From the NCBI GenBank assembly GCA_028708865.1, contig JAQVYA010000008.1, positions 1-43,887 of the forward strand: 43,887 nucleotides of DNA, given 5' to 3'. This document shows, piece after piece, positions 1-43,887 of the stretch (its first letter is position 1; every line of letters starts with the position of its first letter). Both the position numbers and the translations under genes were made by a program. The stretch comes from Desulfovibrio sp. GTDB taxonomy: Bacteria; Desulfobacterota; Desulfovibrionia; Desulfovibrionales; Desulfovibrionaceae. The notes under the pieces were generated by a model, which saw only the letters and a program-made list of their open reading frames with translations, had not been told where the DNA came from and made no database searches.

Positions 1-80
1 CGTCAGGTCGCGATTCCTATCCTTTTGCGGGAGGGCATGCATACACCTTGCCGTGCCCCCGCTGCGGAGCGGCGCAACGC

Positions 81-773
81 ATGGATTTTATTGTCCAAGG
101 CATAATAGAGGCCTTCCGGCTGTTGTGGTTCGGCGATCCGCAGACATGGTCCGCGGTCCGCACCACGGTGGCGGTATCTTCGCTTTCCACCTTTTGCAGC
201 TTGCTGCTGGGCGCGCCCCTGGGGTTTGCCCTGGGGTATTACGAATTCGGCGGCAAGCGGGCTGTGCGTCTTCTGGTGGATACGCTGCTCAGTCTCCCTA
301 CCGTGGTCATCGGCCTGCTGGTTTACGCCTTCATCACCCGGCAGGGGCCTTTGGGCGGGCTGGATTTGATGTTCACCGTCCGGGGCATTGCCGTGGGGCA
401 GACCTTGTTGGGGCTGCCCATTGTGGTGGCCATGACCGCCACGGCAGTGGAAAGCCAGGACAGACGTTTGCGGCAGACCCTGCTGACCTTAGGAGCCTCT
501 CCGCGCCAGGTGTTGCTGACCACTTTGGCCGAAGCGCGTTTTGCAGTGGCCCTGGCGGCCATGGCTGCTTATGGCCGGATCGTTTCTGAAGTGGGCATTT
601 CCATGATGGTGGGCGGCAATATCAAGTGGCACACTCGGACCATCACCACGGCCATTGCCCTGGAGACCGGCAAGGGCGAATTCGGAATGGGCGTGGCCTT
701 GGGGCTGGTGCTCATGCTCATTGCCCTGGGGGTCAATGTCTTTGCGGCCGTATTGCGGAGGTCGCAGCGATGA
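81..773 (+). CDS. tupB: Tungstate ABC transporter permease TupB
   Basis: This 230-residue, very hydrophobic protein is the inner-membrane channel of an ABC importer that takes up oxyanions, most likely tungstate. The sequence shows about five membrane segments and the binding-protein-dependent permease (EAA) loop, visible as TLGASPRQVLLTTLAEAR around residues 136-153. The C-terminal stretch GNIKWHTRTITTAIALETGKGEF is replaced here by its key points: GNIK near 184, TRTITTAIALE after it, then a last helix; this is characteristic of TupB. The ATG at 81 gives the family-typical start MDFIVQG, with GGAG at 66-69 eleven bases upstream. A TTG at 48 is in frame but would add eleven atypical residues. 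The stop overlaps tupC (ATGA), so the two are translationally coupled. The substrate-binding gene tupA is not in the window; it may lie to the left. Molybdate as substrate cannot be excluded. Confidence 0.87.
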   Translation: MDFIVQGIIEAFRLLWFGDPQTWSAVRTTVAVSSLSTFCSLLLGAPLGFALGYYEFGGKRAVRLLVDTLLSLPTVVIGLLVYAFITRQGPLGGLDLMFTVRGIAVGQTLLGLPIVVAMTATAVESQDRRLRQTLLTLGASPRQVLLTTLAEARFAVALAAMAAYGRIVSEVGISMMVGGNIKWHTRTITTAIALETGKGEFGMGVALGLVLMLIALGVNVFAAVLRRSQR

Positions 774-1459
774 GCGGTAACCCGATTTTTGAACTGCGCG
801 GCGTGCAACAGCGTTATGGCGACCGGACGGCTTTGGAAATTCCTTCGCTGGTGGTGCCCGAAGGGTGCATCTTGGGCGTGGCCGGACACAACGGCTCGGG
901 TAAGAGCACCTTGATGCGGTTGTTGGCGTTTTTGGAGCGTCCATTTCAGGGGGAGGTGCTTTTTCGTGACCGGGCCGTGACGGATTCCGGCGTGCGGCAG
1001 CGTCGGGAAGTCACGCTCCTGACACAGGAGCCGTATTTGTTGCTGCGGTCCGTTGCCGCCAACGTGGGCTACGGCCTGAAGGTCCGGGGCAATCTTGACG
1101 CGGACCAGGGCCGGACGCGGGTACGCGAGGCTCTGGCCATGGTCGGCTTGGAGCCGGACGTATTTGAGCATCGCTCCTGGAGGGAGCTTTCCGGAGGCGA
1201 GGCCCAGCGGGTGGCGCTGGCCGCCCGGCTGGTGTTGCGCCCACAAGTGCTGCTTATGGATGAGCCCACCAGCAGCCTGGACCCGGAAAACGCCGAACGA
1301 CTGCTGGGGGCGGCCGTGCTGGCGCGTCGGGAGTGGGGGGCCACATTGGTCGTAGTCAGCCATGACGCGGCCTGGCTGGAGTCCGTAAGCGACGGCGTCC
1401 TGCGTATCGTTCAGGGGCGAATCGCCTCGGCACCCGATTTTTGCCGGTCCAGGGAATAA
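770..1459 (+). CDS. tupC: Tungstate ABC transporter ATP-binding protein TupC
   Basis: This 229-residue ATPase would power the TupB channel from the cytoplasmic side. All ABC motifs are present: Walker A GHNGSGKST at residues 39-47, the Q-loop LTQEP near 84-88, signature LSGGE at 140-144, Walker B LLMDEP at 161-166, and the H-loop VVVSHD with His198. It lacks the C-terminal TOBE domain found on longer molybdate ATPases such as ModC, which fits TupC. The ATG at 770 overlaps the tupB stop by four bases. An upstream in-frame start at 626 would run through tupB in another frame and was rejected. ATPase function is certain; the substrate is inferred from the partner permease. Confidence 0.88.
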   Translation: MSGNPIFELRGVQQRYGDRTALEIPSLVVPEGCILGVAGHNGSGKSTLMRLLAFLERPFQGEVLFRDRAVTDSGVRQRREVTLLTQEPYLLLRSVAANVGYGLKVRGNLDADQGRTRVREALAMVGLEPDVFEHRSWRELSGGEAQRVALAARLVLRPQVLLMDEPTSSLDPENAERLLGAAVLARREWGATLVVVSHDAAWLESVSDGVLRIVQGRIASAPDFCRSRE

Positions 1460-1469
1460 TCCCCTCTTC

Positions 1470-1499
1470 TTGACGCCTTGGGCCCATCCCGCGTATTAA
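1470..1499 (+). promoter_or_regulatory. Candidate sigma-70 promoter for the HD-GYP regulator
   Basis: TTGACG (1470-1475), an 18-base spacer and TATTAA (1494-1499) lie 31 bases before the start codon, in the gap after tupC. An alternative -10, TAAAAT at 1497-1502, would need a 21-base spacer. This is a sequence match only. Confidence 0.4.
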
Positions 1500-1530
1500 A
1501 ATATCCTTTACGGTACAACCGGGGGAAGGA

Positions 1531-2595
1531 ATGGGCGAAACACGGCGTCGTTACCGCATTCTTATTGTGGATGATGAGGAGATCAACCTGAAGGTCCTTT
1601 CCGGCTTTGTGGAAAGCTTTGGATATGATTTCCTGCTGGCGGACTCGGGCAAGACCGCTCTGGAAATGCTCGCAGAGGCAGATCTTGTCCTGCTTGACGT
1701 CATGATGCCGGATATGGACGGTTTCCAGGTGGTTCGGCATATCCGGGACCTGGATGGCTACCGGGATTTGCCCGTGATTATGGCAACCGCCCTTTCCGAC
1801 CAGCGGGACCGGCTTGATGCCGTCAGTGCCGGTGCCAGCGACTTCATCACCAAACCTGTGGATTCCACCGAGTTACGTATCCGGCTGGACGCGCATCTGC
1901 GCCTGAAACAATATCACGATCAGGTGATGCGCTACCAGGAAAACCTGGAACGGCTGGTGGCCGAGCGCACCCGGGAGTTGGAAGAGGCTCAGGCCGCCAA
2001 GATGGCCGCCCACCTCGAAACCCTGCGTCGACTTTCCCAGGCCGCCGAATATAAAGACGAGGAAACGGCCCAGCATATTGAACGCATGAGTCGTTATTGC
2101 GCTCTGTTGGCGGAAAAGCTCGGCATGGACGAAGCCGAGGTGGACCTTCTGCTTCATGCCAGCCCCATGCATGATATCGGCAAGATCGGCATCCCCGATT
2201 CCATCCTGCTCAAACCCGGTCCCCTTACCGCGGAAGAATGGGAAATCATGAAGACCCATACCATGATTGGAGCCGGAATTCTGGACTCTCCCTCATCCGA
2301 CTATCTGGAACATGGTCGGGTCATTGCCCTGACGCACCATGAACGCTGGGATGGATCCGGCTATCCGCGGGGGCTGTCCGGAGAGGATATCCCTCTTTAT
2401 GGCCGTATTTGCGCCGTGGCCGATGTCTTTGATGCATTGACCTCGAAGCGCCCGTACAAGCAGCCGTATCCCAACGAAAAAGCCCTTCGAATCATGCGGG
2501 AGGGCCGGGGCACCCACTTTGACCCTGCCATCCTGGATTTGTTCATGGATAGTCTGGAGCAGGTCCTGGCCATCCAAAAAAGATTCAGGGATTGA
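1531..2595 (+). CDS. Response regulator with HD-GYP phosphodiesterase domain
   Basis: This 354-residue cytoplasmic protein combines a receiver domain (about residues 9-125) with an HD-GYP domain (about 165-350), joined by a helical, coiled-coil-like linker (about 126-165). The receiver has the acidic pair Asp14-Asp15, phosphoacceptor Asp56 in LLDVMMPD, and Lys108 in TKPVD. The output domain has the metal-binding pair His214-Asp215 in HDIGKIGIPD and, further on, HHERWDGSGYP, the GYP signature. Proteins of this type hydrolyse cyclic di-GMP, with activity set by phosphorylation of the receiver. No histidine kinase gene is adjacent, so the partner is unknown. The start codon has GGGGGA five bases upstream. 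The neighbouring PilZ-like protein at 4131 may be a cyclic di-GMP receptor, which makes local signalling plausible but unproven. Confidence 0.92.
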   Translation: MGETRRRYRILIVDDEEINLKVLSGFVESFGYDFLLADSGKTALEMLAEADLVLLDVMMPDMDGFQVVRHIRDLDGYRDLPVIMATALSDQRDRLDAVSAGASDFITKPVDSTELRIRLDAHLRLKQYHDQVMRYQENLERLVAERTRELEEAQAAKMAAHLETLRRLSQAAEYKDEETAQHIERMSRYCALLAEKLGMDEAEVDLLLHASPMHDIGKIGIPDSILLKPGPLTAEEWEIMKTHTMIGAGILDSPSSDYLEHGRVIALTHHERWDGSGYPRGLSGEDIPLYGRICAVADVFDALTSKRPYKQPYPNEKALRIMREGRGTHFDPAILDLFMDSLEQVLAIQKRFRD

Positions 2596-2642
2596 TCTCC
2601 AGGGAAGCGGCAGGACAGACAGAGCTTTGTTTTTGTCCACGT

Positions 2643-2670
2643 GAAGCCGTCGGCCCCTAACGATGGCTTC
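2643..2670 (+). terminator. 10-bp hairpin after the HD-GYP gene
   Basis: GAAGCCGTCG (2643-2652) pairs with CGATGGCTTC (2661-2670), with one G-T wobble and an eight-base loop. Only three T residues follow, so as an intrinsic terminator it is weak. It may instead be part of a structured leader for the downstream radical SAM gene. Confidence 0.35.
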
Positions 2671-2678
2671 TTTACCCA

Positions 2679-2715
2679 TACCATTGCTCGGCAATGCCCG
2701 GGACTCTGAATGGTA
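2679..2715 (+). repeat. Nested inverted repeat in the 2596-2808 intergenic region
   Basis: An outer pair, TACCATT (2679-2685) and AATGGTA (2709-2715), overlaps an inner hairpin, CATTGC-TCG-GCAATG (2682-2696). The two foldings compete for the same left arm, so the element could switch between two structures. It follows directly on the 2643-2670 hairpin. No known riboswitch consensus was recognised. Confidence 0.4.
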
Positions 2716-2808
2716 CCCAGCCATGGTGAAAAAAACCTGTTGCCGGACTGAAACCAAATCGTAACCGGTTCTCCATTTCTTTTCTGTTCATCGGTGTATG
2801 TTGGGAAC

Positions 2809-4104
2809 ATGGTCCGTTCACCGTTTCGTTCCCTGGCGCATTGGCGCCGATTACTGCGCGGGCGTGTGCCCGGCCAAGTCGTTGTGCAGTTCACCACGCG
2901 CTGCAATGCTTCCTGCGCCCAGTGTGGCATGCGTGTGACCCACGCCGGGCAGCGTTTCACTATGAATGTTCAGCAGGTGCGTCGGCTGATTGATGCCATG
3001 GCCGAGCGCGGCGTGGCTTCTCTTTCTTTTACTGGCGGGGAGCCTTTGCTCTATGCCTCGGAGATTGCAGATCTGGCCGGATACGCGGCCCGGGCAGGGA
3101 TTTCCTACATCCGCACCGGAACGAACGGGTTTATGTTTCAGCACCATGAGCAGCCCGGATTTTCTGACCGCATGGCGCGTTTGGCCGACGAGTTGGCCGC
3201 AAGCCCGTTGAATGCCTTCTGGATCAGCCTGGATTCGGCCGACCCGGCCGTGCACGAGGCCAATCGGGGGCTTTCCGGCATGGTGGAAGGGGTGCGAAAG
3301 GCATTGCCCCTCTTTCATGAACGGGGACTTTATCCGGCCGCAAATCTGGGCATCAACCGCCTTGCCGGAGGACCGGGGCTGGTGCCCGGACCGGACGATC
3401 CGTTTGACGCCGAAGCATTCCGCAGAGCTTTTACGCGAGTATTCGAACGATTTTACTCTTTTGTGGAGGAATTGGGCTTTACCACTGTAAATGCTTGTTA
3501 CCCCATGAGCCTTGAGTCGGATGCAGATTCGGAGTTGGCTGTGTATGGCGCTGCTTCCCGGGAAGGGCTGATTCGCTTTCGTCCTGAAGAAAAAGCGGCC
3601 ATGTTCCGGGCTTTGTATGACGTCATCCCCAGATTTCGACACCGGTTGCGCATCTTTACTCCACGCAGCGCCCTGCTGGCTTTGATGCGCCAACAGGTGG
3701 GCCTGGATCGTGGACTGTTCCCCTGCCGGGGGGGCATTGATTTTTTCTTTGTGGACGCTCAGGGCATGAACACCTATCCCTGTGGATATCGTGGTTCAGA
3801 ATCCCTGGGAAAATTTTGGGATCTGGATTTGGACGCACTGGACGCCCACCGCGTCTGCGAACAGTGTGATTGGGAATGTTTCCGCGATCCTTCCATTCTA
3901 CTCAAGCCGCTGCTTGATTTCCGACGCAATCCTTTTACGGCGGTCAGCAAACTGCCTCGGCATAAGGGCTTCCGTAAAGCATGGCGGGAGGACTTGCGCT
4001 ATTACGCGGCGTGTGACTGGTTCGATGCCCGCACTGCGCCGGACTATGGGGGGCTGGCATCTTTTGCCCTGAGGAGCGGGCGTTTTTCTCCTTTCTTTTT
4101 CTGA
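2809..4104 (+). CDS. Radical SAM protein of unknown substrate
   Basis: This protein of about 431 residues begins its radical SAM domain with CNASCAQC, a CxxxCxxC motif that binds the 4Fe-4S cluster reductively cleaving S-adenosylmethionine, followed by the SAM-contact motif FTGGEPLL. The C-terminal part has further cysteines: PCRGG, PCGYRG and CEQCDWEC. These resemble an auxiliary (SPASM-like) cluster region, so a peptide- or protein-modifying role is possible, but no precursor peptide gene was seen beside it. The ATG at 2809 has only a close GGGA in front; a GTG at 2794 in the same frame is an equal alternative and neither has a good ribosome binding site. It converges on the PilZ-like gene with 26 bases between the stops. 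The substrate is not known. Confidence 0.8.
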   Translation: MVRSPFRSLAHWRRLLRGRVPGQVVVQFTTRCNASCAQCGMRVTHAGQRFTMNVQQVRRLIDAMAERGVASLSFTGGEPLLYASEIADLAGYAARAGISYIRTGTNGFMFQHHEQPGFSDRMARLADELAASPLNAFWISLDSADPAVHEANRGLSGMVEGVRKALPLFHERGLYPAANLGINRLAGGPGLVPGPDDPFDAEAFRRAFTRVFERFYSFVEELGFTTVNACYPMSLESDADSELAVYGAASREGLIRFRPEEKAAMFRALYDVIPRFRHRLRIFTPRSALLALMRQQVGLDRGLFPCRGGIDFFFVDAQGMNTYPCGYRGSESLGKFWDLDLDALDAHRVCEQCDWECFRDPSILLKPLLDFRRNPFTAVSKLPRHKGFRKAWREDLRYYAACDWFDARTAPDYGGLASFALRSGRFSPFFF

Positions 4105-4130
4105 CGGCTTGCGAACAGCATTCTGGCCGG

Positions 4131-4766
4131 TCAGCCGCCGCAGGGCGGGGCCGGGCTGTCATAGGCGCTTTGCACCCAATTCTGCAGGAGGGCTTTGTTT
4201 CGCGTTTCATGTTCATCCAGTCGGAGGACGGCAAAGCGTTTGCCCTGGGCCAGGAATTCACGCAGCAAGCGACATTGGAAGGTAAAGCGCGCTGTGGGGG
4301 AAATGACATGAAACGAAATCCGCACGGGGTCGTTTTTCTGAAAAAGAAAGCCGGATGTTTGATCCGGCGGCAGTGAAACGCGCATGGCGCTTGCTGAAAG
4401 GTCTTGAATTAGGCAGGGGAATTCTTCAGTCCGGGTTTGCAGTCGGGCCGGGAAATTGCAGAGCAGGCGTTTTTCGCACCGTTGGTCGCAGTCCTGAATA
4501 CTCTCCGGATATTGCAGAAATAAAAGCTGTCCAGGGTCACTAGGCTTGCCCATCAGCCGGGTTTCAAAGCCGAGCAGGGTGCTCTCGTGCGCATAGCGTA
4601 CGCTCACGTTTGGATGTTTACGAAGCCCCTTGAGGGTGGCTTTGGGCAGGTCCGCATAGACCACCAGAAAACGCCCGCACTCCTGTCCCACCAGCACGGC
4701 CAGATGGCGCTCTTCAAAATGGGCGCATTGAATCAACAGGGTATCCCCGATGCCGAGTCGCGGCAT
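4131..4766 (-). CDS. YcgR/PilZ-like protein, putative cyclic di-GMP receptor
   Basis: This 211-residue protein has an N-terminal beta-rich region (about 1-90) of the kind that precedes PilZ in YcgR proteins, and a C-terminal PilZ-like domain (about 95-205). The cyclic di-GMP motif is RxxxR followed by [D/N]xSxxG. Here Arg96 and Arg100 are present, and residues 122-127 read DLSASA, so the final glycine is replaced by alanine. Binding may therefore be weakened or lost. The start MPRLGIG has a strong GGGGAGGAG just upstream; longer in-frame extensions lack support. A role in motility or surface adhesion would be typical of the family but is inferred. Confidence 0.68.
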   Translation of the reverse strand: MPRLGIGDTLLIQCAHFEERHLAVLVGQECGRFLVVYADLPKATLKGLRKHPNVSVRYAHESTLLGFETRLMGKPSDPGQLLFLQYPESIQDCDQRCEKRLLCNFPARLQTRTEEFPCLIQDLSASAMRVSLPPDQTSGFLFQKNDPVRISFHVISPTARFTFQCRLLREFLAQGKRFAVLRLDEHETRNKALLQNWVQSAYDSPAPPCGG

Positions 4767-4890
4767 GCTCCTCCCCGGACGTAGCGGTCTTTTGCCTGAG
4801 CCGCATTTGCGGACGCCTTCGATTTTATATGCCGTAAATATTTGGAAGGAGCAAGGAAGTGTCTTGGAGAAGATGGGGGGAAATTCGACT

Positions 4891-5052
4891 TTATTGGCGG
4901 TTTTGTTCGCGGAGTTTGGCGGCGTCAAAGTCCAGCTCAATGGGCATGCGCCCCGTGCAATGATTTTGTCTGGATCGGAGGCGGCGGTAGAGAACCAGAG
5001 AGAGTCCGGCCCCCAAAACGACCAGCCCGGCCAGCAGCAAGGTACTTTGCAT
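4891..5052 (-). CDS. Small single-span membrane protein
   Basis: This is a 53-residue protein with one hydrophobic segment (about residues 4-20, rich in L, V, A and G), then a basic stretch YRRLRSR and a polar tail containing one Cys. The positive charges after the helix suggest the tail lies in the cytoplasm. GAGGAGG sits eight to ten bases before the ATG, which decides the start over a longer 110-codon frame. It lies upstream of the PilZ-like gene on the same strand with a 124-base gap, so co-transcription is possible. No family was recognised. Confidence 0.6.
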   Translation of the reverse strand: MQSTLLLAGLVVLGAGLSLVLYRRLRSRQNHCTGRMPIELDFDAAKLREQNRQ

Positions 5053-5189
5053 GATGATTCCTCCTCTTGCGAAACAGGGGGTCGACGGACGGAAGGTCGG
5101 CAGAGCGATTCCGTGCGGACACCCGGGAGCGTTCATTTTATCAGCTTTAGGAAAAAACGGAAGGGTGCGTTTAATATAATTGCATGGCC

Positions 5190-5228
5190 TTGGCAAGCCG
5201 GACTGTTTTGCCGGAGTTGGCAAGCCGG
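5190..5228. repeat. 12-bp direct repeat between divergent genes
   Basis: TTGGCAAGCCGG occurs at 5190-5201 and again at 5217-5228, 27 bp apart start to start, between the divergently read small membrane protein and the 5303 gene. A perfect TATAAT lies just to the left at 5175-5180. Two such copies could be tandem sites for a DNA-binding protein; nothing identifies it. Confidence 0.35.
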
Positions 5229-5302
5229 GGCCGGCAGGGTAGGATTCAGGGCGCGGTCACTTATGGTCGCGACCGATGGAGTCTAGTTGAGGAGAACCGT
5301 TC

Positions 5303-5821
5303 ATGAACAAGCTCGCCATTACCGTGACGCTGTCACTTGAAGAGGACAGCCTGGAAGATGCGTATCTGGATTTTTTGCTTACCGTGGACGGCGCGTATGT
5401 TCACGACTCGCAGAACCATTGGGTTGATCCCATGGACCTGGCCGCCAGTGCGGATTCTCCGGGTGAGTATTTTATTTTTACTTGTAATTGTGGAGATCCC
5501 GGCTGTGTGGGGATCGACCGTGGGGTCCAGGTGACGCATACCTCCGGGAATGTGGTCTGGACGGTACGACACCCGCTGGGCTGGCCGCCGGACCAGGAAC
5601 TGCCGGACTGGACGCATGAGTTGGAGTACCGGTTCGACCGGCGCGAATATGTGGAAACCGTGGAGCTGGCCTTGCGTCAGGCCAAGGCTCTGGTGTGCAA
5701 TTGGCGCCTGAGTGAGAGGATATGGGTTGGGCCGGCCATGAGTGTGGAGGATTTGATGGCCTTGGAGGTCATGCCCGAAATGCAGCCCATGCCTGTGCAG
5801 GGGACGCGGTTTGTGCATTGA
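5303..5821 (+). CDS. Hypothetical protein with a CxCxxxxC motif
   Basis: This 172-residue soluble, acidic protein was not recognised as any named family. Its centre holds CNCGDPGC (Cys61, Cys63, Cys68), followed by a strand-rich stretch with TVRHP and an aromatic C-terminal half. The cysteine pattern could bind zinc or another metal, but too few ligands are visible to say. GAGGAG nine bases before the ATG supports the start. It stands alone, 190 bases before umuD, without an obvious promoter match. Confidence 0.7.
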   Translation: MNKLAITVTLSLEEDSLEDAYLDFLLTVDGAYVHDSQNHWVDPMDLAASADSPGEYFIFTCNCGDPGCVGIDRGVQVTHTSGNVVWTVRHPLGWPPDQELPDWTHELEYRFDRREYVETVELALRQAKALVCNWRLSERIWVGPAMSVEDLMALEVMPEMQPMPVQGTRFVH

Positions 5822-5909
5822 CCTTTGTGCCGGTCGGCCCGTGGCCCGTGCGCCGGCGATCTGTAACGGGCAGCGCGGGCTGCTTCCTTTTATGTCTTGC
5901 CAAGTGGTG

Positions 5910-5927
5910 TGGAAAAATAATTTTCCA
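5910..5927. promoter_or_regulatory. Inverted repeat upstream of umuDC, candidate operator
   Basis: TGGAAAA-ATAA-TTTTCCA is a perfect 7-bp inverted repeat, 85 bases before the umuD start. It lies just downstream of a -35-like TTGCCA (5897-5902) and covers the place where a -10 box would be. No E. coli-type CTG-N10-CAG LexA box is visible, so this is the best candidate for the SOS operator of umuDC here. Confidence 0.35.
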
Positions 5928-6011
5928 ATGGTTTCGGTCCGTAATCCGTGAAGTGGTTTGTCCTGGCTGCGTACAACGTGGGGCGCTCGGGGCGGCAGAA
6001 CAGTTGGGGGG

Positions 6012-6488
6012 ATGGGCTTGAAGAGTGCTGACGATTTGTCAGGTCGTATTGCTGAATTCAAAGTGTGTATTGTGGGGCGCGCTGCCTCGAGCTTAGAGGG
6101 GAGAGCAGGCGTTCCCCTGTATCTGGAGGCTGTTCCCGCCGGGTTTCCTTCGCCTGCCGAAGATTATGTGGAAGGGGACCTGGACCTGAACGAATATTTG
6201 GTCCGCAATCCGGCCGCTACCTTCATGGTGCGCGTGCAAGGTGACTCCATGATCGGTGCGGGCATCCATGATGGAGACGTGCTCGTGGTGGACCGTTCCC
6301 GCGAAGCCGCGCCCGGAAAAATCGTGGTGGCCGTGCTGGACGGGGAATTGACGGTTAAGCGTCTTGCCAGACGTGGGGAGCAATATCTGCTGGAACCGGA
6401 AAATCCGGACTATGCACCCATCGTTGTGGAAAACGGGCGGGAGCTGTTTGTCTGGGGAGTGGTTACAGGCATGGTGCGGAGGTTCTGA
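6012..6488 (+). CDS. umuD: UmuD, DNA polymerase V accessory subunit
   Basis: This 158-residue protein is the self-cleaving partner of UmuC. RecA filaments trigger its autocleavage, and the shortened form joins UmuC as the translesion polymerase. The cleavage site is recognisable as PAGFPSP, with the expected cut between Ala43 and Gly44 (Cys-Gly in E. coli). The catalytic pair is Ser79 in GDSM and Lys116 in LTVKRL, 37 residues apart exactly as in E. coli UmuD. The N-terminal arm before the cleavage site is about 19 residues longer than in E. coli. GGGGGG precedes the ATG directly, an unusually close ribosome binding site; a GTG or ATG further upstream is possible. The stop overlaps umuC (TGATG), so the two are coupled. 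Confidence 0.9.
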
Positions 6489-7768
6489 TGGGCTCATCAT
6501 GGATTGCCATGGTGGATTGCAACAATTTTTACGTTTCCTGTGAACGTGTGTTCGATCCTTCGCTGGAAGGATGCCCCGTGGTGGTACTTTCCAACAATGA
6601 CGGTTGCGTCATTGCCCGCTCTGAAGAAGCCAAGACAATGGGGATCGGAATGGGCGAACCGGCGTTTCGTCGTCGCAAATTCTTTGAATCCCACGGCGTC
6701 CGGGTCTTTTCCTCCAATTATGCATTGTACGGAGATATGTCGGCTCGGGTGCAGCAGGTGCTGGCCCGTTTTTCCCCCGAAGTGGAGCCTTATTCCATCG
6801 ATGAGTGTTTTTTGCTCTTGCGCCTAAAGGATGATGCAGCTCTTAGCTCCCTGGCAAAAGATATTCGGAAGACCGTGCGCCGCTGGACCGGAATCCCTGT
6901 TTGCGTGGGACTGGCCCGGACCAAAACCTTGGCCAAGGTAGCCAACCGGTTGGCGAAAAAACGTGCGGAAGGTCAAGGGGTCTGGATGCTGGATCGGCCG
7001 GAAACAATAGAACAGGAATTGTCTCGATTGGAGGTGGGAGAGGTTTGGGGTATCGGCCGGAAAAACGCCGCCCGGCTGGCACGTTATAATGTGCGTACGG
7101 CGTTGGACCTGGTGCGTCGTCCGAGGGATTGGGTTCGCCGTCAACTGAGCATCACGGGGTTGCATACTGCTTTGGAGCTTCAAGGGATTCCAGCCATTGC
7201 CTTTCAGGAGCACCCACCAGCCGCCAAAAGCGTGACCTGTTCGCGCTCCTTTGGCGTTCGTATCGGCGAGGCTGCCGCGCTGGAGGAGGCTCTTTGCGCC
7301 TATGTGCAGCGGGCAGCGGAAAAATTACGAGGCCGAAGGCTGGAGGCGGGTGTGGTACAGGTATTTCTGGCCACCAACCGGTTTGTGGAAGAACCTCAAT
7401 ACTCGGACAGCGCAGTCTTTTCGTTGCCCACGCCCACGGCCTACACACCGCTGCTGCAACGAGCCGCTTTGGATTTGTTGCGGAAGATTTACCGCAAGGG
7501 CTACTTGTATCAAAAGGTGGGGGTGCTGTTTTTGGAGTTGATCCCGCGGGGGCAACGTCAGCGAAGCTTTGCCGAGTACGGGCATGCCTCCGAAGTCTGC
7601 CGACAAGAAGAACTGATGCGTGTGTTGGACGGAGTCAACGGACGCTTTGGCCGGGGAGCGTTGCGCTTTGCCGGAGACGGTCTGGGGCCCAAAGCGTGGC
7701 ACATGCGGCAGGAGCATCTTTCCCGTCGGTATACTACCCGCTGGGCGGAGCTACCGGTGGTTCGGTAG
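6488..7768 (+). CDS. umuC: UmuC, Y-family DNA polymerase V catalytic subunit
   Basis: This 426-residue error-prone polymerase copies past DNA lesions during the SOS response. The catalytic carboxylates are visible: Asp10 in [12 protein letters not shown] and the Asp105-Glu106 pair in YSIDECF. The middle part has the helix-hairpin-helix region around GEVWGIGRK, and the C-terminal third forms the little-finger domain typical of the family. Length matches E. coli UmuC (422). It overlaps umuD by one base and ends at a strong terminator, so umuDC is a complete two-gene operon. No damage or transfer marks were seen. Confidence 0.94.
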
Positions 7769-7828
7769 CTTGGACTGCGGAGATGTCATTTATAACAATT
7801 TGAAAATTTTGTATTTTTGAAAACAAAA

Positions 7829-7863
7829 AAAGGCTGACGAGGAATTAAACCTTGTCAGCCTTT
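7829..7863 (+). terminator. Intrinsic terminator of umuDC
   Basis: The arms AAAGGCTGACGAGG (7829-7842) and CCTTGTCAGCCTTT (7850-7863) form a 14-bp stem with one wobble pair and a seven-base loop, followed by GATTTTT. An A-run on the other side lets it also stop transcription from the tRNA gene on the minus strand. Confidence 0.88.
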
Positions 7864-7871
7864 GATTTTTC

Positions 7872-7947
7872 TGGCTCCCCAGCACGGACTTGAACCGCGA
7901 ACCTAGTGATTAACAGTCACCCGCTCTGCCGATTGAGCTACTGGGGA
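7872..7947 (-). tRNA. tRNA-Asn (anticodon GTT)
   Basis: Read on the minus strand, the 76 bases fold as a standard tRNA. The acceptor stem pairs TCCCCAG with CTGGGGA, the discriminator base is G and CCA is encoded. The D arm has AGCTCAATCGGCAGAGC, the anticodon stem-loop has CTGTTAATC with anticodon GTT, and the T arm has GGTTCGCGGTTCAAGTCC or a close reading of it. GTT reads asparagine codons AAC and AAU. Confidence 0.96.
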
Positions 7948-7974
7948 ATGTGAATTGCGTCGTCGCGAGGAGAG

Positions 7975-8003
7975 TGTCTATCCAACCCCGCTCAGTTGGT
8001 CAA
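7975..8003 (-). promoter_or_regulatory. Promoter of tRNA-Asn with upstream A-tracts
   Basis: On the minus strand TTGACC (8003-7998), a 17-base spacer and TAGACA (7980-7975) stand 28 bases before the tRNA. Immediately upstream, 8007-8031 is almost entirely A on this strand, like the UP elements of strong stable-RNA promoters. Confidence 0.55.
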
Positions 8004-8059
8004 GCGTTTTTGGGTTTTTTTTTATTTTTTTACTCTGTTTCTTTAGGGACCCGCGTTGC

Positions 8060-8088
8060 TTGACGCTTGGGTGGAATTGGAATAGTCA
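8060..8088 (+). promoter_or_regulatory. Candidate promoter of the lysS-lpxI operon
   Basis: TTGACG (8060-8065), a 17-base spacer and TAGTCA (8083-8088) lie 54 bases before the lysS start. The -35 is good and the -10 poor. It is the only promoter-like match in the gap. Confidence 0.35.
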
Positions 8089-8142
8089 TTTCCTTCTTGT
8101 GCCCACGGGCTTAAGAGACTTGAATTCACACGGGATATCGTT

Positions 8143-9735
8143 TTGGGAAACAATAAGAAGAATAAGAAAATCAAGTTGCAGGCAAAGCCTGAACTGGCCG
8201 GGCGTTTTATGCCCATGCTGGAGGCCCTGCAAAGTCGCGATGAACTCAACCCGGTCATCAAGACCCGGGTGGAAAAAGCCTGCGCCCTTTTGGAAGAAGG
8301 GGTCAACCTTTATCCAAACAATTTTTCCAGGGATACCGATATCCAGGAAATCTGGGATCAGTTCGGCGAGTCCGAAGCCGAGGACCTGGAATCCGTGGAG
8401 CAGGTGTTTACCGTGGCCGGTCGTGTCGTGGCCTGGCGTTCTTTCGGTAAGGTCACGTTTTTCCAGATTCAGGACCGCAGCGGCCGGATTCAGGTCTATG
8501 CGGCGCGGGACGATCTGGGAGCCGAGCCCTATAAACTGTTCAAAAAATGTGACGTGGGCGATGTGGTGGGGGTCAGCGGTACGCTGTTCCGGACCAAAAC
8601 CGGGGAACTGACTCTGTCCGCCCGGGACTGTCGACTCATCACCAAGTCCTTGCGTCCTCTGCCGGAGAAATACCACGGGCTCAAGGACGTGGAAATCCGC
8701 TACCGGCAACGGTACGTGGATTTGATCGTCACGCCGCGGACGCGCGAGATATTCCAAAAGCGGACCCGCATTATCAGGGGGTTGCGCAATTACATGGATG
8801 CCCGGGGCTTCATGGAAGTGGAAACGCCCATGATGCAGCCCATCCCCGGCGGAGCCACGGCCAAGCCGTTCGAAACGCACCACAATGCCCTGGACATGAA
8901 GCTTTACATGCGCATTGCGCCGGAGCTGTATCTTAAGCGGCTTTTGGTGGGAGGGCTTGAGCAGGTCTACGAGATCAACCGGAACTTCCGGAACGAGGGT
9001 ATTTCCACCCGGCACAATCCTGAATTTACCATGATGGAGTTCTACTGGGCCTACGCCACGTTCGAAGACCTCATGGACTTGACCGAAGACATGCTTTCCA
9101 CGGTGGCCCTGGATGTGTGCGGTTCCTGCCTGGTGGAGTATCAGGGGGAGACCATTGACCTGACGCCCGGGAAGTGGACCCGTATGACCTTCCATGACTC
9201 CCTGGAGAAGATCGGTGGGGTCGCCCCTGAAGTATACTCTGACTATGAGCAGTGTCAGGCCCTGGTGAAGCAGAAGGGGGAAAAGGTCGTGGAAGGGGAA
9301 AAGCTGGGCAAACTACAGGCCAAGCTTTTTGACTTGCTGGTGGAGCCGAAGCTGGTCCAGCCGCATTTTATCTATCACTACCCAACGGATATTTCCCCGC
9401 TTTCCCGGAGGAATGAACAGAATCCCGATCTGACGGACCGGTTTGAGCTGTTCATGACCGGTCGGGAAATGGCCAATGCCTTTTCCGAATTGAACGACCC
9501 CACGGACCAGCGGCAACGGTTCGAAGAGCAGGTCAAGGAAAAGGAAGCCGGGGACGAGGAAGCGCATTTCATGGATGAAGACTACGTCCGCGCTTTGGAG
9601 TACGGCATGCCCCCGGCGGCCGGTCAGGGCGTGGGGATCGACCGCCTCGTCATGCTGCTGACGGACAGCGCCTCTATCCGCGAAGTGATTCTCTTTCCGC
9701 TGCTTCGTCCTGAGGCCGGTGCAGGAGGGGCATGA
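8143..9735 (+). CDS. lysS: Lysine--tRNA ligase, class II
   Basis: The enzyme charges tRNA-Lys with lysine using ATP. It has an N-terminal OB-fold anticodon-binding domain (about residues 85-170, with VAWRSFGKVTFFQIQD) and a class II catalytic domain. Motif 2 is visible as FRNEGISTRHNPEFTMMEFY, and motif 3 as GVGIDRLVML near the end. The TTG start at 8143 has GGGA about seven bases upstream and gives 530 residues with a Lys/Asn-rich head. ATGs at 8209 and 8215 would give 508 or 506 residues, closer to the usual length of about 500, but have weaker ribosome binding sites; the start is uncertain. It heads the envelope operon and overlaps lolC by four bases (ATGA). Confidence 0.95.
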   Translation: MGNNKKNKKIKLQAKPELAGRFMPMLEALQSRDELNPVIKTRVEKACALLEEGVNLYPNNFSRDTDIQEIWDQFGESEAEDLESVEQVFTVAGRVVAWRSFGKVTFFQIQDRSGRIQVYAARDDLGAEPYKLFKKCDVGDVVGVSGTLFRTKTGELTLSARDCRLITKSLRPLPEKYHGLKDVEIRYRQRYVDLIVTPRTREIFQKRTRIIRGLRNYMDARGFMEVETPMMQPIPGGATAKPFETHHNALDMKLYMRIAPELYLKRLLVGGLEQVYEINRNFRNEGISTRHNPEFTMMEFYWAYATFEDLMDLTEDMLSTVALDVCGSCLVEYQGETIDLTPGKWTRMTFHDSLEKIGGVAPEVYSDYEQCQALVKQKGEKVVEGEKLGKLQAKLFDLLVEPKLVQPHFIYHYPTDISPLSRRNEQNPDLTDRFELFMTGREMANAFSELNDPTDQRQRFEEQVKEKEAGDEEAHFMDEDYVRALEYGMPPAAGQGVGIDRLVMLLTDSASIREVILFPLLRPEAGAGGA

Positions 9736-10964
9736 GCCTCGAATCCTTTGTTGCAATCCGGTACCTGTTCGCTCTGCGGCGGCAATCCTTCATCTCGGTG
9801 ATCTCGCTTTTCGCCGTATGCGGAGTGGCCTTGGGGGTGGCGGCATTGATTGTCGTCATTGGCGTCATGAACGGGTTCAGCAAGGATTTGCAGTCCAAAA
9901 TTCTGGGAGTCAATGCCGACATCATTGTGGGCGGCGGCCTGGGCGGCGTACGGGACCAACAGGCATTGCAGCAGCGGCTGCGCGCCGTGCCCGGTGTGGA
10001 AGGGGTCACCCCTTTTCTGTATTCCGAAGTGATGCTTTCCGCTGCGGGCGGAGGCGTCAAGGGGCTTGCCCTGCGGGGTATTGATCCGGACACGGCAGGG
10101 AATGTCCTTAGCCTGGGACGCGACATGGTCTCCGGCAGTCTCCAGGAGTTGACCCCTGCGAGCGAGGTACCCGGCCTTATTGTGGGCTCGCAACTGGCAG
10201 ATCGTTTTGGATTGTGGAACGGAGCCACGGTTTATCTCCTTTCTCCCAGCGGGACGCAGTCTGCGGCTGGATATTCTCCCAAAATGGTGCCTTTTCAGGT
10301 CGTTGGTGTATTTCGCACCGGCCTTTATGAATATGATACATCGGTGGCCTATGCTACGGTGGAGGCCACGCAGGATTTGTTGGGGTACCCTTCCGGTGTG
10401 ATTTCCGGCCTGGAACTCAAGGCCGAGGATATCTACCGGGCGGAGGAGATCGCTCGGGACGTTCGCACCGCCTTGGGCGATTTGCCGTTGGATGTGCAAA
10501 CCTGGCAGGAGATGAATGCCAACCTTTTCGCCGCGCTTAAGCTTGAAAAGACTGCCATGTTTATCATCCTGGCCATGATCGTGCTGGTGGGGTCCTTTTC
10601 CATCGTCACCACGCTGGTTATGCTTGTGATGCAGAAAACCAAGGATATCGCTATCTTGATGTCCATGGGAGCCCGGGTGGCAAGCATTCGGAAAATTTTC
10701 ATGTTTCAGGGGACGTTGATCGGAGCCGTGGGAACCTTGATCGGCTACTGTATCGGCGTGCCCGTGGCCTTGCTGCTGAAGAAGTACCAATTCATCAAAT
10801 TGCCCAAGGATGTGTATCCGGTGGATTATCTTCCGGTTCGACTGGAAGCCTTTGATCTCACCTGCATAGGTGTGGCGGCATTCCTGTTATGCTTCCTGGC
10901 CACCATTTATCCTGCATGGCGGGCGGCCAGCCTGCGGCCTGCCGATGCCTTGCGTTATGAATAG
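9732..10964 (+). CDS. lolC: Lipoprotein-releasing ABC transporter permease (LolC/LolE family)
   Basis: This 410-residue inner-membrane protein extracts mature lipoproteins from the inner membrane and hands them to periplasmic LolA. It has the family layout: one membrane helix near residues 22-46, a large periplasmic MacB-like domain (about 47-265), then three helices in the FtsX domain (about 277-300, 323-350 and 376-398). Only one permease gene is present, so the transporter is probably a homodimer of the LolF/LolC type rather than a LolC-LolE pair. It starts inside the lysS stop and its own stop lies eight bases inside lolD, so all three are coupled. Confidence 0.92.
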   Translation: MSLESFVAIRYLFALRRQSFISVISLFAVCGVALGVAALIVVIGVMNGFSKDLQSKILGVNADIIVGGGLGGVRDQQALQQRLRAVPGVEGVTPFLYSEVMLSAAGGGVKGLALRGIDPDTAGNVLSLGRDMVSGSLQELTPASEVPGLIVGSQLADRFGLWNGATVYLLSPSGTQSAAGYSPKMVPFQVVGVFRTGLYEYDTSVAYATVEATQDLLGYPSGVISGLELKAEDIYRAEEIARDVRTALGDLPLDVQTWQEMNANLFAALKLEKTAMFIILAMIVLVGSFSIVTTLVMLVMQKTKDIAILMSMGARVASIRKIFMFQGTLIGAVGTLIGYCIGVPVALLLKKYQFIKLPKDVYPVDYLPVRLEAFDLTCIGVAAFLLCFLATIYPAWRAASLRPADALRYE

Positions 10965-11643
10965 TGAGGCGTTATACCAACTGATCGATGTGGGGAAGAC
11001 CTTTCAGGGGCCCACAGAGGACATTGAAATTCTGCGTGGCGTGAACCTTACGGTGCAGGCTGGGGAATCCCTGGCCGTGCTGGGGGCCTCCGGGTCGGGG
11101 AAGAGCACGTTGTTGCATCTTCTCGGCACCTTGGATTCAGCCACGAAAGGTGATATACGGTTTGCAGGTCAGGACTTGAACGATCTGGACGCAACCGCCC
11201 GGGCTCAATTGAGAAACCGGGACATCGGCTTTATTTTTCAGTTTCATTATCTTTTGCCCGAATTCAACACGCTGGAAAATGTAGCCATGCCCGCCATTAT
11301 TTCCGGCAAGTCCCGCCGAGAGGCTCTGGGACTTGCGGAAGAGGCGGTTCAAATGGTCGGCCTGGACAAGCGCAAGGATTTCAAGGTGACGACCCTGTCG
11401 GGCGGGGAACGCCAGCGGGCCGCCATTGCTCGGGCTGTGTTGCTCCGCCCCAGAGTTGTCCTGGCGGATGAACCCACCGGCAACCTGGACGAACGCAACG
11501 GACAAAAAATCGCGGAAGTGTTGACTGCCTTGAATGCTGAACTAGGAATGACTCTGATCGTGGTGACGCACAATGCGGACTTGGCCGGCAGGATGACGCG
11601 TCGGCTGGAACTTCGCGCAGGAGAACTGTATGCCCAATCGTAG
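10957..11643 (+). CDS. lolD: Lipoprotein-releasing ABC transporter ATPase LolD
   Basis: This 228-residue ATPase drives the LolC permease. Walker A is GASGSGKST (residues 43-51), the signature is LSGGERQR (147-154), Walker B is VVLADEP (167-173), and the H-loop is VVTHN. The Q-loop region FQFHYLLPEFNTLENV is characteristic of LolD. The ATG at 10957 overlaps the end of lolC by eight bases. The gene in turn overlaps bamA by 14 bases. Confidence 0.94.
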   Translation: MNSEALYQLIDVGKTFQGPTEDIEILRGVNLTVQAGESLAVLGASGSGKSTLLHLLGTLDSATKGDIRFAGQDLNDLDATARAQLRNRDIGFIFQFHYLLPEFNTLENVAMPAIISGKSRREALGLAEEAVQMVGLDKRKDFKVTTLSGGERQRAAIARAVLLRPRVVLADEPTGNLDERNGQKIAEVLTALNAELGMTLIVVTHNADLAGRMTRRLELRAGELYAQS

Positions 11644-14344
11644 ACGCTGCCTCGCCCTGCTTGCGACGGTGCTGGTCCTTGTCCTGAACGCGCTGCCCGC
11701 CATGGCGCAGCCCGCTGCATCGCCCAAGGTGGCGGTCCTGCCGTTCGAGGTCAACGCCGGAGATGATCTCGTATACCTCCAGGAAAGCCTGCCTGATTTG
11801 TTGGCGGATCGTTTGCAGGAAGCAGGGTTCGATCTGGCCGATCCAGACGAGGTGCAGCGCGTCATCAAGGAGCTGGGCGTCGACGTGCTGGACCTTGCCA
11901 AGGCCCGCGAAGTTGCGCTGATGGTAGGAGCCGGGTACGCCCTGTACGGCTCCTTTTCTCAATTGGGTGAATCGTTGAGCATTGATTCGCGGTTGGTGGA
12001 CGCGTTTGACGCGGAAGCGGCCGCGCCTTTGTATGCCGAAACCGAAGGCGTCATCAACTTGTTGCCGCTGGTGGACGACGTGGTCTCCCAGGCGCGTAAA
12101 ATCATGCTCAACCAGCAACCCATTGCCACGATCGAAGTGGAGGGCACCAAAGTCCTGGATCCGGAAGTGGTGCTCATGCGCTTGAGCATTCAAAAAGGCG
12201 ATACCTACGAACCCTCCGTTATCGATAAGGAACTGAAGAATATTTACGAACTCGGCTACTTTGACGACGTGGACATCATTGTATCGGATGTTTCCGGCGG
12301 CAAGAAGGTGCTGTTTCGCGTTACGGAAAAACCTCGCATCCAGGCCCTTAGCGTGATCGGGGCGGACGAACTGGATGAGGACGATTTGCTGGAAGCCGTG
12401 TCCACCAAAAAAGGAGCCGTGCTGAACCTCAAGGTACTCAGGGATGACATGAATACCATCCGAGCTTTGTACCGCTCCGAGGGGTATTATAAAACCAAAG
12501 TCTCCTATGAGGTGGAGGGCGGCGAAACCGGGCAGGCCCGTTTGAATTTCATCGTGGATGAGGGGGCCAAGCTTTATATTGAGCAGATCATTTTGGATGG
12601 TGCCGAGCAGGTGGATGCGGATGACCTCAAGGACGAGCTGGCCCTTTCCGAAAGCGGTCTGTTCTCCTGGTTTACCTCCAGCGACGTGCTTAACGAGGAG
12701 CTGTTGGAGCGGGATTCGGCCGCCATCAAGGCCTACTATGCCAACCGCGGCTTCATGGACGTGCAGGTGGGCCGTCCTGAAGTGGATTTTCGGGATGACG
12801 GCATTTACGTAACATTCCGCATCAAAGAGGGAATTCGTCGAAAAATCGGGACTATTCAGTACAAAGGCGATTTGATCGCTTCGCCGGAAGAACTGGATGA
12901 AGTCATTTCCCTGGACGATGTGCGTAACGAAGAGCAGTTCATGAATGCGTCCGCCGTGCGCGATGACGTGGAAGCGCTGACATCTCTTTACAGCAACAAG
13001 GGCTATGCCTACGCCGATGTGGGGGTGCAGTTTGCCGAGGGGGCTGCCCCGGATTTGATGGATGTGGTGTATACCTTGAAAAAACACCAAAAGGTGCACA
13101 TCCGCCGTGTTATTTTGGAGGGCAACTCTGAGACTCGGGACAACGTCATCTTGCGTGCCATGAAGCTGGCCGATGGCGATACCTTCAGCGCCGAGGCGCT
13201 GGAGAATTCCGTGGCTGCGCTGGAGCGTTTGCAATATTTTGAAGGGGTGGACATTGAGCCTATCCCCACGGGCGACCCCGATGAGATGGACCTCAAGGTA
13301 CGTGTCAAGGAAGGACCCACCGGACAGATTGGTGGCGGCTTTGGCTTCTCCTCCAGTGGCGGATTTTTCGTAGCTGGCTCCATTCAGGAAAACAACCTCT
13401 TTGGCAAGGGGTATCAGCTGAATATTTATGGCAGCATCGGCGGTGACGATAACGAATTCGGGGCGCTTTTCATTGACCCGCATTACGACGATCAACCCTG
13501 GGGGTATTCGCTGGGGGTGAATAGATCGGTGAGTGCCTATGATGAATATGACATGAGCGACCTGAGTATGACGGCTTCATTGTTGTATCCCCTGGGCGAC
13601 CACACCAGTTCCAAGTTCAGTTATACTGCCAGTTTTTACAACATTTACGATGTGGAAGAAGACGCCACCAAGATCATCAAGGACGAGGAAGGCGACCATA
13701 TGCTCAGTGCGGTGACCGCGCTTTTGGCCCGGTCCCATCTGAAGCGGGATTCCTTCTTCATTTCCGAGGGAACCGCACAGAATTTGACCCTCATGTATGC
13801 GGGCGACATTCTGGGCGGCACGGACAACTTCGTGAAGTACATCTACGACGTTGATCACTATCAGCCTCTGTTCTGGAATTTGTCCTTGCGTGCCCATGGC
13901 AACTTCGCCTACATGCACGAAAACTTCAGCGGCGATGAACTTCCCATGGCGCAAAAATTCCGTTTGGGCGGCATTGGGTCCGTCCGTGGATACGCCAGTC
14001 GTAAAATCTCCCCGCGGGATGATGACGATGAAACTATCGGCGGCGACAAGGCCATTTACTCCAATATTGAGTTGATGGCTCCATTGAGCAAGGAATACGG
14101 CATCCTTGGCGTGCTGTTCTTTGATGTCGGCGGAGTCTGGGACAATGACCAGACCCTTTTTGACGAGGAAGTGAACAGCGCTGTTGATGAGGCCCCCACT
14201 TTTGGATTGTATAAGAGTGTTGGGCTTGGTGGCCGTTGGAACTCACCCATGGGACCGTTGGAGATTTACTGGGGCTACGGACTGGATGATTTGAAGGACA
14301 GCTCCAGCAACCGCCTTGAATTCCGTATGGGACAGACGTTCTAA
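11630..14344 (+). CDS. bamA: Outer-membrane protein assembly factor BamA with an N-terminal extra domain
   Basis: BamA inserts beta-barrel proteins into the outer membrane. After a signal peptide (residues 1-26, cut after AMA) comes a domain of about 130 residues (31-160) absent from E. coli BamA. It begins KVAVLPFEV and has ALYGSFSQLGESLSIDSRLVD, resembling TolB-N/FlgO-type periplasmic domains. Five POTRA domains follow (about 164-235, 236-313, 315-400, 404-485 and 488-562), then the barrel (565-904) with the lid-lock motif VRGY and a C-terminal Phe. Total length is 904 residues against 810 in E. coli, the difference being the extra domain. The start lies within lolD, so lipoprotein export and barrel assembly are expressed together. 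Confidence 0.95.
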   Translation: MPNRRRCLALLATVLVLVLNALPAMAQPAASPKVAVLPFEVNAGDDLVYLQESLPDLLADRLQEAGFDLADPDEVQRVIKELGVDVLDLAKAREVALMVGAGYALYGSFSQLGESLSIDSRLVDAFDAEAAAPLYAETEGVINLLPLVDDVVSQARKIMLNQQPIATIEVEGTKVLDPEVVLMRLSIQKGDTYEPSVIDKELKNIYELGYFDDVDIIVSDVSGGKKVLFRVTEKPRIQALSVIGADELDEDDLLEAVSTKKGAVLNLKVLRDDMNTIRALYRSEGYYKTKVSYEVEGGETGQARLNFIVDEGAKLYIEQIILDGAEQVDADDLKDELALSESGLFSWFTSSDVLNEELLERDSAAIKAYYANRGFMDVQVGRPEVDFRDDGIYVTFRIKEGIRRKIGTIQYKGDLIASPEELDEVISLDDVRNEEQFMNASAVRDDVEALTSLYSNKGYAYADVGVQFAEGAAPDLMDVVYTLKKHQKVHIRRVILEGNSETRDNVILRAMKLADGDTFSAEALENSVAALERLQYFEGVDIEPIPTGDPDEMDLKVRVKEGPTGQIGGGFGFSSSGGFFVAGSIQENNLFGKGYQLNIYGSIGGDDNEFGALFIDPHYDDQPWGYSLGVNRSVSAYDEYDMSDLSMTASLLYPLGDHTSSKFSYTASFYNIYDVEEDATKIIKDEEGDHMLSAVTALLARSHLKRDSFFISEGTAQNLTLMYAGDILGGTDNFVKYIYDVDHYQPLFWNLSLRAHGNFAYMHENFSGDELPMAQKFRLGGIGSVRGYASRKISPRDDDDETIGGDKAIYSNIELMAPLSKEYGILGVLFFDVGGVWDNDQTLFDEEVNSAVDEAPTFGLYKSVGLGGRWNSPMGPLEIYWGYGLDDLKDSSSNRLEFRMGQTF

Positions 14345-14453
14345 CAGGCTGAGGGGACTGGTTGATACTTCCTTGGCCGCCTGTGGCCTGGATGAGTGGC
14401 CAGCCTATGGCTGCGCACAATTGCTGAAAAAAGAATGGTCAAAGGAGATACTG

Positions 14454-14981
14454 ATGAAAAAAGTGTTGTTTCTCGCAATGATCTTCGCCATGGTTCTGCA
14501 GGCTCCCGCTTTTGCCGCGGACCTGAAGGTCGCGGTGATCCATATGGAGCGTTTGAAGAAGACTTCGGAGCCGGGCAAGCACATTGCCGAGGAACTGAAG
14601 AAAAAACTGGATCCCATGGTGCAGGAACGTCAGCGTTTGGAAAATGAACTTCGGCAGCTTTCCGAAGAGTTTAAGAACAAGAGCGCCGCTTACTCCCTGG
14701 ACACCAAGCGCGAGAAGGAACTTGAGCTCAAGCGGAAGTTCCGGGATCTGGAAGATCTTCGCCGCGACCTGCAGCAAAAGGCCATTGCCGAAGACAAGGC
14801 CATGTCCGCTCCGGTTTTGGAACTTATGCAGCAAACCGCTGAAAAGTACATCGAGACGCATGGATACGACTTGGTTTTTGAGTTCCAGCAGAGCGGCCTG
14901 CTTTACCTGGACAAGGAACTGGACATCACGGAACCTCTGATCGAAGAGGTGAACCAGGCCTGGAAGGCTCAGGGCCACTAA
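14454..14981 (+). CDS. skp: Periplasmic chaperone Skp/OmpH family
   Basis: This 175-residue protein has a clear signal peptide (1-21, ending AFA) and a long charged, helical middle (about 40-130) rich in Lys, Glu, Arg and Leu. Such proteins form trimers whose coiled-coil arms hold unfolded outer-membrane proteins on their way to BamA. The sequence [12 protein letters not shown] after the signal is the family's conserved first strand. AAAGGAGATA gives a strong ribosome binding site. It lies 109 bases after bamA and four bases before lpxD, the classic bamA-skp-lpxD order. Confidence 0.92.
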
Positions 14982-14985
14982 GCAT

Positions 14986-16020
14986 ATGCTTCTTTCCGAG
15001 ATCGCAACGCGGTTGGGGCTGGAACAATTGGGCCCCGACCGCGAGATTCTTGGGGTCAACACCTTGGAGAGCGCCGGAGAATCGGAGCTCTCTTTTCTTG
15101 TCAACCCTAAGTACACCAAGGCATTGGAAGCGAGCAGGGCCGGTGCTGTCCTGCTTTCCGCCGAGCACGCCCCGTTAGTGGAAAGTGCTCTGCTTAGTGA
15201 AAACGTCTACATGGATCTTGCCCGGGTGGTTTCCCTGTTTGCCCGTCCTCAGGGGCAGTTTACAGGCCAAAGCCCTCTGGCCTTTGTGCATGAAACAGCT
15301 CAGGTGCATGAAAGCGCCACGATCTATCCGTTTGCTTTTATCGGGCCGGAAACACGGATCAGCGCCAATGCCGTCATCTTTCCAGGATGCTATATCGGTG
15401 AACGCTGTTGCGTGGGAGCTGATTGCCTTGTGTACCCCAATGCCGTGTTGATGTCCGATACCGTGCTTGGAGACCGATGCATTGTCCAACCCGGCTGCGT
15501 GTTGGGCGGCGATGGTTTCGGCTTTGCGCAGACGCCTGCCGGGCATATGAAAATCCCTCAGGTGGGACATGTGCAACTGGGCGATGATGTTGAGGTGGGA
15601 GCCAATACGTCCATTGACCGCGCAGCTCTGGATGTGACGCAGGTGGGGTCTGGTACCAAGGTGGACAGCCTAGTGCAGGTGGGCCACAACGTGCGCATCG
15701 GCGAACACTGCCTAGTGGTTGCCGGTACCGGCATTGGCGGCAGCACGCATATCGGCGATGGCGTGGTCATCGGCGGCCAGGCAGGCATCAAAGATAATAT
15801 TACCATTGGAGATGGGGCCATGATCGGTGCTCAGGCGGGGGTGAATAACGACCTTCCCGCAGGCAGCAAGGTCACCTATACCCCCATGATGGACATCGGG
15901 ACGTATTTACGCGTTGGCGCGGCTTTGCCCCGGTTGCCGGGCCTGCTGAAGCGGGTTCGCCGCCTGGAAAAAGAACTGGAGCGCGCACGTGCCGACAAAG
16001 GCGGAGAACAGGATGGCTAA
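14986..16020 (+). CDS. lpxD: UDP-3-O-(3-hydroxyacyl)glucosamine N-acyltransferase LpxD
   Basis: The enzyme adds the second, N-linked 3-hydroxyacyl chain in lipid A synthesis, using acyl-ACP, in the cytoplasm. The 344 residues show an N-terminal uridine-binding domain (to about 100, with [14 protein letters not shown]), a left-handed beta helix made of hexapeptide repeats (about 105-300), and a C-terminal helix (about 310-344). The catalytic His is His234 in QVGHNVRIG. Length matches the family (E. coli 341). It begins four bases after skp and ends 13 bases before fabZ. Confidence 0.96.
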
Positions 16021-16033
16021 GCAGGAGATATGC

Positions 16034-16474
16034 ATGGATATCCGGAAGATCATGGAATTGATCCCGCACCGGTATCCGTTTTTGCTGGTGGATCGTGTGG
16101 TGGATTTCGAGCCGGGATCGCACATCCAGGCCTTCAAAAACATCACCAATAACGAACCGTTTTTTCAGGGTCATTTTCCGGGATTGCCGGTCATGCCCGG
16201 TGTGCTGATGGTTGAGGCTCTGGCCCAGACCGGTGGCCTGTACGTCATGCAGAACCCGGACATCGACATCACTGGAAAGGTCTTCATGTTTACGGGCATC
16301 AGCAAGGCCAAATTCCGTCGCCCTGTGGTGCCGGGAGACCGTTTGATGCTGCGCATGTCCAACATTGTGCGCAAGATGTCGCTTTGGCGCATGAAGGGCG
16401 TTGCCGAGGTTGACGGTGAACTGGCCTGCGAGGCGGAGCTATCCGCCGCTCTTGTCGAGAAGGAGAGTATTTAG
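16034..16474 (+). CDS. fabZ: 3-hydroxyacyl-ACP dehydratase FabZ
   Basis: This 146-residue hot-dog-fold enzyme removes water from 3-hydroxyacyl-ACP in fatty acid elongation, competing with LpxA and LpxD for the same 3-hydroxyacyl-ACP pool. Active-site His47 and Glu61 lie in HFPGLPVMPGVLMVEAL. The ATG at 16034 has AGGAG six bases upstream and gives the family-typical start MDIRKIMELIPHRYPF. An ATG at 16013, overlapping the lpxD stop, also has GGAG and would add seven residues. The stop shares one base with the lpxA start. Confidence 0.95.
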   Translation: MDIRKIMELIPHRYPFLLVDRVVDFEPGSHIQAFKNITNNEPFFQGHFPGLPVMPGVLMVEALAQTGGLYVMQNPDIDITGKVFMFTGISKAKFRRPVVPGDRLMLRMSNIVRKMSLWRMKGVAEVDGELACEAELSAALVEKESI

Positions 16475-17274
16475 TGTCCCGGAATATCCATCCCACCGCC
16501 ATTGTCTCGCCCAAGGCTGATCTGGGTGAAAATGTGGTGATCGGACCATGCAGCGTCGTTGAAGACAATGTGATCATCGGCGATGGATGCACCGTCGAAT
16601 CCTTTGTCCATCTCAAGTCCTTTGTCCGTATGGGCCAGGACAACCATATCCACTCCTATGTCTGCCTCGGCGGGGAACCGCAGCATCTTGCCTACAAGAA
16701 CGAGGAAACCTGGGTGGAGCTTGGCGACGGCAATACAGTCCGCGAATGCGCCACCATTCATCGCGGCACGATCCAGGGAAACGGCAAAACCGTGATCGGC
16801 TCCCATTGCCTGCTCATGGCGTATTCGCATGTGGCGCACGACTGCATTCTCCATGACCATGTCATTATGGCCAATGCCGTGAACCTTGCCGGGCATGTGG
16901 AAATCGGCAACCATGCTGTGGTCAGCGGCATGGCCGCCGTGCAACAGTTCTTGCGTATCGGGGAATACGCTTTTTTGGGCGGCTCCAGCGGATACAACCT
17001 GGACATCCCCCCCTACATGCTGGCGCACGGTGTGCGTGGACGGCTCATGGGACCGAACCTCATCGGCCTTCGTCGGCATGGGTTTGATACCAGCACTTGC
17101 CGCGCATTGAAGAAAGCCTATAAAATCGTTTTCCGTTCGGGCCTGCCTCGGGAGAAAGCTCTGGAGCAGGCGTTGGCCGAATACCCGGACGTTCCGGAGG
17201 TGGCCAACATGGTGGAGTTCATCCGCGGTACCAAGTGCGGAGTGGCTCCGGATTTCCATAAGAACGGCGACTAA
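16474..17274 (+). CDS. lpxA: UDP-N-acetylglucosamine acyltransferase LpxA
   Basis: LpxA catalyses the first step of lipid A synthesis, moving a 3-hydroxyacyl chain from ACP to the 3-OH of UDP-GlcNAc. The 266 residues (E. coli 262) are mostly left-handed beta-helix hexapeptide repeats, with the catalytic His122 in VAHDC and the following NAVNLAGHV coil. The last 80 residues form the helical cap. It starts with GTG, overlaps the fabZ stop by one base, and has AAGGAGAG about seven bases upstream. Confidence 0.96.
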   Translation: MSRNIHPTAIVSPKADLGENVVIGPCSVVEDNVIIGDGCTVESFVHLKSFVRMGQDNHIHSYVCLGGEPQHLAYKNEETWVELGDGNTVRECATIHRGTIQGNGKTVIGSHCLLMAYSHVAHDCILHDHVIMANAVNLAGHVEIGNHAVVSGMAAVQQFLRIGEYAFLGGSSGYNLDIPPYMLAHGVRGRLMGPNLIGLRRHGFDTSTCRALKKAYKIVFRSGLPREKALEQALAEYPDVPEVANMVEFIRGTKCGVAPDFHKNGD

Positions 17275-17278
17275 AGTC

Positions 17279-18115
17279 ATGACCACATCGCCACGCGTTG
17301 TCGGCCTTATTGCCGGGGGGCGGCAATTTCCCGTTTTGGTGGCTGAAGGGGTGAAGCGTGCCGGGCATACCTTGGTGGTGGCCTGCTTTGAAGGGCACTC
17401 CAACATGGAGGTGCTGCGGCACGCGGACGCACATGCTACCCTGAAGCTGGGCAAGCTGGGTAAGTTGCTTTCCTTTTTTAAGGAACACGGGGTGGAGCAT
17501 GTGATTATGGCAGGGACCATCGACAAGCCCAGGATCATGGATGTCCGCCATTTCGATATGCGGGCCCTCAAGGTTATTTTTAAAAATAAAAATAAAGGGG
17601 ATTCCAATCTTCTGAGCGCGTTGACGCGGGAATTGGAGTCAGAGGGAATGCGTGTTGTCCCTCCGCACGAACATGTTCCGGACCTGCTCACTCCGGAAGG
17701 CGTCCTGACCAAACGGGTCCCCACCGATCGGGAATGGGAAGATCTGCGGTTGGGTTGGGTTATCGGCAAGGAACTGGGACGGCTTGATATCGGGCAGTGC
17801 CTGGTCTTACGTGAAGGCATCGTGGCTGCCGTGGAAGCGCTGGAAGGTACGGACGAGGCCATACGACGCGGGTGTCGTTTGGGTGGCTCGGAATGCGTTG
17901 TTGTCAAAGTCTTTAAGCCGGGCCAGGAAGAACGCGTTGATTTGCCCAGTGCTGGGGTGGATACGGTTCAAATGATGGTTGAAGGCAAAGCGACCTGTCT
18001 TGGGCTTGAAGCGGGGAAAAGCCTTTTATTCGACCGAGACCAAACACTGGCGGAGGCGGACCGGCTGGGGATCAGCATTGTGGGCATTTCCGCTCCTGAC
18101 GATACCGGGAAGTAA
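17279..18115 (+). CDS. lpxI: UDP-2,3-diacylglucosamine pyrophosphatase LpxI
   Basis: LpxI splits UDP-2,3-diacylglucosamine to lipid X and UMP; it replaces the unrelated LpxH in alpha- and many deltaproteobacteria. The 278-residue protein has the family's two-domain form: an N-terminal domain beginning VGLIAGGRQFPVLVAEG and a C-terminal domain with REGIVAAVEALEGTDEAI, RGCRLGG and the VDLPSAGVDTV region. Four bases separate it from lpxA. It is the last gene of the operon before a strong terminator. The next enzyme of the pathway, LpxB, is not encoded in this window. Confidence 0.93.
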   Translation: MTTSPRVVGLIAGGRQFPVLVAEGVKRAGHTLVVACFEGHSNMEVLRHADAHATLKLGKLGKLLSFFKEHGVEHVIMAGTIDKPRIMDVRHFDMRALKVIFKNKNKGDSNLLSALTRELESEGMRVVPPHEHVPDLLTPEGVLTKRVPTDREWEDLRLGWVIGKELGRLDIGQCLVLREGIVAAVEALEGTDEAIRRGCRLGGSECVVVKVFKPGQEERVDLPSAGVDTVQMMVEGKATCLGLEAGKSLLFDRDQTLAEADRLGISIVGISAPDDTGK

Positions 18116-18138
18116 TGCTCACTCCGTCAAGTGACCTG

Positions 18139-18169
18139 AAAAAACCGCCTGATTTCAGGCGGTTTTTTT
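18139..18169. terminator. Bidirectional terminator between lpxI and the zinc-ribbon gene
   Basis: CCGCCTG (18145-18151) and CAGGCGG (18156-18162) form the core, extended by A6 on the left and T7 on the right to about 13 bp. It can stop transcription from both convergent operons. Confidence 0.95.
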
Positions 18170-18265
18170 GTTCAGAGGGGTTGCGGTGGTGACAGCTCAT
18201 TCGCTTGATAGCGTTCTCGCGCCAGGGTGAGAGATCGTCAAGACCGCGTTTTGTAATGGATGAGG

Positions 18266-18514
18266 TTAGCCGGCGGCCTTGCCACAACATGATCCAGGCA
18301 CGCAGCCCTTTTCCCCTGGGCGACTTCCGCAACAACCATGCCCCTGTGCATCGGGAAGGGAATCAGGGCGCAGTCCCACGGCACCAGGAGCGGAAAGCAA
18401 TTGTTCGGCGTCCGAGGCGCCGCACTGGGGGCAGCATGGTGCGGTATCCGCATGTCCCACCAATTCTACGAATTCAGCCCCGCACTCTTGGCAACGGTAT
18501 TCATGCAGCGGCAT
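18266..18514 (-). CDS. FmdB-type zinc ribbon protein with Cys-rich tail
   Basis: This 82-residue protein starts MPLHEYRCQECG, the signature of the FmdB/CxxC_CxxC_SSSS regulatory-protein family. The zinc ribbon uses Cys8 and Cys11 with Cys28 and Cys31 (Cys27 is extra). Its tail (residues 58-82) is unusual: Gly-rich with five more cysteines at 61, 62, 71, 76 and 77, suggesting a second metal or redox site. GGAGG seven bases before the ATG fixes the start; a longer frame from 18742 runs into the neighbour. It is the last gene of the Fe-S ATPase operon, 14 bases after the CGGC gene. Its function is unknown. Confidence 0.78.
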   Translation of the reverse strand: MPLHEYRCQECGAEFVELVGHADTAPCCPQCGASDAEQLLSAPGAVGLRPDSLPDAQGHGCCGSRPGEKGCVPGSCCGKAAG

Positions 18515-18528
18515 ATTGGTCCTCCAGG

Positions 18529-18900
18529 TCAAGCCGTGAAGATGTCCTTGGGCAGATAGGGATGGGTGCCCAATATCACAGGGATTCCTGCCGTCTTGAC
18601 GATTTTTTTCTTGATGATGTCCGCCTGCGGACAGTGCAGATCCAGGCACGGAGCCACGTGGAGATGGGTCGGTGTTTCCTTCATGGGGGCATTCCAGAGC
18701 TGCATCTGGGCCAGCCGCATGACAATGGCCTGCCCCGGACATCCGCCACAGCTGAGCAGGCCGATGAGTTCTGCATCAGGGCCGTAGGCCGCGAATTCAC
18801 CTTCACGACGGTTGAACGCCACCATACAGCGTGAACAGCCGACACAAATTTCGTTCATGGTCTGCTGGCATCCCACAATGAGTACTTTTTCCGGGGCCAT
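18529..18900 (-). CDS. CGGC domain protein
   Basis: This 123-residue cytoplasmic protein matches the CGGC domain family, thought to bind metal or Fe-S through its conserved cysteines. Visible are Cys11, then Cys19-x2-Cys22-x2-Cys25, Cys51-GG-Cys54 in LLSCGGCPG, and Cys85 and Cys90 in the C-terminal part, eight in all. AGGAGG lies four to five bases before the ATG. It follows the second ATPase gene after nine bases, so the products are probably made together. A metal-cluster or redox role is an inference from the cysteines and neighbours; no reaction is known for the family. Confidence 0.8.
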   Translation of the reverse strand: MAPEKVLIVGCQQTMNEICVGCSRCMVAFNRREGEFAAYGPDAELIGLLSCGGCPGQAIVMRLAQMQLWNAPMKETPTHLHVAPCLDLHCPQADIIKKKIVKTAGIPVILGTHPYLPKDIFTA

Positions 18901-18909
18901 GGTTTCCTC

Positions 18910-19773
18910 CTAGTGATTCAGCAACGGTTCCAGCCGGTCCCAGATTTCGTGCATGTTTTTCCCCAGTCCTTCAGGATCGAATTCGAGGACGCTTTGGCCT
19001 GCAATCTGAGCTTTGGTAAAAGTCTCGTCATAGGGAAGACTACCGAGCACAGGGATGCTTTGTTCCCGGCAATAGTCCAGAAGGTGTTGCTCTTGTTCCT
19101 GGTTGATGCCGGACTTGTTGATGATCAGGGCGGAGGGCATTTTGAAATGGCGCGTAAGCTCATGGACACGTTTGAGGTCGTGCACCGCGGAAATGGTGGG
19201 CTCGGCCACGAGTACGGCCAGGTCCGCATCGGTGAGCGAGGCAATGACCGGACAGCCCACGCCGGGCGAACCGTCAACAAGAACAAGCCTTCGGCCAAGT
19301 TCCTCGGCCACTTCCTTGGCTTCCTGGCGTACCGAAGTGACGAGCTTGCCGGAGTTTTCTTCCCCGATGCCCAGGGCCGCATGGATCATGGGGCCGAAGC
19401 GGGTGTCGGAGCGGTATTGCTCACCGCAAGTGCGCGGGTGCATGGTCACGGCTTCGGCCGGGCAGACATACTCACAAACGCCGCACCCTTCGCAGTGCTC
19501 GGGGAGGATTACGAAATCTTCGGTAATGGCTTCGAATCGGCAGTGCTCGCGGCACAGTCCGCAGGCTGTGCAGAGTTCGGGGGCCAACGTGGGCTGCTCT
19601 CCGCTGACAAAGGGTCGGCGTTGTCGGATTTCCGGGTGGAGTATAAGGTGTAGGTCTGCGGCGTCCACGTCGCAGTCGGCCAATACTTTTTCAGGTCCGA
19701 GTCCGGCAAGGGCGGCGGTCACGCTGGTTTTGCCGGTGCCTCCCTTGCCGCTGATGACGACCAGCTGTTTCAT
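18910..19773 (-). CDS. MinD/ParA-type ATPase with two 4Fe-4S motifs (second of pair)
   Basis: This 287-residue protein has a deviant Walker A, GKGGTGKTS (residues 9-17), and a ferredoxin-like insert with two 4Fe-4S motifs: Cys68, 71, 74, 78 and Cys94, 97, 100, 104. The second half holds the switch region VDGSPGVGCPV and AEPTISAVHDLKR. It is 287 residues long, like its partner, and the two probably form a heterodimer. In Desulfovibrio, such pairs belong to the orange-protein (ORP) gene clusters; similar proteins resemble Mrp/Nbp35 Fe-S carriers. Its start overlaps the stop of the upstream partner by four bases. Confidence 0.87.
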   Translation of the reverse strand: MKQLVVISGKGGTGKTSVTAALAGLGPEKVLADCDVDAADLHLILHPEIRQRRPFVSGEQPTLAPELCTACGLCREHCRFEAITEDFVILPEHCEGCGVCEYVCPAEAVTMHPRTCGEQYRSDTRFGPMIHAALGIGEENSGKLVTSVRQEAKEVAEELGRRLVLVDGSPGVGCPVIASLTDADLAVLVAEPTISAVHDLKRVHELTRHFKMPSALIINKSGINQEQEQHLLDYCREQSIPVLGSLPYDETFTKAQIAGQSVLEFDPEGLGKNMHEIWDRLEPLLNH

Positions 19774-20633
19774 GCCAGTTTCCTCCCGGTTTGATGTTCA
19801 ATAGCGGAGATGATGGTTTCGAAATGTTCGGCGAACCCGGGAACGCCGTCAATGAGCAGGACGCCTTTGGAATAGGCCTGCGCCGCACTCCGTTCGTGCG
19901 GGAGCGAACCGAGCAAGGGAATGTTTTCCCGTTCCAGGTAGGTTTCGACGCGGTCGTCGCCCATGCCCGCTCGGTTGAGCACCACGCCGAAGGGGACGTC
20001 CAACTCCCGCAGAAGCTGTACAGCGATGTCGAGGTCATGCAAGCCAAATGGCGTGGGCTCGGCCACCAGCACTGCGAAGTCCGCTCCTTGCAAAGAACAG
20101 ACCACGGGACAGGAGGCGCCCGGCGGGCAGTCCAGTAGCGTGAGTCCTTGCTGTCCGGCCCGTTGTTTGATGGCTTTGATCAGCGGGGGAGCCATGGCCT
20201 CGCCGATACGCAGCAGCCCTTGGTAATAGGTGATGCCTTGAGCATGCCCTACGCTGCTGACGCCAATGTCCCGGGTGCCTTCGCTGATGGCGTTGACCGG
20301 GCAAGCCATCTCGCACAGCCCGCAGCTATGGCACAATTCGGGAAAGGCCATCATATGGCCGGCCATGCAGATTAATGCCTTGAACCGGCAGAGTTCCACG
20401 CATTTTTTACAGGACTCGCCAAGGCAGGTATCTTCATCAATAACGGGTACGGGAACGCGTTCGGTCCGTTCGTCTTGTAACGGGGCGGAAAGAAAAAAAT
20501 GGGCGTTGGGCTCTTCCACGTCGCAGTCCACAAAGGAGACGGGAACGCCCTTACGGCTCAAATAGGCGGCAAGGTTGACGGCCACGGTGGTTTTCCCGGT
20601 GCCGCCTTTGCCGCTGGCAATGGCGATATTCAT
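19770..20633 (-). CDS. MinD/ParA-type ATPase with two 4Fe-4S motifs (first of pair)
   Basis: This 287-residue ATPase begins MNIAIASGKGGTGKTT, a deviant Walker A with the signature Lys, and carries an inserted two-cluster ferredoxin domain: Cys70, 75, 78, 82 (one residue longer spacing than usual in the first pair) and Cys101, 104, 107, 111. The later motif LDCPPGASCPV carries the switch residues. GGGAGG precedes the ATG by four bases; the open frame extends 24 codons further upstream, but that part covers the sigma-54 promoter and is not expected to be translated. It heads a four-gene operon with the second ATPase, the CGGC protein and the zinc ribbon. ATP-driven handling of an Fe-S or mixed-metal cluster is the likely role, by family. 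Confidence 0.87.
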   Translation of the reverse strand: MNIAIASGKGGTGKTTVAVNLAAYLSRKGVPVSFVDCDVEEPNAHFFLSAPLQDERTERVPVPVIDEDTCLGESCKKCVELCRFKALICMAGHMMAFPELCHSCGLCEMACPVNAISEGTRDIGVSSVGHAQGITYYQGLLRIGEAMAPPLIKAIKQRAGQQGLTLLDCPPGASCPVVCSLQGADFAVLVAEPTPFGLHDLDIAVQLLRELDVPFGVVLNRAGMGDDRVETYLERENIPLLGSLPHERSAAQAYSKGVLLIDGVPGFAEHFETIISAIEHQTGRKLA

Positions 20634-20688
20634 AAACCTCCCGGTGATACCGTGCATTGCACGGGATGGAGTTGTTTTCAGAGTTGAT

Positions 20689-20704
20689 AGCAACGCTTGT
20701 GCCA
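20689..20704 (-). promoter_or_regulatory. Sigma-54 (-24/-12) promoter of the Fe-S ATPase operon
   Basis: On the minus strand the sequence is TGGCAC-AAGCG-TTGCT. The invariant GG and GC are exactly ten bases apart, and only one base of the core TGGCACG-N4-TTGCW consensus differs. Transcription should begin near 20678, leaving a leader of about 45 bases to the ATG at 20633. A sigma-54 promoter needs an activator ATPase bound upstream; none is encoded in the window. Confidence 0.8.
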
Positions 20705-20721
20705 TGATAAAAATATCGTTA

Positions 20722-20734
20722 TGTCAACATATTA
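20722..20734. promoter_or_regulatory. Candidate IHF site
   Basis: TGTCAACATATTA on the plus strand matches the IHF consensus WATCAANNNNTTR at all but one defined base. It lies in an AT-rich stretch between the sigma-54 promoter and the upstream palindrome, where IHF bends DNA to bring an activator to the polymerase. AACATA-T-TATGTT, an inverted repeat, overlaps it. Confidence 0.4.
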
Positions 20735-20811
20735 TGTTTAGCGACTTTTGTCATGGGCTTAAAGTGCGTCTTGCCCTCCATAGGGTGTAGAAGAAAAATG
20801 AGCCCCCCAAT

Positions 20812-20825
20812 GGGTTGCGCAACCC
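20812..20825. promoter_or_regulatory. Perfect 14-bp palindrome, candidate activator site
   Basis: GGGTTGCGCAACCC is a perfect palindrome centred about 140 bp upstream of the predicted sigma-54 start site, a usual distance for an enhancer-binding protein. It may also affect the divergent DUF89 gene, 39 bases away. Confidence 0.5.
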
Positions 20826-20835
20826 GGATGGAAAG

Positions 20836-20849
20836 CCCATATATATGGG
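20836..20849. promoter_or_regulatory. Second perfect 14-bp palindrome, next to the DUF89 ribosome binding site
   Basis: CCCATATATATGGG is perfectly palindromic and ends one base before the AGGAG (20851-20855) of the DUF89 gene. It could be an operator or a short RNA hairpin at the ribosome binding site. It differs in sequence from the palindrome ten bases to its left. Confidence 0.4.
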
Positions 20850-20863
20850 TAGGAGTAATAGGT

Positions 20864-21715
20864 ATGCAGACGGAATTGGATTGTATCCCATGTTTTTTTT
20901 CCCAGGCGTTGCGGGCAGTGCGCAAGGTGTGCCCGGACGAGGGCGGTGTTCATGCACGCGCCCTGGCACGGCTGGGAGCAATGCTGCCCGAATTCGACAT
21001 GACGCAGCCCCCTCCGGCCCTGGCCGGAGACATGTACGCCATGCTGCGTCAACTGACCGGGGTGGAAGATTTTTTTGTGCAGGAAAAAAAGCAAGCCAAC
21101 GAACGGGTCTTGCAGCTCTTACCCGGATTGGCCCAGACCGTACGTACCAGTGCCGACCCACTGGAGACCGCGTTGGAAATTTCCATCATTGGAAATTATA
21201 TGGATTGCGGCGTGGGGACCATCTTTGATTGGGAATCCGAATTGGACCGTTTGGGCGGAGCCCTGGACGTCGATACGATGCGGGAATTTCATGAGCGTCT
21301 GGAACCGGGCACGGAAGTGCTCATTGTGGGCGACAATGCCGGGGAGATCGGGCTGGATCGGCTGTTTGTCCAGGAACTGCTCGGGGTAGGCGTCCGCGTG
21401 ACATACGCGGTGCGCGGTGCCCCGATACTCAATGACGCCACTATGGAGGACGCCCGTTGTGTTGGGATGGACCAGCTTTGCGAGGTGATTTCCTCTGGCG
21501 TGGATACGCCCGGGGCTGTTGTTTCGCGCTGCACACCGGAATTTCAAGACAGGTTGACCCGGGCCGACGTGCTGCTGGCCAAGGGGCAGGGTAACTATGA
21601 GGCGTTGACCGATTCCGGGTTGAACGTGTACTTCGCTTTTAAGGTCAAATGTCCGGTGGTGGCGGGCCGGGCTGGCCTGCCGGAAAAGACTTCGGCTTTT
21701 TTCCGTCATTCCTGA
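20864..21715 (+). CDS. DUF89 (ARMT1-like) metal-dependent phosphatase family protein
   Basis: This 283-residue protein begins MQTELDCIPCF; the CxxC (Cys7, Cys10) marks the prokaryotic subfamily of DUF89. The metal site is visible as GDNAGEIGLD with Asp157, Asn158 and Asp165, and later motifs ILNDATMEDA and AKGQGNYEAL are also family-conserved. DUF89 proteins are metal-dependent phosphatases thought to clear damaged phosphometabolites; the substrate here is unknown. The ATG at 20864 has AGGAG eight bases upstream, and the longer frame from 20753 runs through the palindromes. It is transcribed divergently from the Fe-S ATPase operon, and 27 bases separate it from the AsmA-like gene. Confidence 0.85.
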   Translation: MQTELDCIPCFFSQALRAVRKVCPDEGGVHARALARLGAMLPEFDMTQPPPALAGDMYAMLRQLTGVEDFFVQEKKQANERVLQLLPGLAQTVRTSADPLETALEISIIGNYMDCGVGTIFDWESELDRLGGALDVDTMREFHERLEPGTEVLIVGDNAGEIGLDRLFVQELLGVGVRVTYAVRGAPILNDATMEDARCVGMDQLCEVISSGVDTPGAVVSRCTPEFQDRLTRADVLLAKGQGNYEALTDSGLNVYFAFKVKCPVVAGRAGLPEKTSAFFRHS

Positions 21716-21742
21716 GTTGGCTGGTTTGCATCACGAGAAAGC

Positions 21743-24700
21743 ATGCTGCGAAAAATAACTCTCATCACCCTCATCACGTTGCTGATCAGCCTTGTGCTGC
21801 TGGCAGCGGGGCTCGCTGTTCTGGATTGGTATCTCGGTACTGAGCGGTTTCGGCAACGTCTGGCGCTGCTGATCACCAATGCTTACGGTTATGAGGTCAC
21901 CTTCCAGGGCGACCTGGGCGTCAGCGTTTATCCCTGGCTGGGGCTGGAGACCGGGCCGCTGGAGATCCGAGCCAGGCCAGGAGAGGAGCCGCTGCTCAAA
22001 GCTGCCGAGGTTTCAGCCAAAGTAGCCGTTATTCCTCTTTTTTCAAATCGGTTGGAGTTTGATACGGTATTTCTGAACCAAATCGACGTACTCGTGCAGA
22101 GGGACGAGGACGGTGCCACCAATGTGGACGAGCTTGTCAAGCTGCTGCTGCCGCAGCGCGAAGTCAAGGCGGTGACGGATCCGACGCTGCGGGTGCGCTC
22201 GGTGCGCGTGCAGGGGATGCAACTGCACAACGGACGTTTCCGTTTTGAGGATCGCAGTACGGGGCACACCTGGAGCATTGACGACGCGGGTTTTCAGACC
22301 GGTGAATATCAACCGGGCAAGCCGTTGCCGTTTTCCCTGTCCGGCGTCTTTGCGCGCACGGGGCTGGACGCGGTGGCGCGTCTTGACCTGAGCGGCAATT
22401 TGGATGTGGACCTGGAAAACAAGTCCCTGGTCTTTGCTGATTCGCGGATCAATTTGATTTTGATGGGAGACGACCTTCCCATGCAGGGGAAGGAGGTGCA
22501 CCTCACTTCCCGGCTGGACTTGGACAGCAACGAGCAGACCCTGCGACTGACCGATTACCACCTTAAGCTGCCCCAGGTCTTGCTCAGCGGCGATATGCGA
22601 CTGGACGGCTTTTCCAGGGATGCCATGCAGGTGCGTGGCCGAGTGGTGAGCGGCAGTTTTTCGCCGCGCGATGCCGTGAACGATTTTTTCCCTGGCACCA
22701 TTCCGGAAAAGGATACGGGAATTTTTGCCAACGGCCGCTTTGCATTGGAGTTTGATCTTACTCCGGAGTCATTGCAAGTTCAAAAACTCAAAGTGTTTTG
22801 TGACCAGACCATGCTTTCGGGACAAGTTTCCGTGAAGAATTTTGCCGATCCCGTGTATGGTTTTGCTTTGCGCGGTGACCAGTTGGATTTTGACCGATAC
22901 TACCGCTTGTTTGTTGTGGATGAACCTTTTTATGTAGATGATTTTTTTCCTGATTTTTTCCAGTCCGCAACGGCCGAGGGAAACCTTGAGTTGGAGTCCG
23001 TGCTTCTCGGCGGCGAAACATTGCACGATTCACGATGGGAGGCGCTTTGCGGCGGGGGAGTCCTGCGGGTGGATCTTCCCCGAGCCGGACTGCACGACGG
23101 GTCAGTGAGCGGATCGTTCCAAGCGGATATCTTCCCGGCCGAGGATCAAAAAGGGTATGCTCTGGGATTGCAGATGGGCCTTCAGTTGAAGGAGCAAAAG
23201 CTCGTGGAGTTGCCCTTGTTGGGCGCGGCGTTGGAAGCCCCCCGGGGCACGGGGAGCATGTCAATCAAGGCTGAAATGCCGTCCACGGTGTTTCAGGGGC
23301 GTGACGTGATGGATGACGTTCTGCTCGGGGTGCGCGGTGAACTCGGATATGCGCTTCGCAGCGTCCGGATGACCACGGGCAGGGGATCGGATCAGCGTAT
23401 TTGGCGATTGGGCAACGTGGAAATACAAACCGACTTTTCCGGACTGGGAGAGCGGAGCGGCAGTGAGCGGTATGCCTTTTCTCTTAAGGGGGGAGGCAAA
23501 GGGGCGGACAAGGAATATTCGGCCTGGTGTTCCCTGGCGGGGCGGCTCAGCATGCGTCGGGACTATTCCGATATGCGGTTGGACGGTGTGCAGCTCCGTG
23601 GCCGATATGAAGGCGGGGATTTGCCCGAATACGCCCCGGCAGTGGATTTTTCCGTGAGCGGGGCTTTGCGCGCCCAATCGCAGCGGCCTTCCCTTCGGGA
23701 TGTCCGGGTGGGCGTCCTCGGAGGGGAGCTTCAGGGTACCATGGAAGGGCACCGAATCTTTGAAGAAGATTTTACCCTGACAGGCCAGCTTGGCTATGAT
23801 TCGGCAAAGCCGATGCACTTGCTTCGCTGGCTTACGCTCAAGCCGGGAACGCCGCGAGGGAAAAAGGCGTATACCAGTCTGCAAGTGGCGACTCAGTATT
23901 CCGTGACGCCCAATAAAGCCGTGTTCCACCATTGCGAAATCGGCATGGATGGAAGCGTAGCCCGGGGAGTGGTGCGTATTGAGGATTACGACACTGCGAA
24001 GTTGACCTTCGACCTTTCGGCAGACAGAGTGGACATTGATCAATACCGACCTGCGGACAAAGTGCGTCGGGACCCGCGGGAATGCGTGGACCCCACTCAG
24101 GTGCGGCCCATTAGCCTGCCGTTGGAGACATTACGGGATCTCAATGCCGAGGGTACGTTGCGCGTCAAGGATTTGCTGCTCTACAAGCTGCATTTCACGG
24201 ATTTGAAAACCGATGTCCTGGCCCGCGACGGTCAGCTCTCCACATCATCGCTACGGGGCACCTTTTACGGCGGCGAGTTGCAAGGCGGGTTTACGGCCCG
24301 GGCTGCCAAGGAGTTCATCGTCATGTCGCTGAATCTCAAGGCTGACGATCTGGAGGTGGGACCGTTCATGGCGGATGTGGGCGGCAAGGAATACGTTATG
24401 GGGCGGGGCAGCATTTTCTTGGATGTGCAGAGTCTTGGCCGCACGGACGATGACATCATCGCCAATTTGGACGGCCGGGGCGGGTTTACCATCACGGAAG
24501 GGTCGTACAAATTTTCAGGCAAAGGTGGACGGGAGCGTATCCAGGAGGGAGACCGTAGCATCATGGACAGCCGGAACCGGTTTGCCGGTGCCGGGGCCTT
24601 GTTTCGCATTGAGGATGGCGGATTTTATAATGAGGACTTCAATATGGAGTCAACGTTTATGGATCTAAGCGGCTCTGGGAATTTCAACATCAATACCAAT

Positions 24701-24883
24701 ACGATAGATCTGGACTTGGTGGCCAACTACAAGGCCGGGCCTACTGTCCCGCTGCATATCGTGGGTTGTTTGGACGATCCTGCCGTGGAGGTACCGGGCG
24801 GAGAACTCATCACCAATACGGTGCGGGACTTGATTGGGCTACCGCTAAAGCCTTTTCAATATCTTCGGGATTTGTTCTTCTGA
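21743..24883 (+). CDS. AsmA family protein, large
   Basis: This 1046-residue protein has one N-terminal membrane helix (about residues 7-28), then a large periplasmic part made of repeated beta-rich segments. The N-terminal AsmA region is visible as the passage after YLGTERFRQRLALLITNAYG, and the C-terminal AsmA/DUF3971-like part includes GRGSIFLDVQSLGRTDDDI, a stretch typical of the family, then SGSGNFNINTNTIDLDL. AsmA-like proteins are thought to bridge the two membranes and move phospholipids outward. The ribosome binding site is weak (GAGAAAG). It probably shares a transcript with DUF89 and ends at a perfect-palindrome terminator. The exact family member is not resolved. Confidence 0.82.
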   Translation: MLRKITLITLITLLISLVLLAAGLAVLDWYLGTERFRQRLALLITNAYGYEVTFQGDLGVSVYPWLGLETGPLEIRARPGEEPLLKAAEVSAKVAVIPLFSNRLEFDTVFLNQIDVLVQRDEDGATNVDELVKLLLPQREVKAVTDPTLRVRSVRVQGMQLHNGRFRFEDRSTGHTWSIDDAGFQTGEYQPGKPLPFSLSGVFARTGLDAVARLDLSGNLDVDLENKSLVFADSRINLILMGDDLPMQGKEVHLTSRLDLDSNEQTLRLTDYHLKLPQVLLSGDMRLDGFSRDAMQVRGRVVSGSFSPRDAVNDFFPGTIPEKDTGIFANGRFALEFDLTPESLQVQKLKVFCDQTMLSGQVSVKNFADPVYGFALRGDQLDFDRYYRLFVVDEPFYVDDFFPDFFQSATAEGNLELESVLLGGETLHDSRWEALCGGGVLRVDLPRAGLHDGSVSGSFQADIFPAEDQKGYALGLQMGLQLKEQKLVELPLLGAALEAPRGTGSMSIKAEMPSTVFQGRDVMDDVLLGVRGELGYALRSVRMTTGRGSDQRIWRLGNVEIQTDFSGLGERSGSERYAFSLKGGGKGADKEYSAWCSLAGRLSMRRDYSDMRLDGVQLRGRYEGGDLPEYAPAVDFSVSGALRAQSQRPSLRDVRVGVLGGELQGTMEGHRIFEEDFTLTGQLGYDSAKPMHLLRWLTLKPGTPRGKKAYTSLQVATQYSVTPNKAVFHHCEIGMDGSVARGVVRIEDYDTAKLTFDLSADRVDIDQYRPADKVRRDPRECVDPTQVRPISLPLETLRDLNAEGTLRVKDLLLYKLHFTDLKTDVLARDGQLSTSSLRGTFYGGELQGGFTARAAKEFIVMSLNLKADDLEVGPFMADVGGKEYVMGRGSIFLDVQSLGRTDDDIIANLDGRGGFTITEGSYKFSGKGGRERIQEGDRSIMDSRNRFAGAGALFRIEDGGFYNEDFNMESTFMDLSGSGNFNINTNTIDLDLVANYKAGPTVPLHIVGCLDDPAVEVPGGELITNTVRDLIGLPLKPFQYLRDLFF

Positions 24884-24902
24884 TTGGGGAGGAGCGAAAT
24901 TT

Positions 24903-24944
24903 GCCAAAGAAAAAGCGGCCTCATGAGGCCGCTTTTTCTTTGGC
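24903..24944. terminator. Perfect 42-bp palindromic bidirectional terminator
   Basis: Two 21-base arms, 24903-24923 and 24924-24944, are perfectly complementary, with a GC-rich centre (GCGGCCTCA) flanked by A-runs on the left and T-runs on the right. It separates the convergent AsmA-like and nitronate monooxygenase-like genes. Confidence 0.92.
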
Positions 24945-24956
24945 GTATGTTGTAAC

Positions 24957-26327
24957 TCAGGATTTTTCAGGGTCAGTTTGCATCCGTTCCGGCAGGTAGT
25001 CGTGCAGTTTCGTGCTGACCTTTTCCTGCATCTGCCCCAGGTATTGCCGAGCATTTTCCGTGCGTCGGGCCGCCTCTTCCTGAACTTGGTCCAGGTATTG
25101 CCGGGCGGATTCCGTACGGCGGGAGGCTTCGCTCTGCACCTGCTCCAGATACTGTTTTGCGCCTTGCTTGTATCGGGTCGCGCCATCCTGCATCTGTTCC
25201 AGGTACTGCCGCGCACCTTCCGTGTAACGACGGGTGGCGTCGACCTTATACCGCTCAGCCTCTTCCTTGAGACTGCCGAACAGGTCCTTGACGGTTACGA
25301 TCTTGTCCACGAGGTAGGCATTGGCTCCGGCAAAGGCGAATCCATGTTTGAGCAGGCCGCGCTTGGCGTTCATCAGGGCCTTGGCGATGCAATACGGACC
25401 GTCTTCCTGCGGGCAGGAGGCCAGGCATTTATACGGGCATTTATGAGGTTTGAGCAGGCCGTCCCTGACCTTGTCCAGGAAACTGTTGCCCACGGCCCGG
25501 CCCGGCAGCCCCACCGGGCTTTGGATCACGCGCATGTCTTCCTTGCCGGCGTTGACAAAGGCTTTTTTGAACTCAATGTCCGCGTCGCATTCTTCAGTAG
25601 CCACGAAACGGGTGCCCATTTGCACGCCTGCGGCGCCCATGTCCATGAAGCGGACAATGTCGCCTCCGGTGTAAACGCCGCCCGCAGCAATGACCGGGAT
25701 GGGGCGATGGGCCACCTCTTCGAATTCACGGACGGTCTCGATGGTCTGCGGGAGGATTTTTTCCAGGGCGTAATCCGGGTCATCCAGCTGCTCGGGTTTG
25801 AAGCCAAGGTGTCCGCCCGCCTTGGGACCTTCCACCACAAAGGCGTCCGGCAGTTGGCCGAAGCGCTTCAGCCATTTTTTGCAGATCAGTTTGGCTGCGC
25901 GGCCCGAAGAAACAATGGGCACGAGCTTGGTGTGCGCTTTTTCACGCAGTTCCTGGGGCAGGTGGGCCGGCATGTCCATGGGCAGGCCGGCTCCCGCAAA
26001 GATGACGTCGATGCCTTCGCGGACCGAGGTCCGCACCAGCTCCGCAAAGTTGGTCAGGGCGCACATGATGTTCACGCCGATGACGCCGTCGGAAAGTTCA
26101 CGGGCCTTGGCTATCTCGCGCTTCAGGGCGCGCAGGTCGGCTTCTTCGGGGTTGGTTGCCCGGTCCGGTTCGTACATGCCGATCATGGGGGTGGCGATGA
26201 CGCCTACCCCTCCCTCATTGGCCACGGCGGATGCCAGGCCGGAAAGGGAGATGCCCACGCCCATGCCGCCCTGCACAATGGGCAGCCGGGCCACGAGATC
26301 GCCGATGTGGAGGCTGGGAAGGTTCAT
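24957..26327 (-). CDS. Nitronate monooxygenase-like flavoprotein with C-terminal repeats
   Basis: The first 360 residues form a TIM-barrel FMN enzyme of the nitronate monooxygenase/2-nitropropane dioxygenase/FabK family. Visible are the N-terminal LPIVQGGMGVGIS, the phosphate-binding IAAGGVYTGGDI, the GPKAGGHLGF active-site loop and MGTRFVATEE. CPYKCLASCPQEDGPYC, a Cys cluster seen in anaerobic family members, follows. The substrate may be a nitronate, or the enzyme may act as an enoyl-ACP reductase. After about residue 355 comes a charged, helical tail with four 18-residue repeats (372-443), unlike the usual family end. The gene is single, with 412 bases of unassigned DNA upstream. Confidence 0.85.
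   Translation of the reverse strand: MNLPSLHIGDLVARLPIVQGGMGVGISLSGLASAVANEGGVGVIATPMIGMYEPDRATNPEEADLRALKREIAKARELSDGVIGVNIMCALTNFAELVRTSVREGIDVIFAGAGLPMDMPAHLPQELREKAHTKLVPIVSSGRAAKLICKKWLKRFGQLPDAFVVEGPKAGGHLGFKPEQLDDPDYALEKILPQTIETVREFEEVAHRPIPVIAAGGVYTGGDIVRFMDMGAAGVQMGTRFVATEECDADIEFKKAFVNAGKEDMRVIQSPVGLPGRAVGNSFLDKVRDGLLKPHKCPYKCLASCPQEDGPYCIAKALMNAKRGLLKHGFAFAGANAYLVDKIVTVKDLFGSLKEEAERYKVDATRRYTEGARQYLEQMQDGATRYKQGAKQYLEQVQSEASRRTESARQYLDQVQEEAARRTENARQYLGQMQEKVSTKLHDYLPERMQTDPEKS
24999..25214 (-). repeat. Four 54-bp coding repeats in the flavoprotein gene
   Basis: Four in-frame units encode 18 residues each with the consensus A-[RK]-Q-Y-L-x-Q-[MV]-Q, then a variable half ending in basic and acidic residues. 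Units are at 25161-25214, 25107-25160, 25053-25106 and 24999-25052. Eighteen residues equal five turns of an alpha helix, so the repeats would place the same face in line. Confidence 0.85.
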
Positions 26328-26739
26328 TCTTCAATACTCCGGGTAGGGGTGTCGGGAAAGCCTGATGCGCTCCCCTTGCGGGTGAGGACATACCCGCTGG
26401 CAGCGAGGCAGGCAAGTTTTTTCAGCCGCCTGTTTTTTAGGGAAGGGGCTGTGTTAAAAGCAAGGTAGAGGCGATGAGAAGGCATATATGTCTCCTTTTC
26501 TCTTCACCTGCGGATAGCGTAACACCTTCAGGGCCTTGAGGTCCACTGATTGTGCATGGATTTTCGGCCAATACGGTGCTCGGGAGCCAGGACGGACGAG
26601 CAAGATGCGGCTTGCCATGCCTGGGTGCGCTTTTAAGGCCTTGCGGCGCAGCATAGTTTGCGTCAGTTCGCGGCGTAGGTCAACTTCTCTCAAAGCCTTT
26701 CGCGGCAGGGCGTATATGCGTCCGGGGCTGCGTTCGACA
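26328..26739. other. 412-bp intergenic region, mostly unassigned
   Basis: No recognisable gene was found between the AddB-like stop and the flavoprotein start. A short hairpin, GCGGGT-N8-ACCCGC, occupies 26378-26397. A minus-strand open frame in 26454-26693 is listed separately with low confidence. The flavoprotein promoter must lie in the part nearest 26328 but no convincing -35/-10 pair was seen. Confidence 0.5.
26454..26693 (-). CDS. Doubtful small basic ORF
   Basis: From a TTG at 26693 an open frame of 79 codons encodes a basic polypeptide with LRREL, RILLVRPGSRAPYWPK and KVLRYPQVKRK. AAAGG lies two to three bases upstream, too close to be convincing. No family is recognised, and in GC-rich DNA a frame of this length can be open by chance. 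Confidence 0.2.
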   Translation of the reverse strand: MREVDLRRELTQTMLRRKALKAHPGMASRILLVRPGSRAPYWPKIHAQSVDLKALKVLRYPQVKRKGDIYAFSSPLPCF

Positions 26740-29679
26740 TTATTTGCCGCAAGGTCCGCGGTAGTCGCAAAATCGGCAATGGGCCCCTTCCTGCGGCAGA
26801 AAGGCGTCTGCTTCGGCCAAATGTGTGGCCACGGCCTGAAGTAGGGCAGGGCAGAGTTCTTGTACGGCTTCCAGGCGTTCTTCCGGCGTCCATTTCTCAG
26901 GAAACAGACCGTATTCCCGTCCATCTTTGGCAAGTTGGACCCAGGCGGCGTTGTCCGGTGTTTCGTGGTGTGTTTCACGGTACATATAAAGGTAGGCCGG
27001 AAGCTGGATGCCTCGGGCTGATTCCCGGATGCCCCTGAGCAGGGTGGGGTCCTGGGGTGAGGGGTGCCGGATGCGTTCCCAGAGCGCCTCGTCGTCCCAG
27101 AATCCCCGGCGAGGGCGTTGGATGCTGCCGGTTTTGTAGTCCAGGATGAGGACACCCTCTTGCCGTCGGTCCACCCGGTCCAAGCGGCCGTGCAATTCGA
27201 TTTTCCGGTTCATCAGAACAAGCTGCCCCCGGGCCTGGCGTTCCAATTCCAGAATGCGCGTGGGACCTTGGTTTTCGAGAAAGCTTCGCAGTCGCAGGCT
27301 GCCCGCCTCCAACAGGGCCCGTCGGGCGTCCAGAGGCATGCGGGGATAAAACGCACTCCGCTCCAGGGCTGAGGCAAAGGCTGTGGTCAATTCGTCAGCC
27401 GGGAGTGTCGATACATTGATTTCACCCACTTCGGATTCCAGCCGGGGCAGCAGAAAATCCCGCAGCGTTTCATGTACCACAGTGCCGAATTCCGCCCGGT
27501 CACCGTCTTCGTCCATTTCTTCGGGGGGGCGCAACGGGGTAAGGTAGTGGTAGAAAAATTGTTTGGGGCAGAGCAGGTACTTCTCCAACTGGGAAGGGCT
27601 GAGCCCCTTTTCAGCAAGCTTGGCGTCCAGCAGTGCCTGCAAGGCAGGAGTGCGTTCAATGGCGGCCAGCCCGTGTTGTACCGGATCAGAGCGGAAACGT
27701 ACCGCCGTGAGCGGCGGACCGTCACCCGGCTCCACCAGCTTGCCCAGTTGTTTTTCCTTTTCCCAGAGCAGTTGCTCCACATACCTGGAGCGAACGCTTT
27801 TACCTTCCAGGGCTCCGGGTTGTATGCCGCTTTGGTACAGCAGTACCGTGCTGTCCGATCCCATGACCAGGCGGTGGAAGTTGTAGGCGGCCACATGGTC
27901 CCGCTCCCGGGCGTCAGGCAGCCCCAATAGGGGGCGCAGGGCGTCCGGCAGGAGCGGATCCACCGGGCTGTTGCCGGGCAGGCGTTCCTCCACGGCATCG
28001 AGAACGAACAGACGCCGAAAGCGGAGCAGGCGGGTTTCCAGAACTCCCATGACTTGAAGTCCGGTCAATGGTTCGGCCTCAAAGGAAACCCGCTCCCCAC
28101 GGCAGAGCTGCCGGAAGAGCGAAAACAGAATGCCCGTGCCCAAAGGTTCACGGCTCATGGCCGTGTCCAGGAGTTGGGGAATGACGCTGGTAAGCAGTCG
28201 GGCCAGGTATTCGGCATCCGTGACGTATGCTTTCCAGAGATGGGCACCCGAACGCAGCAGCAGGTCTGCCAATTGATGCAGGGCCCGGGCCATGTCCGCC
28301 AGGGTTTCCATCTGGGCAAATTCTTCCAGGCAGACGTTCAGCAGGTCGTGACGCAGAGCTTCCAGGGCCGGGACCTCAGCCGGGGCGATACGCTCCAGGG
28401 GGGCTTCTCCGTAAGGAGGCAGCCACTGATCCGGGGACTGCATGGGCTCCCCCGCGCGAATGGCTTTTTCCAGCCAGAGCAATACGGGCCGCAGCGGGGC
28501 TTCGTTCTCAGCACGGAGCATTTTCAGGTAGGGATGGCGCAGCAGTTCGAGCAGATCGCGCCAATAATAGCGTCCTTGGGCGTCCCGGTTCTCGCGGCAG
28601 CGGAGCACGCTTTCCACGAGTTGGTATAAGGCGGTGCGTTCCAAAGGGTAGCCCATGGAGACGTTGACTTCTTTGTGCTCGGGCAGGTGGTGCAGCACGG
28701 GCAGGAGCGCGCCTTCATCCGGAAGAACCACGGCAGTGTCGGCCGCGTCCGGGTCTTGTTGCAACTCGCGGCGTAATTGCGAAAGCTGGGAGTGGAGGTC
28801 AAAACCTTCCACAAAGCGGATTTCCGGGGCATGAATCGGAGAGGGGGTATCCGGGTCGTGAAGCAGTTCCACACGGGCGTTCCAGCGTCGCATCCAGGCT
28901 CGCTGCTCCACTGTGCAAGGGTGCGCCCTCTTGCCGGGACGGGCCAGATTCGGATCCGAATGCCAAAAGACATGCAGTTGCCCGCGTTCCCAGAGCCCCT
29001 GGAAGACAGCGTCTTCCACTCCGGACAGAGCGTAGAATCCGGCGCAGATGACCTCCTGCCCTCCAAGGCCCAGAGGGGGCTCGGTTTCCAGGGCATTGGC
29101 CAGCTGGTGCATGACCATGTGGGCGTCTCGCCCCGGCGTGGTCCAACCACGTTCGCTCAGGCCGTGCAGGTATTGGGTGTGAAATTGGGAAAGGTGCTCC
29201 AGCAGGGCGGCGGCCCAGTCGATGACTTCCCCTTCCAGGTACTGGATGTCTTCGGGAGGGATGCCTTGACGCAGCAATTCTTCAAGCAGGGAGGCCAGCC
29301 GTAGGCCCCAGGGCAGGAACCGGTCCCGTTGCAGCGGCAGGTCGGCCAGCAGGCCACCTTGATCCCGGCGCAGAGTAACGGCGATGTCGTACAGTAAGGC
29401 GGCCTGATCCAGCTTTCGGGCAGGGCGGAGCGGGGTTGCCACAAGTCCGCGTCGCAGGTGAGTGGTCAACTCTTCAAAGGAATGCATTTTCGGCAGGAGC
29501 CGTGGACGCGATAATCCCGGGTGCGTTGCGAAAAAACGTTTCAGATACAGGGCTGGGCGCTGGTGCGGAAAGACAATGGTCAGGCGGCGCGGGTCGCGGT
29601 GGGCCGTAAAGCGTCCCAGGGCGTGGATGAAGTCCGTGCGCCAGTCTACCAGTTGGATGGCGTTGTGTGCGGGGGTCAT
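26740..29679 (-). CDS. AddB-like RecB-family nuclease
   Basis: This 979-residue protein resembles AddB, the partner of AddA in double-strand break repair. The PD-(D/E)XK nuclease core near the C terminus shows FGTVVHETLRDF (His), LHGRLDRVD, and LDYKTG. A 4Fe-4S staple of the AddB/Cas4 kind is formed by the Cys in LCPKQFFYHYL and by CRFCDYRGPC at the extreme end. The N-terminal helicase-like half lacks a Walker A motif. The ATG at 29679 has AGGAGG about nine bases upstream, and the start is one base from the AddA-like stop. The longer frame to 29772 overlaps the partner and is not preferred. Confidence 0.85.
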   Translation of the reverse strand: MTPAHNAIQLVDWRTDFIHALGRFTAHRDPRRLTIVFPHQRPALYLKRFFATHPGLSRPRLLPKMHSFEELTTHLRRGLVATPLRPARKLDQAALLYDIAVTLRRDQGGLLADLPLQRDRFLPWGLRLASLLEELLRQGIPPEDIQYLEGEVIDWAAALLEHLSQFHTQYLHGLSERGWTTPGRDAHMVMHQLANALETEPPLGLGGQEVICAGFYALSGVEDAVFQGLWERGQLHVFWHSDPNLARPGKRAHPCTVEQRAWMRRWNARVELLHDPDTPSPIHAPEIRFVEGFDLHSQLSQLRRELQQDPDAADTAVVLPDEGALLPVLHHLPEHKEVNVSMGYPLERTALYQLVESVLRCRENRDAQGRYYWRDLLELLRHPYLKMLRAENEAPLRPVLLWLEKAIRAGEPMQSPDQWLPPYGEAPLERIAPAEVPALEALRHDLLNVCLEEFAQMETLADMARALHQLADLLLRSGAHLWKAYVTDAEYLARLLTSVIPQLLDTAMSREPLGTGILFSLFRQLCRGERVSFEAEPLTGLQVMGVLETRLLRFRRLFVLDAVEERLPGNSPVDPLLPDALRPLLGLPDARERDHVAAYNFHRLVMGSDSTVLLYQSGIQPGALEGKSVRSRYVEQLLWEKEKQLGKLVEPGDGPPLTAVRFRSDPVQHGLAAIERTPALQALLDAKLAEKGLSPSQLEKYLLCPKQFFYHYLTPLRPPEEMDEDGDRAEFGTVVHETLRDFLLPRLESEVGEINVSTLPADELTTAFASALERSAFYPRMPLDARRALLEAGSLRLRSFLENQGPTRILELERQARGQLVLMNRKIELHGRLDRVDRRQEGVLILDYKTGSIQRPRRGFWDDEALWERIRHPSPQDPTLLRGIRESARGIQLPAYLYMYRETHHETPDNAAWVQLAKDGREYGLFPEKWTPEERLEAVQELCPALLQAVATHLAEADAFLPQEGAHCRFCDYRGPCGK

Positions 29680-29680
29680 G

Positions 29681-32600
29681 TCAGCGTGCCTCCTGAGGGC
29701 TGGTAGGGAGGACGGCCTGGACTTCCTGGCGGTCGAGATAAACCAGGAGTCCCCGGGCCGGTGTGTGTGCATCCCACGCCGTGAGCAGGTTCAGATAGGC
29801 GGCCAGTTGGGGGGCGTGCGCCGGGTCGTGTCCACCGGTCTTGAATTCCAGTACCAAGGTGGTGTCCGGGGTGAAGTACACAAGGTCCGGGCGTTTGAGC
29901 GATGTTTCCGAAGTTTCATCACCGGTGACCATGTCTGGCTCATGCGCCCCGTGCAGCAATGCAGGGCGTAGTTCCGGCCGGGAAAGCGCCCAGGAAAGCA
30001 TTGCCGTGACGTCCTGTTCCAATCCCTTCCGTTCTTCCTCGGCCATGGTGGCCAGGACAGGGAACTGGTGCAGTGCACTTTGTGCGGCATGGCATGCGGC
30101 CTGCCGTAGTTCTTCCGGAGTCGCGTCCTTGCCGGGACGGGGCGGTCGAAGCAGTTCCATGGCTTTATGCGCTACGTCGCCCCGCAGCCGGGCGGAAAGG
30201 TCGGCCACGTCCCGTTCCATGTGTCGATACACGCGAAGCCGGGCCTGCCATGCGGGCGGCGCGCTGTCGGTTTCGGGCTCTGTTTCCTCTTCGTCACAAG
30301 GGGGCTGGGCGGGTTGTACCAACGTATCCTCAACAGCTAAAGAGGGAGTGCCTGAAGGAGGATTTGTTTGCATCTGCCGAGGGTCTTCTTCGGGGACGGA
30401 AGGCATGGTGCCGTATTCAAACGTGTCCTGGCCCTCGGGCAGTTCCAAAACCAGTTCGATGGCGTCCGTGGCCGGGCTTTTTTGGCGAGGTCGTTTTTCT
30501 GGAAACCAGGCGTAGAGTTCTTCACGGGCGCGGGTCCAGGTGACGTACAACAGATGCAGGTCTTCCAGCACGCCGCTACGGACTTTGGCCTGATATTCGG
30601 GCCCCAGGGCCGACACCATGCGGGTGAGAACGCGTCGTCCTTGAATATCCACTTCCGTAAGCCCCTGGGAGGCGGGCCAGGGCCAGTAGAGGAAAGGGGC
30701 GAAGACAACGGGGAATTCCAGTCCTTTGGACTTGTGGATGGTCATGATGCGTACGGCGTCCACATTTTCCGGCAGGGGAACTTTTTCTTCGCCGCTTTTC
30801 TCCTGCCAGAAGTCCAGAAAGGCCGAAAGAGAACCCATGCCTCGCTCCGAGGCGCGGTGTACCACTTCCTGAAAACGACGAACGTGGAGTTCGGCTCCTG
30901 GGTGCCGTTCCAGCACGCAGAAGAAGGCCAGCATTTCCGCCACCAAGTCATAAGGCGTGAGCAGGCCGGTCTTGCGGGAAAACGGTGCGAGCCAATCTTG
31001 CCAGAGCCGGGGCTGGTCCCGTTGCAGGACTCGCCAGAGGGGCTTGCGGGCATCGGCCCCTTGGAGGCCAGCCAGCCATTCGTGCATCTGTAGTCCCTGG
31101 GACTGGTCGGGTCCCGCAGGCGGATAGGCGGTTTCGGGGAGCAGGGTGCCGCCCAGAAGCAGCTCGGCAAGGGCCATGTCTTCGTCGGGATGCTCCAAGA
31201 AACGCAACAGAGCCACCAACTCGCGTACTACGGGGTGGCGATCCAGTTGGAGACTGTTTTCCGTGATCACGGGCACGCCTTCGGAGACCAGTCTGTCGCA
31301 GACAAGGGCCGCATGATCGTGAGAGCGCACCAATACGGCCATGTCCCGCCAAGCCCGGCGAGGGCGCACTCCATGCAGCAGTCGGGAGGTCAGGGCTTCC
31401 AGGGCCTGCTGTTCCACCTCGTGCCGGTCGTCCGAACCGGGCAGTCGTTGCACCTGGACGTATCCGCCCTTGCGGGGCGCGGCACCCTCCGCAGGCGGCA
31501 GGGTTTGGTGCGCATCCTGGAATTCGCTGGAAAGGGCGCGGGCCAGGACGGCCACGTCGTCCGGACTGGCTTTCCGGCCCAGGCAACGCTGCGCCAGGTC
31601 GGCATTGAGGTCCGAATCCGCCAGGCGCGTAAAAAAGTGATTGTTAAAGGCCACCACGCGGTCCAGACTGCGCCAGTTGTGCGGCAGCTGGTCCGAGGTG
31701 TTGCGCAGGGCAATGGGGGCCAGGTCGGGTTGGGAACGGATTTCATCGAACAGGCTTGCATCGCCGCCGCGCCAGCCATAAATGGCCTGTTTGACGTCCC
31801 CCACGTAGAACAGGCTGCCGCCTTTGGCCAGGCATTCCTGGGCCAGAGGCGTGACCGCGGCCCATTGGTCTCGGCTGGTATCCTGAAATTCGTCCACGAG
31901 CAGGTGGTGCAGCCGTCCTCCCAGACGGCAAAAGGCATCAGGGGCCCCACCGCCATCCTCAAGTCGGCGGCGGACCATGTGCGGCAGGCCCAGACCCAGC
32001 ACCTGTCCACGTTCCTGTTCGATGCGGGACAACTCCCGGGCAAGGCGTTCCGCCAGCTGGACGCAGGGAGCCAGATAAATGGCTCCGCTGAGAATGGCCT
32101 GCTCCCGGCCGTAGCGTTGCAGGGTTTCCCGCAGCCGGAAGTAGAGCACATCGTCTTCCTCGGCCACACGGCCTTGGGATTTTTTGAGCAAGCATTCAAT
32201 GAGGGATTGCTTGGAGGCATACGCCGAGGTGTGGGGGGCTTCGGTGGGAAAGCCCACGTCCCGACATTTGCACAGGAAGTTTATAAAATTTTTGCTTCCT
32301 TGTAATTCCTTGGAAGCCAAACGTTTTTCCAAAGCCGTGGCCGCGTGAACCAGCGAAGCGTGGGCCGGGCGCAAGAGTTCCCGCAGTTCCTCCTGGTCCG
32401 TACACAGGGGGCTGTCTGACCCTCGTAAGTGGCGCATGATTTCCTGGAGGCGAGTGCGGATTTTATCCGCTACCCAGAACCCTTCGGACTGCTCCTGGTG
32501 CAGCAGTGTGGACAGCGCCTTTTCCAGCAATTCCCGCTCCGGGGAGTCGTCTTCGAGGCAGGCGGCCTGAAAGCGTTCCAATACCGAGGCGAAGATCTCC

Positions 32601-33022
32601 TCATCGTCAAAGACCAGCTCGAAATCCGGTGGAATGTTCGCTTCCAGGGCGAATATTCGCAACAAGAGGTTGAGCAAACTGTCAATGGTGCGGATATTTA
32701 GGCGCTGGTAACGGCGAAGAATGCGTTCCAGCATGTCCCGGGCATGATCGGGATTCCAGTCGGCGCGTTGTCCGTCGCGAATGCCTAGGGCCGTGCGCTT
32801 CAACGAGCCCACGACCCGCTCTTTCATTTCTGCGGCCGCTTTGTTGGTGAAGGTGACGGCCAGGATTTCCGGCCAGCTGTGTCCCTCCCGGGGTGTCTTG
32901 CGGCAGACTATGCCGCTTTCTTCGGGATCGGCCGCCCCCAAAAGATCAAGGAAGCGCTTGGTCAGCGTGAAGGTCTTGCCGGAACCGGCCGAGGCTTTGA
33001 GCTGGCAGAGTTCGGAATTCAT
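29681..33022 (-). CDS. AddA-like UvrD/Rep helicase-nuclease
   Basis: This 1113-residue superfamily I helicase unwinds DNA ends in recombination. Motifs are Walker A ASAGSGKT (residues 10-17), LLVDEFQDTSRDQW (II), GDVKQAIYGWRG (III), MTIHKSKGLEFPVVF (V) and VTWTRAREELY (VI). A C-terminal nuclease domain shows the LVLEFKTGG motif followed by QLAAYLN, as in AddA. The ATG at 33022 with GGAGG upstream gives the typical MNSELCQLKASAGSGKT; the longer frame runs into the EamA gene. It overlaps the EamA gene by four bases (ATGA) and the AddB-like gene follows. RecB as an alternative name is less likely because RecC- and RecD-like genes are absent. Confidence 0.88.
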   Translation of the reverse strand: MNSELCQLKASAGSGKTFTLTKRFLDLLGAADPEESGIVCRKTPREGHSWPEILAVTFTNKAAAEMKERVVGSLKRTALGIRDGQRADWNPDHARDMLERILRRYQRLNIRTIDSLLNLLLRIFALEANIPPDFELVFDDEEIFASVLERFQAACLEDDSPERELLEKALSTLLHQEQSEGFWVADKIRTRLQEIMRHLRGSDSPLCTDQEELRELLRPAHASLVHAATALEKRLASKELQGSKNFINFLCKCRDVGFPTEAPHTSAYASKQSLIECLLKKSQGRVAEEDDVLYFRLRETLQRYGREQAILSGAIYLAPCVQLAERLARELSRIEQERGQVLGLGLPHMVRRRLEDGGGAPDAFCRLGGRLHHLLVDEFQDTSRDQWAAVTPLAQECLAKGGSLFYVGDVKQAIYGWRGGDASLFDEIRSQPDLAPIALRNTSDQLPHNWRSLDRVVAFNNHFFTRLADSDLNADLAQRCLGRKASPDDVAVLARALSSEFQDAHQTLPPAEGAAPRKGGYVQVQRLPGSDDRHEVEQQALEALTSRLLHGVRPRRAWRDMAVLVRSHDHAALVCDRLVSEGVPVITENSLQLDRHPVVRELVALLRFLEHPDEDMALAELLLGGTLLPETAYPPAGPDQSQGLQMHEWLAGLQGADARKPLWRVLQRDQPRLWQDWLAPFSRKTGLLTPYDLVAEMLAFFCVLERHPGAELHVRRFQEVVHRASERGMGSLSAFLDFWQEKSGEEKVPLPENVDAVRIMTIHKSKGLEFPVVFAPFLYWPWPASQGLTEVDIQGRRVLTRMVSALGPEYQAKVRSGVLEDLHLLYVTWTRAREELYAWFPEKRPRQKSPATDAIELVLELPEGQDTFEYGTMPSVPEEDPRQMQTNPPSGTPSLAVEDTLVQPAQPPCDEEETEPETDSAPPAWQARLRVYRHMERDVADLSARLRGDVAHKAMELLRPPRPGKDATPEELRQAACHAAQSALHQFPVLATMAEEERKGLEQDVTAMLSWALSRPELRPALLHGAHEPDMVTGDETSETSLKRPDLVYFTPDTTLVLEFKTGGHDPAHAPQLAAYLNLLTAWDAHTPARGLLVYLDRQEVQAVLPTSPQEAR

Positions 33023-33945
33023 GCCTGTTCCTCCCGGGCCGAGGGGGCCATGGTCCGGGCTGGGGACTGAGGAGCGCCGCGCCGCATACCGCCGACAACC
33101 ACAATGAATACCGCAGCCAGAATCAGAATGCTGCCAGCATAGCCCCAAGCACCGAATCGTTCACCAAAGAAGATATAGGCGAGTACGGCCGCCACCAAAG
33201 GTTCAAAGGTGGCCAGCACTGCGGCGCGGGTGGCCTCCAGCCGCTTTAGTCCGGCATAGTAGGCGGAGAATGCTCCATAGGAAGTGATTCCGGCCAAAAG
33301 GATCAACAACATCCAGGCCGTGGGCGTCTTGTGCGTAAATTCCACGAAAGGCAGCAGGGTGAGGGCCCCCACGGGCATGGCATAGACGAAAATGGTGGGC
33401 GTGGCGTATCCGGCCAAGTATTTTTTCCCGAAGATGTAGTACAGCGCATAGGTGAACCCCGCGCCCAGCCCGGTGCCCAGCCCCAGCAGGCCAAGACGGA
33501 TATCGGCCGCACCACCCGCAATCTGCGGCCCCAGGCTGATGAGTCCCACGCCCAGAATGGTCATGATGACGCAGCTTATTTTGAGCGGGGTCAGCGCTTC
33601 ATGCAGCACGAGCCAGGAGAGCAGTGCGACCCAGGCCGGAGCCGTGTAAAGCAGTACCGCGGCCAGGGCCACGCCTGTCTCGCTGATGGCTACCTGGTAG
33701 GAACCGTAAAATACAGAGACACAGACCAGTCCGAATGCCATCAGGGGAAGGGTATCTGCCGGGGCCACGCGGACCTGGCGTGCATGCACGGCGTGGGCCA
33801 GAAAAAAAGTCCAGCCAAAGGCTGCTCGCCAGAACGCGGTTTCCAGAGGGCTGATGCCCTCGGCGAAAATGAATTGAGAGATAAGGCCGATGAGGCCCCA
33901 CATGAAGGCCGCGGCCAGTACGTACAAACACCCCCGAACGTCCAT
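33019..33945 (-). CDS. EamA/DMT-family transporter
   Basis: This 308-residue inner-membrane protein has about ten hydrophobic helices in two homologous EamA halves (about 5-135 and 155-290). Each half starts with a helix of the family type, such as AAAFMWGLIGLISQ near the start. The family exports amino acids, nucleotides or other small metabolites; the substrate cannot be read from the sequence. AGGAG nine bases before the ATG fixes the start. It is translationally coupled to the helicase gene, a link with no clear functional sense. A perfect 7-bp hairpin, GGCGGGA-N5-TCCCGCC at 33974-33992, stands in its leader. Confidence 0.85.
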   Translation of the reverse strand: MDVRGCLYVLAAAFMWGLIGLISQFIFAEGISPLETAFWRAAFGWTFFLAHAVHARQVRVAPADTLPLMAFGLVCVSVFYGSYQVAISETGVALAAVLLYTAPAWVALLSWLVLHEALTPLKISCVIMTILGVGLISLGPQIAGGAADIRLGLLGLGTGLGAGFTYALYYIFGKKYLAGYATPTIFVYAMPVGALTLLPFVEFTHKTPTAWMLLILLAGITSYGAFSAYYAGLKRLEATRAAVLATFEPLVAAVLAYIFFGERFGAWGYAGSILILAAVFIVVVGGMRRGAPQSPARTMAPSAREEQA

Positions 33946-34029
33946 GCGCCGGTTCTCCTGAATGATGGCTTGGGGCGGGATGAACTCCCGCCGCTGGTTG
34001 GCATTTTTTTATGAATTTTGAATAATCCT

Positions 34030-35013
34030 TCAAAGTTCAAGCTTGGTTCCAATGCCCTGGCGGACTGCCTGTTCATAGATGAGGGCTCCGGTCATGACGT
34101 CGTGGCTTGCCACGCCCATGAGTACGGCCCCGCGCAGGCCTTGACGCACTCCGTCTCGCAGGCCCGAGCAGATTTCGCCCATGTCGGCGTAGAGTCCTTC
34201 GGGGCCGGGATAGCCGTTCTGGAAATATACGCCTTGATCCCGGGTCCATAAGTATTGGTTGCGGTTGTCCACGGTAAAGTTTTCTGCAAACACGTCCGGC
34301 TGGAACGCGGCGTCATAATCCACGGCAATGGCCAGGACGCTTTCCTTGAGCCAGGAACGAGGGATGAAGCGTTCCGGAGCTTCCACGATGGGAGTGCAGG
34401 TCACCACGACATCCGCGCCGGTGACGGCGTGCAGTACGTCATTGCAGGGAATGAATTCCACGTTGGGCAATTGCGGCCGCATGGCTTCTACAAACCGCTC
34501 GGCCTGGGCCGGGAAAACGTCGTAGACCTGGGCGCGGTCCAATTGGGGGAAGACCTCGGCCATGGCCAGCAAGTTCACGCGGCCCTGGACACCCAAGCCG
34601 ATGATGGAAGCTGTCCGGGTTTCGGGATCGCCGAAATGGCGGGCATAAACCCCGGAGGCCGCGCCGGTGCGCCAGGCCGTGATCCAGGCGGCGTCCATAA
34701 GAGCCCGGACAATGCCGGTTTCCGGATCCAGAAGGCAAAATATTCCGGTAATGTAGGGGAGACCTTTTTTCTGGTTGCGTGGATACCCGGAAACGCATTT
34801 TACCCCGGTGCAGTCAATGTCGCCTCCCACATGGCACGGCATGGCGTGTACAAAGCAGTCCTCGCGGGGGTGCACCCCGATTTTGGCGGGCATTTCCACT
34901 TCGTCGCGACCAAGCGCGGCAAAACCGTTTTCCACCGCGTTCATGACCTGAGGCATGCCGATGCCCAGGGATTCGATTTCCTGCATGGAAAGCCACAAGA
35001 CTTCAAAGCTCAT
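34030..35013 (-). CDS. Ornithine cyclodeaminase/mu-crystallin family protein
   Basis: This 327-residue NAD(P)-binding protein belongs to the family of ornithine cyclodeaminases, alanine dehydrogenases and related imine reductases. Features are Lys72 in GVKCVSGYP, the ALMDAAWITAWRTGAAS block, and the dinucleotide-binding loop GLGVQG (residues 139-144). An ideal GGAGGTGA precedes the ATG by about three bases. The real substrate in bacteria is often not ornithine, so only the family is named. It is the first gene of the minus-strand group, 84 bases before the EamA gene, and is divergent from the pseudouridine synthase gene. Confidence 0.82.
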   Translation of the reverse strand: MSFEVLWLSMQEIESLGIGMPQVMNAVENGFAALGRDEVEMPAKIGVHPREDCFVHAMPCHVGGDIDCTGVKCVSGYPRNQKKGLPYITGIFCLLDPETGIVRALMDAAWITAWRTGAASGVYARHFGDPETRTASIIGLGVQGRVNLLAMAEVFPQLDRAQVYDVFPAQAERFVEAMRPQLPNVEFIPCNDVLHAVTGADVVVTCTPIVEAPERFIPRSWLKESVLAIAVDYDAAFQPDVFAENFTVDNRNQYLWTRDQGVYFQNGYPGPEGLYADMGEICSGLRDGVRQGLRGAVLMGVASHDVMTGALIYEQAVRQGIGTKLEL

Positions 35014-35151
35014 GCGTCACCTCCGGGTTGGTTGTTCCTCGGGCGGAACAGCGGGAAAATATGCCTCTGCTAAAGGGTTCCAGTAATAGGCGTTTTCAGC
35101 CATGGCGTAAAGCGTTCTTGCGCACGGCGTTCAGGGCGGGTACCAAGGGCC

Positions 35152-36045
35152 ATGGATAGTTGTGAAGTGGTTTCCCCACAGGAACATGGAATGCGGTTGG
35201 ACAGGTACCTGGAACGGCTTCTGCCTGAGGCCGGGTTGCGGACCCGGCGGCGCATGGTGGAGCAGGGGTTGGTGCTGGTGGCGGGAATGTCGGTCAAACC
35301 CGGCTACCGGCTCCAGGCTGGTCAGCATGTTCGTGTTCAATCAGCCCGGCATACTGTGACCGTTGATCCTCGGGTGCGCGTTGTGGAGCGCGCCGGAGAC
35401 TATGCGGCCCTGAGTAAACCGCAAGGCCTGCATTCCGCGTCACTGGCCGGGGGCGGTGGGAAGAGCATCGAGGCTATGCTTCCGGCGTTGTTTCCCGGGC
35501 AGCAGCCTTCCAACGAAGGTCGGAGCTCGGCGCGGCTGCTCAATCGTTTGGATTTCCCCACATCCGGATTGTTACTGGTGGGGCTTTCTTTCCAGGCTGA
35601 GAAATGGTTCCGGGCCTTGGAATCCCGAGGGGAAATCCGCAAGGAGTACCAGGCGGTGGTGGCTGGGGTCTGGGAGCTGTCTCCCGAAGGGGAGGTGCTG
35701 CGCTTTGAGCTGGACACGGATAACCGTAAACGGACCCGTGTCGTGAGGCGGTCCGAACAGGACCCCGCGCGCTGGACGCATGTGGTGCGGGCCGAACCGA
35801 TTTGTCTCCCCGTGGACGGGCGCCCGCTGGAGGCAACCCTGGTGCATGTGCGCATTGCGCGTGGTGCACGGCACCAGATACGCGCCCACCTTGCGCACGC
35901 AGGCCACGCCATCATCGGGGATGAACTGTACGGCGGCCCGGTGGCGGACCGGCTGTATCTGCACCACGAGCGAATCAGCTTCTCCATGGATGAACAGCGA
36001 CCTTTTGCGGCGGTCTGGTCTTCGCAATGGAAACGGGGACGCTGA
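35152..36045 (+). CDS. RluA-family pseudouridine synthase
   Basis: This 297-residue RNA-modifying enzyme turns uridines in rRNA or tRNA into pseudouridine. An N-terminal S4-like RNA-binding domain (about 12-62) precedes the catalytic domain, whose active-site Asp134 lies in LLNRLDFPTSGLLLVG. The usual HRLD is NRLD here, a small variation. Later motifs include RKEYQAVV and ARHQIRAHLAHAGH. The ATG at 35152 has only AAGGG close by. The target uridine is not known. Its downstream neighbour, an acyl-CoA synthetase, converges on it. Confidence 0.85.
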   Translation: MDSCEVVSPQEHGMRLDRYLERLLPEAGLRTRRRMVEQGLVLVAGMSVKPGYRLQAGQHVRVQSARHTVTVDPRVRVVERAGDYAALSKPQGLHSASLAGGGGKSIEAMLPALFPGQQPSNEGRSSARLLNRLDFPTSGLLLVGLSFQAEKWFRALESRGEIRKEYQAVVAGVWELSPEGEVLRFELDTDNRKRTRVVRRSEQDPARWTHVVRAEPICLPVDGRPLEATLVHVRIARGARHQIRAHLAHAGHAIIGDELYGGPVADRLYLHHERISFSMDEQRPFAAVWSSQWKRGR

Positions 36046-36070
36046 ATTTTGTTGCTGAACGAAGAGAAAC

Positions 36071-36096
36071 GGGACGCGGAAAGCCATCCGCGCCCC
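36071..36096 (-). terminator. Weak terminator of the acyl-CoA synthetase gene
   Basis: CGCGGA (36075-36080) pairs with TCCGCG (36087-36092), extended by GGG/CCC across one mismatch. On the minus strand GTTTCTCTT follows, a broken T-run. Efficiency would be modest. Confidence 0.4.
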
Positions 36097-36110
36097 GGAA
36101 AAGGACATGA

Positions 36111-37829
36111 TCAGGTGTCGGCCAAGCCGTTTTCTTTGGGGTCCACGTAAAGGTACCGCTTGATCTTTTGGGTGGGGGTTTTTTCGAACGGCTCCGGATG
36201 CTCCACAATCTTGATGATTCTGGCAAAGGACGCCACCATGGAGTTCACTTCCTGGCGTAGGGATTCGAGTTGCTCCCGCAATTTGGCGCGCACCTCGGAT
36301 TCAATCATTTTTTGGAATCCGTGGAGCTTGTCGAGCTGTTCGTAGTCCAGGTGCACCCGGGCCGTCAGCTTTCCTTCGTGACTGTAAACCAAAGATTCCA
36401 GCACATACTCCTGTTCGTTGAGCATGGCTTCGATCTCTTCGGGGTAGATGTTTTCCCCGCTGGGGCCGAGCACCACATTTTTGCTGCGCCCCTTGATATA
36501 AAGGAATCCGTCGTCGTCCAGTACGCCCAGGTCGCCGGTTTTGAGCCATTCTCCCTCGAAGGTCTCCTGGGTCAGCTGTGGAGCCTTGTAATAGCCCTGC
36601 ATAACGATGGGGCCGCGAATGTAGATTTCCCCCTCGCCGGTTTGCGGGTGCGGGTTGCGGATTTCCACGTCCACGCCCGGTACGGGGTAGCCGCAGGCGC
36701 GGTAACGTGCTTCGTTGGGGCCGGCGCCGGTAACCATGGGGGAGGTCTCGGTCATGCCGTAGCCCACGGAGTACGGGAAGTCGCCGTTGAAGAGAAAGCG
36801 CTCCACCTCGGCGGAGAGCGGAGCCCCGCCGATACACATGCAGCGAATGGCTCCCCCGAAGGATTTGCGGAGTTTGTTGCAGGCCATGCGGTGCAGGGCT
36901 TTTTCCGTGCCCTTGAACTTCATCAGTCCGCGCATCATGGTGCCGGAACGGAGTTTAGGCAGAATTCTGTTCTTGTAAATTTTTTCGATGATCAAGGGCA
37001 CAATGAGCAGGAAGGTGGGCTTGATTTTTTCCAGAGCGGGCAGCAGGGTGCGGGGAGTGGGTGGTTTTTGCAGGTAGCGTACGCTGGCTCCATAAAACAA
37101 CGGGATGACCAGTCCAAGGGTGCACTCGTAAGTGTGCGCCAGAGGGAGCACGGAGACCATGCGTTCTTCCGGAGTGAACTCCACGAGATCCGCCGTGGTC
37201 TGGGCGTCATAGACGATGTTTTTATGGGAGAGCATCACCCCTTTGGAATGGCCGGTGGTGCCCGAGGTGTAAATGATGGAGGCCAGATCGTCTTCCGCTA
37301 TTTCCGGAGGCTTGCGGTCCAGAACGTCCATGGCGTACTGGCGCAGGCGTTCAAACTGGGCGCGTCCGGCGCGGACCGTGTCCCGCAGGCGTTCGCGCAT
37401 GTCCGTCCCCTGGAGGGTGCGCATGTCGTCCACGCGAACGATGGTCTCCAGGTTGGGGAATTCTCCGCCTTCGATTTTCCCGAGCAGTTTTTCCGCCACG
37501 AAGATGGCCTTGGCCTCGCAGTGGACCAGGATGTGGTGCACGGCGTTGTCATGAAAGTCGGGCAGAATGGGGACCACCACAGCCCCCATGGTGGTGATGG
37601 CGAAATAGGCCACGCCCCAGTTGGGCATGTTGGTGCTGAGCAGCGCCACGCGGTCGCCTTTGCGGATGCCGCGTTGGTGCAGCAGGCCGGAAACGGCCCG
37701 AACCTGGTCGGCGAATTCGCCGTAGGTGATGGGATCGCCGTCCACAAAGCCGAGGGCGGGCCGGTCCGAAAAGAGGCGTTCGCTGCGATCCAGTACCGCG
37801 TCGAGCGTCAGTTTTTCCAATGCTTCCAT
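36111..37829 (-). CDS. AMP-forming acyl-CoA synthetase (long-chain fatty acid type)
   Basis: This 572-residue ANL-family enzyme adenylates a carboxylic acid and joins it to CoA. The ATP-binding loop is YTSGTTGHSKGV (residues 187-198). Further on come YGMTETSP, the TGDLG aspartate motif, and a C-terminal Lys in TPTQKIKRYLY that catalyses adenylation. The length and overall sequence fit long-chain fatty acid CoA ligases, but the chain length is not certain. AAAGGA lies nine bases before the ATG. It follows ftsY on the same strand after 89 bases, so the two may share a transcript. Confidence 0.88.
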   Translation of the reverse strand: MEALEKLTLDAVLDRSERLFSDRPALGFVDGDPITYGEFADQVRAVSGLLHQRGIRKGDRVALLSTNMPNWGVAYFAITTMGAVVVPILPDFHDNAVHHILVHCEAKAIFVAEKLLGKIEGGEFPNLETIVRVDDMRTLQGTDMRERLRDTVRAGRAQFERLRQYAMDVLDRKPPEIAEDDLASIIYTSGTTGHSKGVMLSHKNIVYDAQTTADLVEFTPEERMVSVLPLAHTYECTLGLVIPLFYGASVRYLQKPPTPRTLLPALEKIKPTFLLIVPLIIEKIYKNRILPKLRSGTMMRGLMKFKGTEKALHRMACNKLRKSFGGAIRCMCIGGAPLSAEVERFLFNGDFPYSVGYGMTETSPMVTGAGPNEARYRACGYPVPGVDVEIRNPHPQTGEGEIYIRGPIVMQGYYKAPQLTQETFEGEWLKTGDLGVLDDDGFLYIKGRSKNVVLGPSGENIYPEEIEAMLNEQEYVLESLVYSHEGKLTARVHLDYEQLDKLHGFQKMIESEVRAKLREQLESLRQEVNSMVASFARIIKIVEHPEPFEKTPTQKIKRYLYVDPKENGLADT

Positions 37830-37918
37830 TGGGGATGTTCCTTTATTGTCCTGGCCGTGACGCGGGGCGTTGTTCCCAGCGGCGGGCCATTGTATGCTGT
37901 GTGTTGTCGCCAGGTGCG

Positions 37919-39238
37919 TCAGGAAAGCAGGGCCTTGGCGAAATCGCTGCCATCAAAGGGCCGCAGGTCCTCCATTTTTTCTCCGAGCCCCACAAAGGTG
38001 ATGGGCACGTTGAATTGCAGGGCCACGGCCACAACCACGCCTCCCTTGGCTGTGCCGTCAAGCTTGGTGAGGATCAACTCGTCCACGCCGACGGCCTCAT
38101 GAAATAGTTTGGTTTGGGACAGGGCGTTCTGGCCGGTGGTGGCGTCGATGACCAGGATGCTGCGGTGCGGAGCCCCGGCATGCTTTTTCCCGACCACGCG
38201 TTTGATCTTTTCCAGTTCTTCCATGAGGTTGGCTTTGGTGTGTAGACGCCCGGCCGTATCCAACAGGAGCAGGTCATAGCCTTCGGCCATGGCCTTGTCC
38301 ATGGCCTCGTAGGCCACGGCTGCCGGGTCCGAGTTGGGAGCCTTGGCAAAGAAACCGGCACCCACGCGATTGGCCCAGACCTCGAGTTGTTCTATGGCTG
38401 CGGCACGGAACGTATCGCCAGCGGCGATGAGTACTTTTTTCCCCTGCATCTGGGCACGGTGGGCCAGCTTGGCAATGGTGGTGGTTTTGCCTACGCCGTT
38501 TACGCCCACCATCATGACCACTTCAGGCGGATTGACCGCTTGAATACGTTTGGGGGCCTTGAAGATTTCTTCCAATTCGGCCTTGAGCAGCCCCCGGAAT
38601 TGTTCGGGGTCCGTGGTGCCCTGTTTGCGTGCTCGGGATTTCAGGTTGTCCATGAGCATTTGCGAGGCTTCGAAGCCCACATCCGCCATGATCAGAATTT
38701 CTTCCAGCTCTTCCCAGAAGGCGTCGTTCATCTCCCCGTGGCTCGAAACCAGGGAGTCAATGCGCTTGGTGATCTGCTCCTTGGTTTTGGAGATTCCTTC
38801 CGAGAGTTTGAGAAAGAGGCGGTCCCGCTCGTCTTCTTCATCCTCCAGGTCCAGAGCCAGGGCCAGTCTGTATTGCAGTTCCGAGCGGAATTCCTCTGCT
38901 TTGGCGTAGCCCATCTCGTCCAGCCAGGCGTTGAACCTGGTCACAAAGGTTCGGGCTTCGTCGTTCGGAGCGCCCAGCGCCTCAAAGAGAAAAAGCAGTC
39001 GCTCATCCAGGGGCGCGCCTTTGCCGTCCACGCCCTGCATGATGGCGTCCAGCCATTGGGAGAGTTTGGGCTCGGCCTGACGCAGGGCCAGGGTCAGTTC
39101 TTCACGCCATTGCGGGGCTGCGTTCTGGCCGCCTTCCGAGGAAAGCGACTGTTGGGCGGCCGGTTCTGGCTTGACGGCCTGTTCGGCATCTTGTGCCTCG
39201 CCGCGCCAGAGGTTTTTGAGTTTTGAGAAAAATCCCAT
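37919..39238 (-). CDS. ftsY: Signal recognition particle receptor FtsY
   Basis: FtsY docks ribosomes carrying SRP at the inner membrane. The 439-residue protein starts with an amphipathic MGFFSKLKNLWRG, then a charged A domain (to about residue 130), an N domain with a four-helix bundle, and the GTPase G domain with GVNGVGKTT (G1), DTAGRLHTK (G3) and TKLDGTAKGG (G4). It ends GSDFAKALLS, typical of FtsY. AAGGAG six bases before the ATG at 39238 supports the start; a frame extending to 39601 overlaps asnS and is not credible. Confidence 0.95.
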   Translation of the reverse strand: MGFFSKLKNLWRGEAQDAEQAVKPEPAAQQSLSSEGGQNAAPQWREELTLALRQAEPKLSQWLDAIMQGVDGKGAPLDERLLFLFEALGAPNDEARTFVTRFNAWLDEMGYAKAEEFRSELQYRLALALDLEDEEDERDRLFLKLSEGISKTKEQITKRIDSLVSSHGEMNDAFWEELEEILIMADVGFEASQMLMDNLKSRARKQGTTDPEQFRGLLKAELEEIFKAPKRIQAVNPPEVVMMVGVNGVGKTTTIAKLAHRAQMQGKKVLIAAGDTFRAAAIEQLEVWANRVGAGFFAKAPNSDPAAVAYEAMDKAMAEGYDLLLLDTAGRLHTKANLMEELEKIKRVVGKKHAGAPHRSILVIDATTGQNALSQTKLFHEAVGVDELILTKLDGTAKGGVVVAVALQFNVPITFVGLGEKMEDLRPFDGSDFAKALLS

Positions 39239-39353
39239 GAGAGCTCCTTGAATCGGGCTGTTGTTCGGAATTGGGTGCAGGAGGTTGTAGCCCAGCCCGG
39301 GCCGACGCGCAAGAATGTTGCCATTTCGGTCCGTCAGAGCTACAAACCCGGCC

Positions 39354-40718
39354 ATGAAACGAGTGAAAATCCATGATGTCCTGGCGGCGGACGCCGCGCT
39401 GGGCGAGATCGTCGTCAAAGGTTGGGTCCGCACCAAACGGGACTCCAAGGGGTTTTCTTTCCTGGAAGTCAACGATGGGTCCTGCCTTAAGAATGTGCAG
39501 GCCGTCATCGACCACACCCCGGAGATCGTGGCGGAGCTGGAGAAAATCAGTACCGGTGCTTCGGTACGCCTTGCCGGGGAGATGGTGGAAAGCCCGGGCA
39601 AAGGGCAAAAATGGGAGGTCCGAGCCTCGGCGGTGCGACTTTTGGGCGCGGCTGATCCTGAAACCTTCCCCTTGCAAAAGAAACGGCATTCCGACGAATT
39701 TTTGCGGGGGATTGCTCATCTGCGGCCGCGGACCAACAAGTACGGGGCCATGTTTCGCATTCGTTCCGAAACGGCGTTGGCCATCCATGAATTTTATCGT
39801 GACCGGGGATTCCGGTATGTACATACTCCGATTTTGACGGGTTCGGACTGCGAGGGGGCCGGAGAAATGTTCCGGGTCACCACCCTGGAGCCGGGATCCC
39901 GGAATCTGGAGGAGGATTTCTTCGGCAAACAGGCAGCGCTGACGGTTTCCGGTCAGTTGGAGGCTGAATTGCTGGCGCTCTCCCTGGGGGACGTGTATAC
40001 GTTCGGGCCTACTTTCCGGGCGGAAAACTCTAACACTCCCCGGCATGTGGCCGAGTTCTGGATGATCGAACCGGAGATGGCCTTTGCTGATCTGGAAGAT
40101 AACATGGAATTGGCCGAGTCCATGACCAAGTCGGTCATCGGCAAGGTCTTGGACGCCTGCGCCGACGATGTGGAACTGTTTGCCAGATTTGTGGACAAGC
40201 AGCTCATGTCGACCTTGAAGAATATTTTGGACAACGAATTCGTGCGCCTGCCGTACCGCGAAGCCGTGGACATTCTGCAACAGGCCCAAAAGAAGTTCGA
40301 ATATCCCGTGGAGTTCGGAACGGATCTGCAAACTGAGCATGAACGTTTCCTTTCCGAGGAAAAGTTCAAGCGGCCGGTCATCGTGTACGACTACCCGCGT
40401 TCCATCAAACCGTTTTACATGCGCTGCAACGAGGATAATGAAACCGTGGCCGCCATGGACGTACTGGTGCCTCGCATCGGTGAACTCATCGGCGGATCCC
40501 AGCGTGAGGAACGGTTGGACGTGCTCCAGGCCCGCATGGCCGGGATGGGCCTGTCCGAGGAGGAGTACTGGTGGTATCTGGATACGCGCCGGTTCGGTTC
40601 GGCTCCGCATGCCGGGTTCGGTATGGGATTCGAACGTCTGCTCATGCTCATCACTGGCGTGACCAACATCCGTGACGTGATTCCGTTCCCGCGCACCCCG
40701 CGCCACCTGGAGTTCTAA
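39354..40718 (+). CDS. asnS: Asparagine--tRNA ligase
   Basis: This class IIb synthetase charges tRNA-Asn. It has an N-terminal OB-fold anticodon domain (about 15-105, with [21 protein letters not shown] in sections), then the catalytic domain with motif 2 [21 protein letters not shown] and motif 3 [13 protein letters not shown]. The NTPRH variant distinguishes asparaginyl from aspartyl enzymes. The ATG at 39354 gives 454 residues, near the family's usual 460, and the typical MKRVKIHDV head; an ATG at 39315 adds thirteen residues. Neither has a strong ribosome binding site. The gene is divergent from ftsY and ends at a strong terminator. Confidence 0.95.
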
Positions 40719-40770
40719 CTGGACCGCGTCGGTGCGACGTCCGGGCGGACCGCCCGCCAAGCGTTGATCA

Positions 40771-40808
40771 AAGCTCCCTGCTGACGGACTCGGCAGGGAG
40801 CTTTTTGC
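40771..40808 (+). terminator. Intrinsic terminator of asnS
   Basis: AAGCTCCCTGC (40771-40781) pairs with GCAGGGAGCTT (40793-40803), an 11-bp stem with an 11-base loop, followed by TTT. The right arm also matches AAAAAGCTTCC a little downstream, so a second weaker fold is possible. Confidence 0.9.
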
Positions 40809-41036
40809 TTCTGGGGATGGAAAAAGCTTCCTCAAGGTAAGGGCATGGAGGGTTGGATGATTGGGAAAATACTGGATTGAAAGTCGGTCCAAACAGGAGT
40901 TGTCGGCACTTTCCCTGTGGCCCTGCACCGGCATTCTTGGGGTCTTTGAAATATCTTTTTTAAATTCAGGATTGTTACTGGTTGGATTGGCCGCTTTTCG
41001 GGGTCGCGATGGGACGTGAACGTTTCTGACCTGGAG
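40809..41036. other. Intergenic region without recognised features
   Basis: Between the asnS terminator and the stop of the convergent PNPOx-like gene there are about 230 bases. No gene, RNA or strong hairpin was recognised; the open frames here are short and lack ribosome binding sites. A modest terminator for the PNPOx-like gene would be expected but was not found. Confidence 0.5.
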
Positions 41037-41513
41037 CTATAGCCCCGGGCTCGGGGGCAGTTCCACAAAGGCGGCCCCAGTGGGCCCGCGTAAAAGCAGA
41101 TAGGATTGAATACGTAACTCCATGACCACGAGGGACTCCCGCTGCAATAGGTTGGTCAGCTGCGGGTGCTGCCTTATAAAAGCTTGGATTACGTCCTGTT
41201 GCCCGGACAGGGCATCGTGCAGCAAAATCGTGCCGTTGGCGGTCAGGGCATGTATGGCGGCACGTTTTGTCTGCGTTTGTCGGGTGTCCACCAATAGGCT
41301 GGCCTGGTTGGACAGTCGTAGGTTACTAATCTTTTTGCTTTGACTCGGACTTATGAGCCAAACGACGTCCTGATCGGGACGAGTGACATACGCCATGAGC
41401 GACGTGTGCGGCCCTTGAGCCGGGTCGTGTGTGGCCAGAACCCCCAGGTTTTGCCTGTGCAGCAGGGTCCGGGATTCCTCAAGAATATGGCGGTCCGGAG
41501 GGGATGGGGGCAT
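41037..41513 (-). CDS. Pyridoxamine 5'-phosphate oxidase-like flavoprotein
   Basis: This 158-residue protein has the split-barrel layout of PNPOx-like FMN-binding proteins. The start has LGVLATHDPAQGPHTSLMAYV, then VVWLISPSQSKKISNL (strands around the FMN phosphate) and ASLLVDTR. Many such small members bind FMN, F420 or haem and their reactions are unknown. The ATG at 41513 has AAGGA about nine bases upstream; an ATG at 41537 would add eight residues but has no ribosome binding site. A strong terminator separates it from the regulator gene upstream, so it is transcribed alone. Confidence 0.78.
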   Translation of the reverse strand: MPPSPPDRHILEESRTLLHRQNLGVLATHDPAQGPHTSLMAYVTRPDQDVVWLISPSQSKKISNLRLSNQASLLVDTRQTQTKRAAIHALTANGTILLHDALSGQQDVIQAFIRQHPQLTNLLQRESLVVMELRIQSYLLLRGPTGAAFVELPPSPGL

Positions 41514-41563
41514 GGCATGTATCCTTGTTTCCGCCATGATGGGGCAGAATTGAGGTTGCGGCA

Positions 41564-41596
41564 AGAAAAAACGGCCCCTGGCGGACAGAGGCCGTT
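41564..41596 (-). terminator. Intrinsic terminator of the AraC-type gene
   Basis: On the minus strand AACGGCCTC pairs with GGGGCCGTT over nine base pairs with one wobble, followed directly by TTTTTTC. On the plus strand the arms are 41588-41596 and 41570-41578. Confidence 0.85.
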
Positions 41597-41619
41597 GGCG
41601 GAAATGCAAGGGGGCCTGC

Positions 41620-42525
41620 TCAGACCAGCGGAAAATATATTTCCGTGACGAGTTGTTCGGCGGGAGTGTGTTTGGGATCGGTAACATATATTTCAATGGA
41701 TGGTCCTTCGCGCAATTCACAACCTGAGGAGGGAAGCCATTCTCCCATGATTTTGTTGTAGCACTCCTGTAGTCCGTCAAAAGGGCCTACGTGGCGGTAC
41801 GTGCCCCATTTCCCGCCAAAGAGTTCCTGAACTCCCACGGGGCCGTCGGGCATGATGCCGGGCGGAACGTTCATGCACGCGTCGTAGCGAATCTTGTCCG
41901 GTGGGGTGATTTGCGGGTCATCGTGGCACACGCCATAGAACCGGGTTTCCGGTCCAATAATGCCGTTGCTGCCGGCCCAGGCGCAGAGTTTGTTCCAAAC
42001 CGAGTCCACTTCCATGTACGGACCATAGTGGCGCATGTACGCCACTCGAACCGCTCTGATTTCCTTGATTTCTACTTCCATGGTATTCTCCTTTGAAGGG
42101 TTGGGCGGTCTGACGTTCAGTTCCCGGCGTTGTTCTCCGGAAAGGTAATGCACCCCAGAGGCCATTCGGGGGTACAGCGTGTCGCGCATCGTGGTCCGGT
42201 AGACCGTAGGCGGAGAGCCGAACATGCGACGAAACACGCGGCAAAAGGATTCCGGGGTTTCATAGCCTGCGTCCAGCGCAATGTTGGTGACGTTTTGGTT
42301 CGTGACCAGCAATCGTAGCGCGGCCCGTTCCAGTCGTAGCCTCCGCACATGTTCCCCCAGGGATTCCCCAAGCATTCCTTTGAAAAAACGGTGGAAATGC
42401 GCCTGAGAAAAACAGGCGAGATCCGCCAATTCCCGTACGTCCAGATTTTGGTCCAAATTTTCTTGAATGTGCTGAAGCACCCTGAGGATGCGTTCCTGAT
42501 AGTCGGTTTTGGTCGATTTCCGCAT
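41620..42525 (-). CDS. AraC-family regulator with GyrI-like effector domain
   Basis: This 301-residue transcription factor has an N-terminal AraC DNA-binding domain with two helix-turn-helix motifs (about residues 12-112, including LADLACFSQAHFHRFFK and IALDAGYETPESFCRVFRRMFG), and a C-terminal GyrI-like/BacR effector-binding domain (about 148-300) beginning EIKEIRAVRVAYMRHYGPY. That order, as in Rob and SoxS-like multidrug regulators, usually means it senses small amphipathic compounds. No efflux gene is beside it, so its targets are unknown. The ribosome binding site is weak (GGAAA). It is divergent from the GntR gene. Confidence 0.9.
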   Translation of the reverse strand: MRKSTKTDYQERILRVLQHIQENLDQNLDVRELADLACFSQAHFHRFFKGMLGESLGEHVRRLRLERAALRLLVTNQNVTNIALDAGYETPESFCRVFRRMFGSPPTVYRTTMRDTLYPRMASGVHYLSGEQRRELNVRPPNPSKENTMEVEIKEIRAVRVAYMRHYGPYMEVDSVWNKLCAWAGSNGIIGPETRFYGVCHDDPQITPPDKIRYDACMNVPPGIMPDGPVGVQELFGGKWGTYRHVGPFDGLQECYNKIMGEWLPSSGCELREGPSIEIYVTDPKHTPAEQLVTEIYFPLV

Positions 42526-42841
42526 GGGGTTTCCGTGTTGCGAGAACCTTGTTTCGGGCTGCCGAACCTGTATGCGGCGGCCGTGTGTTGGTCGGGTTTG
42601 CTATGCTTTGACAGAGATAAAGGAAAATTGTGGCGTTCACCTGATCATATTTCGCAATTTACGCTTCCGGCAACCCTGTGATCCGGCATTGGTCAGAGAG
42701 CCGTCGTGCGGGCAAGGATGCACATGACTACGAGACCGGGTTGACATTGGGACAAGGCCGGAGCAAACAGTTAAACTGTAGGACAATTGAAAAGCGCGTT
42801 GTGTTCAGTCTTTTCCTTATCGTCTTCTGGAAGAGGTCGTT
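42526..42841. other. 316-bp divergent intergenic region with a candidate operator
   Basis: Between the AraC-type and GntR-type genes lie two exact TTGACA boxes on the plus strand (42608-42613 and 42741-42746), neither with a clear -10 at 16-18 bases. The palindrome at 42767-42779 is listed separately. No gene was recognised. Confidence 0.5.
42767..42779. promoter_or_regulatory. Palindrome, candidate GntR operator
   Basis: ACAGTT-A-AACTGT is a perfect inverted repeat 63 bases before the GntR start. It contains GT-N3-AC, the half-site pattern of FadR-type operators, although the flanking bases deviate from the usual consensus. It is therefore a candidate for autoregulation of this gene and rocD. 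Confidence 0.4.
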
Positions 42842-43585
42842 GTGCCGTTGAATGTAGAAAAGTTGAAAAGCAGCCGCATGTTTCAGCATGTAGTTCGGCA
42901 AATTGAGGACGCTGTGGTTTCCGGAGAATTACTGCCCGGCGATGTTCTGCCTTCGGAGAATAAGCTGGCCGCCATGTTTGACACGAGTCGGGGCACGGTG
43001 CGCGAGGCTCTTCGGGTTTTGGAGGAGAGGGGGCTGGTGGACGTGCGGGTGGGGGTGAGCGGCGGGGCCGTGGTGCGGGAACCTGACATGGACGGCATTG
43101 GCGAACGGTTGGACTTTCTGGTTCGCGTGGGCTGCGTTGACTACGACCACATGGATGAATTCCGGCGGAACGTGGAAGCTGTTGTGGCGTCGTTGGCCGC
43201 GAGTCGGATCACCCCGGGCGGAGTGGACCGGCTCAATGAGGCGTTGCAGCAGGCGCGGAACGCTTTGCAACGCTCCGATGCCGGGGAATTCTTGCGCGGG
43301 GATGTTGCCGTGCATCTCCGTATCGCCGAGATTGCTGGTAATCCATTGTTTCTCGCAGTGTTGCGAATGGTCCATGAAAATATCCTCGGCGCATTCCCTC
43401 AATTCCGTCTTCGGGGCATTTCTGTCTTGGAAAGGAATTGCCGCGACCTGGAGCGGCTCGTGGAAGCCGTGTCGTCGGGGGATGCTGAACGAGCTGCACA
43501 TCTTGCCCGTGAGCACGTACGCACGTTCAATATCACCATGAAGGCGCAGCACCGGCTGCGTAAAGCTCAAAGGAGTGATCCATGA
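42842..43585 (+). CDS. GntR-family transcriptional regulator, FadR subfamily
   Basis: This 247-residue protein has an N-terminal winged helix-turn-helix (about 10-80, with [31 protein letters not shown] in pieces) and a C-terminal FCD domain (about 95-235). In the FCD domain the metal-ligand pattern Asp-x3-His is seen in [11 protein letters not shown], and a later His in AREHVRTF. Such domains bind small organic acids through a metal. It begins with GTG after GGAAGAGGT, and its stop overlaps the start of rocD (ATGA), so it most likely controls ornithine or arginine breakdown. The effector is unknown. Confidence 0.9.
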
Positions 43586-43887
43586 AACCGCAGGACTACA
43601 TCGAACTGGAAAACCAGTACGGGGCCCACAATTACAAGCCGCTGGACGTGGTGCTCAGCCGCGGCGAGGGCGTCTGGGTTTGGGACGTGGACGGCAACCG
43701 GTATATGGACTGCCTATCCGCGTACTCCGCCGTCAACCAGGGGCATTGTCATCCGCGCATTCTGGCCGCGCTTCGGGAACAGGCGGCCCGTCTGACTTTG
43801 ACTTCCCGCGCCTTTCGCAATGACCAGCTCGGCCTCTTTTATGAAGAATTGTGCCAATTGACCAATTCCCACAAGGCCCTCCCCATG
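43582..43887 (+). CDS. rocD: Ornithine aminotransferase, N-terminal part (runs off the window)
   Basis: The first 102 residues of a class III PLP-dependent aminotransferase are present, without a stop. [24 protein letters not shown], in overlapping pieces, and [15 protein letters not shown] match ornithine--oxo-acid aminotransferase, which moves the delta-amino group of ornithine to 2-oxoglutarate and forms glutamate semialdehyde. The catalytic Lys lies beyond the window. It is translationally coupled to the GntR regulator with GGAG nine bases before the ATG. Confidence 0.88.

Follow-up and report, generated by a model that had tools for sequence, protein, structure and literature searches.

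The window analysed here, a stretch of 43,887 nucleotides covering positions 1 to 43,887 of the Desulfovibrio sp. contig JAQVYA010000008.1, carries on its minus strand a gene (24957..26327) of 456 codons whose product is, judged by ORF translation, Pfam and both sequence and fold matches, a putative FabX-like FMN/[4Fe-4S] enzyme with a repeated helical tail. Residues 1-296 (25440..26327, minus strand) correspond to an FMN-binding TIM barrel, assigned by a fold match and by HMMER alignment onto the FabX residues given in the part of PMC8626469 available to us; mapped in this way, the barrel holds the catalytic His173 (25809-25811, minus strand), Ser270, the FMN ligands Asn86, Glu166, Gln236 and Thr239, and Arg143, Lys150, Lys151 and Arg155 on the basic, ACP-facing side. 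A four-cysteine motif follows (C297, C301, C305 and C313; residues 297-313, 25389..25439, minus strand), equivalent to the [4Fe-4S] ligands C300, C304, C308 and C320 of FabX. Residues 346-448 (24984..25292, minus strand) are predicted to form one continuous alpha-helix, which comprises the enzyme's own last helix and all of the repeats. The four repeat units, delimited by repeat search and unit alignment and all on the minus strand, are unit 1 (residues 367-384, 25176..25229, RYTEGARQYLEQMQDGAT), unit 2 (residues 385-402, 25122..25175, RYKQGAKQYLEQVQSEAS), unit 3 (residues 403-420, 25068..25121, RRTESARQYLDQVQEEAA) and unit 4 (residues 421-438, 25014..25067, RRTENARQYLGQMQEKVS). A cap (residues 439-456, 24960..25013, minus strand) completes the protein; alignment makes it recognisable in all three members of the genus (g1), which are the genome of the window, G000, together with G013 and G054, and its end is predicted to be unstructured, with pLDDT <50 for residues 446-456. 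The FabX-like gene is flanked by an AsmA-like gene and by one that is AddB-like or PD-(D/E)XK-type. An AddB-like gene also adjoins the FabX-like gene in G054, G013 and G008, and an AsmA-like neighbour was not found within 9.5 kb around the gene in G054 and G013; no functional link to the FabX-like gene was seen in this neighbourhood.

The preliminary description of this DNA had called the enzyme a nitronate monooxygenase-like FMN barrel. That name holds at the level of the superfamily, residues 14-355 matching Pfam NMO (PF03060) with an E of 5.9e-48 and 164.4 bits against a gathering score of 28, but it fits neither the closest solved relatives, which are FabX, nor the [4Fe-4S] motif; what the enzyme has in common with nitronate monooxygenase and 2-nitropropane dioxygenase is membership of PF03060. 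The top PDB sequence matches are Helicobacter pylori FabX (E 4.4e-71), with FabK next (1.1e-22). In the sequence search these FabX chains are labelled 2-nitropropane dioxygenase, while the titles of the PDB entries say FabX. The fold matches give the same order, FabX reaching Z 39.4-44.1 in VIA-align (rmsd 2.6-2.7, 327-346 residues aligned) against 37.2 and below for FabK and likewise heading the Foldseek matches, and in sequence as in fold, FabX and FabK come ahead of the structures whose titles name a nitronate monooxygenase or nitroalkane oxidase. FabK, the FMN enoyl-ACP reductase II, shares the barrel fold and the catalytic histidine with our enzyme; identity as FabK was rejected on its E value relative to that of FabX and on the NCBIfam FabK model TIGR03151, which scores 124.7-127.3 bits and so misses the curated cut-off of 453.1.

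The residues that define FabX are largely in place. C301, C305 and C313 are invariant in all 17 aligned sequences, and C297 occurs in 15 of the 17 by reading of the alignment, the other two having a cysteine one column later. The catalytic His182 of FabX and its Ser273 correspond to H173 and S270 here, the FMN side-chain ligands N99, E175, Q240 and T243 to N86, E166, Q236 and T239, and the ACP contacts K152, I156, K159, R160 and R164 to R143, L147, K150, K151 and R155; T130 and N131, the remaining two of the seven contacts, are not kept (M117 and D118 here), and the other five retain basic or hydrophobic character. Some backbone or tunnel positions differ, and F74 and Y75 of FabX have no aligned residue. 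The H. pylori enzyme (7E1Q, 7E1R, 7E1S, 9LT5, 9LT8) thus shares with ours the FMN barrel, the catalytic histidine, the four-cysteine [4Fe-4S] subdomain and basic residues on the ACP-binding helix, but, as described in the available part of PMC8626469, it is a tail-less protein of 363 amino acids that uses oxygen as electron acceptor, whereas the enzyme of the window ends in a repeat helix of about 100 residues. FabX, which acts on fatty-acid chains as they grow, is essential and its structure is solved; according to that paper, characterised members of the superfamily other than FabX lack an Fe-S cluster. The aligned region is no more than 35-39% identical to FabX, short of the >50% applied in the census published there, and we therefore call the enzyme FabX-like and not FabX; on the sequence and fold comparisons it is better named FabX-like than nitronate monooxygenase. 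From these correspondences we infer an acyl-ACP substrate and a [4Fe-4S] cluster. Our literature search returned no paper on FabX in Desulfovibrio and, by title, none on a tail of this kind.

The tail contains the motif A-[RK]-QYL-x-Q-[MV]-Q four times at an exact spacing of 18 residues (ARQYLEQMQ, AKQYLEQVQ, ARQYLDQVQ and ARQYLGQMQ). Four helical repeats of this length had been placed in the preliminary description at 24999-25214, which corresponds to residues 372-443 (25214-24999, minus strand), and both the motif and the spacing are confirmed; the unit register used here is that of residues 367-438. At the DNA level, four copies of 54 nt lie at 25019-25234 with spacings of 54, 54 and 54, the other three being 61-74% identical to the reference copy, and Tandem Repeats Finder reports a period of 54 with 2.3 copies. 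Compared with itself at lag 18, the tail has a mean BLOSUM62 score of 2.02, which none of 1000 tail shuffles equalled at any lag tried, against a best value of 0.96 among 539 segments of 100 residues taken from 11 coding stretches of the present DNA, the gene's own core included. The segment scoring 0.96 belongs to a protein that is LpxD-like by eye, itself a repeat protein. Across the 13 units of the three species, R1 and A6 are found in 13, Y9, L10 and Q12 in 12, and A17 and R7 in 10, the rest being Val and Lys, respectively. Identity between the DNA copies in G000 is 0.53, against a codon-permuted mean of 0.53 (215 of 500 permutations at or above the observed value). Because this is no higher than the codon-permuted expectation, the copies are old and held at the protein level; the same permutation rules out recent DNA slippage in G000. 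A slight excess of copy identity is seen in G013 (8/500) and in G008 (13/500).

FabX-like genes are widespread in the family, which is Desulfovibrionaceae by the NCBI names of L032 and L033, two members that the tree places inside it. Of 199 family genomes, 170 have a match at E <= 1e-20 (136 of the 149 of good quality), and a sample of the order, mostly Desulfovibrionaceae, has a match at E <= 1e-60 in 186 of 199. The 18-residue tail was found in 3 of 288 family genomes at E <= 0.001, all of them in g1, so that its description as unusual for the family is upheld. The tail as a mobile domain was rejected on this narrow distribution and on a search of its own genome, where the tail sequence finds only the present gene at E <= 1. 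The plasmid collection gave 297 records, all below 60% identity. There are four units in G000, four in G054 and five in G013, the difference appearing in the alignment as one clean gap of 18 residues. Tail dN/dS is 0.13, 0.27 and 0.40 for the three pairs, against 0.06, 0.11 and 0.08 for the core, values that are rough, with dS at 0.77-1.92 and near saturation; on this comparison of coding sequences, the tail is under purifying selection, kept but held more loosely than the core.

To place this tail among its relatives, we read the C-termini of 148 family orthologues, 12 orthologues from other families of the order and 15 named records. The duplicates L001, L049-L051, L053, L108 and L032 (the L006 gene) were left out, as were the non-orthologues L052, L054 and L055, the distant paralogue L048, and L079, whose core lies outside its stretch and which was re-read as L146; L199 runs off its contig, and its length is a minimum. 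Family orthologues with an open frame of about 380 amino acids or less, too short for a long tail, went unread, together with some family rows from outside the listed sample and several members of the order outside the family with frames of up to 571 amino acids. Beyond the equivalent of residue 356, 127 of the 148 family orthologues have 25 residues or fewer, 12 have 26-39 and 9 have at least 40, counts that are biased frequencies, rows with long open frames having been chosen preferentially, and in which long tails may be undercounted. The nine long tails are those of g1 (100, 101 and 116 residues), G022 (78), G197 and G274 (44 each), G138 and G163 (40 each) and G008 (125); outside the family, at least 40 residues were found in 0 of the 12 sequences from the order and in 1 of the 15 named records, a Spirochaetales MAG with 107.

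These tails are built on different periods. Autocorrelation peaks at lag 18 in G000 and G054 and at 36, then 18, in G013 (0/1000 shuffles each), at lag 11 in G022, G197, G274, G138 and G008 (0/1000) and in G163 (1/1000), and at lag 7 in the short tails of G103 (1/1000) and G184 (7/1000); the shuffle test gave no significant repeat in the tails of G277, G280, G058 and G136. The G008 tail is a plain 11-residue repeat, visible in its DNA too as 8.4 copies of a 33-nt unit. For the Spirochaetales tail, the signal at lag 29 is weak (score 0.21, 0/1000) and the hydrophobic moment is not significant (174/500). In the repeated tails the hydrophobic moments peak at 3.51-3.71 residues per turn, and if each residue advances the helix by 100 degrees, 7, 11 and 18 are the only periods of 5-20 that miss a whole number of turns by no more than 20 degrees. 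Although this reasoning is after the fact, such in-register periods argue that selection may keep the helix face in register.

In a quick tree, with SH-aLRT support only, 17 of 55 inner branches open and no power to tell gain from loss, g1 groups with G022 in a single clade (97); G197/G274, G138/G163 (a placement resting on support of 83) and G008 fall among short-tailed enzymes. The G022 tail resembles those of the three genus members above shuffles (Z 8.6, 4.2 and 6.2; 0/300 each), and because the two also form one clade we counted them as a single origin. Other tail pairs exceed shuffles as well, namely G197-G008 (Z 5.9, 0/300), G138-G103 (Z 4.0, 1/300), G022-G197 (Z 3.6, 1/300) and G022-G008 (Z 3.4, 3/300), although most of these lie apart in the tree, among short-tailed enzymes. 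A common origin of all long tails is unsupported overall, though it may hold for some pairs. We count about four origins in the family, an estimate made uncertain by the pairs that are more alike than shuffles. That different helical repeats have grown at the same spot in several relatives suggests a real job in assembly or docking.

Modelling agrees with a helix rather than a disordered tail. In an AF2 model of the full-length protein built on 17 sequences (mean pLDDT 82.8) the helix 346-448 is unbroken, with block pLDDT of 80-86 for residues 361-430, 74 for 431-440 and 52 for 441-450. Confidence is low in the cysteine segment, residues 296-309 (pLDDT <50), perhaps owing to the shallow alignment. 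Folded alone, the tail gives one straight helix (positions 2-94 of 102) with pLDDT of about 97-98 over most of its length, which speaks to helix propensity and not to packing, because it was predicted from a single sequence with no alignment. No helical hairpin was seen in this prediction. The hydrophobic moment peaks at 3.66 residues per turn (0/500 shuffles), and the earlier proposals of five turns per 18 residues and of residues recurring on one amphipathic face are both borne out. The hydrophobic arc spans about 80-180 degrees, some 100 wide with Ala at its middle, and the acidic residues Glu and Asp are most frequent at 280-320 degrees. Over the 18 positions, conservation and hydrophobicity do not go together (correlation of mean hydrophobicity with entropy -0.19), because the polar R1, R7 and Q12 are also conserved.

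The geometry of the unit fits a known class of coiled coil. Coiled-coil periods include 7/2, 11/3 and 18/5 (PMC4786415, available part), and the seam period of the tail, with spacings of 3 and 4, lies in the range that coiled coils can adopt: 18 residues make five turns, with a 4-3-4-4-3 seam. Five seam positions recur in each unit (2, 6, 9, 13 and 17, occupied by Tyr/Arg, Ala, Tyr, Met/Val and Ala), with Leu10 beside the seam. The two differ in that our tail is predicted as a single chain and that one seam position is often Arg (position 2, in 5 of 13 units). We tentatively favour, at a little short of even chances, a FabX-like enzyme of acyl-ACP whose helical stalk, built from repeats, serves self-association or partner docking. 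Under this explanation, a FabX-type flavoenzyme (FMN and [4Fe-4S]) would act on acyl chains carried by ACP, and tandem duplication of an 18-residue unit would have extended the C-terminal helix beside its Fe-S subdomain to a rigid stalk of about 100 residues; this stalk would pair with itself or with another long helix through the 18/5 seam, thereby joining enzyme copies in an oligomer or docking them to a partner, for instance an electron donor or acceptor. Self-association or docking, and any partner, are putative. The change in unit number by exactly one unit (4, 4, 5) speaks for such a stalk. Against it stand the arginines at seam position 2 and the fact that most family enzymes read do without such a tail. 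H. pylori FabX is also reported, in the available part of PMC8626469, to bind ACP 1:1, in agreement with light scattering, and to crystallise alone with one monomer in the asymmetric unit, so that self-association would be new.

The preliminary description had pointed to attachment to a membrane, a polymer granule or a partner through an apolipoprotein-like, perilipin-like or coiled-coil helix. Attachment to a membrane or granule is one option among these, not supported as stated, and a coiled coil of the 18/5 type fits the tail at least as well. A membrane-bound reading would have the tail, as a long and weakly amphipathic helix, rest on the membrane and sense lipid packing or charge, as in CTP:phosphocholine cytidylyltransferase, and we consider it the main, though somewhat unlikely, contender. 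It draws on the lipid-synthesis family to which the enzyme belongs and on the single amphipathic face. The tail also resembles lipid-binding (class A) helices in having Arg on both flanks and Glu on the opposite face, a point against the stalk. Sub-threshold Pfam matches point the same way, but they lie far under the cut-offs: 13.7 bits for Apolipoprotein (16.6 with the tail alone) against 90, and 15.0 bits for ApoLp-III (19.2 with the tail alone) against 36.3. A PDB sequence search found no solved relative of the tail at E <0.09, its best matches being apolipoprotein A-I chains. The 11-residue period of several sister tails is a further point in its favour, since, in the available part of PMC6164224, 3-11 helices are tied to 11-, 22- or 33-residue repeats in apolipoproteins, synucleins and perilipins; that period is absent from the three genus members, whose strongest lags are 18, 18 and 36 (then 18). 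The amphitropic cytidylyltransferase and the lipid helices treated there are lipid-pathway enzymes or lipid proteins with a long amphipathic helix, a likeness in how they work and not in descent: they have 11-residue units where ours has 18, and our tail has a low lipid-binding score and no sequence relation above cut-off.

That score, a HeliQuest-type value from our own script, is read against the thresholds 0.68 and 1.34 as quoted in the available part of PMC5742235. Windows of 18 residues above 0.68 number 12 of 93, 9 of 94 and 49 of 109 in the three species of g1, and none exceeds 1.34; nor does any in the tails of G022, G008, G197, G274, G138, G163 and G103. In the Spirochaetales tail, 3 of 100 windows do. 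The mean hydrophobicity of the genus tails is about 0 and their net charge +1, 0 and +6. Binding to lipid surfaces is open even to repetitive helices of weak hydrophobicity (PMC8064757, available part), and membrane binding is possible; it is not favoured, because no window exceeds 1.34 in the three species, and the narrow hydrophobic arc, about 100 degrees wide and centred on Ala, also tells against it. As far as sequence properties can indicate, the narrow Ala/Leu/Tyr seam and the low scores for lipid binding speak more for a coiled-coil or bundle stalk than for membrane attachment.

Lineage-specific growth with little function is an unlikely account, in which slippage lengthens a tolerant terminal helix in phase and selection only removes tails that break or aggregate. 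The 25 residues or fewer that follow the residue-356 equivalent in 127 of the 148 family orthologues read speak for it, as do the variable unit number and the faster evolution of the tail relative to the core. A tail dN/dS well below 1, seam and flank residues that are near-invariant across 13 units, and the several differently built tails that keep the helix register all weigh against it. Phasin-like attachment to a polymer or storage granule is highly improbable, its basis being the general likeness of long amphipathic helices, with no phasin family among the Pfam and NCBIfam matches listed for the tail and the whole protein and with flanking genes (AsmA-like, and AddB-like or PD-(D/E)XK-type) that do not point to it.

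The helical stalk that we favour leaves the reaction of the enzyme to be considered. G000, G013 and G054 have one FabA/FabZ-type gene each. The FabZ gene of G000 lies inside the window, between LpxD-like and LpxA-like ORFs, all three names coming from reading and not from a scan. A single such gene per genome would also be compatible with a FabX role in unsaturated fatty acid synthesis, in which FabX dehydrogenates and isomerises decanoyl-ACP. Comparing FabX presence with FabA absence across the family was uninformative, G035, G034, G032 and G037 having no FabX-like match and also a single PF07977 gene, and G001 having two. In G013, G054 and seven other genomes, the FabX-like gene is the single match of the FabK model TIGR03151 at E <1e-10; in G000 the model picks up that gene and two weak partial matches. 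In none of these genomes is its cut-off reached. PF13561 has four matches in G000 and five each in G013 and G054, two of those in G054 being one gene. An NCBIfam scan of three of these proteins from G000 and three from G013 returned FabG, other short-chain dehydrogenases or no family at threshold, and the remaining ones are by eye FabG-like, IspD fusions or short-chain dehydrogenases, so that no FabI was recognised among the PF13561 matches of the three genomes; none was seen by eye among the five of G138 either. In G103, by contrast, PF13561 does recover a FabI (L176), which scores up to 336.6 bits with FabI models, under their cut-offs. G013 and G054 are 99% complete and G000 is 89.5% complete. 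The FabV profile PF12241 had no match even in the 14 controls and is silent on FabV.

Because one FabZ-type gene and no FabI or FabK were recognised, the FabX-like enzyme may, as far as the FabI and FabK searches reach, be the only known enoyl-ACP reductase of g1; a FabK reaction is plausible for a genus with no recognised FabI. In a strict anaerobe, reduction of an enoyl group runs downhill, which the oxygen-dependent direction of FabX does not. Taken further, the enzyme of g1 could be an enoyl-ACP reductase whose [4Fe-4S] cluster takes in low-potential electrons, making it an equivalent of FabK that depends on ferredoxin or flavodoxin, with a repeat stalk reinvented several times with periods of 7, 11 and 18 that assembles the enzyme or docks it to its electron carrier; we offer this combined proposal as a speculative and rather unlikely one. 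The available part of the FabX paper (PMC8626469) weighs against a reductase, showing dehydrogenation with oxygen as the sole acceptor found.

The census in that paper, of which we have seen part, describes most carriers of FabX homologues as anaerobic, although another passage calls them mostly microaerophilic, and the oxygen-dependent reaction would be hard under the anaerobic conditions in which most of them live. A genus with no other recognised enoyl-ACP reductase makes the role of the anaerobic FabX homologues testable. As far as our literature search shows, the series of tails, its recurrence and the possible lack of another enoyl reductase are new. Within the family, one and the same enzyme occurs in a natural series, with almost no tail or with helical repeats of 7, 11 or 18 residues at its end. 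The series shows helices that lengthen stepwise without losing the register of their face, and it gives a way to ask what such a tail buys a lipid enzyme.

Tail length can differ even among closely related FabX-like enzymes. Four of these, joined in the tree by end branches of only 0.003-0.01 (loci L009, L061, L059 and L062, from genomes G103, G285, G273 and G272), carry tails of 21 residues in the first two and 14 in the last two, a gap of one seven-residue step. Another period is found in the family member G008, where the C-terminal 125 residues of the enzyme (L169, G008:C1:203500-211000, gene at 4580-3267 within that stretch, minus strand) repeat an 11-residue unit such as ATRAGLDQAVE about ten times, a tail that we take to resemble synuclein or LEA proteins. 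Outside the family, a FabX-like enzyme of a Spirochaetales MAG (L044) has a 107-residue tail with no clear short repeat and a weak lag of 29. Two further enzymes, 66 and 63% identical to that of the window, lie on MAG contigs labelled Patescibacteria (L035 and L036) and cluster with Desulfobacterales sequences, reflecting either gene transfer or mis-binned contigs.

In the window, the FabX-like gene (24957-26327) is preceded by a presumably AddB-like gene (26740-29772; Pfam match to a PD-(D/E)XK nuclease), which holds the same upstream position in G054, G013 and G008, the last of these a distant genome. A perfect 21-nt inverted repeat without spacer (24903-24944) separates the FabX-like gene from the AsmA-like gene convergent with it and looks like a bidirectional terminator. 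An antisense open frame of 496 residues (24978-26468, plus strand), covering almost the entire FabX-like gene, is probably a codon-bias artefact. Elsewhere in the window lie two neighbouring MinD/ParA-type ATPase genes (18910-20705, minus strand), the upstream one (19770-20705) matching 4Fe-4S ferredoxin-type families and the second showing, by eye, similar Cys motifs.

Profile searches (PF13561) found FabI in G103 (L176) but none was seen in G000 (the genome of the window), G013, G054 and G138, all four of which have a FabX-like gene, so that the enoyl reductase repertoire looks patchy.
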